Assembly: GCA_947361615.1 (NCBI GenBank)
Contig: CANAJP010000008.1
Coordinates: 1 to 43,213, forward strand
DNA: 43,213 nt
Direction: 5' to 3'
From: an uncultured Candidatus Melainabacteria bacterium
GTDB taxonomy: Bacteria > Cyanobacteriota > Vampirovibrionia > Gastranaerophilales > Gastranaerophilaceae
A program made the position numbers and the translations under genes. The notes beneath the pieces are model-generated. The model made no database searches, was not told the origin of the DNA, and saw only the letters and a list, made by a program, of their open reading frames with translations. Positions 1 through 43,213 of the stretch are shown piece by piece. How positions within the stretch are numbered: the stretch's first letter is position 1; each line of letters opens with the position of its first letter.

Positions 1-3000
1 TTGCGTGCGTTCTCAAGTGTTAAATCTATCGCCGTATCGATAGGTTTAACACCGAAAGTATGCATTTCATAATCAACGCCGTCAAATTGACCGTTTGCGA
101 TTTCAGTTAGAGAATCCTTAATAGCTTCTTTTAAAAGTTCGCCTCTGTCTGTTCCTATGGTGTCTTTAGCCATAAGTTCGTCGATTTCGTTAAAGAATCC
201 GTTTTTCAAGGCGCTGACCATAGCCAAATCTTTTGAACTTACACGGTCAAAGTTAAAACTGTCCACATCGGATGGTTCGTGGTCGTATTCGCCTGTCAAA
301 AGTTTGATGGCTTCGGCTCTGCTATCTTTTTTCGTCCAGTTGTTAACTAATCCGTGGAACATTTCGGTATCTAGAGCAAGAGCGTGAAGTGCGCGTGTGT
401 TATCGTGATTGTTCAAGAATGTGTAAGAAAACATCAATGCTTGAAGCGGTGCAGAACGAACAAAGCCCGAGTCGTTGTTAACAAGTGTATTATGAAGCAG
501 TTTATCAAGATAGAAATCCCAGTTTGTTGAAGATTGACCATTGTTAAACTTTTTCGCAAAAATTTCAGGCATTGTACTAAAGAAATAATCGTAGTTTGCG
601 ATTGAAGTGAGTTCTGAATCCGTCAGAAATTTGCCGATTAGGTTTGTCGGGTTTGGATAACGTTGTGAGTTTTCACCGTATGCGTTATACAACTCTTGCA
701 TATCGGTTAATTCTGCGACCATATATGAAGACGGGTTTTCTTTCAAAACATCATGTGCAAATTTTTGCCAGAATGATGTTATTTGGCCGAATGTTGTGTC
801 AAAATCTGTTTGACCCTCGTTTCTCAGAGAATCTACGTCTGCAATATCTTTTGCTGCGTCAATACGCCAATCTAAACCCGCTTGAGTTTTATCGGTAATT
901 GCTTCTGCAAGTCTGAAACTTTCAGCTGTTGTGCCTTTGATTTTTTTCTTTAAAGCGTCAGCAAGAGCTTCTTTGTCGCTCTCAGAGATGTTTTTAAGTC
1001 CTGATTTTACACGTTTAATCAGTTGTCTTGCTTCGTCTTCAGGTGAAATGCAGCCGTCTACACCTATGTCTTTCAGTGTAATTTTTTTAAGTCTGTTATA
1101 GTCGTATGAAATATCACCGTTGTCATTTGTTTGGAAACGCGGTGCGTCACAAAGAGATTTTACAACTGCATATTTTAGAATTTCCTGCGCTAAAATTGGA
1201 ACGACATAGTTGCCGTATTCGGTATTTTCAGAACCATTATGAATTTTTTGGTTTTCAGGACGTTCTTTATCGTTGTTCAAACGGTCGATGATGTCTACTG
1301 CAAAATTAGTCAGAGCCCCGCTGGTTGCTGTGCCGTCGTTTAAGAAAAGCGCGTTTGTTTCTTTATAAACTTTTTCATATTTTGGTTGTACATGAGGGTT
1401 GCCGACTTTATTCAGAAAATATCTGTCATAAGTCATGTAATCATCGTTTATCGGGTCATACAAATCCGGTTGGCCTATATATTCTTCGCGGCAAGAGCGT
1501 TTTGAGATGTAAGGTGTTGCAAATACCGCAGAGATGTCGTCACCGAATTCCAATGAATCTAAAGGTACATCCATCATAGATTGTGCAACCTGATTGCGGA
1601 ATTCTTCAGTATTTTTATTGCCTTTAAGTTCGTAGCTTCCGTCAAGAATATTCGCTACTGCCTCTTGTGAAAGATTATTTTCTAAAGATTTAGGGAATTT
1701 ACCCTCTTTTATACGTTTATGGATTGTTTTATAAGTTTCTTTCGCATCATCTGCATCAATATTTTTAAGATTTTGTGCAATATTAAGATTAATAATATCT
1801 TTTGTTTTCTTTGTCCAAAAGCGTGCAGAAGTTACAACATAGTCTTTTGCTTCATTTGATGCGTATTCAAGTTCTTTCAGTTTTTCTTTCTGGTCAACTC
1901 CCGGTTTTAAAGATAGAGCTTTTTCAGTGTCTTCTGCAGAAAGGAAGTAGTGAATTTTGGTAATATCGGAGTTTGCGTTCCAGGTGTCAATGTTCCCCTC
2001 GATTTTGTTATCAACTGAAAGATTTGAGAATTGGGCAACATATTTTGTTCCAGTTCCGCTGTAAAGGTCAATTTTTGCATCTAGCGTTTTGTTGTGTTCA
2101 TTTAAACGTTGAACATTGACGTCATATTCTCGGACGTCAATAGGAATTCTATAAGGTATAACCGTGTCATGGTGTGTGTTTTTAGATAACGGTTTATCAT
2201 AGAAGTTTTTATCGTAAGACTCGATTGGCTCTTGCGGGTCAAGTTTATCGGTGTTTACTAAATCCTTGTCGTATGTTTCAAAATAACTAGGTTTGTTTTC
2301 GTTGTAGTTTTCGTTTTCTATGCGTGTGTATAATCCTTTTTCGTCTTTTTGATAGAAGTATTTCGGGTTAACAATTCTGTGTGAGAGAAAATCTGTGTTT
2401 TGTGTGAAAACGCCGAAAAGAACTTCATCGTTGGGGTTCATGCGGAACCAGTTGAAGAATGGTGATTGTTCTTTCCATTTTAATGCGTGGTGTAAGTGAA
2501 TACCTTCTAAGCCTTCGTTAACAAACGCACCGTCAGAAACAAGGGTTTTTCCCTGTGCGAAAAGTTTTTTGGTTAGTGAAGTATAGTTGTTAATGTTACC
2601 AAGCGAAAGCGCCATTTGCATACAGTTTTTATTCCAGTAAGCGTGGTGAGATCTGGAATCATCTGTAAATAGTGGCAAACTTACGATTCTATCATAAGGC
2701 TCGAATGCACCTGCTTCTAATCTTTTTTCCATGCCGGCAAGTGAACCGCCCATTTTGTTAGAAAAAAGTCGGATATTGTGTTTTAATTCGTCATAATTTT
2801 CGTTTGTAATAATGTCGTTATCAGAGTCATAAACCCATTTTGGATCAAGGTTATCAGGCACTGCAAGAAGCATTGAACCACCGCGGCTTACGTCTGATGC
2901 CGGAACATGCAGGTTATAAAACGCTTCATCCTGTAAGTTTTCTTTATCTTCTCTGTCGTCAAGTAGTGAACCTGCGTCGACGCCGTATTGTTTTACTGCT

Positions 3001-3353
3001 CCGCTTCTTTTATCGACTAATTTGTAGTGGTAAGCAAAAGGTTCGTCTTCCATTACGCCAAATTCAGCGTGAATATTAATCCTGTTTTTACCAGGGTAAA
3101 GTTTTCTTCCCTCTTCTGAATTATTGTTTAATAAATCGGGATATTTATCGCCTGTCAGGAAGTAATTCCCTGTTTTTAAATCACGGTCAACGACAGCAAT
3201 TTCAAGGTAGCAGTCTGTGGTATCAGGGTCAAAAGGGAACGAAAATTCACCTGTGCGTTCGCCCTCGTCATTTTTGCAAGCGTTATAGCCCTTAAACACA
3301 GGGGCATTTTGAATTCTTGTTATATAGTTTGCAGAATCTAAATTAATCTTCAC
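1..3353 (-). CDS. Giant GH13 alpha-amylase-family protein (3' end outside window)
   Basis: I read an uninterrupted reverse-strand frame of about 1117 codons that runs off the left edge. GTG at 3353 is preceded by GGAGG at a 7-base gap; an in-frame ATG at 3374 is the alternative. The GH13 catalytic set is visible: a region-I-like DGAFVNEG near residue 273, nucleophile Asp in WRIDAA near 831, acid/base Glu in VAEL near 880, and the third Asp in NNHDNTR near 983. About 550 residues lie between the first and second of these, where ordinary GH13 enzymes have a few dozen to about 100. There is no signal peptide, so a cytoplasmic role on alpha-glucans is likely but the substrate is unknown. The N-terminus carries the short APVFKGY motif seen in other proteins of this window. 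The family is fairly sure; the specificity is not. Confidence 0.75.
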   Translation of the reverse strand, partial: MKINLDSANYITRIQNAPVFKGYNACKNDEGERTGEFSFPFDPDTTDCYLEIAVVDRDLKTGNYFLTGDKYPDLLNNNSEEGRKLYPGKNRINIHAEFGVMEDEPFAYHYKLVDKRSGAVKQYGVDAGSLLDDREDKENLQDEAFYNLHVPASDVSRGGSMLLAVPDNLDPKWVYDSDNDIITNENYDELKHNIRLFSNKMGGSLAGMEKRLEAGAFEPYDRIVSLPLFTDDSRSHHAYWNKNCMQMALSLGNINNYTSLTKKLFAQGKTLVSDGAFVNEGLEGIHLHHALKWKEQSPFFNWFRMNPNDEVLFGVFTQNTDFLSHRIVNPKYFYQKDEKGLYTRIENENYNENKPSYFETYDKDLVNTDKLDPQEPIESYDKNFYDKPLSKNTHHDTVIPYRIPIDVREYDVNVQRLNEHNKTLDAKIDLYSGTGTKYVAQFSNLSVDNKIEGNIDTWNANSDITKIHYFLSAEDTEKALSLKPGVDQKEKLKELEYASNEAKDYVVTSARFWTKKTKDIINLNIAQNLKNIDADDAKETYKTIHKRIKEGKFPKSLENNLSQEAVANILDGSYELKGNKNTEEFRNQVAQSMMDVPLDSLEFGDDISAVFATPYISKRSCREEYIGQPDLYDPINDDYMTYDRYFLNKVGNPHVQPKYEKVYKETNALFLNDGTATSGALTNFAVDIIDRLNNDKERPENQKIHNGSENTEYGNYVVPILAQEILKYAVVKSLCDAPRFQTNDNGDISYDYNRLKKITLKDIGVDGCISPEDEARQLIKRVKSGLKNISESDKEALADALKKKIKGTTAESFRLAEAITDKTQAGLDWRIDAAKDIADVDSLRNEGQTDFDTTFGQITSFWQKFAHDVLKENPSSYMVAELTDMQELYNAYGENSQRYPNPTNLIGKFLTDSELTSIANYDYFFSTMPEIFAKKFNNGQSSTNWDFYLDKLLHNTLVNNDSGFVRSAPLQALMFSYTFLNNHDNTRALHALALDTEMFHGLVNNWTKKDSRAEAIKLLTGEYDHEPSDVDSFNFDRVSSKDLAMVSALKNGFFNEIDELMAKDTIGTDRGELLKEAIKDSLTEIANGQFDGVDYEMHTFGVKPIDTAIDLTLENAR

Positions 3354-3451
3354 GCAGATGCCTCCACCACACATTTATATTAATAGGCTCAAGAAAAATT
3401 TTTGCCTTTTTAGTGCATTAAAACAGTAATTTTTTACAATTCTTAAAACTT

Positions 3452-5293
3452 TTATTCAATTATTTTGCCGCCGAAAACTTCAAGTGCCATGTTCACGGTG
3501 TCGGAATGCATATAATATTCCTCTGAACGCGCACTGTAAGTGCTGAGTTTTGTTTCTTTAGCTTCTTCAAGTTCTTCATCGCTTATTTCATCTTGTTGCG
3601 GCTGCGGTGTTGGTGAAGCATTTTCAACCTTAGGCGGTTGAGGCGTTGCTGGTTTCGGTGCCGCAGCAGGTGCTGGTGCAGGAGATGGAGAACTGCTTAG
3701 CCTGGGAGACACCGTTGGTTCGCCGGCTTTTGGAAGCCTTACGGTCAATGTAACTTCTTTGTTGTACATTGTGTTAATCGCGTTTTGTAAAACTTCACGC
3801 TTAGAACCATCCGTAAATTGTTTTAAGAATATTTCGTTTTTCACTGCAAGCACAACATGCTCATCGGAAATCTCAACGGGGTTTGCCCATTGTTTGAGTA
3901 AGGCTCTTGTTGGCGCGCTGGAAATGTTTTCAAGCAATTGCCCCCACAGAGATGACAAATCGTTTCCGACCGGTGCAGCAGGTGCAGGAGTTGGCATAGG
4001 TGAAAAATCTTCTTTTGGCGCAGGCGCTTGTTGTGTTTGTGACGCCGGTTTTGGCTGTGGTGCGCTGACTGGTGTCGGCGCAGGTGCAGATTTTACAGGT
4101 GCCACAGGTCTTGCAGGCGCCGGAGCTGGTGCTTGCTGTTGAACAGGTGCGCCACTTTCAAGTCTTGTAATTCGTTCTTGAAGCTGTAATAATGATGTAT
4201 TTTGTGCAAGATTCGCAAGGTCAATAACTGCAACTTCAAGCCATAATTTAGGATTATTTGTCGTTTTTAATTCTTTTATGTATTCACAACATTTATTCAC
4301 GAGAAAAATAATCTGATGCGCATCGAGCGGCACTGCTTGTTTTGAAAGCGCTTCGATTTGCAAGTCGTTGAGTTGTGATAACTCAATTGCAATTTCTTTT
4401 GAGCAAGTTTTTACAACTAAAAGGTTGCGGAAATAATCCAGCAGGTTCGTCAGAATTTGAACGGGTTCGTTGCCGGAATTATAAACTTTTTCGAGAATTT
4501 CGATGGCTTCATTAGGTTTTGACTCAACGATTTTTTGTGAAAATTCGTTTAAAAGGTCAAACGAAAGACGGCCCAGAAGATTATCTATTTCAGCGGTAGT
4601 GATTTCGCCGCCAAGAACGCTTAATTGTTCTAAAAGCGCAATACTGTCACGCATTCCGCCTGCTGAGTTTTTAGCGATAGAAATAAGCGCGTCGTCAGTG
4701 ATGTTGATTTCTTCTTTAGTTGAAATCATGCGCAGGTGCTTAACGATATCGTCTGTCGTAATTCTTCTGAAATCATAACGCTGGCAGCGGCTTTTGATGG
4801 TATCAAGAACCTTATGAACCTCTGTTGTTGCAAGGATGAAGATAACGTTTTTAGGCGGCTCTTCAAGCGTTTTCAAAAGAGCGTTAAAGGCTGTTGTTGA
4901 GAGCATGTGAACTTCGTCGATGATATAAATTTTGTAACGGCTGTTCACCGGCGCATACATTACGCGCTCTAAAATGTGTTGCGCGTCTTCAACTGAGCGG
5001 TTGCTCGCCGCGTCGATTTCGATTACGTCCATCGGAGTTGAATTTGTTATATCAATACAGTTTCCGCACTTTCCGCAAGGATGAATAGTTGGCCCGTCAA
5101 CACAGTTGAGGGATTTTGCAAAAATTCTTGCGGTAGATGTTTTACCTGTTCCGCGAGGGCCTGTGAAAAGATAGGCGTGCGAAATTTTATTGGTCGTAAT
5201 CGCGTTAGTTAACGCTTTTTTAATATGTTCCTGCCCGACAACTTCTTCTAACTGTTGTGGACGATATTTTCTGTACAAAGGCATATAATTCAT
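3452..5293 (-). CDS. dnaX: DNA polymerase III subunit gamma/tau
   Basis: This is the clamp-loader ATPase of the replicative polymerase holoenzyme. The 613-residue product has Walker A GPRGTGKT at 45-52, the zinc module C64, C73, C76, C79, Walker B IIDE near 124-127 with the usual HML after it, and a TIKSRCQRYDF sensor segment. Domain III follows, then a Pro/Ala/Gln-rich linker (about 390-560) interrupted by a small conserved tau-like domain around 430-510. The start MNYMPLYRKYRP fits the family; the second Met at residue 4 is also possible. There is no Shine-Dalgarno: a TATAAT ends 9 bases before the ATG, so the mRNA is probably leaderless or nearly so. The gene is divergent from the LD-carboxypeptidase gene. 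Confidence 0.97.
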   Translation of the reverse strand: MNYMPLYRKYRPQQLEEVVGQEHIKKALTNAITTNKISHAYLFTGPRGTGKTSTARIFAKSLNCVDGPTIHPCGKCGNCIDITNSTPMDVIEIDAASNRSVEDAQHILERVMYAPVNSRYKIYIIDEVHMLSTTAFNALLKTLEEPPKNVIFILATTEVHKVLDTIKSRCQRYDFRRITTDDIVKHLRMISTKEEINITDDALISIAKNSAGGMRDSIALLEQLSVLGGEITTAEIDNLLGRLSFDLLNEFSQKIVESKPNEAIEILEKVYNSGNEPVQILTNLLDYFRNLLVVKTCSKEIAIELSQLNDLQIEALSKQAVPLDAHQIIFLVNKCCEYIKELKTTNNPKLWLEVAVIDLANLAQNTSLLQLQERITRLESGAPVQQQAPAPAPARPVAPVKSAPAPTPVSAPQPKPASQTQQAPAPKEDFSPMPTPAPAAPVGNDLSSLWGQLLENISSAPTRALLKQWANPVEISDEHVVLAVKNEIFLKQFTDGSKREVLQNAINTMYNKEVTLTVRLPKAGEPTVSPRLSSSPSPAPAPAAAPKPATPQPPKVENASPTPQPQQDEISDEELEEAKETKLSTYSARSEEYYMHSDTVNMALEVFGGKIIE

Positions 5294-5302
5294 GATAATA
5301 TC

Positions 5303-5332
5303 ATTATAGCAAAAAGTTTATTGGAAAGGCAA
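5303..5332 (-). promoter_or_regulatory. Promoter of dnaX, nearly leaderless
   Basis: On the reverse strand a TTGCCT lies 18 bases before an extended -10, TGC-TATAAT. The -10 ends 9 bases before the dnaX ATG, so transcription should begin within about 3 bases of the start codon. Confidence 0.6.
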
Positions 5333-5336
5333 AATT

Positions 5337-6209
5337 GTGAATATTATTAAACCTAAAAAGTTACAAAAGGGCGATAGTATAGGAATAATCGCACCCTGTG
5401 GAGTTTTTAAGGCGGCAGAGCGTCTTGAAAAAGCTGTTACATTTTTTGAAAACGAGGGGTTTAGAGTAAAGGTTAGCGAAAAACTTTTTGCACGCGAACG
5501 ATATCTTGCAGGAACTGACACAGAGCGCTCAGGTGAGATTGAAAAATTCTTTGCAGATGATGAGGTTGACGCGATAATTTGTGCGCGCGGCGGTTATGGT
5601 GCAATAAGGCTTATTGATAAAATAAATTACGATGTCATACACGCGAATCCGAAACCTTTTTGCGGATTCTCAGATGTGACGGCGCTTTCTGCAATGTTTT
5701 TGAAGCGTGCTGGACTTGTAACTTATTCTGCGCCTATGATTAACGGTGATTTTGGAAACGACATTTCAGAATTTACCTTGGAAAATTTCAAACGCGCCCT
5801 TATGTGCGACGAACCATTAATGTTTGATGGCGAGGTTTTACTTGAAGGTGAGGCTGAGGGAATTTCTTTCGGCGGAAACCTCGCAACACTGGTGTCGCTT
5901 TGCGGAGTGGATTTTTTGCCTGATGAGAATTTTATTCTTTTTATAGAGGATTTGAACGAACCTGCGTATAAAATTGACAGAATGGTGACACAGTTGCGTA
6001 ATATTGAACAATTCCGTAAAAATTTAAAAGGTGTCGTGCTTGGCGAGTTTTCAGACTGCGACTGTCCTGAATATTTGGACGAAATTTTCTCAGAATTTAA
6101 CGTACCAACATTAAAAGGCTTAAAAATTACGCATTCTCACGATAAAATAACCATTCCAATCGGCGTTCCTGTACGGATAGAAAATGGAAAAATTTTATTT
6201 TACTCGTAA
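5337..6209 (+). CDS. ldcA: LD-carboxypeptidase, peptidase family S66
   Basis: This enzyme removes the terminal D-Ala from murein tetrapeptides during peptidoglycan recycling. The 290-residue product is close to the usual 300. The catalytic Ser is S112 in CGFSDVTAL. The catalytic Glu lies in the FIEDLNEPAYKIDRM segment near 200, and the His lies in the THSHDKITIPIG motif near 270. These three form the S66 Ser-Glu-His triad. No signal peptide is present, so it acts in the cytoplasm. The start is GTG at 5337 with GGAAAGG about 7 bases upstream. The gene is divergent from dnaX (43 bases apart), and its last 10 bases overlap the convergent 6200-6823 gene. Confidence 0.9.
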   Translation: MNIIKPKKLQKGDSIGIIAPCGVFKAAERLEKAVTFFENEGFRVKVSEKLFARERYLAGTDTERSGEIEKFFADDEVDAIICARGGYGAIRLIDKINYDVIHANPKPFCGFSDVTALSAMFLKRAGLVTYSAPMINGDFGNDISEFTLENFKRALMCDEPLMFDGEVLLEGEAEGISFGGNLATLVSLCGVDFLPDENFILFIEDLNEPAYKIDRMVTQLRNIEQFRKNLKGVVLGEFSDCDCPEYLDEIFSEFNVPTLKGLKITHSHDKITIPIGVPVRIENGKILFYS

Positions 6210-6823
6210 GTATAATTAGGAGCGTTTTGGGCTTCGTATTCCTCGATTTCATCTTCGGAATTCAGTTTTAAGCCGAAAATATCGCCTGTATTTATTTCAA
6301 CTTCTTCGCCTTTGCTAGCGTAGGACAGCACGGAATGCTCGTAAACATTTTCAACCGCAGAGGTTATACGATTACCTGCGCCGTTTTCGGATTTTACAGC
6401 ACCTTCAACCGCGCGGTAGCCCATGCTTAATCCCTCGACAAAATGGTTTCCAACGCTTAGTGCTGCACTTTTTGCGGTTTCTACTTTGTCAAGTTTGAAC
6501 GCAGGAACATATTTTGCTACATTGTTTTCTTTAACTTTTTGGGTCACACCGTTGCTATTAGTAACAGTTTTAATCTGAAATTTGAAAGTCGCGTTGCGTT
6601 TCAAGCGTTTTGGATCCTTAATATCTATGAGTGAACCTGTTAAAACATCGCCGGTATTGATTTTGATATTTTTTGTAAGTTGAATTTCTCCTATTGAGCG
6701 AACCTGAATTGATTTTGGTGGGTTCGTAGTTGTAAAAGGCGTAATCGCCTCAACTTTAAGCGTTTCAGCAAGTGCTGATGTGCCAATTAAAAGTGATGTC
6801 GCAATTAATAATAATTTTTTCAT
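6200..6823 (-). CDS. Exported protein of unknown function
   Basis: The 207-residue product begins with a clear signal peptide (MKKLLLIATSLLIGTSALA, cleavage after residue 19). The mature part looks beta-rich, and two stretches have the pattern of a polar run followed by NTGDVLTG or NTGDIFGL. This resembles the C-terminal part of the SLH protein at 33421-34554 in style, though I cannot show homology. The ATG follows the uvrA stop codon directly, and its ribosome binding site (GGAGAG) lies inside the last codons of uvrA, so the two are translationally coupled. I do not recognise the family; a periplasmic or outer-envelope location is inferred from the signal peptide. Confidence 0.8.
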   Translation of the reverse strand: MKKLLLIATSLLIGTSALAETLKVEAITPFTTTNPPKSIQVRSIGEIQLTKNIKINTGDVLTGSLIDIKDPKRLKRNATFKFQIKTVTNSNGVTQKVKENNVAKYVPAFKLDKVETAKSAALSVGNHFVEGLSMGYRAVEGAVKSENGAGNRITSAVENVYEHSVLSYASKGEEVEINTGDIFGLKLNSEDEIEEYEAQNAPNYTYE

Positions 6824-9652
6824 TTATCTCTCCAGCAACGGTTTTAAATATTTCCCTGTATATGATTTTGAACATTTTACGACATCTTCGGGGGTGCCGC
6901 TTACAACAACCTGTCCGCCAGCGTTTCCGCCCTCTGGGCCTAAATCAATGATATGGTCGGCTACTTTGATTAAATCAAGATTGTGTTCAATAATCAAAAT
7001 AGTGTTGCCTTGATCCGCAAGTTTTTGCAGAATTTTAATTAATTTATCAAGGTCATACCAGTGCAAACCCACAGAAGGTTCATCAAGAAGATAAAGCGTC
7101 TTGCCGGTTGCGCGTTTGTTCAGTTCGGAAGCAAGTTTAATCCGCTGTGCTTCTCCTCCTGAAAGAGTTGTCGCGTTTTGGCCCAGTTTTATGTAGTCAA
7201 GACCTACATCATAAAGCGTTTGGAGTTTGTTTTTGATAGCCGGAATATTTTCAAAGAACTCCAACGCCTCTTTAACGCTCATTTCAAGAACATCAGAAAT
7301 CGTTTTACCTTTGTACTTAACTTCAAGCGTTTCGTTGTTGTAGCGTTTGCCTTTGCATACATCACATTTAACGTAAACGTCAGAGAGGAAGTTCATTTCT
7401 ATTTTAATAACGCCATCACCTTTGCAGGCTTCGCAACGTCCGCCTTTGACGTTAAAACTAAATCTTCCGGCTTTGTAACCGCGGGCTTTTGCCTCGTTTG
7501 TTTTTGTGAATAAATCTCTAATCGGGCCGAAAACATCTGTATAAGTTGCAGGGTTGGAACGCGGAGTTCTGCCGATTGGCGACTGGTCAATGTCGATAAT
7601 TTTGTCGATATTTTCAAAGCCTGTGATTTCGTCAACGCCCTGAGGTTTAGGTTTATCCTTGCGGAGCTTATAAATCGCATACTCGTAGATTAAATCCTGC
7701 ATTAAAGAAGATTTTCCCGAGCCTGAAACCCCTGTAAGACAAACAATTTTGCCTAGTGGAATTTCTACATCAATGTTTTTCAGGTTGTTGATATGTGCGT
7801 TTTTTACGACAAGAGAATTTCCGTTGCCCTCACGGCGTTTTTTTGGAACAGGAATAGATTTTTCGCCTGAAAGGTATTTCCCTGTAAGCGAACCTTTTGC
7901 CGCGATGATATCATCAACCGAACCCTGTGCGATAATTTTACCGCCGTTGACGCCTGCTTTAGGCCCTATATCAACAATGTAGTCTGCCTGACGAATGGTA
8001 TCCTCATCGTGTTCGACAACAATTAATGTGTTGCCAAGGTTTCTTAAACGAACAAGCGTGTTAATAAGTCTGTCGTTATCGCGCTGGTGAAGCCCGATTG
8101 ATGGTTCGTCAAGTACATACAAAACTCCTGACAATCCGCTTCCAATTTGCGTTGCAAGTCTTATACGCTGAGCCTCGCCGCCTGATAAAGTTCCGGCCAT
8201 ACGTGCAAGGTTTAGGTAGCTTAGACCCACGTCCTTTAAAAATTTTAAACGTGCGCTGATTTCATCCAATATTTGTTTTGCAATCTGCATTTTGAAATCA
8301 GTAAGTTCTAAATACAGGTCAGAAATAAAATTATACGCCTCATCAATCGGTAAAAGTGTGAATTCGTGAATATTTTTACCGTTTACTGTGACAGCGAGTG
8401 CGAACGGGTTCAAACGCGCACCGTGGCATGCCGGACAAGGTTTGGTAATCATGTATTTTTCAAAGTCCTCGCGTGCCGTTGAATCCATTGAATCCTGATA
8501 TCTTTTTTCATAATACGGGATTACACCGATAAACTTATGGTACTGGGTATGATAGCGTTTTGTACCGAATTTTTTTACATGGAACGCGACGATTTCAGGG
8601 CCGCCGTAAAGAATTATATCCTGCTGGTCGCTCGGAAGTTCTTCAAAAGGTTTATCCATGTCAATTCCATAGTGCGAACATACAGAATTTAGAACATCTT
8701 CATAATAAGTGTTTGAAGTTCTTGCCCACGGGTAAATTGCACCGTCACGTAGTGATTTTGTCCTATCAGGGATTATTAAATTAGGGTCAAAAAGATAGTC
8801 AAAACCTATTCCGCCGCATCTAGGGCAGGCACCGTAAGGCGCGTTGAACGAGAAAATTCTAGGTGCAAGTTCTTCAAAACTTATATTACACTTAGGGCAG
8901 GCAAGTTTTTCAGAATAAATTTTTTCCTCACCGCCAATAATATCAACGATTAAAACGCCATCAGCTTTTTGCAGTGCAATCTGTGCGCTGTCTGCAATAC
9001 GTGAGCGCGCGCTTTCTTTCACGACAATTCTATCGACAACCACGCTTATATCATGTTTTTTTGTTTTTGCAATCTTAATCTCGTCTTCGTCAAGGTTATA
9101 AACCTCATCATCAACTTTTACACGTACAAAACCCTCTTGGCGAAGTTCCTCAAATACATTCTGAAACTCTCCTTTTTTGCCTCTTGCAACTGGTGCCAGA
9201 ATTTGAATTTTTGTTCCTTCATCAAGTTTTAAAATAGACGCCACGATTTCATCAATTGTTTGAGGTTTAATAACTTCCCCACATTCAGGGCAGTGCGGAA
9301 CTCCGACGCGTGCATATAAAAGTCGTAAATAGTCATAAATTTCGGTGACCGTGCCGACAGTAGAGCGCGGGTTGTTGCTTGTTGATTTCTGGTCAATAGA
9401 GATTGCAGGAGAAAGCCCGTCGATTGATTCAACGTTCGGTTTATCCATTTGTCCCAAGAATTGACGTGCGTAAGTCGAAAGACTTTCAATATAACGTCTT
9501 TGACCTTCTGCAAAAATCGTATCAAAAGCCAGTGAACTCTTGCCTGAGCCTGAAACGCCTGTGAAAACTACAAGCTGGTCTTTTGGGATTTCCAGTGAAA
9601 CATCTTTTAAATTATGTTCTTTAGCACCTTTTACAACAATTTTATCTCTCAT
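6824..9652 (-). CDS. uvrA: Excinuclease ABC subunit A
   Basis: This is the damage-recognition ATPase of nucleotide excision repair. The product has 942 residues, the normal size. It has two ABC ATPase halves: Walker [10 protein letters not shown] at 32-40 and a second GVSGSGKSS in the C-terminal half, with [12 protein letters not shown] and [12 protein letters not shown] signatures. Zinc modules are visible as CPECG, as CPKC with CPRCGG, and as CEACKGDG with [10 protein letters not shown]. The start [15 protein letters not shown] is typical. There is no Shine-Dalgarno; a TGC-TATAAT ends exactly 6 bases before the ATG. The small exported protein gene follows with no gap, so DNA repair is coupled to an apparently unrelated envelope gene. 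Confidence 0.98.
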
Positions 9653-9658
9653 AACAAG

Positions 9659-9667
9659 ATTATAGCA
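9659..9667 (-). promoter_or_regulatory. Extended -10 promoter of uvrA, leaderless
   Basis: On the reverse strand TGC-TATAAT is followed by 6 bases and then the uvrA ATG. No convincing -35 is visible, consistent with an extended -10 promoter. Transcription would start at or within a base or so of the start codon. Confidence 0.6.
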
Positions 9668-9708
9668 TAATAGTAAAATTATTCTACCTATTTGTCTTTG
9701 AAGATAAT

Positions 9709-9863
9709 GTCATCCCGAACTTGTTTCGGGATCTGTCAAGCGTTACTTTTTAATAATAAACAAAGGAACAATTCTTATATTCTACGTTGATAATTTTGTT
9801 GAATTTTTCTATTTAACATACTTATTCAACACTGGATAGATCCCGAAACAAGTTCGGGATGAC
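9709..9863 (+). repeat. Palindrome-ended repeat, copy 1 (REP/MITE-like)
   Basis: The first 26 bases (9709-9734, GTCATCCCGAACTTG...) and the last 26 (9838-9863) are perfect inverted copies. Each end is itself a hairpin (ATCCCGAA and TTCGGGAT arms). The AT-rich core of about 100 bases has no ORF. A second copy lies at 33233-33410. The CCCGAAC-TTG-TTTCGGG unit is a very common bacterial intergenic palindrome. Confidence 0.8.
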
Positions 9864-9870
9864 AAATTAT

Positions 9871-11352
9871 TTATGCTTGAGACTTTTTAGCTGCGTGCTT
9901 CTGACGTAATTCTTCAACCCAGCTTGCAAGCGGTGTTGCTGCGAGAGGTACTGCTAATCTGAAGATAATACCGATAATCGCCATTTTCTTCAATATGCCC
10001 ATACCGTTTACAAGTCCGTCGATGTTTGCCGGAAGAACTAAATTCTTTTGCTTAGCAAAATCAAGAGCTTTAAGCGGTTTAACTTTCTTGAGTTCTTCTT
10101 TTGAAGCGTTTGCGGCTTTCATTGATTTGATTTTGTCAGCGGCAGCTTTTTGAGCAGCTTTGTAGTCTGCGGCGAAGTTGTCATCAAGCGCTCTGGCACC
10201 GATAAATCTTGCCGTAACTCTTTCCCACCAGCTGTTCAGCTTAGCGTCAATTAAGTATGATAAACTTGTTGAAATTGCAAATGTTAAGCCTTGATTGATA
10301 GCAAGAATTTTCTTTTTATCATCTTCAAGGTTTTCGTTTGCAAGAGTTCGTTGCATGTAAACCCCGCTGATAACCGCTGATGTTACGGTCGCTACGTGGT
10401 TGAATAAAAATTCTGAATCTTTATATTTATCTGACGCTTTCTGAAGTTTTGATGAATTCAATAGCGGTGCAGTGAAGTGTTTTGCAATAAAGTCTGTGAA
10501 TTTATCATAAAGTCCGCCTTTGTTGCTTCCCTTGGTCGCATTAACAACAGTTTCAACGGCAGCTTCCGGAATTTTTCCGCGGAAGTTGACCTCTTTTGCT
10601 TTGTCTGACTCTGCTGCAGCAAAGTTTTTCATGTCTTTGCCTGATTTGAGATTTTCGTAGTCTTTAGCCATTTGTTGTAATTGCTGTTCGGGTGTTTTGT
10701 TTTTCGGTGTTTTTGACAGACCGAATACATATTTAAGAATAAGCGGAATCAAGGCGATAGTAAGCATTGCTCTTGGAATACAAATTCCCCATTCAGGAAT
10801 GTTTTTCATCAAAGTGTTCATTGTATTCATTTGTTTTTTGCCCATTTTATTTATTGACTCACAGCCGAATTCTTTAGGTGCTGCTTTTGCTTTTTTCAAA
10901 GCGTCATCAAGAGGTTTAGTTAGAACCATTGTAACACCGAAACCGAGGAAGCCTGATGAAACCGCTTGAGCGGCAGAATAAATTTTATCTTTTTTATCTT
11001 TCATGCCCGGAATCGCCATTGTTAAAGTAGGGCGAACCATGCCAGCAGTTACGAGGGCAACCAGGGCGTTTGCTGTCTGGTTGTGGTCGTTAGCATATTC
11101 AAGGAAGTTCGCAAATCTATCGCTTCCAAGAATCCTGTCTATTCTTCCTTTCCCTTTAAAACTTAAAGCGGCAGCCTCACTCGTACCCGTAAAGCTGCCG
11201 CTATTAATAACCTCGTTTTTATCTCTTGTTCTTACACCGCTCTTACACTTAGTCTGTTCGAACGCACTCTTCTTGTGTTTAAGCTGAGTTTGTCCCATCG
11301 AACTCTCGTGTAAATAAGGGTTATTTGTATAATTCATCGAGTTAATAATCAT
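9871..11352 (-). CDS. Lineage-specific multi-pass membrane protein
   Basis: From ATG 11352 the product has 493 residues; the longest frame starts at 11382 (503 residues). I prefer 11352 because GGTG lies 5 bases upstream and nothing resembles a ribosome site before 11382. I do not recognise a named family. The N-terminal 60 residues are polar and contain ALSFKGKG, the F-x-G motif shared with other proteins here. Hydrophobic segments follow around 90-110, 125-150, 195-215, 330-350, 365-385 and 455-480, separated by Lys-rich loops. The segment with MVRPTLTMAIPGMKDKKD followed by a glycine-rich helix resembles the arrangement in the 182-residue protein at 41444. A sigma-28-like promoter lies upstream at 11406-11433. 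An envelope location is inferred. Confidence 0.7.
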   Translation of the reverse strand: MIINSMNYTNNPYLHESSMGQTQLKHKKSAFEQTKCKSGVRTRDKNEVINSGSFTGTSEAAALSFKGKGRIDRILGSDRFANFLEYANDHNQTANALVALVTAGMVRPTLTMAIPGMKDKKDKIYSAAQAVSSGFLGFGVTMVLTKPLDDALKKAKAAPKEFGCESINKMGKKQMNTMNTLMKNIPEWGICIPRAMLTIALIPLILKYVFGLSKTPKNKTPEQQLQQMAKDYENLKSGKDMKNFAAAESDKAKEVNFRGKIPEAAVETVVNATKGSNKGGLYDKFTDFIAKHFTAPLLNSSKLQKASDKYKDSEFLFNHVATVTSAVISGVYMQRTLANENLEDDKKKILAINQGLTFAISTSLSYLIDAKLNSWWERVTARFIGARALDDNFAADYKAAQKAAADKIKSMKAANASKEELKKVKPLKALDFAKQKNLVLPANIDGLVNGMGILKKMAIIGIIFRLAVPLAATPLASWVEELRQKHAAKKSQA

Positions 11353-11405
11353 TTCTACACCAAAATTTTTGTATCTGTACATTCATTTTAAAACAAAGGA
11401 AAAAA

Positions 11406-11433
11406 AATATTGCTATTTGGTTAAGAAATTTTA
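11406..11433 (-). promoter_or_regulatory. Sigma-28-like promoter of the 493/503-residue membrane protein gene
   Basis: Reverse strand: TAAA, 16 bases, GCAATATT. Taken at N15 the -10 octamer reads AGCAATAT, which lines up with the other members of the set (see the finding on the shared promoter). Confidence 0.45.
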
Positions 11434-11442
11434 ACATAAGAA

Positions 11443-12297
11443 TTATTTTATGACAAGAACGTCGCAGGAAACGTTGTCACAGATACGTTTTCCGGTTTGA
11501 TTCGATAGTAATTTACTTTTATTTTCGTTACGTGTTCCGTCGATAATTACTAAATCTATATTGTATTTAGTCGTGTAATTTATAACTTCTTGTGCCGGAA
11601 TTCCGCTTATAATAACACTTTGTGCAGATGTGAGCCCCATGCCCTCTAAAATCTTTTCTAAATCTTTTATTATATTATAGGCGTATTTTTTTTGTTCTTC
11701 TTCTATTTTTAAATACCAGTTTGTATCGAGAGTTCCCTCTAAAAATAAAAGATTAGGACTTTCGTTGACTATACAAATATGAATTTCTTTATCTTCAAGT
11801 TTTAATTTTTCAAGTTCCTTGCGGAAGTGTTCGGGCGAGTTGTCCTTGTCGCTTATTGCAAGAAGAACTTTTTTTGCGCTGTTTCTGTGTTTTGAAACAT
11901 ATATGGATACAGGAGAACTGCCCAATATGTCATAAGATACCGAACCAAGCCATTTTTGTAAGCCTTTTTTACCGTGTGAACCCATTAAAACGATGTCGTA
12001 TGCGCCTGTGTTCAATTCATCAAGTATAATATCAGCGACGCCGCCACACATTTTTATTGTTTTACCAAGATTTAAACCGTTTTTCTTTAACTCATCTTCC
12101 GTGAATTTTAAAATATTATCAGCGAGGCTTGAGCATGATGTATTAAAATCGGACTGTTCAATATCTATATCTTCAGGTAAAAAGTTCCAATCAATAACAC
12201 AAATTGCGTCAGTGACTTCACGTTTTGACCAGTTCGCAAAATTATATATAGCGTTAAAACTTATTTTTGACCCGTCGGTACAGAATAGTGCTTTCAT
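11443..12297 (-). CDS. Tandem-domain universal stress protein
   Basis: The 284-residue product holds two UspA folds of about 140 residues each. The first has the nucleotide-binding signature: GSHGKKGLQKWLGS at 106-119, one residue shorter than the canonical G-2x-G-9x-G-S/T. The second half ends ICDNVSCDVLVIK, the usual last strand, but its glycine loop is degenerate (DGTRNENKSKLLS), so only one half probably binds ATP. Cytoplasmic. The start is supported by GAGGAG 9 bases before the ATG. It is transcribed divergently from the sigma-factor operon. The exact stress signal cannot be read from the sequence. Confidence 0.9.
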   Translation of the reverse strand: MKALFCTDGSKISFNAIYNFANWSKREVTDAICVIDWNFLPEDIDIEQSDFNTSCSSLADNILKFTEDELKKNGLNLGKTIKMCGGVADIILDELNTGAYDIVLMGSHGKKGLQKWLGSVSYDILGSSPVSIYVSKHRNSAKKVLLAISDKDNSPEHFRKELEKLKLEDKEIHICIVNESPNLLFLEGTLDTNWYLKIEEEQKKYAYNIIKDLEKILEGMGLTSAQSVIISGIPAQEVINYTTKYNIDLVIIDGTRNENKSKLLSNQTGKRICDNVSCDVLVIK

Positions 12298-12372
12298 TAT
12301 ATTATCTCCTCTACCGAAACATTTTAAAATATGTTACGGATTTTTAAATTACCTGCTCATCTATTTTTTTTA

Positions 12373-12381
12373 TGTTATACT
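12373..12381 (+). promoter_or_regulatory. Extended -10 promoter of the sigma-factor operon
   Basis: TGT-TATACT reading rightward, with no good -35. It would give a leader of roughly 120 bases that contains the GC-rich structured element at 12398-12500. Confidence 0.45.
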
Positions 12382-12397
12382 CGAAGAGGTTAGTTGT

Positions 12398-12500
12398 CCG
12401 AGAAAATTTCGCAAAGCGAAATTTTTGAGTGGCGTGTTAGACAGCGCAGCCATGCGCGACCCGCGGTTCAGCGGGGCGGAAATGGCGGAGAACTGCTTTT
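12398..12500 (+). repeat. GC-rich structured element in the leader of the sigma gene
   Basis: A GC-rich island in an AT-rich setting. It contains a perfect 9-bp hairpin (AAATTTCGC-AAA-GCGAAATTT) and a CCCGC...GCGGG hairpin. It shares words such as GCGCAGCCA and GGCGGAG with the element at 31676-31762, so I group it loosely with that repeat family. It could instead be a leader regulator. Confidence 0.5.
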
Positions 12501-12506
12501 AAAAGG

Positions 12507-13133
12507 ATGAGTTTTGTAAAAATGCCCGCTGAAAATAAAGTTAATCTTAAAGAATATAAAGAATTAATAGACACAATTGCTAAGGTCGAATTTCAGAAGT
12601 TTTCTTCATTCAGACTTATAGAACTTCCTGAACTCGTGAATATTGGCAATCATACTTTGTATATTCTTTTGAAAAATAATAATAAAGAAAAGTTTAATAA
12701 TACTTATCTTGCAACAGCGATTAAATGGGCTATTAGAAACGAAGTAAGACGCCGTTATAAATGGTACACGCTTAAAAACAGCCGTAAAAATGTAATCGAT
12801 GACGAGGGCGAAACTAACGTTAGAGAAGAAGTTTACAAAACTATTCTTTCTATCGAAGAAATGCAGGAAGCAGAAGTTCCTACTCAAATTAAGGCTCTCG
12901 ATAATACCCCTGAAGAAAATATTGAATTGCTTGAACTTAAACGCGAAATTATGGTTTCGATGAAGAAATTATCGCCGCGTGAACGTGAACTTATTGAATG
13001 CAAATTTTTCCAGAATAAAAAACTTAAAGATATTTCAGAAGAATTTGATATTTCCCAGTCGAGAATTTCACGTATTATTCAGGCAGGATTAGACAAAATT
13101 AAAAAGGATTTGAAAAAACAGGGGATTTTATGA
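12507..13133 (+). CDS. RNA polymerase sigma factor, sigma-70 family, FliA/SigD-like
   Basis: A 208-residue alternative sigma factor. Region 2 is visible around 46-95, with [19 protein letters not shown] resembling the helix of FliA-type factors where a run of Arg follows R-x-E/D-L-R. Region 4 lies around 145-205 ([14 protein letters not shown], then [16 protein letters not shown]), and its S-R-I-S recognition helix is close to the S-R-V-S/S-R-I-S of FliA, WhiG and SigD. Region 1.1 is absent and region 3 is short or missing. The start is uncertain: ATG 12507 directly follows AAAAGG, and ATG 12522 is possible. The stop overlaps the gcvPB ATG (ATGA), so the two are coupled. Sigma-28-like promoters elsewhere in the window make this factor their likely reader; that link is inference. 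Confidence 0.8.
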
Positions 13134-14560
13134 AAACTGTATTTGAAAAAAGCAACGGGGTTTCAGGTGTATCTTTAACTGATGAGGAGATTGATTTAGG
13201 GTTTATGAACGGCGCGGAGTTGCGCAAGGAGCAAATCGGACTTCCGCAGATGAGTGAACTCGAAGTTCTTCGCCACTATAAAGAGCTTTCCGATAAGAAT
13301 TTTTGCATTGAAAAAGGCTTTTATCCGCTGGGTTCCTGTACAATGAAGTACAACCCGAAAGTTAACGAACTTCTTGCAAATTTAGACGGTTTTAGTAATT
13401 TACATCCGCTTGCGGCCGATGAAGATTGTCAGGGTGCGCTGGAATTGATGTATAAATTACAGGAGAAACTCAAAAAAGTTACAGGGATGGACGCTGTAAC
13501 TCTTCAGCCTGCGGCTGGTGCGCATGGCGAAATGACCGGTATGATGATTATAAAAAAATATTTTGAACATATCGGCGAAACCCGTACAAAAGTTATTATT
13601 CCAGATTCTGCGCACGGTACAAACCCTGCGAGTGCTTTTATGTGCGGTTTTGAGATTGTATCCGTTAAATCTAACGACAAAGGGCAGGTTGATGTTGAAG
13701 CTTTAAAAGAAATTCTCACACCTGATGTAGCTGCGATTATGATGACTAATCCTAATACGCTCGGGATTTTTGAGGAAAATGTTCTTGAAATATCTGAACT
13801 TATGCACAAAAACGGTTCACTATTGTATTATGACGGAGCAAACTTTAACGCAATTATGGGACATTCAAATCCTGCATTGATGGGGTTTGACGTTGTTCAC
13901 CTGAATTTACACAAAACTTTTGCAACACCTCACGGTGGCGGAGGCCCTGGTGCAGGCCCTGTTTGTGTTGTTGAAAAATTAAAAGATTTTTTGCCGGTGC
14001 CGGTTATCGGCTTCGATGGCGAAAAATATTTTAGAAACTACAATTTTCCGCACACAATCGGGCAGGTTAAAGCGTTCTACGGAAATTTTGGTGTGCTTGT
14101 TAGAGCCTACGCTTACATCCTTATGATGGGCGAAAACCTCAAAAAAGCCAGCGAAAATGCCGTACTTAACGCGAATTACATAAAAGAAAAACTTAAAGGC
14201 GAATACAAACTCCCTTATGATGTTCCTTGTATGCATGAATTCGTGCTTTCAGGCGACAAACAAAAAGAAGAAAATGGCGTTTCAACGCTTAATATCGCAA
14301 AACGCATAATGGAAAATAATATTCATCCGCCGACGATTTACTTCCCGCTGATTGTTCACGAGGCTATTATGATTGAGCCGACAGAAACCGAAAGTAAAGA
14401 ACGTTTGGATGAATTAATTAATGTAATGTTAAAAATTGCGCAAGAGGCAAAAACTAACCCTGAAAGAGTGCTTTCAGCACCTTTGACAACCCCTGTTACA
14501 AAGATTGACGAAACTCTTGCCGCAAGAAAACCGGACTTGAAATATAAATTAGAAAGTTAG
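13130..14560 (+). CDS. gcvPB: Glycine dehydrogenase (decarboxylating) subunit 2
   Basis: This is the PLP-binding half of the split P-protein of the glycine cleavage system, which decarboxylates glycine and passes the aminomethyl group to the H-protein lipoyl arm. The 476 residues match the usual size of subunit 2. The PLP lysine is K262 in [18 protein letters not shown]; the glycine-rich loop after it is typical. Other family blocks include [21 protein letters not shown] and [10 protein letters not shown]. The partner gcvPA and the gcvT and gcvH genes are not in this window, which is unusual because they normally sit together. The ATG overlaps the stop of the sigma gene and the next gene starts 4 bases after the stop. 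Confidence 0.95.
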
Positions 14561-14564
14561 AATT

Positions 14565-15692
14565 ATGACAGAAAAAAAGAAAATAAAAGTAGCATTTCCC
14601 CACATGGGAACAATATACATTGCGTGGTCTGCAATCTTGAACAAAATCGGAATTGAGGCATACGTACCACCTTATACAAGTAAAAAAACACTTTCATTAG
14701 GTACAAAGCATTCACCGGAGGCGATTTGTCTGCCTTATAAACTTATTCTGGGAAACTTCATTGAAGCAATTGAGGGCGGAACGGATTATGTTGCGATGAT
14801 TACGTCCCCTGGGATTTGCCGTCTTGGTGAATACGGCGGATGTATCGACAGCGCGCTTAAAGATATGGGATATGAAACAAAATATATCGAAATGCGCCTT
14901 TATGACGGTATAAAAGGAATGTATGACTTTTTAAAACGTGTTTCTGGTAAAAATGATCCCGTTTTATTCCTTAGGGCCATTAACCTTGGAATTAGAAAAG
15001 TTTTTGTTCTTGATAGAATGGAATCACGACTTTCTTATCTTCGCGCACGTGAAATTAAATCAGGCGAAGCAGAAAAACTTTACAATCGTGCGTTGAAATT
15101 TATCAAAGATGCAAATTCAACCCGTGCACTTCAAAAGGCAGAAAAAGAAGCTCTGGCGCTTATGAACCAATGTCAGATTGATGAAAAACGTGAAGTTTTA
15201 CGTGTTGATTTGACAGGTGAAATTTATATCGTTTGTGATGAGTTTTCTAACCAGAATATTATGCGTGAACTTGGTAAAATGGGTGTAGAAGTCCGCAAAA
15301 GTTTAACAGTTGGAAGCTTTTTGCGCGATGCAATTATTCCTAAGGCGTTTAAAAAAGAAGAAACTCACCTTGAGCGTGCGGAAAAACTTGCAAAACCATA
15401 CTTAATGCGTGATATTGGTGGTGACGCGTTAGAATGTGTTTCTGACGTTGTTTATGCGGAACAGCGCGGAATAGACGGTATCATTCACGTTTCACCGTTC
15501 ACCTGCATGCCGGAAATCATGTCACAAAATATCTTCCCTGCAATGAGAGAAGATTGTGATATCCCGATTTTACCGCTTATTATGGATGAACAAACAGGTA
15601 AAGCCGGCTATATTACACGTTTAGAGGCATTTGTTGACCTTATGCGCCGCAAAAAAAGAAAATTAGCCATGGCTAATCAGAAAAAAGATTAA
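14565..15692 (+). CDS. Acyl-CoA dehydratase activase-related (2-hydroxyacyl-CoA dehydratase-like) protein
   Basis: A 375-residue protein that resembles the DUF2229/CoA-dehydratase-activase-associated group (relatives of HgdB/HgdC iron-sulfur proteins). Recognised blocks are AFPHMGTIYIAW near 10-21, PEAICLPYKLILGNF near 51-65 (C55), SPGICRLGEYGGC near 81-93 (C85, C93) and HVSPFTCMPEIMSQN near 318. The conserved cysteines suggest a [4Fe-4S] cluster. No ATPase (ASKHA) half is fused or adjacent, unlike the classical activases, so the function is uncertain. It follows gcvPB by 4 bases in the operon. A role with the glycine cleavage system is not established. Confidence 0.75.
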   Translation: MTEKKKIKVAFPHMGTIYIAWSAILNKIGIEAYVPPYTSKKTLSLGTKHSPEAICLPYKLILGNFIEAIEGGTDYVAMITSPGICRLGEYGGCIDSALKDMGYETKYIEMRLYDGIKGMYDFLKRVSGKNDPVLFLRAINLGIRKVFVLDRMESRLSYLRAREIKSGEAEKLYNRALKFIKDANSTRALQKAEKEALALMNQCQIDEKREVLRVDLTGEIYIVCDEFSNQNIMRELGKMGVEVRKSLTVGSFLRDAIIPKAFKKEETHLERAEKLAKPYLMRDIGGDALECVSDVVYAEQRGIDGIIHVSPFTCMPEIMSQNIFPAMREDCDIPILPLIMDEQTGKAGYITRLEAFVDLMRRKKRKLAMANQKKD

Positions 15693-15725
15693 TGTTTTTT
15701 CAGCGCGCTATAGTAGGATAGGTAT

Positions 15726-16601
15726 ATGGGTAAAATTTTAAAAGAAACATTCGCAATTTTGAATAAAAACTTATGGCTTTTGTTCCTATTTATGACAATA
15801 AGCTATATTGGTGTGATTTATTTTAGCATTATCAGAGCGGCGGCGCATACGCCTGTCGAGATGATAATCGCAGGAGTTACGCTTCTTTTTATCGCGGTTG
15901 CGGGTGTCGCCGGCTTTTTTAATACCCTACGAAGCACTCTTGATTTAGAGTATAACGTAGTAAAACGCGAAGATTTTAGCGGGTTCGAACTTCTCAAAAC
16001 TTTTCCGCGTGGCGTTTCTGATTACTTTTTGCCTGCGTTAGGAATAATTTTGATTTATCTTTTGATAACATTTTTAATGTTTAACGTTGCTATTCTTATC
16101 GGAAGCAAATTGATTGGAATGTTTTCATTCTCACCTGAAGATTTGACAAAGGCTATGAGTTCAATGGAGGCTCTTGCAGAATTCCAAAAGAATATTTCGC
16201 CTGAAGATATGGCTAAATTGTCAAAATGGCATCTGCTTTATATGTTGATTACATCAATTATGACTTATTTTTTAATCTACTGGTTGCCGGAAACTTTCTA
16301 TAATACAAAAAATTCAATTCTGGCACTATTTAGAGCGGTAAAAAAAGTTTTAATGAATCCTCTTCATACTCTACAGTTGTTTGTTGTTATTATTTTAATA
16401 AACATTTTAACATCTGTTTTAATGGCTGTATTGTTGCCAATTCCTGTTTTAATGTTCCTTGTATATTTTATTTATTTCTATGGTTTAGTCTTTGTTTTAA
16501 TGTTAATTTTTAATTATTATCGTGAAAAATTTGTAATTCGTGAGTTTATAGCAGAAGTAGTGGAAGAAGAACCTGAGAATGACGCAGACTCTGAGGAATA
16601 A
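15726..16601 (+). CDS. Multi-pass membrane protein of unknown function
   Basis: A 291-residue integral membrane protein with hydrophobic stretches around 16-35, 45-67, 98-127, 168-187 and a long pair at 218-265, and a strongly acidic tail (EVVEEEPENDADSEE). I do not recognise the family; the layout resembles bacterial membrane proteins with a six-helix DUF-type core. A GGATAGG lies just before the ATG. The last 23 bases overlap miaA, so translation is coupled. Its place in the sigma-gcvPB-miaA operon says nothing clear about its job. Confidence 0.8.
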   Translation: MGKILKETFAILNKNLWLLFLFMTISYIGVIYFSIIRAAAHTPVEMIIAGVTLLFIAVAGVAGFFNTLRSTLDLEYNVVKREDFSGFELLKTFPRGVSDYFLPALGIILIYLLITFLMFNVAILIGSKLIGMFSFSPEDLTKAMSSMEALAEFQKNISPEDMAKLSKWHLLYMLITSIMTYFLIYWLPETFYNTKNSILALFRAVKKVLMNPLHTLQLFVVIILINILTSVLMAVLLPIPVLMFLVYFIYFYGLVFVLMLIFNYYREKFVIREFIAEVVEEEPENDADSEE

Positions 16602-17460
16602 GCGTGTAATAGCTGTGGTTGGTGCAACGGCAAGCGGAAAAACCGCTTACGCTATTGAACTTGCGCAAAAACTTGGTGGTGAGGTTATTTCTGCGGATTC
16701 GCGTCTGGTTTATAAAGGTTTTGATATCGGAACGGCTAAACCAACACTTGAAGAGCGTGCAGGTATACCGCACCATTTGATTGATGTTGTGGAACCTGAA
16801 GTTGATTATTCCGTTGGTTTATGGGCAAAAGAGGCCGAAAAACTTATTGAAGAGATTCATTCGCGCGGTAATATTCCAATTATTGCAGGCGGCACGGGGC
16901 TTTATTTTAGAATTCTGCTTGAAAATTACGATTTACCCAAAGTAGAACCTAATTACGAGTTGCGCAAAGAACTGGAAACTTTAGATTTTGAAGCATTAAA
17001 AGAACGTCTTTGTAAAATTGACCCTGAAACGGCCGGTAAAATTGAGCGTAATGACAAAAAGAAGATTATCCGTGCGCTTGAAATCGTTGAAACCTTACAG
17101 GTCCCAATGAAAGAAGCCCGTGGAGTAAAAGAATTTTCTGCGTATGATGTTGAATGGCATGGTCGGAACTATCCACGCGAAGAATTATATGAACGGATTA
17201 ATAAACGCGTTGATTTGATGATAGAAGCAGGACTTATAGAGGAAACAAAAGCGCTTCTTGATATGCACGGACGCATTACTAACCTCGTCGATACTATCGG
17301 CTATCGTGAAATTATTGATTATTTAGATGGAAAACTTGATTTAAAAAACGCTTGTGATATATTAAAACAAAACACAAGGCGCTATGCGAAAAGACAACTG
17401 ACCTGGTTCAGAAAAAACTCTTATATTGATTGGAATATTTATCCCGAAATTGTAAAGTAA
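16579..17460 (+). CDS. miaA: tRNA dimethylallyltransferase
   Basis: This enzyme transfers a dimethylallyl group to N6 of A37 in tRNAs that read codons beginning with U. The 293-residue product has the P-loop GATASGKT at 15-22, the ISADSRLVYKGFDIGTAKP block that binds the target base and catalytic Asp (D39), and IAGGTGLYFRILL. The C-terminal GYREIIDYLDG and NTRRYAKRQLTWFR segments are typical. The start lies within the end of the preceding membrane-protein gene (23-base overlap) behind a purine-rich GGAAGAAGAA. It is the last gene of the operon that begins with the sigma factor. Confidence 0.97.
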   Translation: MTQTLRNKRVIAVVGATASGKTAYAIELAQKLGGEVISADSRLVYKGFDIGTAKPTLEERAGIPHHLIDVVEPEVDYSVGLWAKEAEKLIEEIHSRGNIPIIAGGTGLYFRILLENYDLPKVEPNYELRKELETLDFEALKERLCKIDPETAGKIERNDKKKIIRALEIVETLQVPMKEARGVKEFSAYDVEWHGRNYPREELYERINKRVDLMIEAGLIEETKALLDMHGRITNLVDTIGYREIIDYLDGKLDLKNACDILKQNTRRYAKRQLTWFRKNSYIDWNIYPEIVK

Positions 17461-17468
17461 AAATTTAT

Positions 17469-17496
17469 TACAAAACTCTTCAAAAGGCGCAATTTT
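17469..17496 (+). promoter_or_regulatory. Weak sigma-28-like promoter before the 288-residue protein gene
   Basis: TACA, 16 bases, GCAATTTT (at N15 the octamer reads CGCAATTT). The match is weaker than at 23597 and 42042, but the spacing and the GCAAT core agree with the promoters at 11406 and 31184. Confidence 0.35.
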
Positions 17497-17523
17497 ACCC
17501 GTGTTTAGACTTAGTAAATTTGC

Positions 17524-18390
17524 ATGCAAATATCAAACAACAAAGTTCTTAATACAAGAAATTTGGAAGCCGGCATATTCATTTTAATGGGCGGCGCAAA
17601 AACCGTGCAGGATTATCGTAGTGTCGGAGAGGATTATAAGCAGAGAATTTTGTTGAACGATACGGTCGTTCTGGGGGCATCGTGTGCCGGTATGATTGGC
17701 TATAGAGCGTTAGGACACAGTAAAACTTTAAATGAAAAATGTTTCAAACCTATAGTTGATTATTTTCACAAAAAGTTTAAGGCTTTCTACAATACTGATT
17801 TTTCGAAAAAACATCTTTCCGGAAAATTTGATGCTCTTTATCATCCGATTAACAAACCACTTGAAATGTCCAAAGAGATTATCGGAAGCTGTGTCTCTAA
17901 TGTCTTAATGGTTGCTTCAGGGTTATTCGGAGCTATTGCTGGTGACTATGCGTTGACTAAAACCGGTTTTGGCATACACAAAACAAAAAAATTGAAAACT
18001 GAAGAACATACCATTCCCAAACAATTGGTACAGGTTGAAAATTTCAAGAAAAAGAAGGTAGATACTGTTATTGATAAGAAAATTCAGGAAGAAGTTTTCT
18101 GGCGAGTTCTTGACTTCCCCGTGTTTAACGTTTTAACCACACCGTTTGTTGGTTTACAGGGACTTGCTATTACTGATGATGAAAAATATTCAAAACAGGT
18201 TAAAAACGCCTCAAAATATCTGCTTGTAAACTCACTTGTTCCTTTGTTTTTCTTCTCTTTAAGCTCAGCTTTGACTAAAAAATTGAAAAATATTTACAGA
18301 ATTCCTATAATGTTTACGTCATTAATGACCGGTACAATGGCGACTAAAGCATTACTTGACCATAAACTTAATAATAAGCCAAAGAATTAA
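17524..18390 (+). CDS. Lineage-specific membrane protein
   Basis: A 288-residue protein without a recognised family. Hydrophobic segments lie around 50-68, 120-148 and 236-285, with Lys-rich loops between. The LGASCAGMIGYRALGHSKT segment followed by a KxxxxFKPIVDYFHKKF helix resembles the first hydrophobic unit of the 182-residue protein at 41444 (LGATALMSQPFIDYSNSK). I see no good ribosome binding site; ATG 17524 is the first start in frame and lies about 20 bases after the expected transcription start of the upstream sigma-28-like site. The next gene, at 18463, has its own promoter. Confidence 0.65.
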   Translation: MQISNNKVLNTRNLEAGIFILMGGAKTVQDYRSVGEDYKQRILLNDTVVLGASCAGMIGYRALGHSKTLNEKCFKPIVDYFHKKFKAFYNTDFSKKHLSGKFDALYHPINKPLEMSKEIIGSCVSNVLMVASGLFGAIAGDYALTKTGFGIHKTKKLKTEEHTIPKQLVQVENFKKKKVDTVIDKKIQEEVFWRVLDFPVFNVLTTPFVGLQGLAITDDEKYSKQVKNASKYLLVNSLVPLFFFSLSSALTKKLKNIYRIPIMFTSLMTGTMATKALLDHKLNNKPKN

Positions 18391-18411
18391 TTCCTTAACA
18401 TGTTGAAATCT

Positions 18412-18439
18412 TTGTTAAAATATACTAAAATGGTATAAT
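18412..18439 (+). promoter_or_regulatory. Sigma-70 promoter of the PL1-like gene
   Basis: TTGTTA, 16 bases, TATAAT, with TGG directly before the -10 (extended -10). A GGGAG ribosome site follows before ATG 18463, so this is an ordinary leadered transcript. Confidence 0.65.
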
Positions 18440-18462
18440 AGGGAATTATTGGGAGTTATTGT

Positions 18463-19914
18463 ATGAAAATCAGCACTAAAAAACTGTTCATTCGTCTGAG
18501 TGAGTTCTCAGGTTTGTTAGTGGCATTACTTATTCTGTTTTTTGCTATAACAATTTCTGTATTTGCATATTTGTTTATGCAAAATGTTGACTATGCTTTT
18601 GATGGTGCTTATGGGGCCGGAGCTTATGCCAGAGGCGGAAGAGGCGGACAGGTATACCATGTTAAATCATTAGAAGATAACTACAATCCAGGAACCCTAC
18701 GTCATGCCTTGACTCAACGCGGTGCAAGAACTATTGTTTTTGATGTTGCCGGAATTATTGATTTGAAATCTCCGCTGATAGTGAAAAATGGATTTGTAAC
18801 GGTAGCAGGTCAAACAGCCCCCGGGGATGGAATTTGTATTCGCGGAAACTCTGTTATATTCAAGTGTAATCATGTAGTTTTAAGATATTTGCGTTTTAGA
18901 TTTGGTGTAAAAGATAAACCGGCGTCTTTGGTTATTAAAAATCAGAATAATATTATTATAGACCACTGTTCCTTTGCATGGGGAAATCCTAGCAACCTTG
19001 ATTTTTTTGATAACTCTGCTTCAACTATTCAGTGGTCAATCATAGGCGAATCTCTAGGTGCTTACGGTGCGCGTGTAGGCGGTTATGACGTTAGTATTCA
19101 CCATAACTATTTTGTTAATAACACGCTCGGGAACCCTTATTTCTGGCAGGAAAAATTTAGCCTGCTTGATGACGTTTTAATCGACTTTAGAAATAATGTT
19201 TTGTATAACTGGGGGCAGCAGTCAGTTCACGGTGTACACCTAGGGCTTTATAATCTTGTAAATAACTATTACAAATTTGGTTCTTCAACGATTATCCCTG
19301 CTCGTTTTCAGATAGTAGACACAGGAAGCAAGAACCAGACTCCGAACAGGGTTTTTGTAAGTAATAATTTTGTATTTTTAAATCCGCTTAATACTAAAGA
19401 TAATGTTATGGGCGTTTATCCTAATATTATGTATTTAGTAGAATCCAGAAATTCTATGATTTCACCAAGGGAATTCCCTCACGAATTGATTTATACACAC
19501 GGTGTTCAAACCGCTAAAGATAAGGTTTTGAAATACGCAGGTGCGTCTTTAAAACGTGATATTATTGATACTAATATGGTTGAAACCGTAAATGTACGCG
19601 AAATGGAACATACTTCATTCCGCAATAACTCCGAAATCTACCCTAAATATACAAACGGCGGTAAAACGGTTATGACTGATTCAGATGGTGATGGTATTCC
19701 TGATTACTGGGAAATCGAACACGGGCTTGATCCGAAAAATGTTTATGATGGAAGAAAATTTAACACAAAAAATCCTAAATATACCAATCTGGAAATTTAT
19801 TTGAACAGTATTGTCGAACCAATTACGCGGGCGGAATATCGTAGGCATAACATTGATTTTTCATCTTATTTACTATTTATAAGAAAGCTCGTTGGTAAAT
19901 ATAGAAAGAATTAA
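18463..19914 (+). CDS. Membrane-anchored PL1 pectate-lyase-like beta-helix protein
   Basis: The 483-residue protein has one N-terminal membrane segment (about 16-38) and then a beta-helix of the PL1 family: GAGAYARGGRGGQVYHV, VTVAGQTAPGDGICIRG, IIIDHCSFAW and SIHHNYF are close to family blocks. In active PL1 enzymes an Arg follows the HHN motif (as in RNPRF or ARLPLQR) and acts as the base; here the matching stretch reads NTLGNPYF with G223 and Y226, so that Arg is missing. A calcium-loop-like DSDGDGIPDYWE lies near 402-413, as found at the end of many secreted polysaccharide lyases. It is probably tethered to the cytoplasmic membrane facing outward. It may bind rather than cleave pectin-like glycans, or act on another polymer. 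Confidence 0.8.
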   Translation: MKISTKKLFIRLSEFSGLLVALLILFFAITISVFAYLFMQNVDYAFDGAYGAGAYARGGRGGQVYHVKSLEDNYNPGTLRHALTQRGARTIVFDVAGIIDLKSPLIVKNGFVTVAGQTAPGDGICIRGNSVIFKCNHVVLRYLRFRFGVKDKPASLVIKNQNNIIIDHCSFAWGNPSNLDFFDNSASTIQWSIIGESLGAYGARVGGYDVSIHHNYFVNNTLGNPYFWQEKFSLLDDVLIDFRNNVLYNWGQQSVHGVHLGLYNLVNNYYKFGSSTIIPARFQIVDTGSKNQTPNRVFVSNNFVFLNPLNTKDNVMGVYPNIMYLVESRNSMISPREFPHELIYTHGVQTAKDKVLKYAGASLKRDIIDTNMVETVNVREMEHTSFRNNSEIYPKYTNGGKTVMTDSDGDGIPDYWEIEHGLDPKNVYDGRKFNTKNPKYTNLEIYLNSIVEPITRAEYRRHNIDFSSYLLFIRKLVGKYRKN

Positions 19915-22900
19915 TTAAGCTTTTAATTTGAAGATTTTAAAGGTACCGTGTTCACCTTTACCGTTTCCGGCACCGCGGGAAACGAAGTCATCCCAGCGCA
20001 GGTTATCGACTTCGTCTGCGTAACCCTGCCCGTTACCGTTTGTGATTAATGCGTGGCCATGTTGGTTTTCGTATCCGTCACCCGGTATGTAGACAACTAT
20101 ATAACCTGCCGGTAAGCGTCTGATATCAGAAGCGTTGATTTCTCGGGATGTACCGTTACCAAGGTCAAGATACTTAACTTCTTCAAATTTACGTGGATTT
20201 TTACTAAAATATGTTGCTAAATCTTTTGCGGATTCGCACTTGTTCCAGGTTCCGTCACTGTTTTTAAAACCGATATTTGATCTTGAATCGACGACACCTG
20301 CACTTTCCAAACTAGATTTAACACCTGTTGCACAACGTCCGCCACAGTCCATCATTGCGGCAACATCTGATGCACATTCCGCTAAAATCTGTTCTCGTTT
20401 ACTAATTCTTGAGCCATCTGCAAGATAAGGGTTTACACCTTTGTCTGCTTCAACACCAAAACCATAATATTGCCCGCCATCTCTGGTAATACGTGAACGT
20501 CCGGCGCCAGCCCGGAAATTGTGTACATTATTTTTATTAATTACAATCTCTCTTTCACCACGTGCTAAAAGTCGCTCGCTCCTGCCGCGGTTACTTGCAA
20601 GGCCTGCAAGAACTCCAACCCCCTGTCTTGAGAGGTCGTAATTGTTAACAACAACTTGTCTGGATTGCAGATAGTCGCTTCTGAATGAATCTTGTGTTTC
20701 TCTTGCAGCTTCTCTTATTTTTGCGGGATTTACAATGTTTTGTGTTTTATTTTTAAGCTCACCAAGTTTTGCAAGCATGAGTTTCGCATCTTTTGTTGTC
20801 AATGATGCTGCTTCCTCAGGTGTTAAACCATAACCGAATGCAATATCATTTCGTTTAACGGCTGCAAGTAGTTGCTGCTGAATATCCTGTGGAACATTAT
20901 TCTTTGTAAGAGCTTCTTCTAATGTTTTGATATCATTTGATGAATTTTTCACATTAGTTGTATATGCGTTAGGCATAAAGATTACAGTACCTAATTGTCC
21001 GTTATTACCTTGACTTTCAGCCATGAGTGCATTTGCACGAATTGCGCTTGCACGGTTTGTTGAAACTCCATGTTCATTCGTGTACACTCTCACATTTCGT
21101 GCATATAACATGCTTCGTTTATGAGTTAAACGGCCTTCTGCGTCTTTTGTATTATCTGTAATTAATACCGGATCATTAGGGTCTTTGAGTCTGCTGAGTA
21201 AACCTTTTAGCTCGCCCAAATCATCATCTTTAGTGTCACCTACGCCATTCCAGCGCATGGCAATAACATCTTTGTCTGTTATTCTTACTTTATTTAATTC
21301 TTCAGCGCTATGTGGGCCATAATTGTGGCGTACAAATTTACCGTTTTTGTATACAGGAATATCAATTTTGCCTTCTGCGTTCAATTTATCAATTAATTCA
21401 TTATTTTGTTTTATAAGCTTAGCCCAGGTACCGTTAGGATTTTTAGTGCTAATTCTAAGATTGTTGAGTAAAACCATTGTTGCAATAGCTTGTTTTTCGT
21501 AATTATGAGATTTTTGAACAATTGGTCCGTGTTGAGTTTGAAGGGTTGTATAATTGTAAAAATCGTCTTCTTTAGAAATACCAAGACGGTCAAATTGCCC
21601 TTTTAATACTGGGTTTTCATTGTTATAATGTAACCCGAATTTCATCTGTGTTATACCAAGTGACTGGTATCCGTCTTTTATACCTAAGCCATATGCGAGA
21701 TCAGCAGCGCCTAAATCTTTCAAAATATTTCGACTTTGAAGATCACCGTTGTATAAGTAACTACCGAAGTGCGTTTCTTGTTCAGCAATAGCCATTGCAA
21801 TGCGTGCCAGTTCATCGTACTGAGCATTTGTAATGCCCAGCTGCTTCATAATTTTTTCTTTATTTTGTTCTAATGATTTTGCAAAAGCATTTTGCGCAGC
21901 ATTTGCTTCTTCTGTTCTAGAAATATTAATGGCTTTAGTTACATTATCGCCTATCACAGTGCGTTGTGCATCAAGTTGCTGGTATGCGTGATTAGTAATC
22001 TCCATACTATATGTTGGTTTACCTTTTTCAAGATTACCGTCGGAAGCATAATTTTTAGTAGTTTTAATTCCAAGATTTCCTTTGTTTTCAAGGCTTATTG
22101 GATTACCCTGAGCGTCAAATCTTATAGTTCGTTCTTCACCCATTTGAAGTGCCATCATCTCTTCATCAAATAAACTTCCTGCAAATTTAGCAAATGCATT
22201 TTGATCAGTTGATTTGATAACCATCTTATAGGTCAAATCGTCTGCTTGTGTTAAAGTTGGATTAAATCCGTTCATTCTAAAATCAACAAGCTTATCTCTT
22301 ACATTTTTAGGCAAATCTGTTTCTGATGGTAATAAATACTGAGCGTATTCGGCTTCTGATAAATCTTTAGAACGGGTTTTTATCTTAAAATTATCTTTTT
22401 TTGCTGTTGTAGCTTTGGTTGTAGTTTTTTTGCGTACAGGCAAAGACATGTGGCCTTTTTGAGTAGTTTTTCTAGACTTATGAATTTTACCCTCATTGCC
22501 GGCTGCCGGTTTGAATACATAGCCGTTATCGGAGTCAGTATCGCGGATAAGTTTTGCAGTTTTGTTGCAAAGCCCTTCAATTTGCTTCATATTTAACTTG
22601 CTCAAATCGTTAGGAATGCAATGTTTATTCATTCCTAATTCACGTAATCTGCGATTGAGCGGAGTTATAATGTATTTTTTAATATCTGCAATATCCATGC
22701 CCCATTCGTCATCAATATCAGTAACTAATTGAGGGTATGCTTCCAGAATGTATGCGACATTATTATTTCTTACCTTATCACCAAGAAGCTTACGTGTATT
22801 GGCATTCTTTGACGCTCCGGAAATCTGTTCTTTGAGTTGTTTAGCATAAATTTTTGCGTTATGTTTTATCGGAGCAATTTTTAATCTTTGTGAATAAGGT

Positions 22901-23565
22901 GTTTTATCTTGTGGAACTTGTTGAGGTTTTGGCTTTTCTTCCGCAGCTGTAGATTTTTTTCGCACCTCAGCGGCTGCAATAGCTTTTTGACCTGATTCGG
23001 TATTTGCCCAGCGTTTTTGTAAAGTCTTTTCATCTTCTGAATAATCTCTCATATTTTTAAGCGCTTCAGAATGTTCGCCAAGAAGTGTAATCTTCTGACC
23101 GACAGCAAACCAACCTTTTTTATTTGTTTGCGATTTTAAATGATTTATAAAAGCTCCGGCATCTTCACCTTGAAGCCCGAATTTTTCTGCCAATTTTTCA
23201 GGAGTATCACCCGGTTGAACAGTATAGTTTGTAAATGTTTTGTTTCCGGTAGGGGGGGGGGCTTCCTTAACAGGTTGTTGCTGTTGAGGTTCTTTGGATT
23301 CAGCAGGAGGATTTTCAGACTCAAAGTAAGCCATCATTTCAGGTGAAATATTGGTTTCAGTGCTTAAATAAGTTTTTATTGCGCTAATTTCAGCTGCGTC
23401 AAACACATTGTTTGCGTTGCCACCGCTTTCAGTTGAATCAAAGTTAGCCCAAATAGAGCCCGCAGTTGACTTCCCGATCAGGTTGTCCAACTTCGCGAGA
23501 TTAAGAGGTTTTCTTATATTTTGATTTACCTGATTCCCGTCAGTTCCGCCTACATTGCCTGCCAT
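19915..23565 (-). CDS. 1216-residue modular peptidoglycan-hydrolase-like protein (LysM, lysozyme-like, Cys/His amidase-like)
   Basis: Visible parts, in order: an EF-hand-like Asp-rich segment (about 42-63); a Pro/Gln linker encoded in part by a C10 run (about 85-108); a LysM domain (about 113-161, YTVQPGDTPEKLAEKFG); Lys-rich linkers; a lysozyme/lytic-transglycosylase-like stretch with AEQETHFGS near 597 and SLGITQMKFG near 635; and a C-terminal CHAP/NlpC-like unit with DCGGRCATGVKSSLE near 1073 and HGHALITNG near 1170. I infer a wall-cleaving enzyme with two catalytic parts; no signal peptide is visible, so export would need another route. The ATG has AGGGGTAA before it. A perfect TAAA-N15-GCCGATAT promoter lies 31-58 bases upstream. 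Catalytic assignments are from motif shape only. Confidence 0.75.
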   Translation of the reverse strand: MAGNVGGTDGNQVNQNIRKPLNLAKLDNLIGKSTAGSIWANFDSTESGGNANNVFDAAEISAIKTYLSTETNISPEMMAYFESENPPAESKEPQQQQPVKEAPPPTGNKTFTNYTVQPGDTPEKLAEKFGLQGEDAGAFINHLKSQTNKKGWFAVGQKITLLGEHSEALKNMRDYSEDEKTLQKRWANTESGQKAIAAAEVRKKSTAAEEKPKPQQVPQDKTPYSQRLKIAPIKHNAKIYAKQLKEQISGASKNANTRKLLGDKVRNNNVAYILEAYPQLVTDIDDEWGMDIADIKKYIITPLNRRLRELGMNKHCIPNDLSKLNMKQIEGLCNKTAKLIRDTDSDNGYVFKPAAGNEGKIHKSRKTTQKGHMSLPVRKKTTTKATTAKKDNFKIKTRSKDLSEAEYAQYLLPSETDLPKNVRDKLVDFRMNGFNPTLTQADDLTYKMVIKSTDQNAFAKFAGSLFDEEMMALQMGEERTIRFDAQGNPISLENKGNLGIKTTKNYASDGNLEKGKPTYSMEITNHAYQQLDAQRTVIGDNVTKAINISRTEEANAAQNAFAKSLEQNKEKIMKQLGITNAQYDELARIAMAIAEQETHFGSYLYNGDLQSRNILKDLGAADLAYGLGIKDGYQSLGITQMKFGLHYNNENPVLKGQFDRLGISKEDDFYNYTTLQTQHGPIVQKSHNYEKQAIATMVLLNNLRISTKNPNGTWAKLIKQNNELIDKLNAEGKIDIPVYKNGKFVRHNYGPHSAEELNKVRITDKDVIAMRWNGVGDTKDDDLGELKGLLSRLKDPNDPVLITDNTKDAEGRLTHKRSMLYARNVRVYTNEHGVSTNRASAIRANALMAESQGNNGQLGTVIFMPNAYTTNVKNSSNDIKTLEEALTKNNVPQDIQQQLLAAVKRNDIAFGYGLTPEEAASLTTKDAKLMLAKLGELKNKTQNIVNPAKIREAARETQDSFRSDYLQSRQVVVNNYDLSRQGVGVLAGLASNRGRSERLLARGEREIVINKNNVHNFRAGAGRSRITRDGGQYYGFGVEADKGVNPYLADGSRISKREQILAECASDVAAMMDCGGRCATGVKSSLESAGVVDSRSNIGFKNSDGTWNKCESAKDLATYFSKNPRKFEEVKYLDLGNGTSREINASDIRRLPAGYIVVYIPGDGYENQHGHALITNGNGQGYADEVDNLRWDDFVSRGAGNGKGEHGTFKIFKLKA
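23252..23261 (-). repeat. C10 homopolymer inside the wall-hydrolase gene
   Basis: Ten consecutive G on the given strand are ten C in the coding strand, encoding Ala-Pro-Pro-Pro near residues 102-105. It is the longest G/C run seen in this AT-rich window. Gain or loss of one base would cut the protein before its LysM domain. Confidence 0.85.
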
Positions 23566-23596
23566 ATTTACCCCTATAGTGATTATAGTTCTATAA

Positions 23597-23623
23597 ATAT
23601 CGGCATTTTTTTAAGAAAATTTA
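23597..23623 (-). promoter_or_regulatory. Sigma-28/SigD-type promoter of the wall-hydrolase gene
   Basis: Reverse strand: TAAA, exactly 15 bases, GCCGATAT. This is the full published consensus for SigD/FliA-class sigma factors. The predicted transcription start leaves a leader of about 25 bases with AGGGGTAA before the ATG. Confidence 0.65.
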
Positions 23624-23640
23624 GTAATATTAACAAATTT

Positions 23641-24339
23641 TTACAAAGTTTTCACAGGCATACGTCCGCAGGACTTGTCTTCATCGCAGAAGCCCAGACG
23701 CTGGCATTTGGGAACCAAATAAGGTTTAAGCCAAGGCTCTTCTTTAAGCAACTCATCGCACATCATTTTAACCATCGTACGGATTTCATATTGTGCACGG
23801 GTACAAAGACGCAGGTTAGCAATGTGAATCATTTCTCTAAGATTCAAACTGCACACAAGTGAACTTGCTGCTGCGTTTGGAAGAACAAAGCGTGCGTCTT
23901 CTGCAGGAATTCCTGCATCAACAAATTCTTGATATTTATTTGAAATTTCGCTCATAAAAGCCTGAAATTTTTCTTTTAATTCAGGATTTTTTTCAATTGT
24001 AGGCGGGATTATGTAATCAAATTCACCTTTTTCTTTAACATAACGTTGAGATTTTTGTGAGAATGACATGTGTCTGTGACGCACAAGCTGGTGGGTGCAG
24101 GCACGGGAAACATTCGAAATGGCAAACGAAATCTGAATGTGTTCAATCGTTGAATAGTGACCTGATGAGATTACGCGCTCAATAAGTTTTAGCATTTTTT
24201 CTTCGTCATCGGTTGAATTGTAAATGTTAATCGGATAATCCGCGCTGTAGCAGGTTCTGCATGCTGTATAGACCGTCTTTAACATATTTTCAGGTTTTGA
24301 GATAAGATTAACCACGGGTTTGTTGTTTTCGTTTGTCAT
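23641..24339 (-). CDS. thyX: Flavin-dependent thymidylate synthase
   Basis: ThyX methylates dUMP to dTMP with methylene-tetrahydrofolate and reduced FAD, without the ThyA mechanism. The 232-residue product carries the diagnostic RHRxxSxxxxSxR motif as RHRHMSFSQKSQR at 87-99. Other family segments are SSGHYSTIEHIQISFAI near 58-74 and NLREMIHIANLRLCTRAQYEIR, which holds the dUMP and flavin contacts. The ATG has GGAGT before it. It is divergent from the ABC permease gene and seems to share a palindromic -35 hexamer with it. No thyA is seen in the window. Confidence 0.96.
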   Translation of the reverse strand: MTNENNKPVVNLISKPENMLKTVYTACRTCYSADYPINIYNSTDDEEKMLKLIERVISSGHYSTIEHIQISFAISNVSRACTHQLVRHRHMSFSQKSQRYVKEKGEFDYIIPPTIEKNPELKEKFQAFMSEISNKYQEFVDAGIPAEDARFVLPNAAASSLVCSLNLREMIHIANLRLCTRAQYEIRTMVKMMCDELLKEEPWLKPYLVPKCQRLGFCDEDKSCGRMPVKTL

Positions 24340-24359
24340 TTTTCATACTCCTTTCATTT

Positions 24360-24388
24360 ATAATATAATCATATTTGCTTATTTGCAA
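24360..24388 (-). promoter_or_regulatory. Promoter of thyX
   Basis: Reverse strand: TTGCAA, 17 bases, TATTAT. The TTGCAA at 24383-24388 is its own reverse complement and also forms the -35 of the rightward promoter. Confidence 0.55.
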
Positions 24389-24411
24389 GTTAATTAATTT
24401 TTGTTTATAAT
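24383..24411 (+). promoter_or_regulatory. Promoter of the ABC permease operon, leaderless
   Basis: TTGCAA, 17 bases, TATAAT, then 6 bases to ATG 24418 with no Shine-Dalgarno. The transcript should begin at the start codon. Confidence 0.65.
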
Positions 24412-24417
24412 TCGTTT

Positions 24418-25290
24418 ATGTATAAGTTTTACGGGAAATATGTACCTTATTTATTTTTGGTGCCGGCGCTTGTTTTGTTGGGAATTTTCTTTTTCCTGCC
24501 GTTTATGCAAACTTTATTTTTAAGTTTTAATGATTATTCGGAAAACCTGTATAATCCTGTTTGGAGTGGCTTTGCAAATTACATTGCAGTCTTTAAAGAC
24601 CCTGTTTTTATAAAAGTTCTTTTGAATACTTTTTTGTTTTTATTAATCGCTGTTCCTTTTCTAACAATTTTTCCGTTGTTTCTGGCAATTCTTGTTAATC
24701 AGAAACTTCGCGGTATGAAATTATACAAAGTTTTGATATATCTTCCTGTTGTTGTGTCAATTGTTGTTTGTGCAATTGCGTTTAAGTGGCTTTATGCTGA
24801 ACAGGGGATATTAAATTATTTTATTTCTGTTGTTGGACTTGGGCCTGTTGGCTGGCTAACAGATACAAGATTTTCGCTTCTTTCTGTGGCTCTTGTGACT
24901 ATTTGGAAAGGTATCGGATATTATATGGTAATTTACCTTGCAGCCTTGATGAGTGTGCCCAGGGAGCTTTATGAAGCGTGCGAAATAGACGGTGCAAATT
25001 CGTGGCAGAAACATTTGACGGTAAGCGTGCCGCATTTAATGCCAACGATTGCGCTTGTGTCTACTATCAGCGCAATTTCTGCTATGAAAGTTTTCGCTGA
25101 AATTTATGTTATGACAAAGGGCGGGCCGTTAAATTCATCAAAAACTATTGTTTATTACATATATGAGCGCGCATTTGAAAATCTTGATTTAGGTATGGCG
25201 TCAGCGATGGCAGTAATACTTTTAATAATTGTTTTAATTCTTTCATCTGTTAATATTTTTTGTTTTGAAAGGGATAAGTATAGATTATGA
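24418..25290 (+). CDS. Carbohydrate ABC transporter permease, MalF/UgpA type
   Basis: A 290-residue inner-membrane permease with six hydrophobic helices. The EAA loop that docks on the ATPase is ELYEACEIDGANSWQKH near 187-203, followed by the usual VPHLMPT. Sugar or glycerol-phosphate uptake is the family role; the substrate cannot be read. It lacks a ribosome binding site and appears to be translated from a leaderless mRNA. Its last 4 bases overlap the start of the second permease (ATGA). No substrate-binding protein or ATPase gene lies nearby, so these must be supplied from elsewhere, for example by a shared MsmK-like ATPase. Confidence 0.92.
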   Translation: MYKFYGKYVPYLFLVPALVLLGIFFFLPFMQTLFLSFNDYSENLYNPVWSGFANYIAVFKDPVFIKVLLNTFLFLLIAVPFLTIFPLFLAILVNQKLRGMKLYKVLIYLPVVVSIVVCAIAFKWLYAEQGILNYFISVVGLGPVGWLTDTRFSLLSVALVTIWKGIGYYMVIYLAALMSVPRELYEACEIDGANSWQKHLTVSVPHLMPTIALVSTISAISAMKVFAEIYVMTKGGPLNSSKTIVYYIYERAFENLDLGMASAMAVILLIIVLILSSVNIFCFERDKYRL

Positions 25291-26123
25291 AAATAAAACC
25301 CATATTGTCGCATATTTTATTAATCACCGTATCTCTTTTATCCTTATTCCCGTTTTTGTGGTTAATTTCCACATCTCTCAAGGGCGCAGGAGAAAATATT
25401 TTTGCTTATCCGCCGAATTTTATCCCGCATGATTTCACGTTTGAAAACTATACAGGCGTCTGGGGCAGAGTTAACTTTTTAAAATATTTCTTTAATAGCG
25501 CGGTTGTTGCGTTTTTTACGGTAGTTTTAAACCTTATTTTTTCCTCAATGGCAGCATATCCGCTTGCAAGAATGGAGTTTAAAGGGAAAAAAGTTGCGTT
25601 TTTTGCAATACTTGCCACAATTATGATTCCGTTTCAAGCAATAATGCTTCCGATATATTTGATAATACTGAAACTTAACCTTGTTGATACAGCAGGGTTT
25701 GTTCAAGGATATTTAGGGCTGATATTGCCGTTTGCAGTAAGTGCATTTGGAATATTTCTCATGCGTCAGGCTTTTCTTGCTATTCCGCGCGAAATGGAAG
25801 AGGCTGCAATTGTAGACGGGTGCAATTCTTTACAAATTTTCTTTAAAGTTTTACTTCCTATGGTCAAACCCACACTCGCAATTCTTGCAATATTTACATT
25901 CATCGGATCGTGGGGTGAATTCCTCTGGCCGAGTATTGTTTTGACTTATGAAAAAATGTTCACTCTGCCTGTCGGAATTAATAATCTTCAAGGGATTTTT
26001 AGTTCAAACTGGCGTTACATTGCGGCGGGTTCAATAATTTCAATTATCCCGATAATCGTATTTTTCTTGTCGCTTCAACGCTACTTCATTGCAGGCGAAA
26101 ACGAGGGGGCAGTCAAAGGTTAG
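25287..26123 (+). CDS. Carbohydrate ABC transporter permease, MalG/UgpE type
   Basis: The 278-residue partner permease, with six predicted helices and the EAA loop EMEEAAIVDGCNSLQIF near 170-186 followed by LLPMVKPTLA. The TSLKGAGE segment near 30 and the ANYTGVW-like periplasmic stretch (FENYTGVWGRVNF) are typical of the CUT1 class. It overlaps the first permease by 4 bases and is probably made in equal amount. A weak hairpin with a T run follows the stop at about 26122-26140. Confidence 0.92.
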   Translation: MKIKPILSHILLITVSLLSLFPFLWLISTSLKGAGENIFAYPPNFIPHDFTFENYTGVWGRVNFLKYFFNSAVVAFFTVVLNLIFSSMAAYPLARMEFKGKKVAFFAILATIMIPFQAIMLPIYLIILKLNLVDTAGFVQGYLGLILPFAVSAFGIFLMRQAFLAIPREMEEAAIVDGCNSLQIFFKVLLPMVKPTLAILAIFTFIGSWGEFLWPSIVLTYEKMFTLPVGINNLQGIFSSNWRYIAAGSIISIIPIIVFFLSLQRYFIAGENEGAVKG

Positions 26124-26146
26124 CCTGTTGGCCTATTTTTGTTTAT

Positions 26147-26192
26147 TAAACTTAATGAATTAATTGACAATATATCCTTTTTATAGTTTACT
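26147..26192 (+). promoter_or_regulatory. Overlapping promoters before the 531-residue protein gene
   Basis: Two readings overlap. A sigma-70 site is TTGACA (26164-26169), 17 bases, TTTACT (26187-26192). A sigma-28-like site is TAAA (26147-26150), exactly 15 bases, GACAATAT (26166-26173), matching 6 of 8 bases of GCCGATAT. The sigma-70 reading is the stronger. Confidence 0.5.
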
Positions 26193-26239
26193 CAAGATAT
26201 AAACTGCTAAATTGTTAGTAATTAAGGGGCTAGGATTTT

Positions 26240-27835
26240 ATGAGAGTTTATGATGTTAGCAATTCGCTAAACACTTGTTGTGCTGTGCAAAAAACACGTG
26301 AGAAGCAGAATTTTAATGGTTTTAAGATGCATATTTTGGATGGCGGGCTTCATGCCGACACAATGAAACACTTTGCAAGAGCGATTGGGGGGGATATTGC
26401 AGATTACACAAGCCTGACGATGCATAATGTCGAAACATTAAAACATAATGATGGACTAAAAAGTTTACGGTCGTTAGATCAGGCTCTTACAAAACTCACG
26501 GAAGAGAATATTATTCAGCCTGATCACTTCCTTGCAATTCCATGTACTGCTCCGATTGAATTAAATCATTTAAGCAGGTATTGCTATGATTTTAGCACTA
26601 CTAAAAGGCTTACTCCCCAAAATATTAAAGCTAAAAAAAATGATATCCTGAGTGTTCTTGACGAAATGGTGCAGTCCGGTGACTCAAGCATAAGGTATTT
26701 AGACAACGAGCATCAAGGCTTGCAATATTTGCCTAACATTATTAAAACAATTAATCAACTGGTAAAAAAAGGGGTAAATGTATACATTCCTGCCGACCAC
26801 CCGCTGGAAGCTACTATCAAGGGGCGAGCAAAGGACACAGGTTTAAGCAGTTCTCTATATCGTTATATTTCAACAGGTCAGGATGAAGGTGGCAAAGTCA
26901 GAGGTATTATTAATGAATTGAAGAATGATAATGTCTATAAATTTAACCTTTTAACTCTTTCTGATGCCCATATCGTAAATCTGCAAAACTACACCGAAAG
27001 TGGAGATTATATCTTTTCCGCATTCGATTCCTGCATTACTGATAGAGCCAGAGGTGTATATAACTTTTGTCCTGTAAGAAATAGTGAAGGCGAGATTTTA
27101 GGCTATAGTTTTACTGATAAAACTTCTGTTCAATATCCTTATAGAGAATTTCCGGGGAATGCCAGCATAGAAAATATATCCAAATTTGTTGGTAAAAACA
27201 TTAGAACCTGCAGTGCAAACGGAAGTGTTACTCATATGATGAAAAATATGATTAAGTTTGAAGAACCGCATCCGAGCTTCCCTGATGTTCTGTATCCTGT
27301 CTGGGAAATATATTCGCCGCGTCGTCTAAAAAGTGAAAAACTTCTTGAAAAAGGCCCCTGGGTTGATAATAGCGAACAATTATTTTTTGATTTAAATGAC
27401 AGTGGCGAAGTTGTGTTCAGAAAATGTGATTGTGAAGGTTCAGGACGTCCAAGCGTTGTATCTATGTGGGGAAGTTGTTTTGCTACGATTAACGCTATGA
27501 CCAAAAATATTAGAAACCAGTTTAAAAGCCTTTTTGATGTTAAAATTCCTAATCTTATGAAGCAAGCCTGGGAACACGAAAAGGCCGGCAGATATCATGA
27601 GGCAGAAAAATTTTTACGCAAAGCCATAGAACTTGCCAAACCGGAAGTTTCGGGACGTGAACCAATGCAGATTGAGTATAATATTTATACCCAGCTATAT
27701 AATCTTTTCGCAAATCAAAGAAATGTTACTGAAGCGGAAAAAGTTTTGCAAGAAGCCATTCCGCAGAGATATTTATTTAGAGAAAGCGCAATCAGGGCTA
27801 AAATCGATGAGTTAAAAGGGAGCTTTGGAAAATGA
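26240..27835 (+). CDS. Unknown 531-residue protein with C-terminal TPR-like repeats
   Basis: I do not recognise the N-terminal 430 residues. They begin with a polar stretch that contains KQNFNGFKM (F25-x-G27), the motif shared by several proteins here. There is no signal peptide or membrane segment. The C-terminus (about 434-505) reads as helix pairs with AWEHEKAGRYHEAEKFLRKA and a second NVTEAEKVLQEA, the A/L/Y spacing of tetratricopeptide repeats. An AAGGGG ribosome site precedes the ATG. The stop overlaps the ATG of the amidohydrolase gene (ATGA), so the two are translated together and may act together. A G7 run lies at 26387-26393 within the gene. Confidence 0.7.
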   Translation: MRVYDVSNSLNTCCAVQKTREKQNFNGFKMHILDGGLHADTMKHFARAIGGDIADYTSLTMHNVETLKHNDGLKSLRSLDQALTKLTEENIIQPDHFLAIPCTAPIELNHLSRYCYDFSTTKRLTPQNIKAKKNDILSVLDEMVQSGDSSIRYLDNEHQGLQYLPNIIKTINQLVKKGVNVYIPADHPLEATIKGRAKDTGLSSSLYRYISTGQDEGGKVRGIINELKNDNVYKFNLLTLSDAHIVNLQNYTESGDYIFSAFDSCITDRARGVYNFCPVRNSEGEILGYSFTDKTSVQYPYREFPGNASIENISKFVGKNIRTCSANGSVTHMMKNMIKFEEPHPSFPDVLYPVWEIYSPRRLKSEKLLEKGPWVDNSEQLFFDLNDSGEVVFRKCDCEGSGRPSVVSMWGSCFATINAMTKNIRNQFKSLFDVKIPNLMKQAWEHEKAGRYHEAEKFLRKAIELAKPEVSGREPMQIEYNIYTQLYNLFANQRNVTEAEKVLQEAIPQRYLFRESAIRAKIDELKGSFGK

Positions 27836-28962
27836 TAACATTTAATACATGTCAACTAAGTTTTAAAGCAAAATTAATTGACGTTCATGCTCACGTTGGA
27901 AAGCACGAAAACGTTACCTATACTAAAGATATGCTTGATGTATTTGTTAAGCAGCCTCTTCCCAATAACGATACTGTGGAAATGATGATTGTATCAGATA
28001 CGGATACTTTTAAAGGGCTAGTAAATGAATACGATGGCAATAAAAAAGCTCTTCAATCTTTTAATAACGATAAATCTTATGCTTTTCTGGCAAGTTGCTC
28101 TCCTAAAAATGGTAATGTACAAAACATACAAAAACTTATGAATGAATTCCAAGGCAATTTCGTCGGTCTGAAATTTCATCCTAATGACAATAACTTACCT
28201 GTAAGCGACCCGAAATATGAACCTTATTTTGAATTCGCAAACAGAAACAAAATTCCTTGCATGTTCCATACTCAGGTTCCTGTTGATAATGCTAATGGCG
28301 GAATTCTTTTTAGACTTCCTGATGGAAGCCTTGATATGTCAAAACTGGATCAGTTCAGTGACCCTGAGGCTATTTATTCAGTAGCGAAAAAATATAAAGA
28401 TGCACCATTTGTGATGGCGCATATGGGCGGCGGTTGGAACGAATCACACGATAGAGCTATTGACGTCCTTGTTGAATCTGTAAAAAAAGGTGATGCGAAC
28501 CTATATGCTGATATCTCATGGGTAGATATAGATGCTCAAAATTCTGCAAAAGACCACATCGTAAAAGCTATAAAGAAATTAAAAGGTATTGGCGAAACAG
28601 ATTGGACGCACGGTGATCAGTCATTCCGCTTAATGTTTGGAACAGATGCGCCAATTGCACGTTTTAAAACCGATTCTGCTCGTGCGGATTACGTAAAATT
28701 TGTTGACGACATTAAAAATGCAATAAGAAATGATTCGGATTTAGCTAAAAATGCAGAAAAAATTATAGAAGATTTATTCTATAACAACGCGAAAAAATTA
28801 TTCTTTTCGATAAAATCGGTCACAGAGGCAGCGCAAAATTCCGCTTCAAAATCCGGTGGTAAAACCGGTAAAATTGTTGCAGGTATCATAGGAGCAATAG
28901 GCATAATCGGCGGAGGTATGTATCTTTCTAACAAGAAAAATTCTGCCGAAAGTAAATTGTAA
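27832..28962 (+). CDS. Amidohydrolase-superfamily metal-dependent hydrolase with C-terminal membrane tail
   Basis: A TIM-barrel hydrolase of 376 residues, like the amidohydrolase-2 group (COG2159). Metal ligands are visible: H19 and H21 in DVHAHVG, then GLKFHP, CMFHTQ, MAHMGGG and the late Asp in FGTDAP. These enzymes hydrolyse or decarboxylate ring or amide substrates; the substrate here is unknown. Unusually, a Ser/Gly/Lys linker (about 330-347) leads to one glycine-rich hydrophobic helix (IVAGIIGAIGIIGGGMYL) and a short charged tail, which suggests membrane anchoring by the C-terminus. The N-terminus has the F-K-A variant of the F-x-G motif (QLSFKAKL). It is translationally coupled to the upstream 531-residue protein gene. 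Confidence 0.8.
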   Translation: MITFNTCQLSFKAKLIDVHAHVGKHENVTYTKDMLDVFVKQPLPNNDTVEMMIVSDTDTFKGLVNEYDGNKKALQSFNNDKSYAFLASCSPKNGNVQNIQKLMNEFQGNFVGLKFHPNDNNLPVSDPKYEPYFEFANRNKIPCMFHTQVPVDNANGGILFRLPDGSLDMSKLDQFSDPEAIYSVAKKYKDAPFVMAHMGGGWNESHDRAIDVLVESVKKGDANLYADISWVDIDAQNSAKDHIVKAIKKLKGIGETDWTHGDQSFRLMFGTDAPIARFKTDSARADYVKFVDDIKNAIRNDSDLAKNAEKIIEDLFYNNAKKLFFSIKSVTEAAQNSASKSGGKTGKIVAGIIGAIGIIGGGMYLSNKKNSAESKL

Positions 28963-29065
28963 AGAAATATATACTTAATATATATTATTTGGGCAATTTT
29001 TCTATAACTTTTGTTTTTATATACATATACAGAAAGAGTATAAAATATAAGACAAGGAGTTATTG

Positions 29066-29251
29066 ATGGCACGGATTTTGATTTCAATGCCCGAGGACTT
29101 TCTAAACAAAATTGATTTAGTTGCTGACGGTGAAAATCGTTCTCGCAGCGAATTAATTAGAGAGGCACTGCGTGTTTACATCCAGAAACAGCAGAGAGAA
29201 AATCTTGCACATGCGCAGCGTGACGCGGATTTATTGGAAAGTTTACTTTAA
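29066..29251 (+). CDS. Ribbon-helix-helix (CopG/MetJ-fold) DNA-binding protein
   Basis: A 61-residue protein. The N-terminal strand ARILISMPEDFLNKID is followed by the two helices with NRSRSELIREALRVYI, the standard ribbon-helix-helix layout; dimers bind operators through the strand. The last 20 residues are a charged helix. ATG 29066 is chosen because AAGGAG sits 6 bases before it. No toxin gene follows; a strong terminator comes directly after the stop, so a solo regulator is more likely than an antitoxin. Its target is unknown. Confidence 0.85.
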   Translation: MARILISMPEDFLNKIDLVADGENRSRSELIREALRVYIQKQQRENLAHAQRDADLLESLL

Positions 29252-29277
29252 AAAAACGACCTTTTCAGGTCGTTTTT
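29252..29277. terminator. Bidirectional intrinsic terminator
   Basis: AAAAACGACCT, a 4-base loop, AGGTCGTTTTT: a perfect 11-bp stem with A and T runs on both sides. It separates the convergent RHH gene and the 612-residue protein gene. Confidence 0.9.
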
Positions 29278-29284
29278 AATTTTA

Positions 29285-31123
29285 TTATTTTTTTCTGTGA
29301 GCGTCAATCCAATCATGTGCTGCTTCTTCACTCGGGAGGTTATCAACATAAACCTTGCTAGGATCTTGACAGTCATAAACTCTGTAATTTCCAGGTTTAC
29401 CTTCAACTGCTGCGGCACCAACATAAGTTGAACCTGTTCCACGGTTACCTTTACCGGTTGGTTTGTAGCAACGACCTTTTATGTTAAATTCTTCTAATCT
29501 TTTGATTGTTACTTCTTGACCTTTTTTGTTTCTGATTGTGATTTCAGGTGGTAAGCCAACAACTGATGGAGGGTATTTGTCATGATTTGGGTCACCGTTT
29601 AATTCTCTGATTTTGTTATAAACATCTTGTTTTTTGAAGCCGTCCGGTAATGGATAAGCGTCTGCTGTTTGATACCAGAATATTACGTTACAAGGTTCGT
29701 TCATTCTTAAATTAACAACATCTTCAGCTTCTTTGCCTTCAAGTCCAGGAGTTCCGTCGATTTCATAGCAAGCGTTATCCTGAATTTCATCTTCAGCGCC
29801 ATCATCTTCCGCGTCAATTTCTATTTGACCATTGATATCGACAACTTCCTTGCCTCTGAAAATATTTTGTTCTGAAATAGTTGCAGCTGTGATTCCTTCT
29901 GCCTTTCTATCTCTGGCACCTGCCGGATCAACCCATGGGTTGTTCAAAACTGTTGCAAGTGCTGAACTTAAAATAGCGTTACGGACAGCAACATTTCTAA
30001 ATCTTGCAAGAACTTCCTGATGTTGTTCCTGAATCATTACACCATCCAACAAGATTTGGAATTTAGACGGATCACTCTTATCTGCAACAACTTCAAGTCT
30101 TTGTGCAAGATCCTGAACGGCATGAATATTGTGGTTAGTACAATATGCAATGAGCGGGCCGGCAATAAGACCAACTAAAGATTTGGCCGTATTAATTGCA
30201 ACAACGTTATCTTTCTGTGCATCAAAACCTGCATATTTAACAGCTTTTGCTGTGTCTTTTTCACTTAATGTTGTCGCAACAGAAGCAGGTTTGCGCTCTG
30301 AGGTTGTAAGAGTGTTATCCCCTTGAAGCTGCGTTTCAGCCCATTCGTGGTACATATCACTATTAAATTTACCGTCTTTATAGAATCTGTCTTGATGTGT
30401 TTCGACATATCTTCTTACGTCTTTATCTTTAATATATTCTACTGAATGTTTTAGTATTTCTTCATCTTCAGGAGGAACAGGTCTGTTGGCCTTTTTGTAT
30501 AAATCAATACGTTTTTTCGCTGCCTTTTGTCTGGTTTCTAAATCTTTTTTGGCTGCTTTATATGCATCTTTATCCATATAAACTTCTCTATATTCGGCTC
30601 TTAAACCAGCTTTCGCATCGTTCATTGCATATTTAGCCAGTTTATTAGCTGATTTTTTATCATAAGTTCCTGAGGCCATAAATTCAGTCGCTACTGTGTC
30701 TTTATAAACTTTTTCTGCTGCCTTTCTGGTCTTTTTATCGTAATGGTTTAAATTGCTTTCGGCAAATTCTTTTGCTTCCCTTGATTCTTTACCTGCTGCG
30801 TACTCTGTTGTATAGAAGTGACCAGGATGGTTTTCCTTAAATTCTTCAAATTGTGCATCATTTAAGTATCCAAGACTTCCTCTTGAAGTTGGTACTGTAG
30901 TTCTTTTAAAGATAATAATATCCTTTTGTTTTTCATTGTGGTAATTATATTTGCATGAAATTTTACCTGCTTCATCTTTTGTATAAGTAAAAATAGCACC
31001 TGTCTTGCTGTCTTTAATAGGATTAGTAGTTAAGTCTTCCCCCAATTCAGACTTCATTTTTTGAATTTCAAGTGCGCGCGCTCTAAGAGCAGCGTCATCA
31101 ACGCGTACAGTATTGTCGCCCAT
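29285..31123 (-). CDS. Unknown 612-residue charged protein
   Basis: No family recognised. The N-terminal 320 residues are Lys/Glu/Ala-rich and mostly helical; there is one weakly hydrophobic stretch (TAKSLVGLIAGPLIAYC near 315-330). The C-terminal third is acidic and then beta-like, ending with RVYDCQDPSKVYVDNLPSEE. Two regions hint at surface proteins: PPSVVGLPPEITIRNKKGQE and the Gly-rich GKGNRGTGSTYVG. There is no signal peptide. The start has AAGGGAA upstream. A weak sigma-28-like site is 61-88 bases upstream. The gene is divergent from the 129-residue protein gene. Confidence 0.65.
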   Translation of the reverse strand: MGDNTVRVDDAALRARALEIQKMKSELGEDLTTNPIKDSKTGAIFTYTKDEAGKISCKYNYHNEKQKDIIIFKRTTVPTSRGSLGYLNDAQFEEFKENHPGHFYTTEYAAGKESREAKEFAESNLNHYDKKTRKAAEKVYKDTVATEFMASGTYDKKSANKLAKYAMNDAKAGLRAEYREVYMDKDAYKAAKKDLETRQKAAKKRIDLYKKANRPVPPEDEEILKHSVEYIKDKDVRRYVETHQDRFYKDGKFNSDMYHEWAETQLQGDNTLTTSERKPASVATTLSEKDTAKAVKYAGFDAQKDNVVAINTAKSLVGLIAGPLIAYCTNHNIHAVQDLAQRLEVVADKSDPSKFQILLDGVMIQEQHQEVLARFRNVAVRNAILSSALATVLNNPWVDPAGARDRKAEGITAATISEQNIFRGKEVVDINGQIEIDAEDDGAEDEIQDNACYEIDGTPGLEGKEAEDVVNLRMNEPCNVIFWYQTADAYPLPDGFKKQDVYNKIRELNGDPNHDKYPPSVVGLPPEITIRNKKGQEVTIKRLEEFNIKGRCYKPTGKGNRGTGSTYVGAAAVEGKPGNYRVYDCQDPSKVYVDNLPSEEAAHDWIDAHRKK

Positions 31124-31183
31124 CTTAATTTCCCTTTCGTGTATAATTTTCCTCTATACCCTTATAAAGAATTTTGCGTTTTG

Positions 31184-31211
31184 AAAATTGCTTTTTTGTT
31201 AAGAAATGTTA
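31184..31211 (-). promoter_or_regulatory. Weak sigma-28-like promoter of the 612-residue protein gene
   Basis: Reverse strand: TAAC, 16 bases, GCAATTTT (octamer AGCAATTT at N15), preceded by the same CATTTCTTAAC context as the other members. Confidence 0.35.
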
Positions 31212-31285
31212 CATAATTTGTAATTATTGAATATATAATCATTCTGAAAACTTTATATAATTAAGAGAGTTAGAGGGCTTTAATT

Positions 31286-31675
31286 ATGTCAGATAATATG
31301 AAAATACGTAGTATTGATGAATTGCGTGATGCACAAGCTGCAGCCGCTTCAAATGGTGCAAGTATTCCTAATTATAATGATTGGAATAATATTTTATCAG
31401 AATTTGAAGAGCAGGGCATAAAGTCAACCGGAAGCTATGAAGGTGACATGGCGCTTAAAAATGAAATGCAAACCAAAGTAATGGACGCATTTGAAGAATA
31501 TCAGAAAGTCGCCGAGAAAGAAGAGGAAAAAATTAAGGAAGAAAAAGTCGGAGCTACTGAAAATGTAACCAAATTAACTGATTCTGACAGCGACCAGAAC
31601 CTGAAAGCAACATTTGCAAACGCAACGAGCTCTACTATTGCTGCGGATTATATGAAGTATTTTCATCAGCTTTAA
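31286..31675 (+). CDS. Small acidic helical protein, unknown
   Basis: A 129-residue protein with no known family, rich in Glu, Lys, Ala and Asn. A coiled-coil is likely around 60-95 (EEYQKVAEKEEEKIKEEKV). There is no signal peptide or membrane segment. AGAGGG lies about 9 bases upstream of the ATG. The stop codon lies directly against the GC-rich repeat at 31676, and lepB converges from the other side. It is divergent from the 612-residue protein gene, and the pair may belong together. Confidence 0.65.
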   Translation: MSDNMKIRSIDELRDAQAAAASNGASIPNYNDWNNILSEFEEQGIKSTGSYEGDMALKNEMQTKVMDAFEEYQKVAEKEEEKIKEEKVGATENVTKLTDSDSDQNLKATFANATSSTIAADYMKYFHQL

Positions 31676-31762
31676 CGCGAGCGAGCTGAGGGCGCAGCCA
31701 GTGTCGGCACACGTGAGTGTGGCGAGCAGGGCGGAGACCCGTTACTCGCGAGTCGAGCAAGA
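31676..31762 (+). repeat. GC-rich repeat element, copy at the lepB 3' end
   Basis: Its ends match the element at 33333-33395 (inverted): CGCGAGCGAGC at 31676-31686, and a 23-base end (31740-31762, CGTTACTCGCGAGTCGAGC...) with one mismatch. The middle differs. It supplies the last residues (LSCSTRE) and stop codon of lepB. Confidence 0.75.
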
Positions 31763-32394
31763 CAAAATTTTTATTCTAGTAAGAGGCCAGAAGCGGAATG
31801 TTGCGCGGCCGATGAATTTATCTTCCGGCAGTGTTCCCCAGAAACGGCTGTCTTTTGAGTTGTTACGGTTATCACCTAACATCATATATTCGTGGTCGGG
31901 GATGATAAACGGCCCGCAATTAACCTGCGGATCTTCACAGGGGGTGAATTCAAATTTACTTTTAATATAAGGCTCTTCAAGAGGCTTATCGTTTATATAA
32001 ACAGTGTAAGCGCCCTGTTTATCACGTTTGATTTCGAATTTTTCCCCGGGGAGTCCGATTACACGTTTAATAAATGCGATGTCATTACAGAAAAAGCCTG
32101 TTAAACGTTTAAAAAGAAGAACCGGTGTATTTTTAAGTTCAACAAAAGGCGGGTAAAATACCATTATATCGCCGCGCTCAGGTGTTTTGAAAAATCTTGA
32201 ATATCTTTCAACAATAATTCTGTCACCCTCAATAAGTGTCGGACGCATTGAACCGGACGGAATCCAACGGACTTCCGCAACTAAAAATCTAACAATAATT
32301 ACTGCAATTACAAAAACACGACCGTATCAACAGTTTCTTTCAAACCGTCTTTAAAGTCTTGAGATTTAAAATATTCTTTAATCTTATTAATCAT
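31742..32394 (-). CDS. lepB: Signal peptidase I, apparent frameshift
   Basis: This protease removes signal peptides from exported proteins at the outer face of the inner membrane. Two frames must be joined. The N-terminal frame starts at ATG 32394 behind GGAGCT and runs into the membrane segment up to TVVFL-stop; the second frame continues FVIAVIIVRFLVAEVRW, then PSGSM with the nucleophile Ser, and on to the stop. The break lies in a T5 run (A5 at 32312-32316); one more T restores a single frame. The rest is intact: the Lys base in FIKRVIGLPGE, and box E as GDNRNNSKDSRFWG. The open frame alone starts after the catalytic Ser. A sequencing or assembly error is most likely because the enzyme is normally essential. 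The tail LSCSTRE is encoded by a repeat. Confidence 0.8.
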
Positions 32395-33172
32395 ATCTAT
32401 ACAGCTCCAATATTTCTTTTATTGCTTGTGAATAGGCATTGTGCGGAAGATTTTCAACTTCCTGCGCGGCTTTATCAAGGTATTTGTTAATTAAATCTTT
32501 TGTTTTTTGAAGCCCCGCAGGAGTAATTTCAGTTCCGCCTGAGAATATAACAGGTGCAGTGTAAACACCGTTTTTAATATCTTCATTAATGTCTTTTAAA
32601 TCGTTCTTAATTTGAAACGCAATTCCAAAATTTAGGCCAAAATCGTTACGCAAAGCCAGTTTAAATAGACCCGCTGTTTTTTGAACTGTTTTTTGCAAAT
32701 AATCTTCAAGGGCCGGGATTTCGTGACGTGTAAAATACTGATTAATCTCCCCCTGTGCCATTTCCGAGAAAGTTTCTAAAAATTCGCCAACAAGTTCTTC
32801 CCTGCCGGCTATTTTTTTGAGCGCAATGCTCAATATGTAATCACCAGTTAAAACAGCTATTTTATCACCAAATTGAGCATTAAGTGTCGAAAGTCCGCGA
32901 CGTTTTTCGCTTAAATCAATTATATCATCGTGTATTAAAGAGGCAGAATGTGCTAGTTCCACAGCCGTTTGATGGGCCAGAAGCTCATTCGTCACTTCAA
33001 GTCCGTTTGCTCTTGCAAAAAGGAACGCAAGCGCTGGTCTGATGCGTTTCGCAGGCGCCAGAAGTAATTTTTTAAGGGCATTATTAGGAAAACATAAATC
33101 TTTAACGATTTCTGCCTCCAAGTGCTCTATATCCCCTCTCACAACAGATATAATATCCTGATAAGTTTTCAT
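32387..33172 (-). CDS. Polyprenyl synthetase family protein, shortened
   Basis: Trans-isoprenyl diphosphate synthases join isopentenyl diphosphate to allylic diphosphates. The first Asp-rich motif is HDDIID at 81-86, followed by RRG. The second is NDLKD at 190-194, where the first Asp is Asn. The product has only 261 residues against about 300-330: the helix region between KTAGLF and FGLNFGIAFQ has lost roughly 20-25 residues. The gene may thus encode a narrowed or weakened enzyme. No Shine-Dalgarno is visible; TGC-TATAAT ends 6 bases before the ATG. Its end overlaps the lepB start by 8 bases. Confidence 0.85.
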   Translation of the reverse strand: MKTYQDIISVVRGDIEHLEAEIVKDLCFPNNALKKLLLAPAKRIRPALAFLFARANGLEVTNELLAHQTAVELAHSASLIHDDIIDLSEKRRGLSTLNAQFGDKIAVLTGDYILSIALKKIAGREELVGEFLETFSEMAQGEINQYFTRHEIPALEDYLQKTVQKTAGLFKLALRNDFGLNFGIAFQIKNDLKDINEDIKNGVYTAPVIFSGGTEITPAGLQKTKDLINKYLDKAAQEVENLPHNAYSQAIKEILELYRYD

Positions 33173-33178
33173 AAATCT

Positions 33179-33187
33179 ATTATAGCA
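33179..33187 (-). promoter_or_regulatory. Extended -10 promoter of the polyprenyl synthetase gene, leaderless
   Basis: TGC-TATAAT on the reverse strand, followed by 6 bases and the ATG. It lies directly behind the T run of the upstream terminator. Confidence 0.6.
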
Positions 33188-33224
33188 TAAAAAAATAGGA
33201 CGATAATTATCTTATCGCCCTATT
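33187..33224 (-). terminator. Intrinsic terminator after the SLH/GH13 pair
   Basis: Reverse strand: AATAGGGCGATAA, 5-base loop, TTATCGTCCTATT (one mismatch), followed by T7. It ends the leftward transcript of 36102-33421 and touches the next promoter. Confidence 0.8.
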
Positions 33225-33232
33225 AATATATT

Positions 33233-33410
33233 GTCATCCCGAACTCGTTTCGGGATCTGGCAAACGCTCCCTCTTTACGTCCAACGTATTTAGACCCGAA
33301 TAGTTCGCCACATGGAACAGATGCTGAAACTCTCTTGCTCGACTCGCGAATAACGTGACTACGCGCTGACGCGCTACGCACTTCGCTCGCTCGCGCAAGT
33401 TCAGCATGAC
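33233..33410 (+). repeat. Palindrome-ended repeat, copy 2, with a nested insertion
   Basis: The left end (33233-33258) matches copy 1 with one change (AACTCG for AACTTG). The right end is AGATGCTGAAAC at 33319-33330 and AAGTTCAGCATGAC at 33397-33410, split by the GC-rich element at 33333-33395. Arms differ from copy 1 (CCCGAA to GCTGAA) with compensating changes on the other arm. Confidence 0.75.
33333..33395 (-). repeat. GC-rich repeat element nested in the palindromic repeat
   Basis: Inverted copy of the element at 31676-31762: both ends are conserved (23 bases with one mismatch, and 11 bases exact) and the centre differs. It sits in the loop of the right-hand hairpin of the repeat at 33233-33410. 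Confidence 0.75.
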
Positions 33411-33420
33411 AGAATAATAA

Positions 33421-34554
33421 CTATTCTAGTATCCAGCCGTTTGTCAAATCAACTTTTATAGGGCTGAAAGTTTTGATGAATACAGTGCTGTCAGCCGGAA
33501 CTGAAAGTTTTTCACCTTTAAATACTGCTCTAACAAACTTCATAAACCAATTTCTGTCTTTAACAATATTTGAATAGCCTTTGAGTTTAACTGTCTGGTC
33601 GTTTACGGTTGTTATCAGAGCGTTATCAAGATATAAAACGCCGTTTTTAACAAACCATCTTCCTTTTACAACATCTAAAAGCTGGCCTTTAACATACGCA
33701 CCTTCTTGAATAAGAATATAATTTTCTTCCGTTACACAGTTTTGAGCAATTCTTGCAGTGTAAAGGTCGCCGATTTCTGATGTTTGAGAACTCATATAAC
33801 CTGTTACGCTTACAGGTAAGTAAGTTCCTGCAGGAATAGTTGCGATTACGCCGTCAACTTTAACGTTTGGAATAGCATAACCTTCGCCGGTTTTCTTTTT
33901 CATAGCGTAAGCAAGTTTTGCGTTAGGGTTAGCCTTTGCCTGTTCTTTCATATTATAAAGAATAACAGCACATTCTGCACGTGTTGCAGCTCTGTTTGCT
34001 TCAATTCTTGCTTCTTGCATTGTCGGTTGAACTACAATAAGTTCAAAGATTTCAGCTTTACCATAGTGAATAACAGCTTCTTCAGATAATGTATTCATAT
34101 CTACATATTTTTTAGCTAGAATTTCTCTTGCCTTAGCGTAACTGATATCTCTGTCAGAAAGTGCATTTGTCGCTACCATAATCGCTTCTGCACGTGATAC
34201 AGGATCGTCAGGTCTGAAAATATCATTTTTTGCAGAAATCAAATCAAAGAAAAGCGCTTTTTGAATAAAATCATAAGCCCAGAATTCTGAATCGATATCT
34301 GTAAAATTAACAGGTTGAGCGACCTGTGTATGTTCTTGGCCTAATGCTCTGATTGCCATTGCAGCGAATTCTGCTCTTGTAACAAGTTCATCAGGCTGGA
34401 ATGTTCCGTCAGGATAGCCAACAAGAACCCCCTGTTCTGAAAGTTCATTAATTTCTTTTGCAGCCCAGTAGTTGTTTTCAACATCAGGATATGCAAAAGC
34501 AGCACTAAACATCATTGATAATGTCAGAATTGCACCTAATAAGAATTTTTTCAT
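33421..34554 (-). CDS. SLH-domain envelope protein
   Basis: A 377-residue exported protein with a signal peptide (about 1-21). The first SLH domain (about 22-75) is textbook: FAYPDVENNYWAAKEI, then GYPDGTFQPDELVTRAEFA. The second (about 83-135) has FRPDDPVSRAEAI; a third is weaker (about 140-205). SLH domains bind pyruvylated or polyaminated wall polymers. The C-terminal half (about 225-377) is beta-rich with repeated GxY/GxxL turns and no recognised family. It lies 12 bases after the GH13-like gene and is probably co-transcribed with it. Gram-negative members of the cyanobacterial lineage use SLH proteins to tether the outer membrane to the wall; that role is inferred. Confidence 0.9.
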   Translation of the reverse strand: MKKFLLGAILTLSMMFSAAFAYPDVENNYWAAKEINELSEQGVLVGYPDGTFQPDELVTRAEFAAMAIRALGQEHTQVAQPVNFTDIDSEFWAYDFIQKALFFDLISAKNDIFRPDDPVSRAEAIMVATNALSDRDISYAKAREILAKKYVDMNTLSEEAVIHYGKAEIFELIVVQPTMQEARIEANRAATRAECAVILYNMKEQAKANPNAKLAYAMKKKTGEGYAIPNVKVDGVIATIPAGTYLPVSVTGYMSSQTSEIGDLYTARIAQNCVTEENYILIQEGAYVKGQLLDVVKGRWFVKNGVLYLDNALITTVNDQTVKLKGYSNIVKDRNWFMKFVRAVFKGEKLSVPADSTVFIKTFSPIKVDLTNGWILE

Positions 34555-34566
34555 TATATCTCCTCT

Positions 34567-36102
34567 CTATAACTCGTAGTCGCTAACGATTAAAATTTGT
34601 AATTCGCCCGGATTCAAGTTGAGTGTTACTTTTCCGTTATCAAGAACAGGAGGTTCTGTGATTTTTACAGGAACAGTGACTTTTTCCGAATCAAATTTAG
34701 AAAGTTTTACCTCTCCCCGTGCGTAAGAGGTAAAGTTAATATTGCCCATTACAACGATAGTTGTGCGGTTATAAGATATTGCATAGGCAAAAATATCCGG
34801 ATGTGTTGTTTTCAAAATATGGAATGTTCCAGCATTCAGATGTGCCATAAAGTATCTTTTGAACTGGTTAGACATCACATATTCACTGAATAAAATAGAA
34901 TTTCCTGCTCCGGGTTTTCTTGAATAGTTAAAAATATCAATTTTACCTCTGTTTACAAAATACTGCATATCATCGGTTTCAGAGTCTGTTGCTTTTTTAT
35001 TGCCCCAGCCGTAAACAAAATTATCACCGCTTTGATTACCGTCAACCACAAAAGAATTAATAGGTAACGTAGCGCTTAACCAGTATTGCATCACAGTATA
35101 AGGCATACCTTTTGAAAGCATAGGGCTTAAATCATCGTGAGTTGAAAATGCACCTAGTACAGCTTTTTTTTCAAGCCTTTTTTTCTGGGTAGATAGTAAT
35201 GCTGAAAGCTGTGATGAAAAATCTTTTGCATTTTTAGCTTCTTTTAATTCGTTAATATTTCCATAATATCCGTCAAAGCCGGCTTCCAGAAGTTTTTCGG
35301 TAGGTGTATTGGTAGTTGTGTTAAGAACATTAACTCCATTATCATTAGCCTGTGCAAGCCATAACATTTGTTGGTCAAATTTTCTGGAGTAAGCAATTAA
35401 ATCTCTCCAAAAACTTGCAGGTTTAGTAGATGGAACATTTGCTCTAATACCATCAACTTCGAGTTCTAACATAAGATCTACAAAATCTTTATAAAGAGCA
35501 AAAACCTCTTTGTTATAAGCCTCTTCTGTTCCAGCATTGAAAAGTCTAACGTCTGTCCAGATATCCGGAACGATTGCCTGTCCGTTTTTATCTTTAGCAA
35601 AAAGTTCCGGACGTTTCATATATAGGTCATAAGCACCGCATGCCGGTAAATCTACAATAACCCTTAGATTTCTGTTGTGCGCTTCTTTAATAAATTTTTT
35701 CGCCTGTTCCACATCGCTCATGACCGTTTCACTGCTAATAAGCTGCGGGTTGAGCTTTGAAAAATCAGAAATTGCATATAATGACCCTGCTGTTCCAAGA
35801 GCTTTGATTTTACCAATTTTGTTAATAGGCATCAAGAGTAAAGTATTAACCCCTGATGAACCTATAGCATCTAGTCTTGCGATACCGTTTAAAAAGTTAC
35901 CGGATTCATCGCCGTCAGCTTTTTTAATTAATCCGTCGCCATCAGTATCATTAGCGTTAAAAGTTCTCGGGTTAACCTCAAGAATAATTGCCGAATTATT
36001 TAAAAAACGCGTTCTCAAATCGTTTATCCAAACTCTGTCAGCAAAAGCAGAGTTCATAGAAAATACGAATAAACCAAGTAATAAAGCTATTGTCTTTTTC
36101 AT
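34567..36102 (-). CDS. Exported GH13-like protein lacking catalytic residues (pseudoenzyme)
   Basis: The 511-residue product begins MKKTIALLLGLFVFSMNSAFA, a signal peptide behind AAGGGAGAAG; an upstream in-frame ATG at 36135 has no ribosome site. The rest is a GH13 barrel: VIVDLPACGAYD near 148-159 replaces the region I D-x-V-x-N-H, DGIRANVPS has Asn at the nucleophile position (N222), LWLAQAN has Gln at the acid/base position (Q251), and STHDD keeps the region IV H322-D323. Both substituted residues are the isosteric amides of Asp and Glu, a pattern seen in non-catalytic glycan-binding amylase homologues. An EF-like NDTDGDGLIKKADGDESG near 51-68 may bind calcium. It is probably a glycan-binding or structural envelope protein with the SLH protein downstream. 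Confidence 0.85.
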   Translation of the reverse strand: MKKTIALLLGLFVFSMNSAFADRVWINDLRTRFLNNSAIILEVNPRTFNANDTDGDGLIKKADGDESGNFLNGIARLDAIGSSGVNTLLLMPINKIGKIKALGTAGSLYAISDFSKLNPQLISSETVMSDVEQAKKFIKEAHNRNLRVIVDLPACGAYDLYMKRPELFAKDKNGQAIVPDIWTDVRLFNAGTEEAYNKEVFALYKDFVDLMLELEVDGIRANVPSTKPASFWRDLIAYSRKFDQQMLWLAQANDNGVNVLNTTTNTPTEKLLEAGFDGYYGNINELKEAKNAKDFSSQLSALLSTQKKRLEKKAVLGAFSTHDDLSPMLSKGMPYTVMQYWLSATLPINSFVVDGNQSGDNFVYGWGNKKATDSETDDMQYFVNRGKIDIFNYSRKPGAGNSILFSEYVMSNQFKRYFMAHLNAGTFHILKTTHPDIFAYAISYNRTTIVVMGNINFTSYARGEVKLSKFDSEKVTVPVKITEPPVLDNGKVTLNLNPGELQILIVSDYEL

Positions 36103-36123
36103 ACACTTCTCCCTTATACACTC

Positions 36124-36152
36124 AATATAACCCAAAATTTATTATTAGGCAA
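36124..36152 (-). promoter_or_regulatory. Sigma-70 promoter of the GH13-like/SLH operon
   Basis: Reverse strand: TTGCCT, 17 bases, TATATT. The ribosome site and ATG 36102 follow after a leader of about 15 bases. Confidence 0.65.
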
Positions 36153-36165
36153 ATTGTTAATTTTG

Positions 36166-36174
36166 TGATATAAT
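36166..36174 (+). promoter_or_regulatory. Extended -10 promoter of the glycosyltransferase gene, nearly leaderless
   Basis: TGA-TATAAT, then 9 bases to ATG 36184 with no Shine-Dalgarno. The presumed -35 region overlaps that of the divergent promoter. Confidence 0.55.
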
Positions 36175-36183
36175 TCTAACGAT

Positions 36184-37119
36184 ATGTTAAAATTTTCAGT
36201 AATAGTACCAATTTATAACATGCAGGAATATTTAGATTCCAGTCTGGCAAGTGTTATTAATCAAACATACAAGAACTTAGAAATTATTTGTGTGAACGAT
36301 GGCTCTATAGATAATTCACTTGCAATTCTTAAAGAATACAAGGCAAAAGATGAACGTATAAAGATTATAGACAAAGTTAACGGCGGCGTATCATCAGCCA
36401 GAAATGCCGGAATGAAAATTGCAACCGGTGATTACATAATGTTTCTTGATCCTGACGACGCATATGATGTTACGTTATGTGAAAAAGTCGCTGATAAAAT
36501 AGCTACTGAAAATTCAGATATAATCATGTGGGCGCATTCAAAGATTAAAGATGGAATTGAGCGTGAAAACAATATCAAACAGGTCAAAAGACTTACAATA
36601 GAAAAATATAAACATATTCTTAAACACCAGATAGGAGCACAGGCTTCTGTATGGGATAAGGCGTTTAAAAAAGAGTTGTTAAATGGTATATCATTTCCAA
36701 ACGGTATAAAATGCGCAGAAGATATAATTTTTTGCACACTTATATATCTAAAAAATCCATCGTATTCTTATATTCCTGAGCTCCTGTATTTTTATACTTT
36801 ATGCCGAGCCGGTGCTGTTACGAACCAAAATCCGGATTGCATATTAAATGATTTTGAGGCTTATAAGTATCTTTACGCAACAGAAGAATTTTCAAATCAG
36901 AATAAAAATATCCAGTTTAAAATTACAAACCATTTTCTAATAGGTTCAATTAATTATTTTAATAAATCAATTGAACCCACCCTAAAAAATAAGTATATTG
37001 ATGACATAAAATTATTTTTAAAATTTATTTATTCAGAATATAACCTTAGTGCTTTTTTCAAAATAAAAAATTTCAGGAAATTATTATTCCTTGTTATGCG
37101 TAATAATTTTCGCCCATAA
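36184..37119 (+). CDS. Family 2 glycosyltransferase
   Basis: A 311-residue GT-A enzyme that moves sugar from a nucleotide donor to a surface glycan. The N-terminal FSVIVPIYNMQEYLD binds the nucleotide, VNDGS at 38-42 follows, NGGVSSARNAG lies at 66-76, and the metal-binding acidic motif is LDPDD at 88-92. The catalytic region includes CAEDIIF near 180. The C-terminal 80 residues are helical and Lys-rich without a clear membrane helix. The start codon has no ribosome site; it fits the leaderless class. The last 36 bases overlap the convergent superoxide reductase gene. Sugar and acceptor are unknown. Confidence 0.9.
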   Translation: MLKFSVIVPIYNMQEYLDSSLASVINQTYKNLEIICVNDGSIDNSLAILKEYKAKDERIKIIDKVNGGVSSARNAGMKIATGDYIMFLDPDDAYDVTLCEKVADKIATENSDIIMWAHSKIKDGIERENNIKQVKRLTIEKYKHILKHQIGAQASVWDKAFKKELLNGISFPNGIKCAEDIIFCTLIYLKNPSYSYIPELLYFYTLCRAGAVTNQNPDCILNDFEAYKYLYATEEFSNQNKNIQFKITNHFLIGSINYFNKSIEPTLKNKYIDDIKLFLKFIYSEYNLSAFFKIKNFRKLLFLVMRNNFRP

Positions 37120-37491
37120 TCCATGAAGATTACAGTGTTCACGTGCAATGTAGTTGCCAAGGTTTTCTTTTACATAGGCCTTTGGTTCTTCGCCGGCTTC
37201 AAGGAAGTGAAGAACAGAAGTTTTTCCATCCTCTGAGATAGTTTGGATAAATTCGATATGGTGTTCAGGAAGCATAGGATGCACTTTTTCACCAATTTGT
37301 ATAACTTCTTTTCCCTCTTCGTCATAGTACATAAAAGGAAGATGTGATTCGCCTTTAATTTCTTCATCAGTGTGAGCGGTTAATAAGTTCATTGGCTGCC
37401 CACAGCAAACCAGTTCTCCTGCACCAGTTATAATAACTTCTACAATATTTCCGCAAACTTCGCATTTGTATAATTCTAATTTTTCTGTCAT
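37084..37491 (-). CDS. dfx: Desulfoferrodoxin / superoxide reductase (two-iron type)
   Basis: A 135-residue cytoplasmic protein that reduces superoxide to peroxide in anaerobes. The N-terminal desulforedoxin-like centre I uses C10, C13, C29, C30. The active centre II ligands are H50, H71, H77, C120 and H123 (REHCNLHGLW). The usual Glu-Lys-His loop reads E48-S49-H50, so the Lys that aids superoxide reduction is replaced by Ser. AGGAGG precedes the ATG. It stands alone, convergent to the GT2 gene with a 36-base overlap. Confidence 0.95.
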   Translation of the reverse strand: MTEKLELYKCEVCGNIVEVIITGAGELVCCGQPMNLLTAHTDEEIKGESHLPFMYYDEEGKEVIQIGEKVHPMLPEHHIEFIQTISEDGKTSVLHFLEAGEEPKAYVKENLGNYIAREHCNLHGLWAKIITHNKE

Positions 37492-37558
37492 AATAACCTC
37501 CTGACAAAATTTTTTATCGCATAATAAACCTTTTCAACCATCAAATGTACATAAACTA

Positions 37559-37586
37559 TTGATTATTTTAATTTTATTTATATAAT
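37559..37586 (+). promoter_or_regulatory. Sigma-70 promoter of the DAHP synthase gene
   Basis: TTGATT, 16 bases, TATAAT, with a leader of about 30 bases that includes AGGAGAA. Confidence 0.6.
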
Positions 37587-37622
37587 GTTACTGCTATAGA
37601 AATAACAGGAGAACCCCGAAGA

Positions 37623-38666
37623 ATGATTATTGTAATGGAAAAGAAAGCTACGGAAGAGAATATCAATAAAGTTTGTGAAAGATTAACTGAATATGGTTTC
37701 AGAATTCAGGTAAACCGTGGAGAAATTATTACTGTAATCGAAGCTTTTGGTGATAAAACGGGTGTTTCACAGGACAGAATTTCAGCATTACCTGGAGTAA
37801 AAGAAATTAAAGTTATCCGCGAGCCATTCAGATTGGCCTGCCGTGACAGAAACCCTGAAGATACTGTCATTACCTTTAAAAACGGTGTTAAAATCGGTGG
37901 AAACGAAAAAGCAGCGTTTGTTGGTCCTTGCTCTGTAGAGGATTACGATGGACTGTTGGAAGTTGCTGTGGCGGCAAAAGAAATGCAGTGTGAATTCCTT
38001 CGTGGCGGTGCATTCAAACCAAGAACCTCACCTTATGACTTTCAGGGTTATGAAGAAAAAGCACTAAAATACCTCAAACAGGCAAGCGAAGCAACAGGAC
38101 TTCTTACCGTTACAGAAGTTATGGACGCTGATGATATTCCGATGATTTCCGAATATGTTGATGTATTGCAGGTTGGCGCAAGAAACATGCAAAACTTCAA
38201 ACTTCTGACTGCTGTCGGTAAATCTGGCATTCCAGTTATTTTGAAAAGAGGTTTATGCAGTACAATTACGGAATTTCTTCTTGCAGCGGAATACATTATG
38301 TATAACGGCAACCCTAACGTAATTTTATGTGAGCGTGGAATTAGAAGTTTTGATAATAAATATACCAGAAATGTTGTAGATATAGCGGCAATTCCTGTTA
38401 TTAAAAAACTTTCGCACTTGCCAATCATCTTAGATCCGAGCCACGCAACAGGCCAAAGATACTTAATAGAACCTATTTCTAAAGCCGGTCTTGTAGTAGG
38501 TGCTGACGGTTTAATGATAGAAGTTCATCATAACCCTGAAACAGCACTTTCAGATGGCAAGCAAAGCCTTTCAATCCCTGAATTCAAAGAGATTATGGCA
38601 CGCCTGAATACTATAAACGGACGCCTCGCATACGAAAAAAATTGTTTATCTGCAAACGTTAAGTAA
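37623..38666 (+). CDS. aroF: 3-deoxy-7-phosphoheptulonate synthase (DAHP synthase, type I-beta)
   Basis: First enzyme of the shikimate pathway: phosphoenolpyruvate plus erythrose 4-phosphate gives DAHP. The 347 residues comprise an N-terminal ferredoxin-like regulatory domain (about 1-70), as in the Thermotoga enzyme, then the TIM barrel with FVGPCSVED, FLRGGAFKPRTSPYDFQG, QVGARNMQNF, ILKRG, LCERGIRSF, ILDPSHATG and EVHHNPETALSDGKQSL. The metal Cys is that of GPCS and the His, Glu and Asp ligands are all present. The N-terminal domain suggests feedback by Tyr or Phe. The start MIIVMEKKA agrees with the family. An AGGAG lies about 11 bases upstream. Confidence 0.96.
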   Translation: MIIVMEKKATEENINKVCERLTEYGFRIQVNRGEIITVIEAFGDKTGVSQDRISALPGVKEIKVIREPFRLACRDRNPEDTVITFKNGVKIGGNEKAAFVGPCSVEDYDGLLEVAVAAKEMQCEFLRGGAFKPRTSPYDFQGYEEKALKYLKQASEATGLLTVTEVMDADDIPMISEYVDVLQVGARNMQNFKLLTAVGKSGIPVILKRGLCSTITEFLLAAEYIMYNGNPNVILCERGIRSFDNKYTRNVVDIAAIPVIKKLSHLPIILDPSHATGQRYLIEPISKAGLVVGADGLMIEVHHNPETALSDGKQSLSIPEFKEIMARLNTINGRLAYEKNCLSANVK

Positions 38667-38676
38667 AAATTTTTAC

Positions 38677-38716
38677 ATTAAATTACAACACAATGTGTAT
38701 TGTGTTGTAATTTAAT
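38677..38716. repeat. Perfect palindrome, element 1 (after aroF)
   Basis: Arms of 18 bases with a 4-base loop (GTGT). The inner 26 bases (38684-38709) are the exact reverse complement of 38826-38851. It has no T run and so does not look like a terminator. Its right arm overlaps a second AT-rich hairpin (12-bp arms, 38709-38740), so the two stems exclude each other. Confidence 0.85.
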
Positions 38717-38824
38717 AAAGTTTTAATGCTTTATTAAATTGCTATTTCGGCCTCTTTTGTAAAGATATGTTAAGTTATAATATTATTTTGCAACAGCCTG
38801 AATGCCCGTCATTTCGTTGCTATT

Positions 38825-38852
38825 GTACAACACAATACACATTGTGTTGTAC
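38825..38852. repeat. Perfect palindrome, element 2 (before the 235-residue protein gene)
   Basis: GTACAACACAAT, ACAC, ATTGTGTTGTAC: 12-base arms. The inner 26 bases are element 1 inverted, the loop reading ACAC instead of GTGT. It lies in the likely 5' leader of the gene at 38887, between a TATAAT (38776-38781) and the ribosome site. Confidence 0.85.
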
Positions 38853-38886
38853 GGGAAAAATAGAAAGAAACGAAAGGGGATTTATT

Positions 38887-39594
38887 ATGGGAATTTCAAC
38901 AAAAATTGTTAGCGTAGCAAAACAAATTTTACCAACAGGCTCCAATATGGCAAAGAAAATCGGTAGAACAACTAAACGCGCAAACGGCTATTTAGAGCAA
39001 TTTTATGGCACAAAACAGGTTCTTAATGGAAAAACTGTAGTAAAGGGGGTAATAGAAACTAAAGCGCCGAGAGGTGTATATAATTCTACACCTGACCGAT
39101 ATTTAACAAAAATTTCAAAGCAGACACCAAATGGCTCAAAAGAAGTTTCAAGAATGGTGCCTTGTAAAGAAAACAATTTTACTGTTTGTGATGATATAAC
39201 CAAAGTAACAACAAAAAAAACAGCACAAGTCGGTGCACATAGGGTAAATACTTTTAACCAAAAAGCTTATGAGTATAATGATTATGGATTATATATTAGT
39301 GAAAGAACAATTGATAGAGTATTTGCTGGCAAGCATCACCTTGGCGGCCGTGAATTAGCTACATACATTCCAAGCAGAAGCACAAAACCTGACAATATTA
39401 CTAAAACATTCTTTGGGCCGGATGGCAATGTTTTAAAAACTGTCCATTATAATCCTAAAACAGGTTTACGCGAATTTGCAAAATTACCGGATGGAAGATG
39501 CATTTGTTATGATGCGAAAGGATTGCCGACTTTTACAGAGGCAAAATATGATGGTGGTTTTATGAATTTAGGCGGTCTAGATAAACTTATATAA
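38887..39594 (+). CDS. Unknown 235-residue protein with YD-like turns
   Basis: ATG 38887 is chosen because AAAGGGGA lies 7 bases upstream; a longer frame from 38767 would read through the palindrome. No family recognised. The first 35 residues are basic and amphipathic. The remainder is beta-rich, Thr/Lys-heavy, with stretches such as FGPDGNVLKTVHYNPKTG and LPDGRCICYDAKGLP that recall the YD/Rhs-type G-x-x-x repeats, though too few for a firm call. No signal peptide. An intrinsic terminator follows. Expression may depend on the palindromic region upstream. Confidence 0.7.
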   Translation: MGISTKIVSVAKQILPTGSNMAKKIGRTTKRANGYLEQFYGTKQVLNGKTVVKGVIETKAPRGVYNSTPDRYLTKISKQTPNGSKEVSRMVPCKENNFTVCDDITKVTTKKTAQVGAHRVNTFNQKAYEYNDYGLYISERTIDRVFAGKHHLGGRELATYIPSRSTKPDNITKTFFGPDGNVLKTVHYNPKTGLREFAKLPDGRCICYDAKGLPTFTEAKYDGGFMNLGGLDKLI

Positions 39595-39601
39595 TTAAAT
39601 G

Positions 39602-39629
39602 CGGGTTCTCAATACAGAGAACCCGTTTT
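39602..39629 (+). terminator. Intrinsic terminator
   Basis: CGGGTTCTC, 6-base loop, GAGAACCCG, then TTTT. It ends the transcript of the 235-residue protein gene. Confidence 0.85.
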
Positions 39630-39714
39630 CAAATCACCCCGCAAGGCTAGACATACAGCTTAATTAAATAATTTGCATAGTAAGTTATTATTCCTGTAAG
39701 GAGTAAAATTTATT

Positions 39715-40308
39715 ATGGCGAAATTATCTTACAAAAAAATGCCACGCGAGGAGCTTATAGCTTATTCGCAGCAAGATGATTTTAAAGCGCTTGAGGAATT
39801 AATAAGGCGCGAACAGAAAAATATTTATACAGCACTAATGTATCTTTCAGGTAATAAAGATAACGTTTATGATTTAACACAGGAAACTCTTTTTAAAATT
39901 GCAAAGAATATTAAATCACTAGCAAATCCTAAAAACTTTAAAAGTTGGGCTAACCAGATTGCAACAAATGTTTTTTATGATGATTTGCGCAAAAATAAAA
40001 AGGATTACGAGGTTATATCGCTTGAGGACGACGAAAACAGTAATGTTTTTGCTGCAATAAAAAACTTTTTTATAGATAAAAAGTGTAAACCGCCTGAAAT
40101 TTGTCTTTCATCTGAACTGGATAAAATTATAAAATACGAAATTTTAAACCTGCCCGAATCCTTTAGAATTGTGATAATTCTAAGAGAACTTGAGGGGCTT
40201 TCGTATGAAGAAATTGCACTGGCAACCAACAGCAACATCGGAACAGTAAAATCCCGAATTTCACGTGCCAGAAATAAGTTACAAGAAAATTTGAAAGCTT
40301 ATCTATAG
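39715..40308 (+). CDS. ECF-type RNA polymerase sigma factor
   Basis: A 197-residue extracytoplasmic-function sigma factor. Region 2 lies at about 22-90 (YDLTQETLFKIAKNI, then FKSWANQIATNVFYDDLRK), and region 4 at about 140-195 (LPESFRIVIILRELEGLSYEEIA and GTVKSRISRARNKLQ). Regions 1 and 3 are missing, as expected. AAGGAG precedes the ATG. The stop codon overlaps the ribosome site of the next gene, which encodes its probable anti-sigma factor. Which genes it controls cannot be read here. Confidence 0.93.
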   Translation: MAKLSYKKMPREELIAYSQQDDFKALEELIRREQKNIYTALMYLSGNKDNVYDLTQETLFKIAKNIKSLANPKNFKSWANQIATNVFYDDLRKNKKDYEVISLEDDENSNVFAAIKNFFIDKKCKPPEICLSSELDKIIKYEILNLPESFRIVIILRELEGLSYEEIALATNSNIGTVKSRISRARNKLQENLKAYL

Positions 40309-40317
40309 GAGGTGCTT

Positions 40318-40854
40318 ATGCAGAGAAAAATTACATGTAAACAGGTTGAAGCGATTCTGCCTTTTTATCTTAAAGGGCGGGTTAATCCTGCATTGACTGA
40401 AATTATTGAAGAACATCTTGCAAATTGTAAACACTGCAAAGAGTTATACCTTAAGGCATTTGACGAATGCAATGATTTTGCTTATATTGAGGCAGAAGTT
40501 CAGGAGCCAGTTGGAGAAGAAAGATTCGCAACAAAAGAATACGCAGACTTTAAACGTAAACTTTCTGCATATATGGACAGCGAACTTGAAGATAACGAAA
40601 ATATCAGGATTAAAAAAATGACGATTTCTAATCCGCTAGCACGAAAAGATCTCGAAAATATGTATCAGTTTAAACGTTTACTTCATTCATCTTTTGCGCG
40701 CACAAAGGAAAACTGTAAATATGATTTTTCCAAAATTATATTGAAAAAACTTGGCGAACAGAATGTTTCTCAAGCGGACTTTTTTATGCAGGTTGCAACA
40801 ATACTGCTTTTCCTTTCAGCAGTGCTTTCTATAGGCTTTTTTACACATGTCTAA
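40318..40854 (+). CDS. Zinc-finger anti-sigma factor with one membrane segment
   Basis: ATG 40318 has GGAGG 5 bases upstream; the sigma stop lies inside that site, so both are coupled. The 178-residue protein carries a zf-HC2 (ZAS) domain: C7, H33, C37, C40 (HLANCKHC). A second, ligand-free copy seems to follow (LSAYMDSELEDNENI near 82-96). A single hydrophobic helix is near the C-terminus (QVATILLFLSAVLSIGFF), and only a few residues lie beyond it, so it has no external sensor domain; a signal would have to come from partners or the cytoplasm. It overlaps the convergent gene by 4 bases. Confidence 0.88.
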   Translation: MQRKITCKQVEAILPFYLKGRVNPALTEIIEEHLANCKHCKELYLKAFDECNDFAYIEAEVQEPVGEERFATKEYADFKRKLSAYMDSELEDNENIRIKKMTISNPLARKDLENMYQFKRLLHSSFARTKENCKYDFSKIILKKLGEQNVSQADFFMQVATILLFLSAVLSIGFFTHV

Positions 40855-41447
40855 ACACGCATGCCGCTATTTCTAAACTCGTTCATAGTAACACGATGAT
40901 AAGGTGTTTGCTTTCTTTTTGCCAGGCAATCATTCATTTTTTTCTGACGTTCTGCTGCGTATTCGTTACGCAAAATTGGGGTCACAATGTTGCAGGAAAG
41001 AATTGAACCGGCTGTGCTTGCAAGTACATCAACACCGTTTTTAAAAGAGGTAAAATCTTCTTTTATTTCGCCATAGTTTTGTGTTTTTTTAATGTTGAAA
41101 TCTACTTTACCGATTTTGTCTGTTAATTTATTCTTTTCAAGATATCCTTTAATTGTTTTATTGGCAATTTTACCGTTAAGAACTGCTTTAGAGCAAAGAT
41201 TTTTAACAGAAGACGTTAAAATATAAAACGAAAGAATGTTAATTAAACCATCACCGATTTCCTGCGGGATAAGGAAAGTTTTTTGCTCCGGTGCAATTTT
41301 GTCGTTAGTAATAATAGCCATTATCTGCGCTGCAGAGGATAAAATCCAGCCTGCAGTACCGGTATGAACAAGCATTTTACCAGGGTTTTCACCATAGTTT
41401 TTGTATAAATTAGATTTAAGAGAGGAGAATGCTTTTTCTAAACTCAT
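40851..41447 (-). CDS. Lineage-specific membrane protein (198 residues)
   Basis: No named family. Hydrophobic segments lie at about 28-45, 65-88 and 137-160. Blocks that look conserved in design are HTGTAGWILSSAAQIMAI, APEQKTFLIPQEIGDG and SILSCNIVTPILRNEYA. The C-terminus is short and basic (FRNSGMRV). Its start overlaps the stop of the 182-residue gene (ATGA), so both are made together and probably form a complex. The pair is transcribed from the sigma-28-type promoter at 42042-42068. Confidence 0.75.
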   Translation of the reverse strand: MSLEKAFSSLKSNLYKNYGENPGKMLVHTGTAGWILSSAAQIMAIITNDKIAPEQKTFLIPQEIGDGLINILSFYILTSSVKNLCSKAVLNGKIANKTIKGYLEKNKLTDKIGKVDFNIKKTQNYGEIKEDFTSFKNGVDVLASTAGSILSCNIVTPILRNEYAAERQKKMNDCLAKRKQTPYHRVTMNEFRNSGMRV

Positions 41448-41992
41448 TTAGCACCTCCTGTGTCTTTATTGGCTAATGCTCTTTTATTCAGATTATTAGT
41501 CAGGAATTTGGTCAAAGGTGCGTCGATTAAAAAGTTTGTAAACAGCATTACACCAAGCGAAATAAAGGTTCCAAGAGCGTTCTGGTATTGTTTAAACTCA
41601 TCACTGTTGGCTTTAGTAACATCTTTGGGCGTAAAGAATGATTTCCATTTTGGCATTCCTTTTTCTGGAATGTGCGAACAGGCCTGAATACCTTTTATCG
41701 AAAGTTTACGAACAGCATAACCTGTTACCGTTCCTGCAATAATCTTAGCAATCGTACGGCAAACGGCTACCCGACGGGTATCTTCATCGATTTTACTGTT
41801 GCTATAATCAATAAACGGTTGTGACATTAGGGCAGTGGCGCCTAAAATTAAACGGTTTTCAGCAGATGAAATCTCTCTTCCTGCTGTTTTGTAGAGCTTG
41901 TCGGCTTTATCTCCCGTTACAAAGTTAGGCATTGAATTATAAAATGCCTGTTGGACTCTATTTGCGGTATTTTTAATTGCACTTATTGCCAT
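41444..41992 (-). CDS. Lineage-specific membrane protein (182 residues)
   Basis: No named family. Hydrophobic stretches lie at about 47-62, 80-100 and 140-165. The segment LGATALMSQPFIDYSNSKID followed by RTIAKIIAGTVTGYAVRK looks like a structural unit also present, more distantly, in the proteins at 9871 and 17524. The start is ATG 41992, with a weak GGGTGTG upstream. A near-perfect SigD-type promoter lies 50-76 bases upstream. It is coupled to the 198-residue gene by an ATGA overlap. Confidence 0.75.
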   Translation of the reverse strand: MAISAIKNTANRVQQAFYNSMPNFVTGDKADKLYKTAGREISSAENRLILGATALMSQPFIDYSNSKIDEDTRRVAVCRTIAKIIAGTVTGYAVRKLSIKGIQACSHIPEKGMPKWKSFFTPKDVTKANSDEFKQYQNALGTFISLGVMLFTNFLIDAPLTKFLTNNLNKRALANKDTGGAK

Positions 41993-42041
41993 GTCTACAC
42001 ACCCATAGCATTAACGCATATCAAGCAGAAGAATTGCCTGA

Positions 42042-42068
42042 ATATCGGACATTGTTAAGAAATATTTA
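42042..42068 (-). promoter_or_regulatory. Sigma-28/SigD-type promoter of the 182/198-residue gene pair
   Basis: Reverse strand: TAAA, exactly 15 bases, TCCGATAT (7 of 8 bases of GCCGATAT). The -35 overlaps the stop codon of the response regulator gene. Confidence 0.6.
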
Positions 42069-42734
42069 GACAAGTCCCTCTTTTAAGGCTTTAACAGCGG
42101 CCTGCGTTCTGTCATCCACGACTAGTTTTTGTATTATATTACAAACATGAGCTTTTGCTGTGTGCTCGGAAATGGTCAGAGCAATGGCTATCTGCTGGTT
42201 AGATTTTCCATCAACAACTAGTTTTAAAACTTCGTATTCTCGCTGAGTAAGGTTTGCGTGCTGAGCGCGGAAAGTTGCACGGGACATCTTACGTGCTGGA
42301 ATTACACCACTGTTCTTTTCCCGCAAAATTGGAACAATTTGGGGATCAAGCCACATAGCACCGTCATCGACTGTTTTTATAATCATTTCAAGAACATCTG
42401 TATTCACATCTTTCATTACATATGCTCTTGCACCAGCATGAAGCGACGAAAAGACTTCTTCTTCTGATAAGTGAGATGTTAACATTATAATTTTACAATC
42501 CTGATTATATTCAATAAGCTTTTTGGCCGTATCAATTCCGTTGCCGTCAGGAAGCCCGATGTCCATCAAAATTACGTCAGGTTTAAGCTGTTTATATTTT
42601 TCAATAGCCTCTTTAGCGCTAGATGCTTCGTAAATTGTTTCAATGCTTTTGTGTTCCTCTAATAATGATTTTAAGCCTATTCGCATAAGTTTTTGGTCTT
42701 CAACCAACAAAACATTTAATGTTTTAGTTTCCAT
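42066..42734 (-). CDS. NarL/FixJ-family response regulator
   Basis: A 222-residue transcription factor. The receiver domain (about 6-122) has the acidic pair E12-D13, phospho-acceptor D58 in VILMDIGLPDGNG, switch Thr in IIMLTS and Lys in YVMKD. The LuxR-type helix-turn-helix (about 155-215) reads LTQREYEVLKLVVDGKSNQQIA with SEHTAKAHVCNIIQKL. No histidine kinase gene is nearby, so it is orphan in this window. AAGGAG precedes the ATG. Related cyanobacterial NarL-type regulators control stress or redox responses, but the target here is unknown. Confidence 0.93.
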   Translation of the reverse strand: METKTLNVLLVEDQKLMRIGLKSLLEEHKSIETIYEASSAKEAIEKYKQLKPDVILMDIGLPDGNGIDTAKKLIEYNQDCKIIMLTSHLSEEEVFSSLHAGARAYVMKDVNTDVLEMIIKTVDDGAMWLDPQIVPILREKNSGVIPARKMSRATFRAQHANLTQREYEVLKLVVDGKSNQQIAIALTISEHTAKAHVCNIIQKLVVDDRTQAAVKALKEGLV

Positions 42735-42874
42735 ATTTATCTCCTTTATGACTATATTTAAAAACCTTTTGCCGATGAATTAATCCTTTTTATATGAATT
42801 GATGGTGACAATATTGAATAGAGAAATATTTGTTTACAAATAAGGTTTATAATTAAATTTCTAAAAAGTTTTCG

Positions 42875-42883
42875 TGCTAAAAT
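42875..42883 (+). promoter_or_regulatory. Extended -10 promoter of the alcohol dehydrogenase gene, leaderless
   Basis: TGC-TAAAAT, then 6 bases to ATG 42890. The AGGG in that gap is too close to the ATG for a normal ribosome site. Confidence 0.45.
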
Positions 42884-42889
42884 AGGGAT

Positions 42890-43213
42890 ATGAAAGCAGT
42901 AATGTATTACGGGCCTGAAAACATCAGGTATGAAGAGGTAGAAACACCATCGCCAAAAGAGGGTGAAATTCTGGTTAAGGTTATGTCAGCGCTTACGTGC
43001 GGAACAGATGTAAAAACTTACCGTAGAGGTCATCCTGTATTGATTAAAAAAATTCCGTCAGGATTTGGCCATGAGTTTTCGGGAATTGTAGAAGCTGTAG
43101 GTGAGGGCGTCACAAAATTTAAAGCTGGCGATAGAGTCGTTTCGGCAAATTCTGCACCTTGCGGCCTGTGCTTTTTTTTTAAGATAGAACAAATTAACCT
43201 TTTCGAAAATCAT
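42890..43213 (+). CDS. Zinc-dependent alcohol dehydrogenase family protein (5' part only)
   Basis: The first 108 residues of a medium-chain dehydrogenase run off the right edge. The catalytic-zinc Cys (ALTCGTD, near 37) and the GFGHEFSGIVEAVG block are clear, as is FKAGDRVV. The structural-zinc segment should read C-G-x-C-x-x-C...N-L-C-E but here reads CGLCFFFKIEQINLFENH, so two Cys positions are Phe. This lies in the last 50 bases of the window, where base errors at a contig end are plausible. NAD(P)-dependent oxidation of a polyol or alcohol is the family role. The start has no ribosome site. Confidence 0.85.
   Translation, partial: MKAVMYYGPENIRYEEVETPSPKEGEILVKVMSALTCGTDVKTYRRGHPVLIKKIPSGFGHEFSGIVEAVGEGVTKFKAGDRVVSANSAPCGLCFFFKIEQINLFENH

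Follow-up and report, generated by a model that had tools for sequence, protein, structure and literature searches.

Two adjacent genes on the reverse strand, encoding an exported protein with a GH13 fold and an SLH protein, lie in the window, the whole stretch of 43,213 nucleotides that was analysed (contig CANAJP010000008.1, an uncultured Candidatus Melainabacteria bacterium). Gastranaerophilus-type bacteria, to which this genome belongs, are diderm, non-photosynthetic relatives of Cyanobacteria from animal guts (PMC3787301). The features of the locus are as follows.

33194..33224 (-), hairpin resembling an intrinsic terminator after the SLH gene (pattern only)
33421..34554 (-), gene for the SLH protein, 377 aa, with a signal peptide, SLH repeats and a C-terminal VirB10-like beta domain (Pfam, AlphaFold2, Foldseek)
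34567..36102 (-), gene for the exported GH13-fold protein, a putative pseudoenzyme, 511 aa (ORF and translation, AlphaFold2, Foldseek)
35134..35139 (-), H322-D323, the region IV His and transition-state Asp, kept (alignment)
35350..35352 (-), Q251, codon CAG, acid/base position, Glu in intact orthologues (alignment to 4gkl/3dhu)
35437..35439 (-), N222, codon AAT, nucleophile position, Asp in intact orthologues (alignment to 4gkl/3dhu)
35443..35445 (-), R220, the region II Arg, kept (alignment)
35650..35652 (-), D151 of region I, in the context DLPACG (alignment)

The ORF translation placed the start codon of the GH13-fold gene at the ATG at 36102, and residues 1-21 of the product form a clear Sec-type signal peptide (N-terminus MKKTIALLLGLFVFSMNSAFA). 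The Pfam Alpha-amylase match was weak (E 0.0014, under the Pfam cut-off), and phmmer matched the protein to 4gkl (E 1.7e-15) and 3dhu (E 4.2e-14) across regions I-III. AlphaFold2, run with 67 homologues, produced a GH13 (beta/alpha)8 barrel followed by a C-domain (pLDDT 93, pTM 0.91), and the top PDB match of this model in Foldseek was 4gkl (E 1.3e-26, TM 0.80 by target), with GlgE enzymes next. The protein is thus a member of GH13 by fold and descent, and the exported GH13 barrel proposed in an earlier sequence-only reading was borne out by the signal peptide, the model and the 4gkl match. A role in defence was rejected, as PADLOC returned only a weak GlgB-like match.

We examined the catalytic positions by alignment to 4gkl and 3dhu and by inspection of the codons. 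Asn at the nucleophile position (N222), Gln at the acid/base position (Q251) and a retained region IV His-Asp (H322-D323) were all found where the sequence-only reading had put them. Of the residues of an active GH13 enzyme, namely the Asp nucleophile, the Glu acid/base and the transition-state-stabilizing Asp, only D323 is left. In the seven species examined from the window's genus, the residues at the nucleophile site are N, N, S, S, C, C and S, and the acid/base site is Gln in 7/7; codon 251 switches synonymously between CAG and CAA with Gln unchanged, whereas site 222 takes three residues. The earlier suggestion that both residues had undergone isosteric change therefore fails for N222, and of the two positions, which had been proposed for a check of fixation in orthologues, only Gln251 is fixed within the genus. 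R220, H322, D323, Y109, D151 and D184 are present in all seven species. The region I Asn-His of canonical GH13 is missing from the whole lineage, with a DLPSC-type stretch found in the intact members and in the copies from other orders as well, indicating that its absence is not part of the inactivation. This D-[LIV]-P-x-C-type stretch, present even in intact members, could be the signature of a subfamily, related to GH13_48, that has yet to be described.

A strong match to the protein was detected in all 155 of the sampled genomes of the family, most of which contained two copies, an exported one of ~511 aa and a long one of ~570-670 aa without a signal peptide; N-termini resembling signal peptides were found in 130 of 135 exported copies versus none of 46 long sequences. 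In the window genome the long paralogue (L002, contig C11, 1318-3198, minus strand) has no signal peptide and a long N-terminal extension, and it has relatives in other orders of the class. A record entitled Fusobacterium sp. (JAMPIJ010000001.1, L032) also carries a Gastranaerophilus locus and is probably a mislabelled bin.

Both catalytic residues were intact in 116 of the 135 exported copies, Asp and Glu were kept in 45/45 sequences of the long paralogue, and the 11 copies taken from other orders within the class were all intact at both positions, so the intact state is ancestral and the loss derived. Intact orthologues had been named in advance as an observation that would refute selection for sugar binding without cleavage. 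Such orthologues exist, but they belong to other genera only, which makes the loss derived and lineage-specific. Further losses were found in the genus-level groups g25 (5/5), g30, g15 (2/2), g11, g4 and g23 and in one of the three species of g27. Parsimony on the tree gave four changes to catalytic loss, an exact number that the long branches make uncertain. By these comparisons, the catalytic loss is derived, is fixed in the window's genus and has recurred on about four occasions within the family. Along the stem branch to the window's genus, which is long at 0.56 changes per site, functions besides catalysis may also have changed. In g25 and other lineages with independent losses (L025, L123-L126, L039, L026, L029), the pocket Arg and the region IV His also decay, unlike in the window's genus.

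To assess selection on the gene, we calculated pairwise dN/dS (NG86); dS approached or exceeded 1 in most pairs and was saturated in the deeper ones. For the copy without catalytic residues, the closest pairs in the genus gave 0.038 (L006/L007) and 0.058 (L001/L003); values for the intact paralogue were 0.028-0.08, and those for the inactivated copy and the SLH gene were comparable. A full-length ORF was present in 7/7 species, from separate assemblies. By these estimates, the GH13-fold gene is under purifying selection and not decaying, in agreement with the earlier proposal of selection rather than drift (closest-pair dN/dS about 0.04-0.06). Among the intact copies, 98 positions were conserved in >=93% of sequences; 75 of these were kept in all seven species, 15 were mixed and 8 were changed throughout the genus (D181, D222, A224, E251, W256, Y362, H384 and V503), four of which, D222, A224, E251 and W256, lie within or adjoin regions II and III. 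The pattern is that catalysis appears to have been lost, the nucleophile site has become permissive and the rest of the protein, Gln251 included, has stayed constrained. Pseudoglycosidases are a known kind of protein (PMC7828330), and the features that define them, catalytic residues lost since an intact ancestor and maintenance of the protein by selection, are both present here.

Downstream of the GH13-fold gene, the SLH gene begins after 12 nt. Its product matched Pfam SLH (1.9e-20), and its AlphaFold2 model (pLDDT 84.5) returned SLH matches in Foldseek, with the C-terminal half matching VirB10/ComB10 of the type IV secretion outer-membrane complex (E 1.5e-5, TM < 0.5). Pairing of the two genes had been noticed from the window sequence, and comparison extended it to a two-gene unit in 7/7 species of the genus, versus 0/128 of the other exported loci scanned (with about 0.5-6 kb of flanking sequence, less for a few loci near contig ends). 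An SLH orthologue is conserved throughout the order; in other genera it is sited elsewhere, not beside the GH13 gene. This genus-specific linkage fits recruitment to the envelope, short of proof. The SLH-VirB10-like protein deserves a study of its own.

The remaining neighbours vary. A family 2 glycosyltransferase gene (36184-37119, plus strand) sits between the GH13-fold gene and a desulfoferrodoxin gene in the window genome and its nearest relative only; four further species in the genus have desulfoferrodoxin directly upstream of the GH13-fold gene, so the glycosyltransferase gene looks like a variable insertion. Between the window genome and its nearest relative, the glycosyltransferase is 63% identical versus 91% for the GH13-fold protein. 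Next to 22 intact copies lies a ROK sugar kinase gene instead, consistent with an ancestor that released sugars. A ROK orthologue was found in 78 of 116 genomes with an intact copy versus 1 of 19 with an inactivated copy (Fisher p 2.6e-7); a phylogenetic sign test, with 3-4 independent contrasts on the tree, was not significant, and coupled loss of the kinase and catalysis is accordingly not claimed.

With both catalytic residues gone and the gene intact in every species examined from the genus, the protein probably binds or scaffolds instead of cutting, and it is most likely an envelope pseudoglycosidase kept for one of these two uses. The ancestor would have been an exported, presumably alpha-glucan-active GH13 enzyme carried by almost all members of the family. 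Comparison shows that the nucleophile and acid/base were lost at the origin of the window's genus, after which the protein was retained by purifying selection, and gene order shows that in the same lineage the gene became linked to that of the conserved SLH/VirB10-like envelope protein. The window protein would then carry out no hydrolysis; it may be periplasmic or surface-located and kept close to its SLH partner, and the remaining barrel, including Arg220, His322, Asp323, Tyr109 and Asp184, could hold an alpha-glucan, or some other oligosaccharide of envelope or dietary origin, uncut. It may thereby be the envelope glycan receptor suggested in the sequence-only reading. We give a probability of roughly 0.5 to this reading, an exported, SLH-linked pseudoglycosidase that has lost catalysis, is maintained by selection and holds an oligosaccharide without cleaving it. 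Rather doubtful, by our estimate, is the broader proposal that exported amylases of the family were repeatedly converted to non-catalytic envelope proteins, one of which joined the SLH/VirB10-like protein here in a wall-anchored, glycan-holding complex.

In the leading alternative the role is purely structural, and the GH13 fold would serve as a protein-protein or oligomerization module, for example in docking to the SLH/VirB10-like partner, with the sugar pocket incidental. The fold was kept through about four independent catalytic losses, and g25, g30, g4 and g23 also lack the Arg or His, suggesting that the function left in those lineages may not need a sugar pocket; the genus-specific SLH linkage and the precedents of rBAT/4F2hc (PMC8537225) and ISA2 (PMC12510319) point the same way. 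Retention of R220, H322, D323, Y109, D151 and D184 in all seven species argues for the pocket. We rejected retained R220, H322 and D323 as proof of sugar binding, however, because their retention is no stronger than average, about three quarters of the conserved sites being kept in all seven species. The whole lineage also lacks the region I His, which helps form the sugar-binding site in the closest relative of known structure, and this too counts against a sugar-holding role. A structural use is a substantial possibility, if one we would not call probable.

It is improbable that the protein has remained an enzyme that uses another residue as the nucleophile or catalyses a different reaction. 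Activity has been reported for BmaN1 (GH13_45), whose triad is aberrant (see the discussion in PMC11239784), and the transition-state Asp and His are retained here, but the nucleophile and acid/base are both gone, the nucleophile position drifts between N, S and C within one genus, and exported orthologues of sister genera have the normal residues. A survey of the nearest GH13 relatives excluded 17 sequences in which the GH13 catalytic machinery was incomplete, regarding them as likely products of sequencing error or of pseudogenization in progress (PMC11239784). For the present gene, drift to loss or assembly error is very improbable; both were rejected on account of the full-length ORFs in 7/7 species from separate assemblies, dN/dS of about 0.05 in the nearest pairs and the synonymous change at Q251. 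Where that survey saw likely errors or pseudogenes, we found seven species with strong purifying selection. About four losses in one gut-bacterial family provide a natural experiment on the use of the amylase fold once cutting ends, and they caution that GH13 matches in these genomes cannot all be counted as starch degradation.

We compared the protein with known systems. Its closest matches in sequence and fold are 4gkl, the GH13_48 maltogenic amylase AmyB of Thermotoga neapolitana, and 3dhu, an alpha-amylase of L. plantarum. GH13_48 is recognized by Asn-His at the end of region I (PMC11239784). The window protein has DLPACG at this point, and its intact orthologues likewise lack the mark; the Cys that precedes the nucleophile in 81% of GH13_48 and GH13_49 together is Ala221 in the window protein and mostly Ala or Val across the lineage. 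Membership of GH13_48 was rejected on these two features. The window protein shares with AmyB and 3dhu the barrel, a G-x-x-G-S-x-Y-A segment and a W-x-D-V motif, whose Asp aligns to Asp135 of AmyB; unlike them, it has lost the nucleophile and acid/base, lacks the region I Asn-His, has Ala instead of Cys before the nucleophile position and has THD instead of NHD in region IV.

Non-catalytic relatives of glycosidases offer further parallels. Plant ISA2, a non-catalytic GH13 homologue, functions together with a partner; it acts in plastid starch synthesis, and its partner ISA1 is active, whereas the window protein has no known exported counterpart of that kind. GH13 also includes the non-enzymatic ectodomains of rBAT/4F2hc (SLC3), which likewise combine an extracellular GH13 fold without demonstrated glycosidase activity with another role (PMC8537225). 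These are animal transporter subunits with a membrane anchor, whereas the window protein is bacterial, has a signal peptide and has intact orthologues in sister genera; no kinship past GH13 is claimed. The pseudoglycosidase lectin YKL-39 (GH18) shows a glycoside hydrolase relative turned sugar-binding after catalytic loss (PMC7828330); it belongs to another family and its binding has been demonstrated, whereas the window protein is a putative binder. Judging from the open-licence literature searched, a bacterial lineage in which a catalytically dead GH13 form is fixed, selected and recurrent appears to be new.
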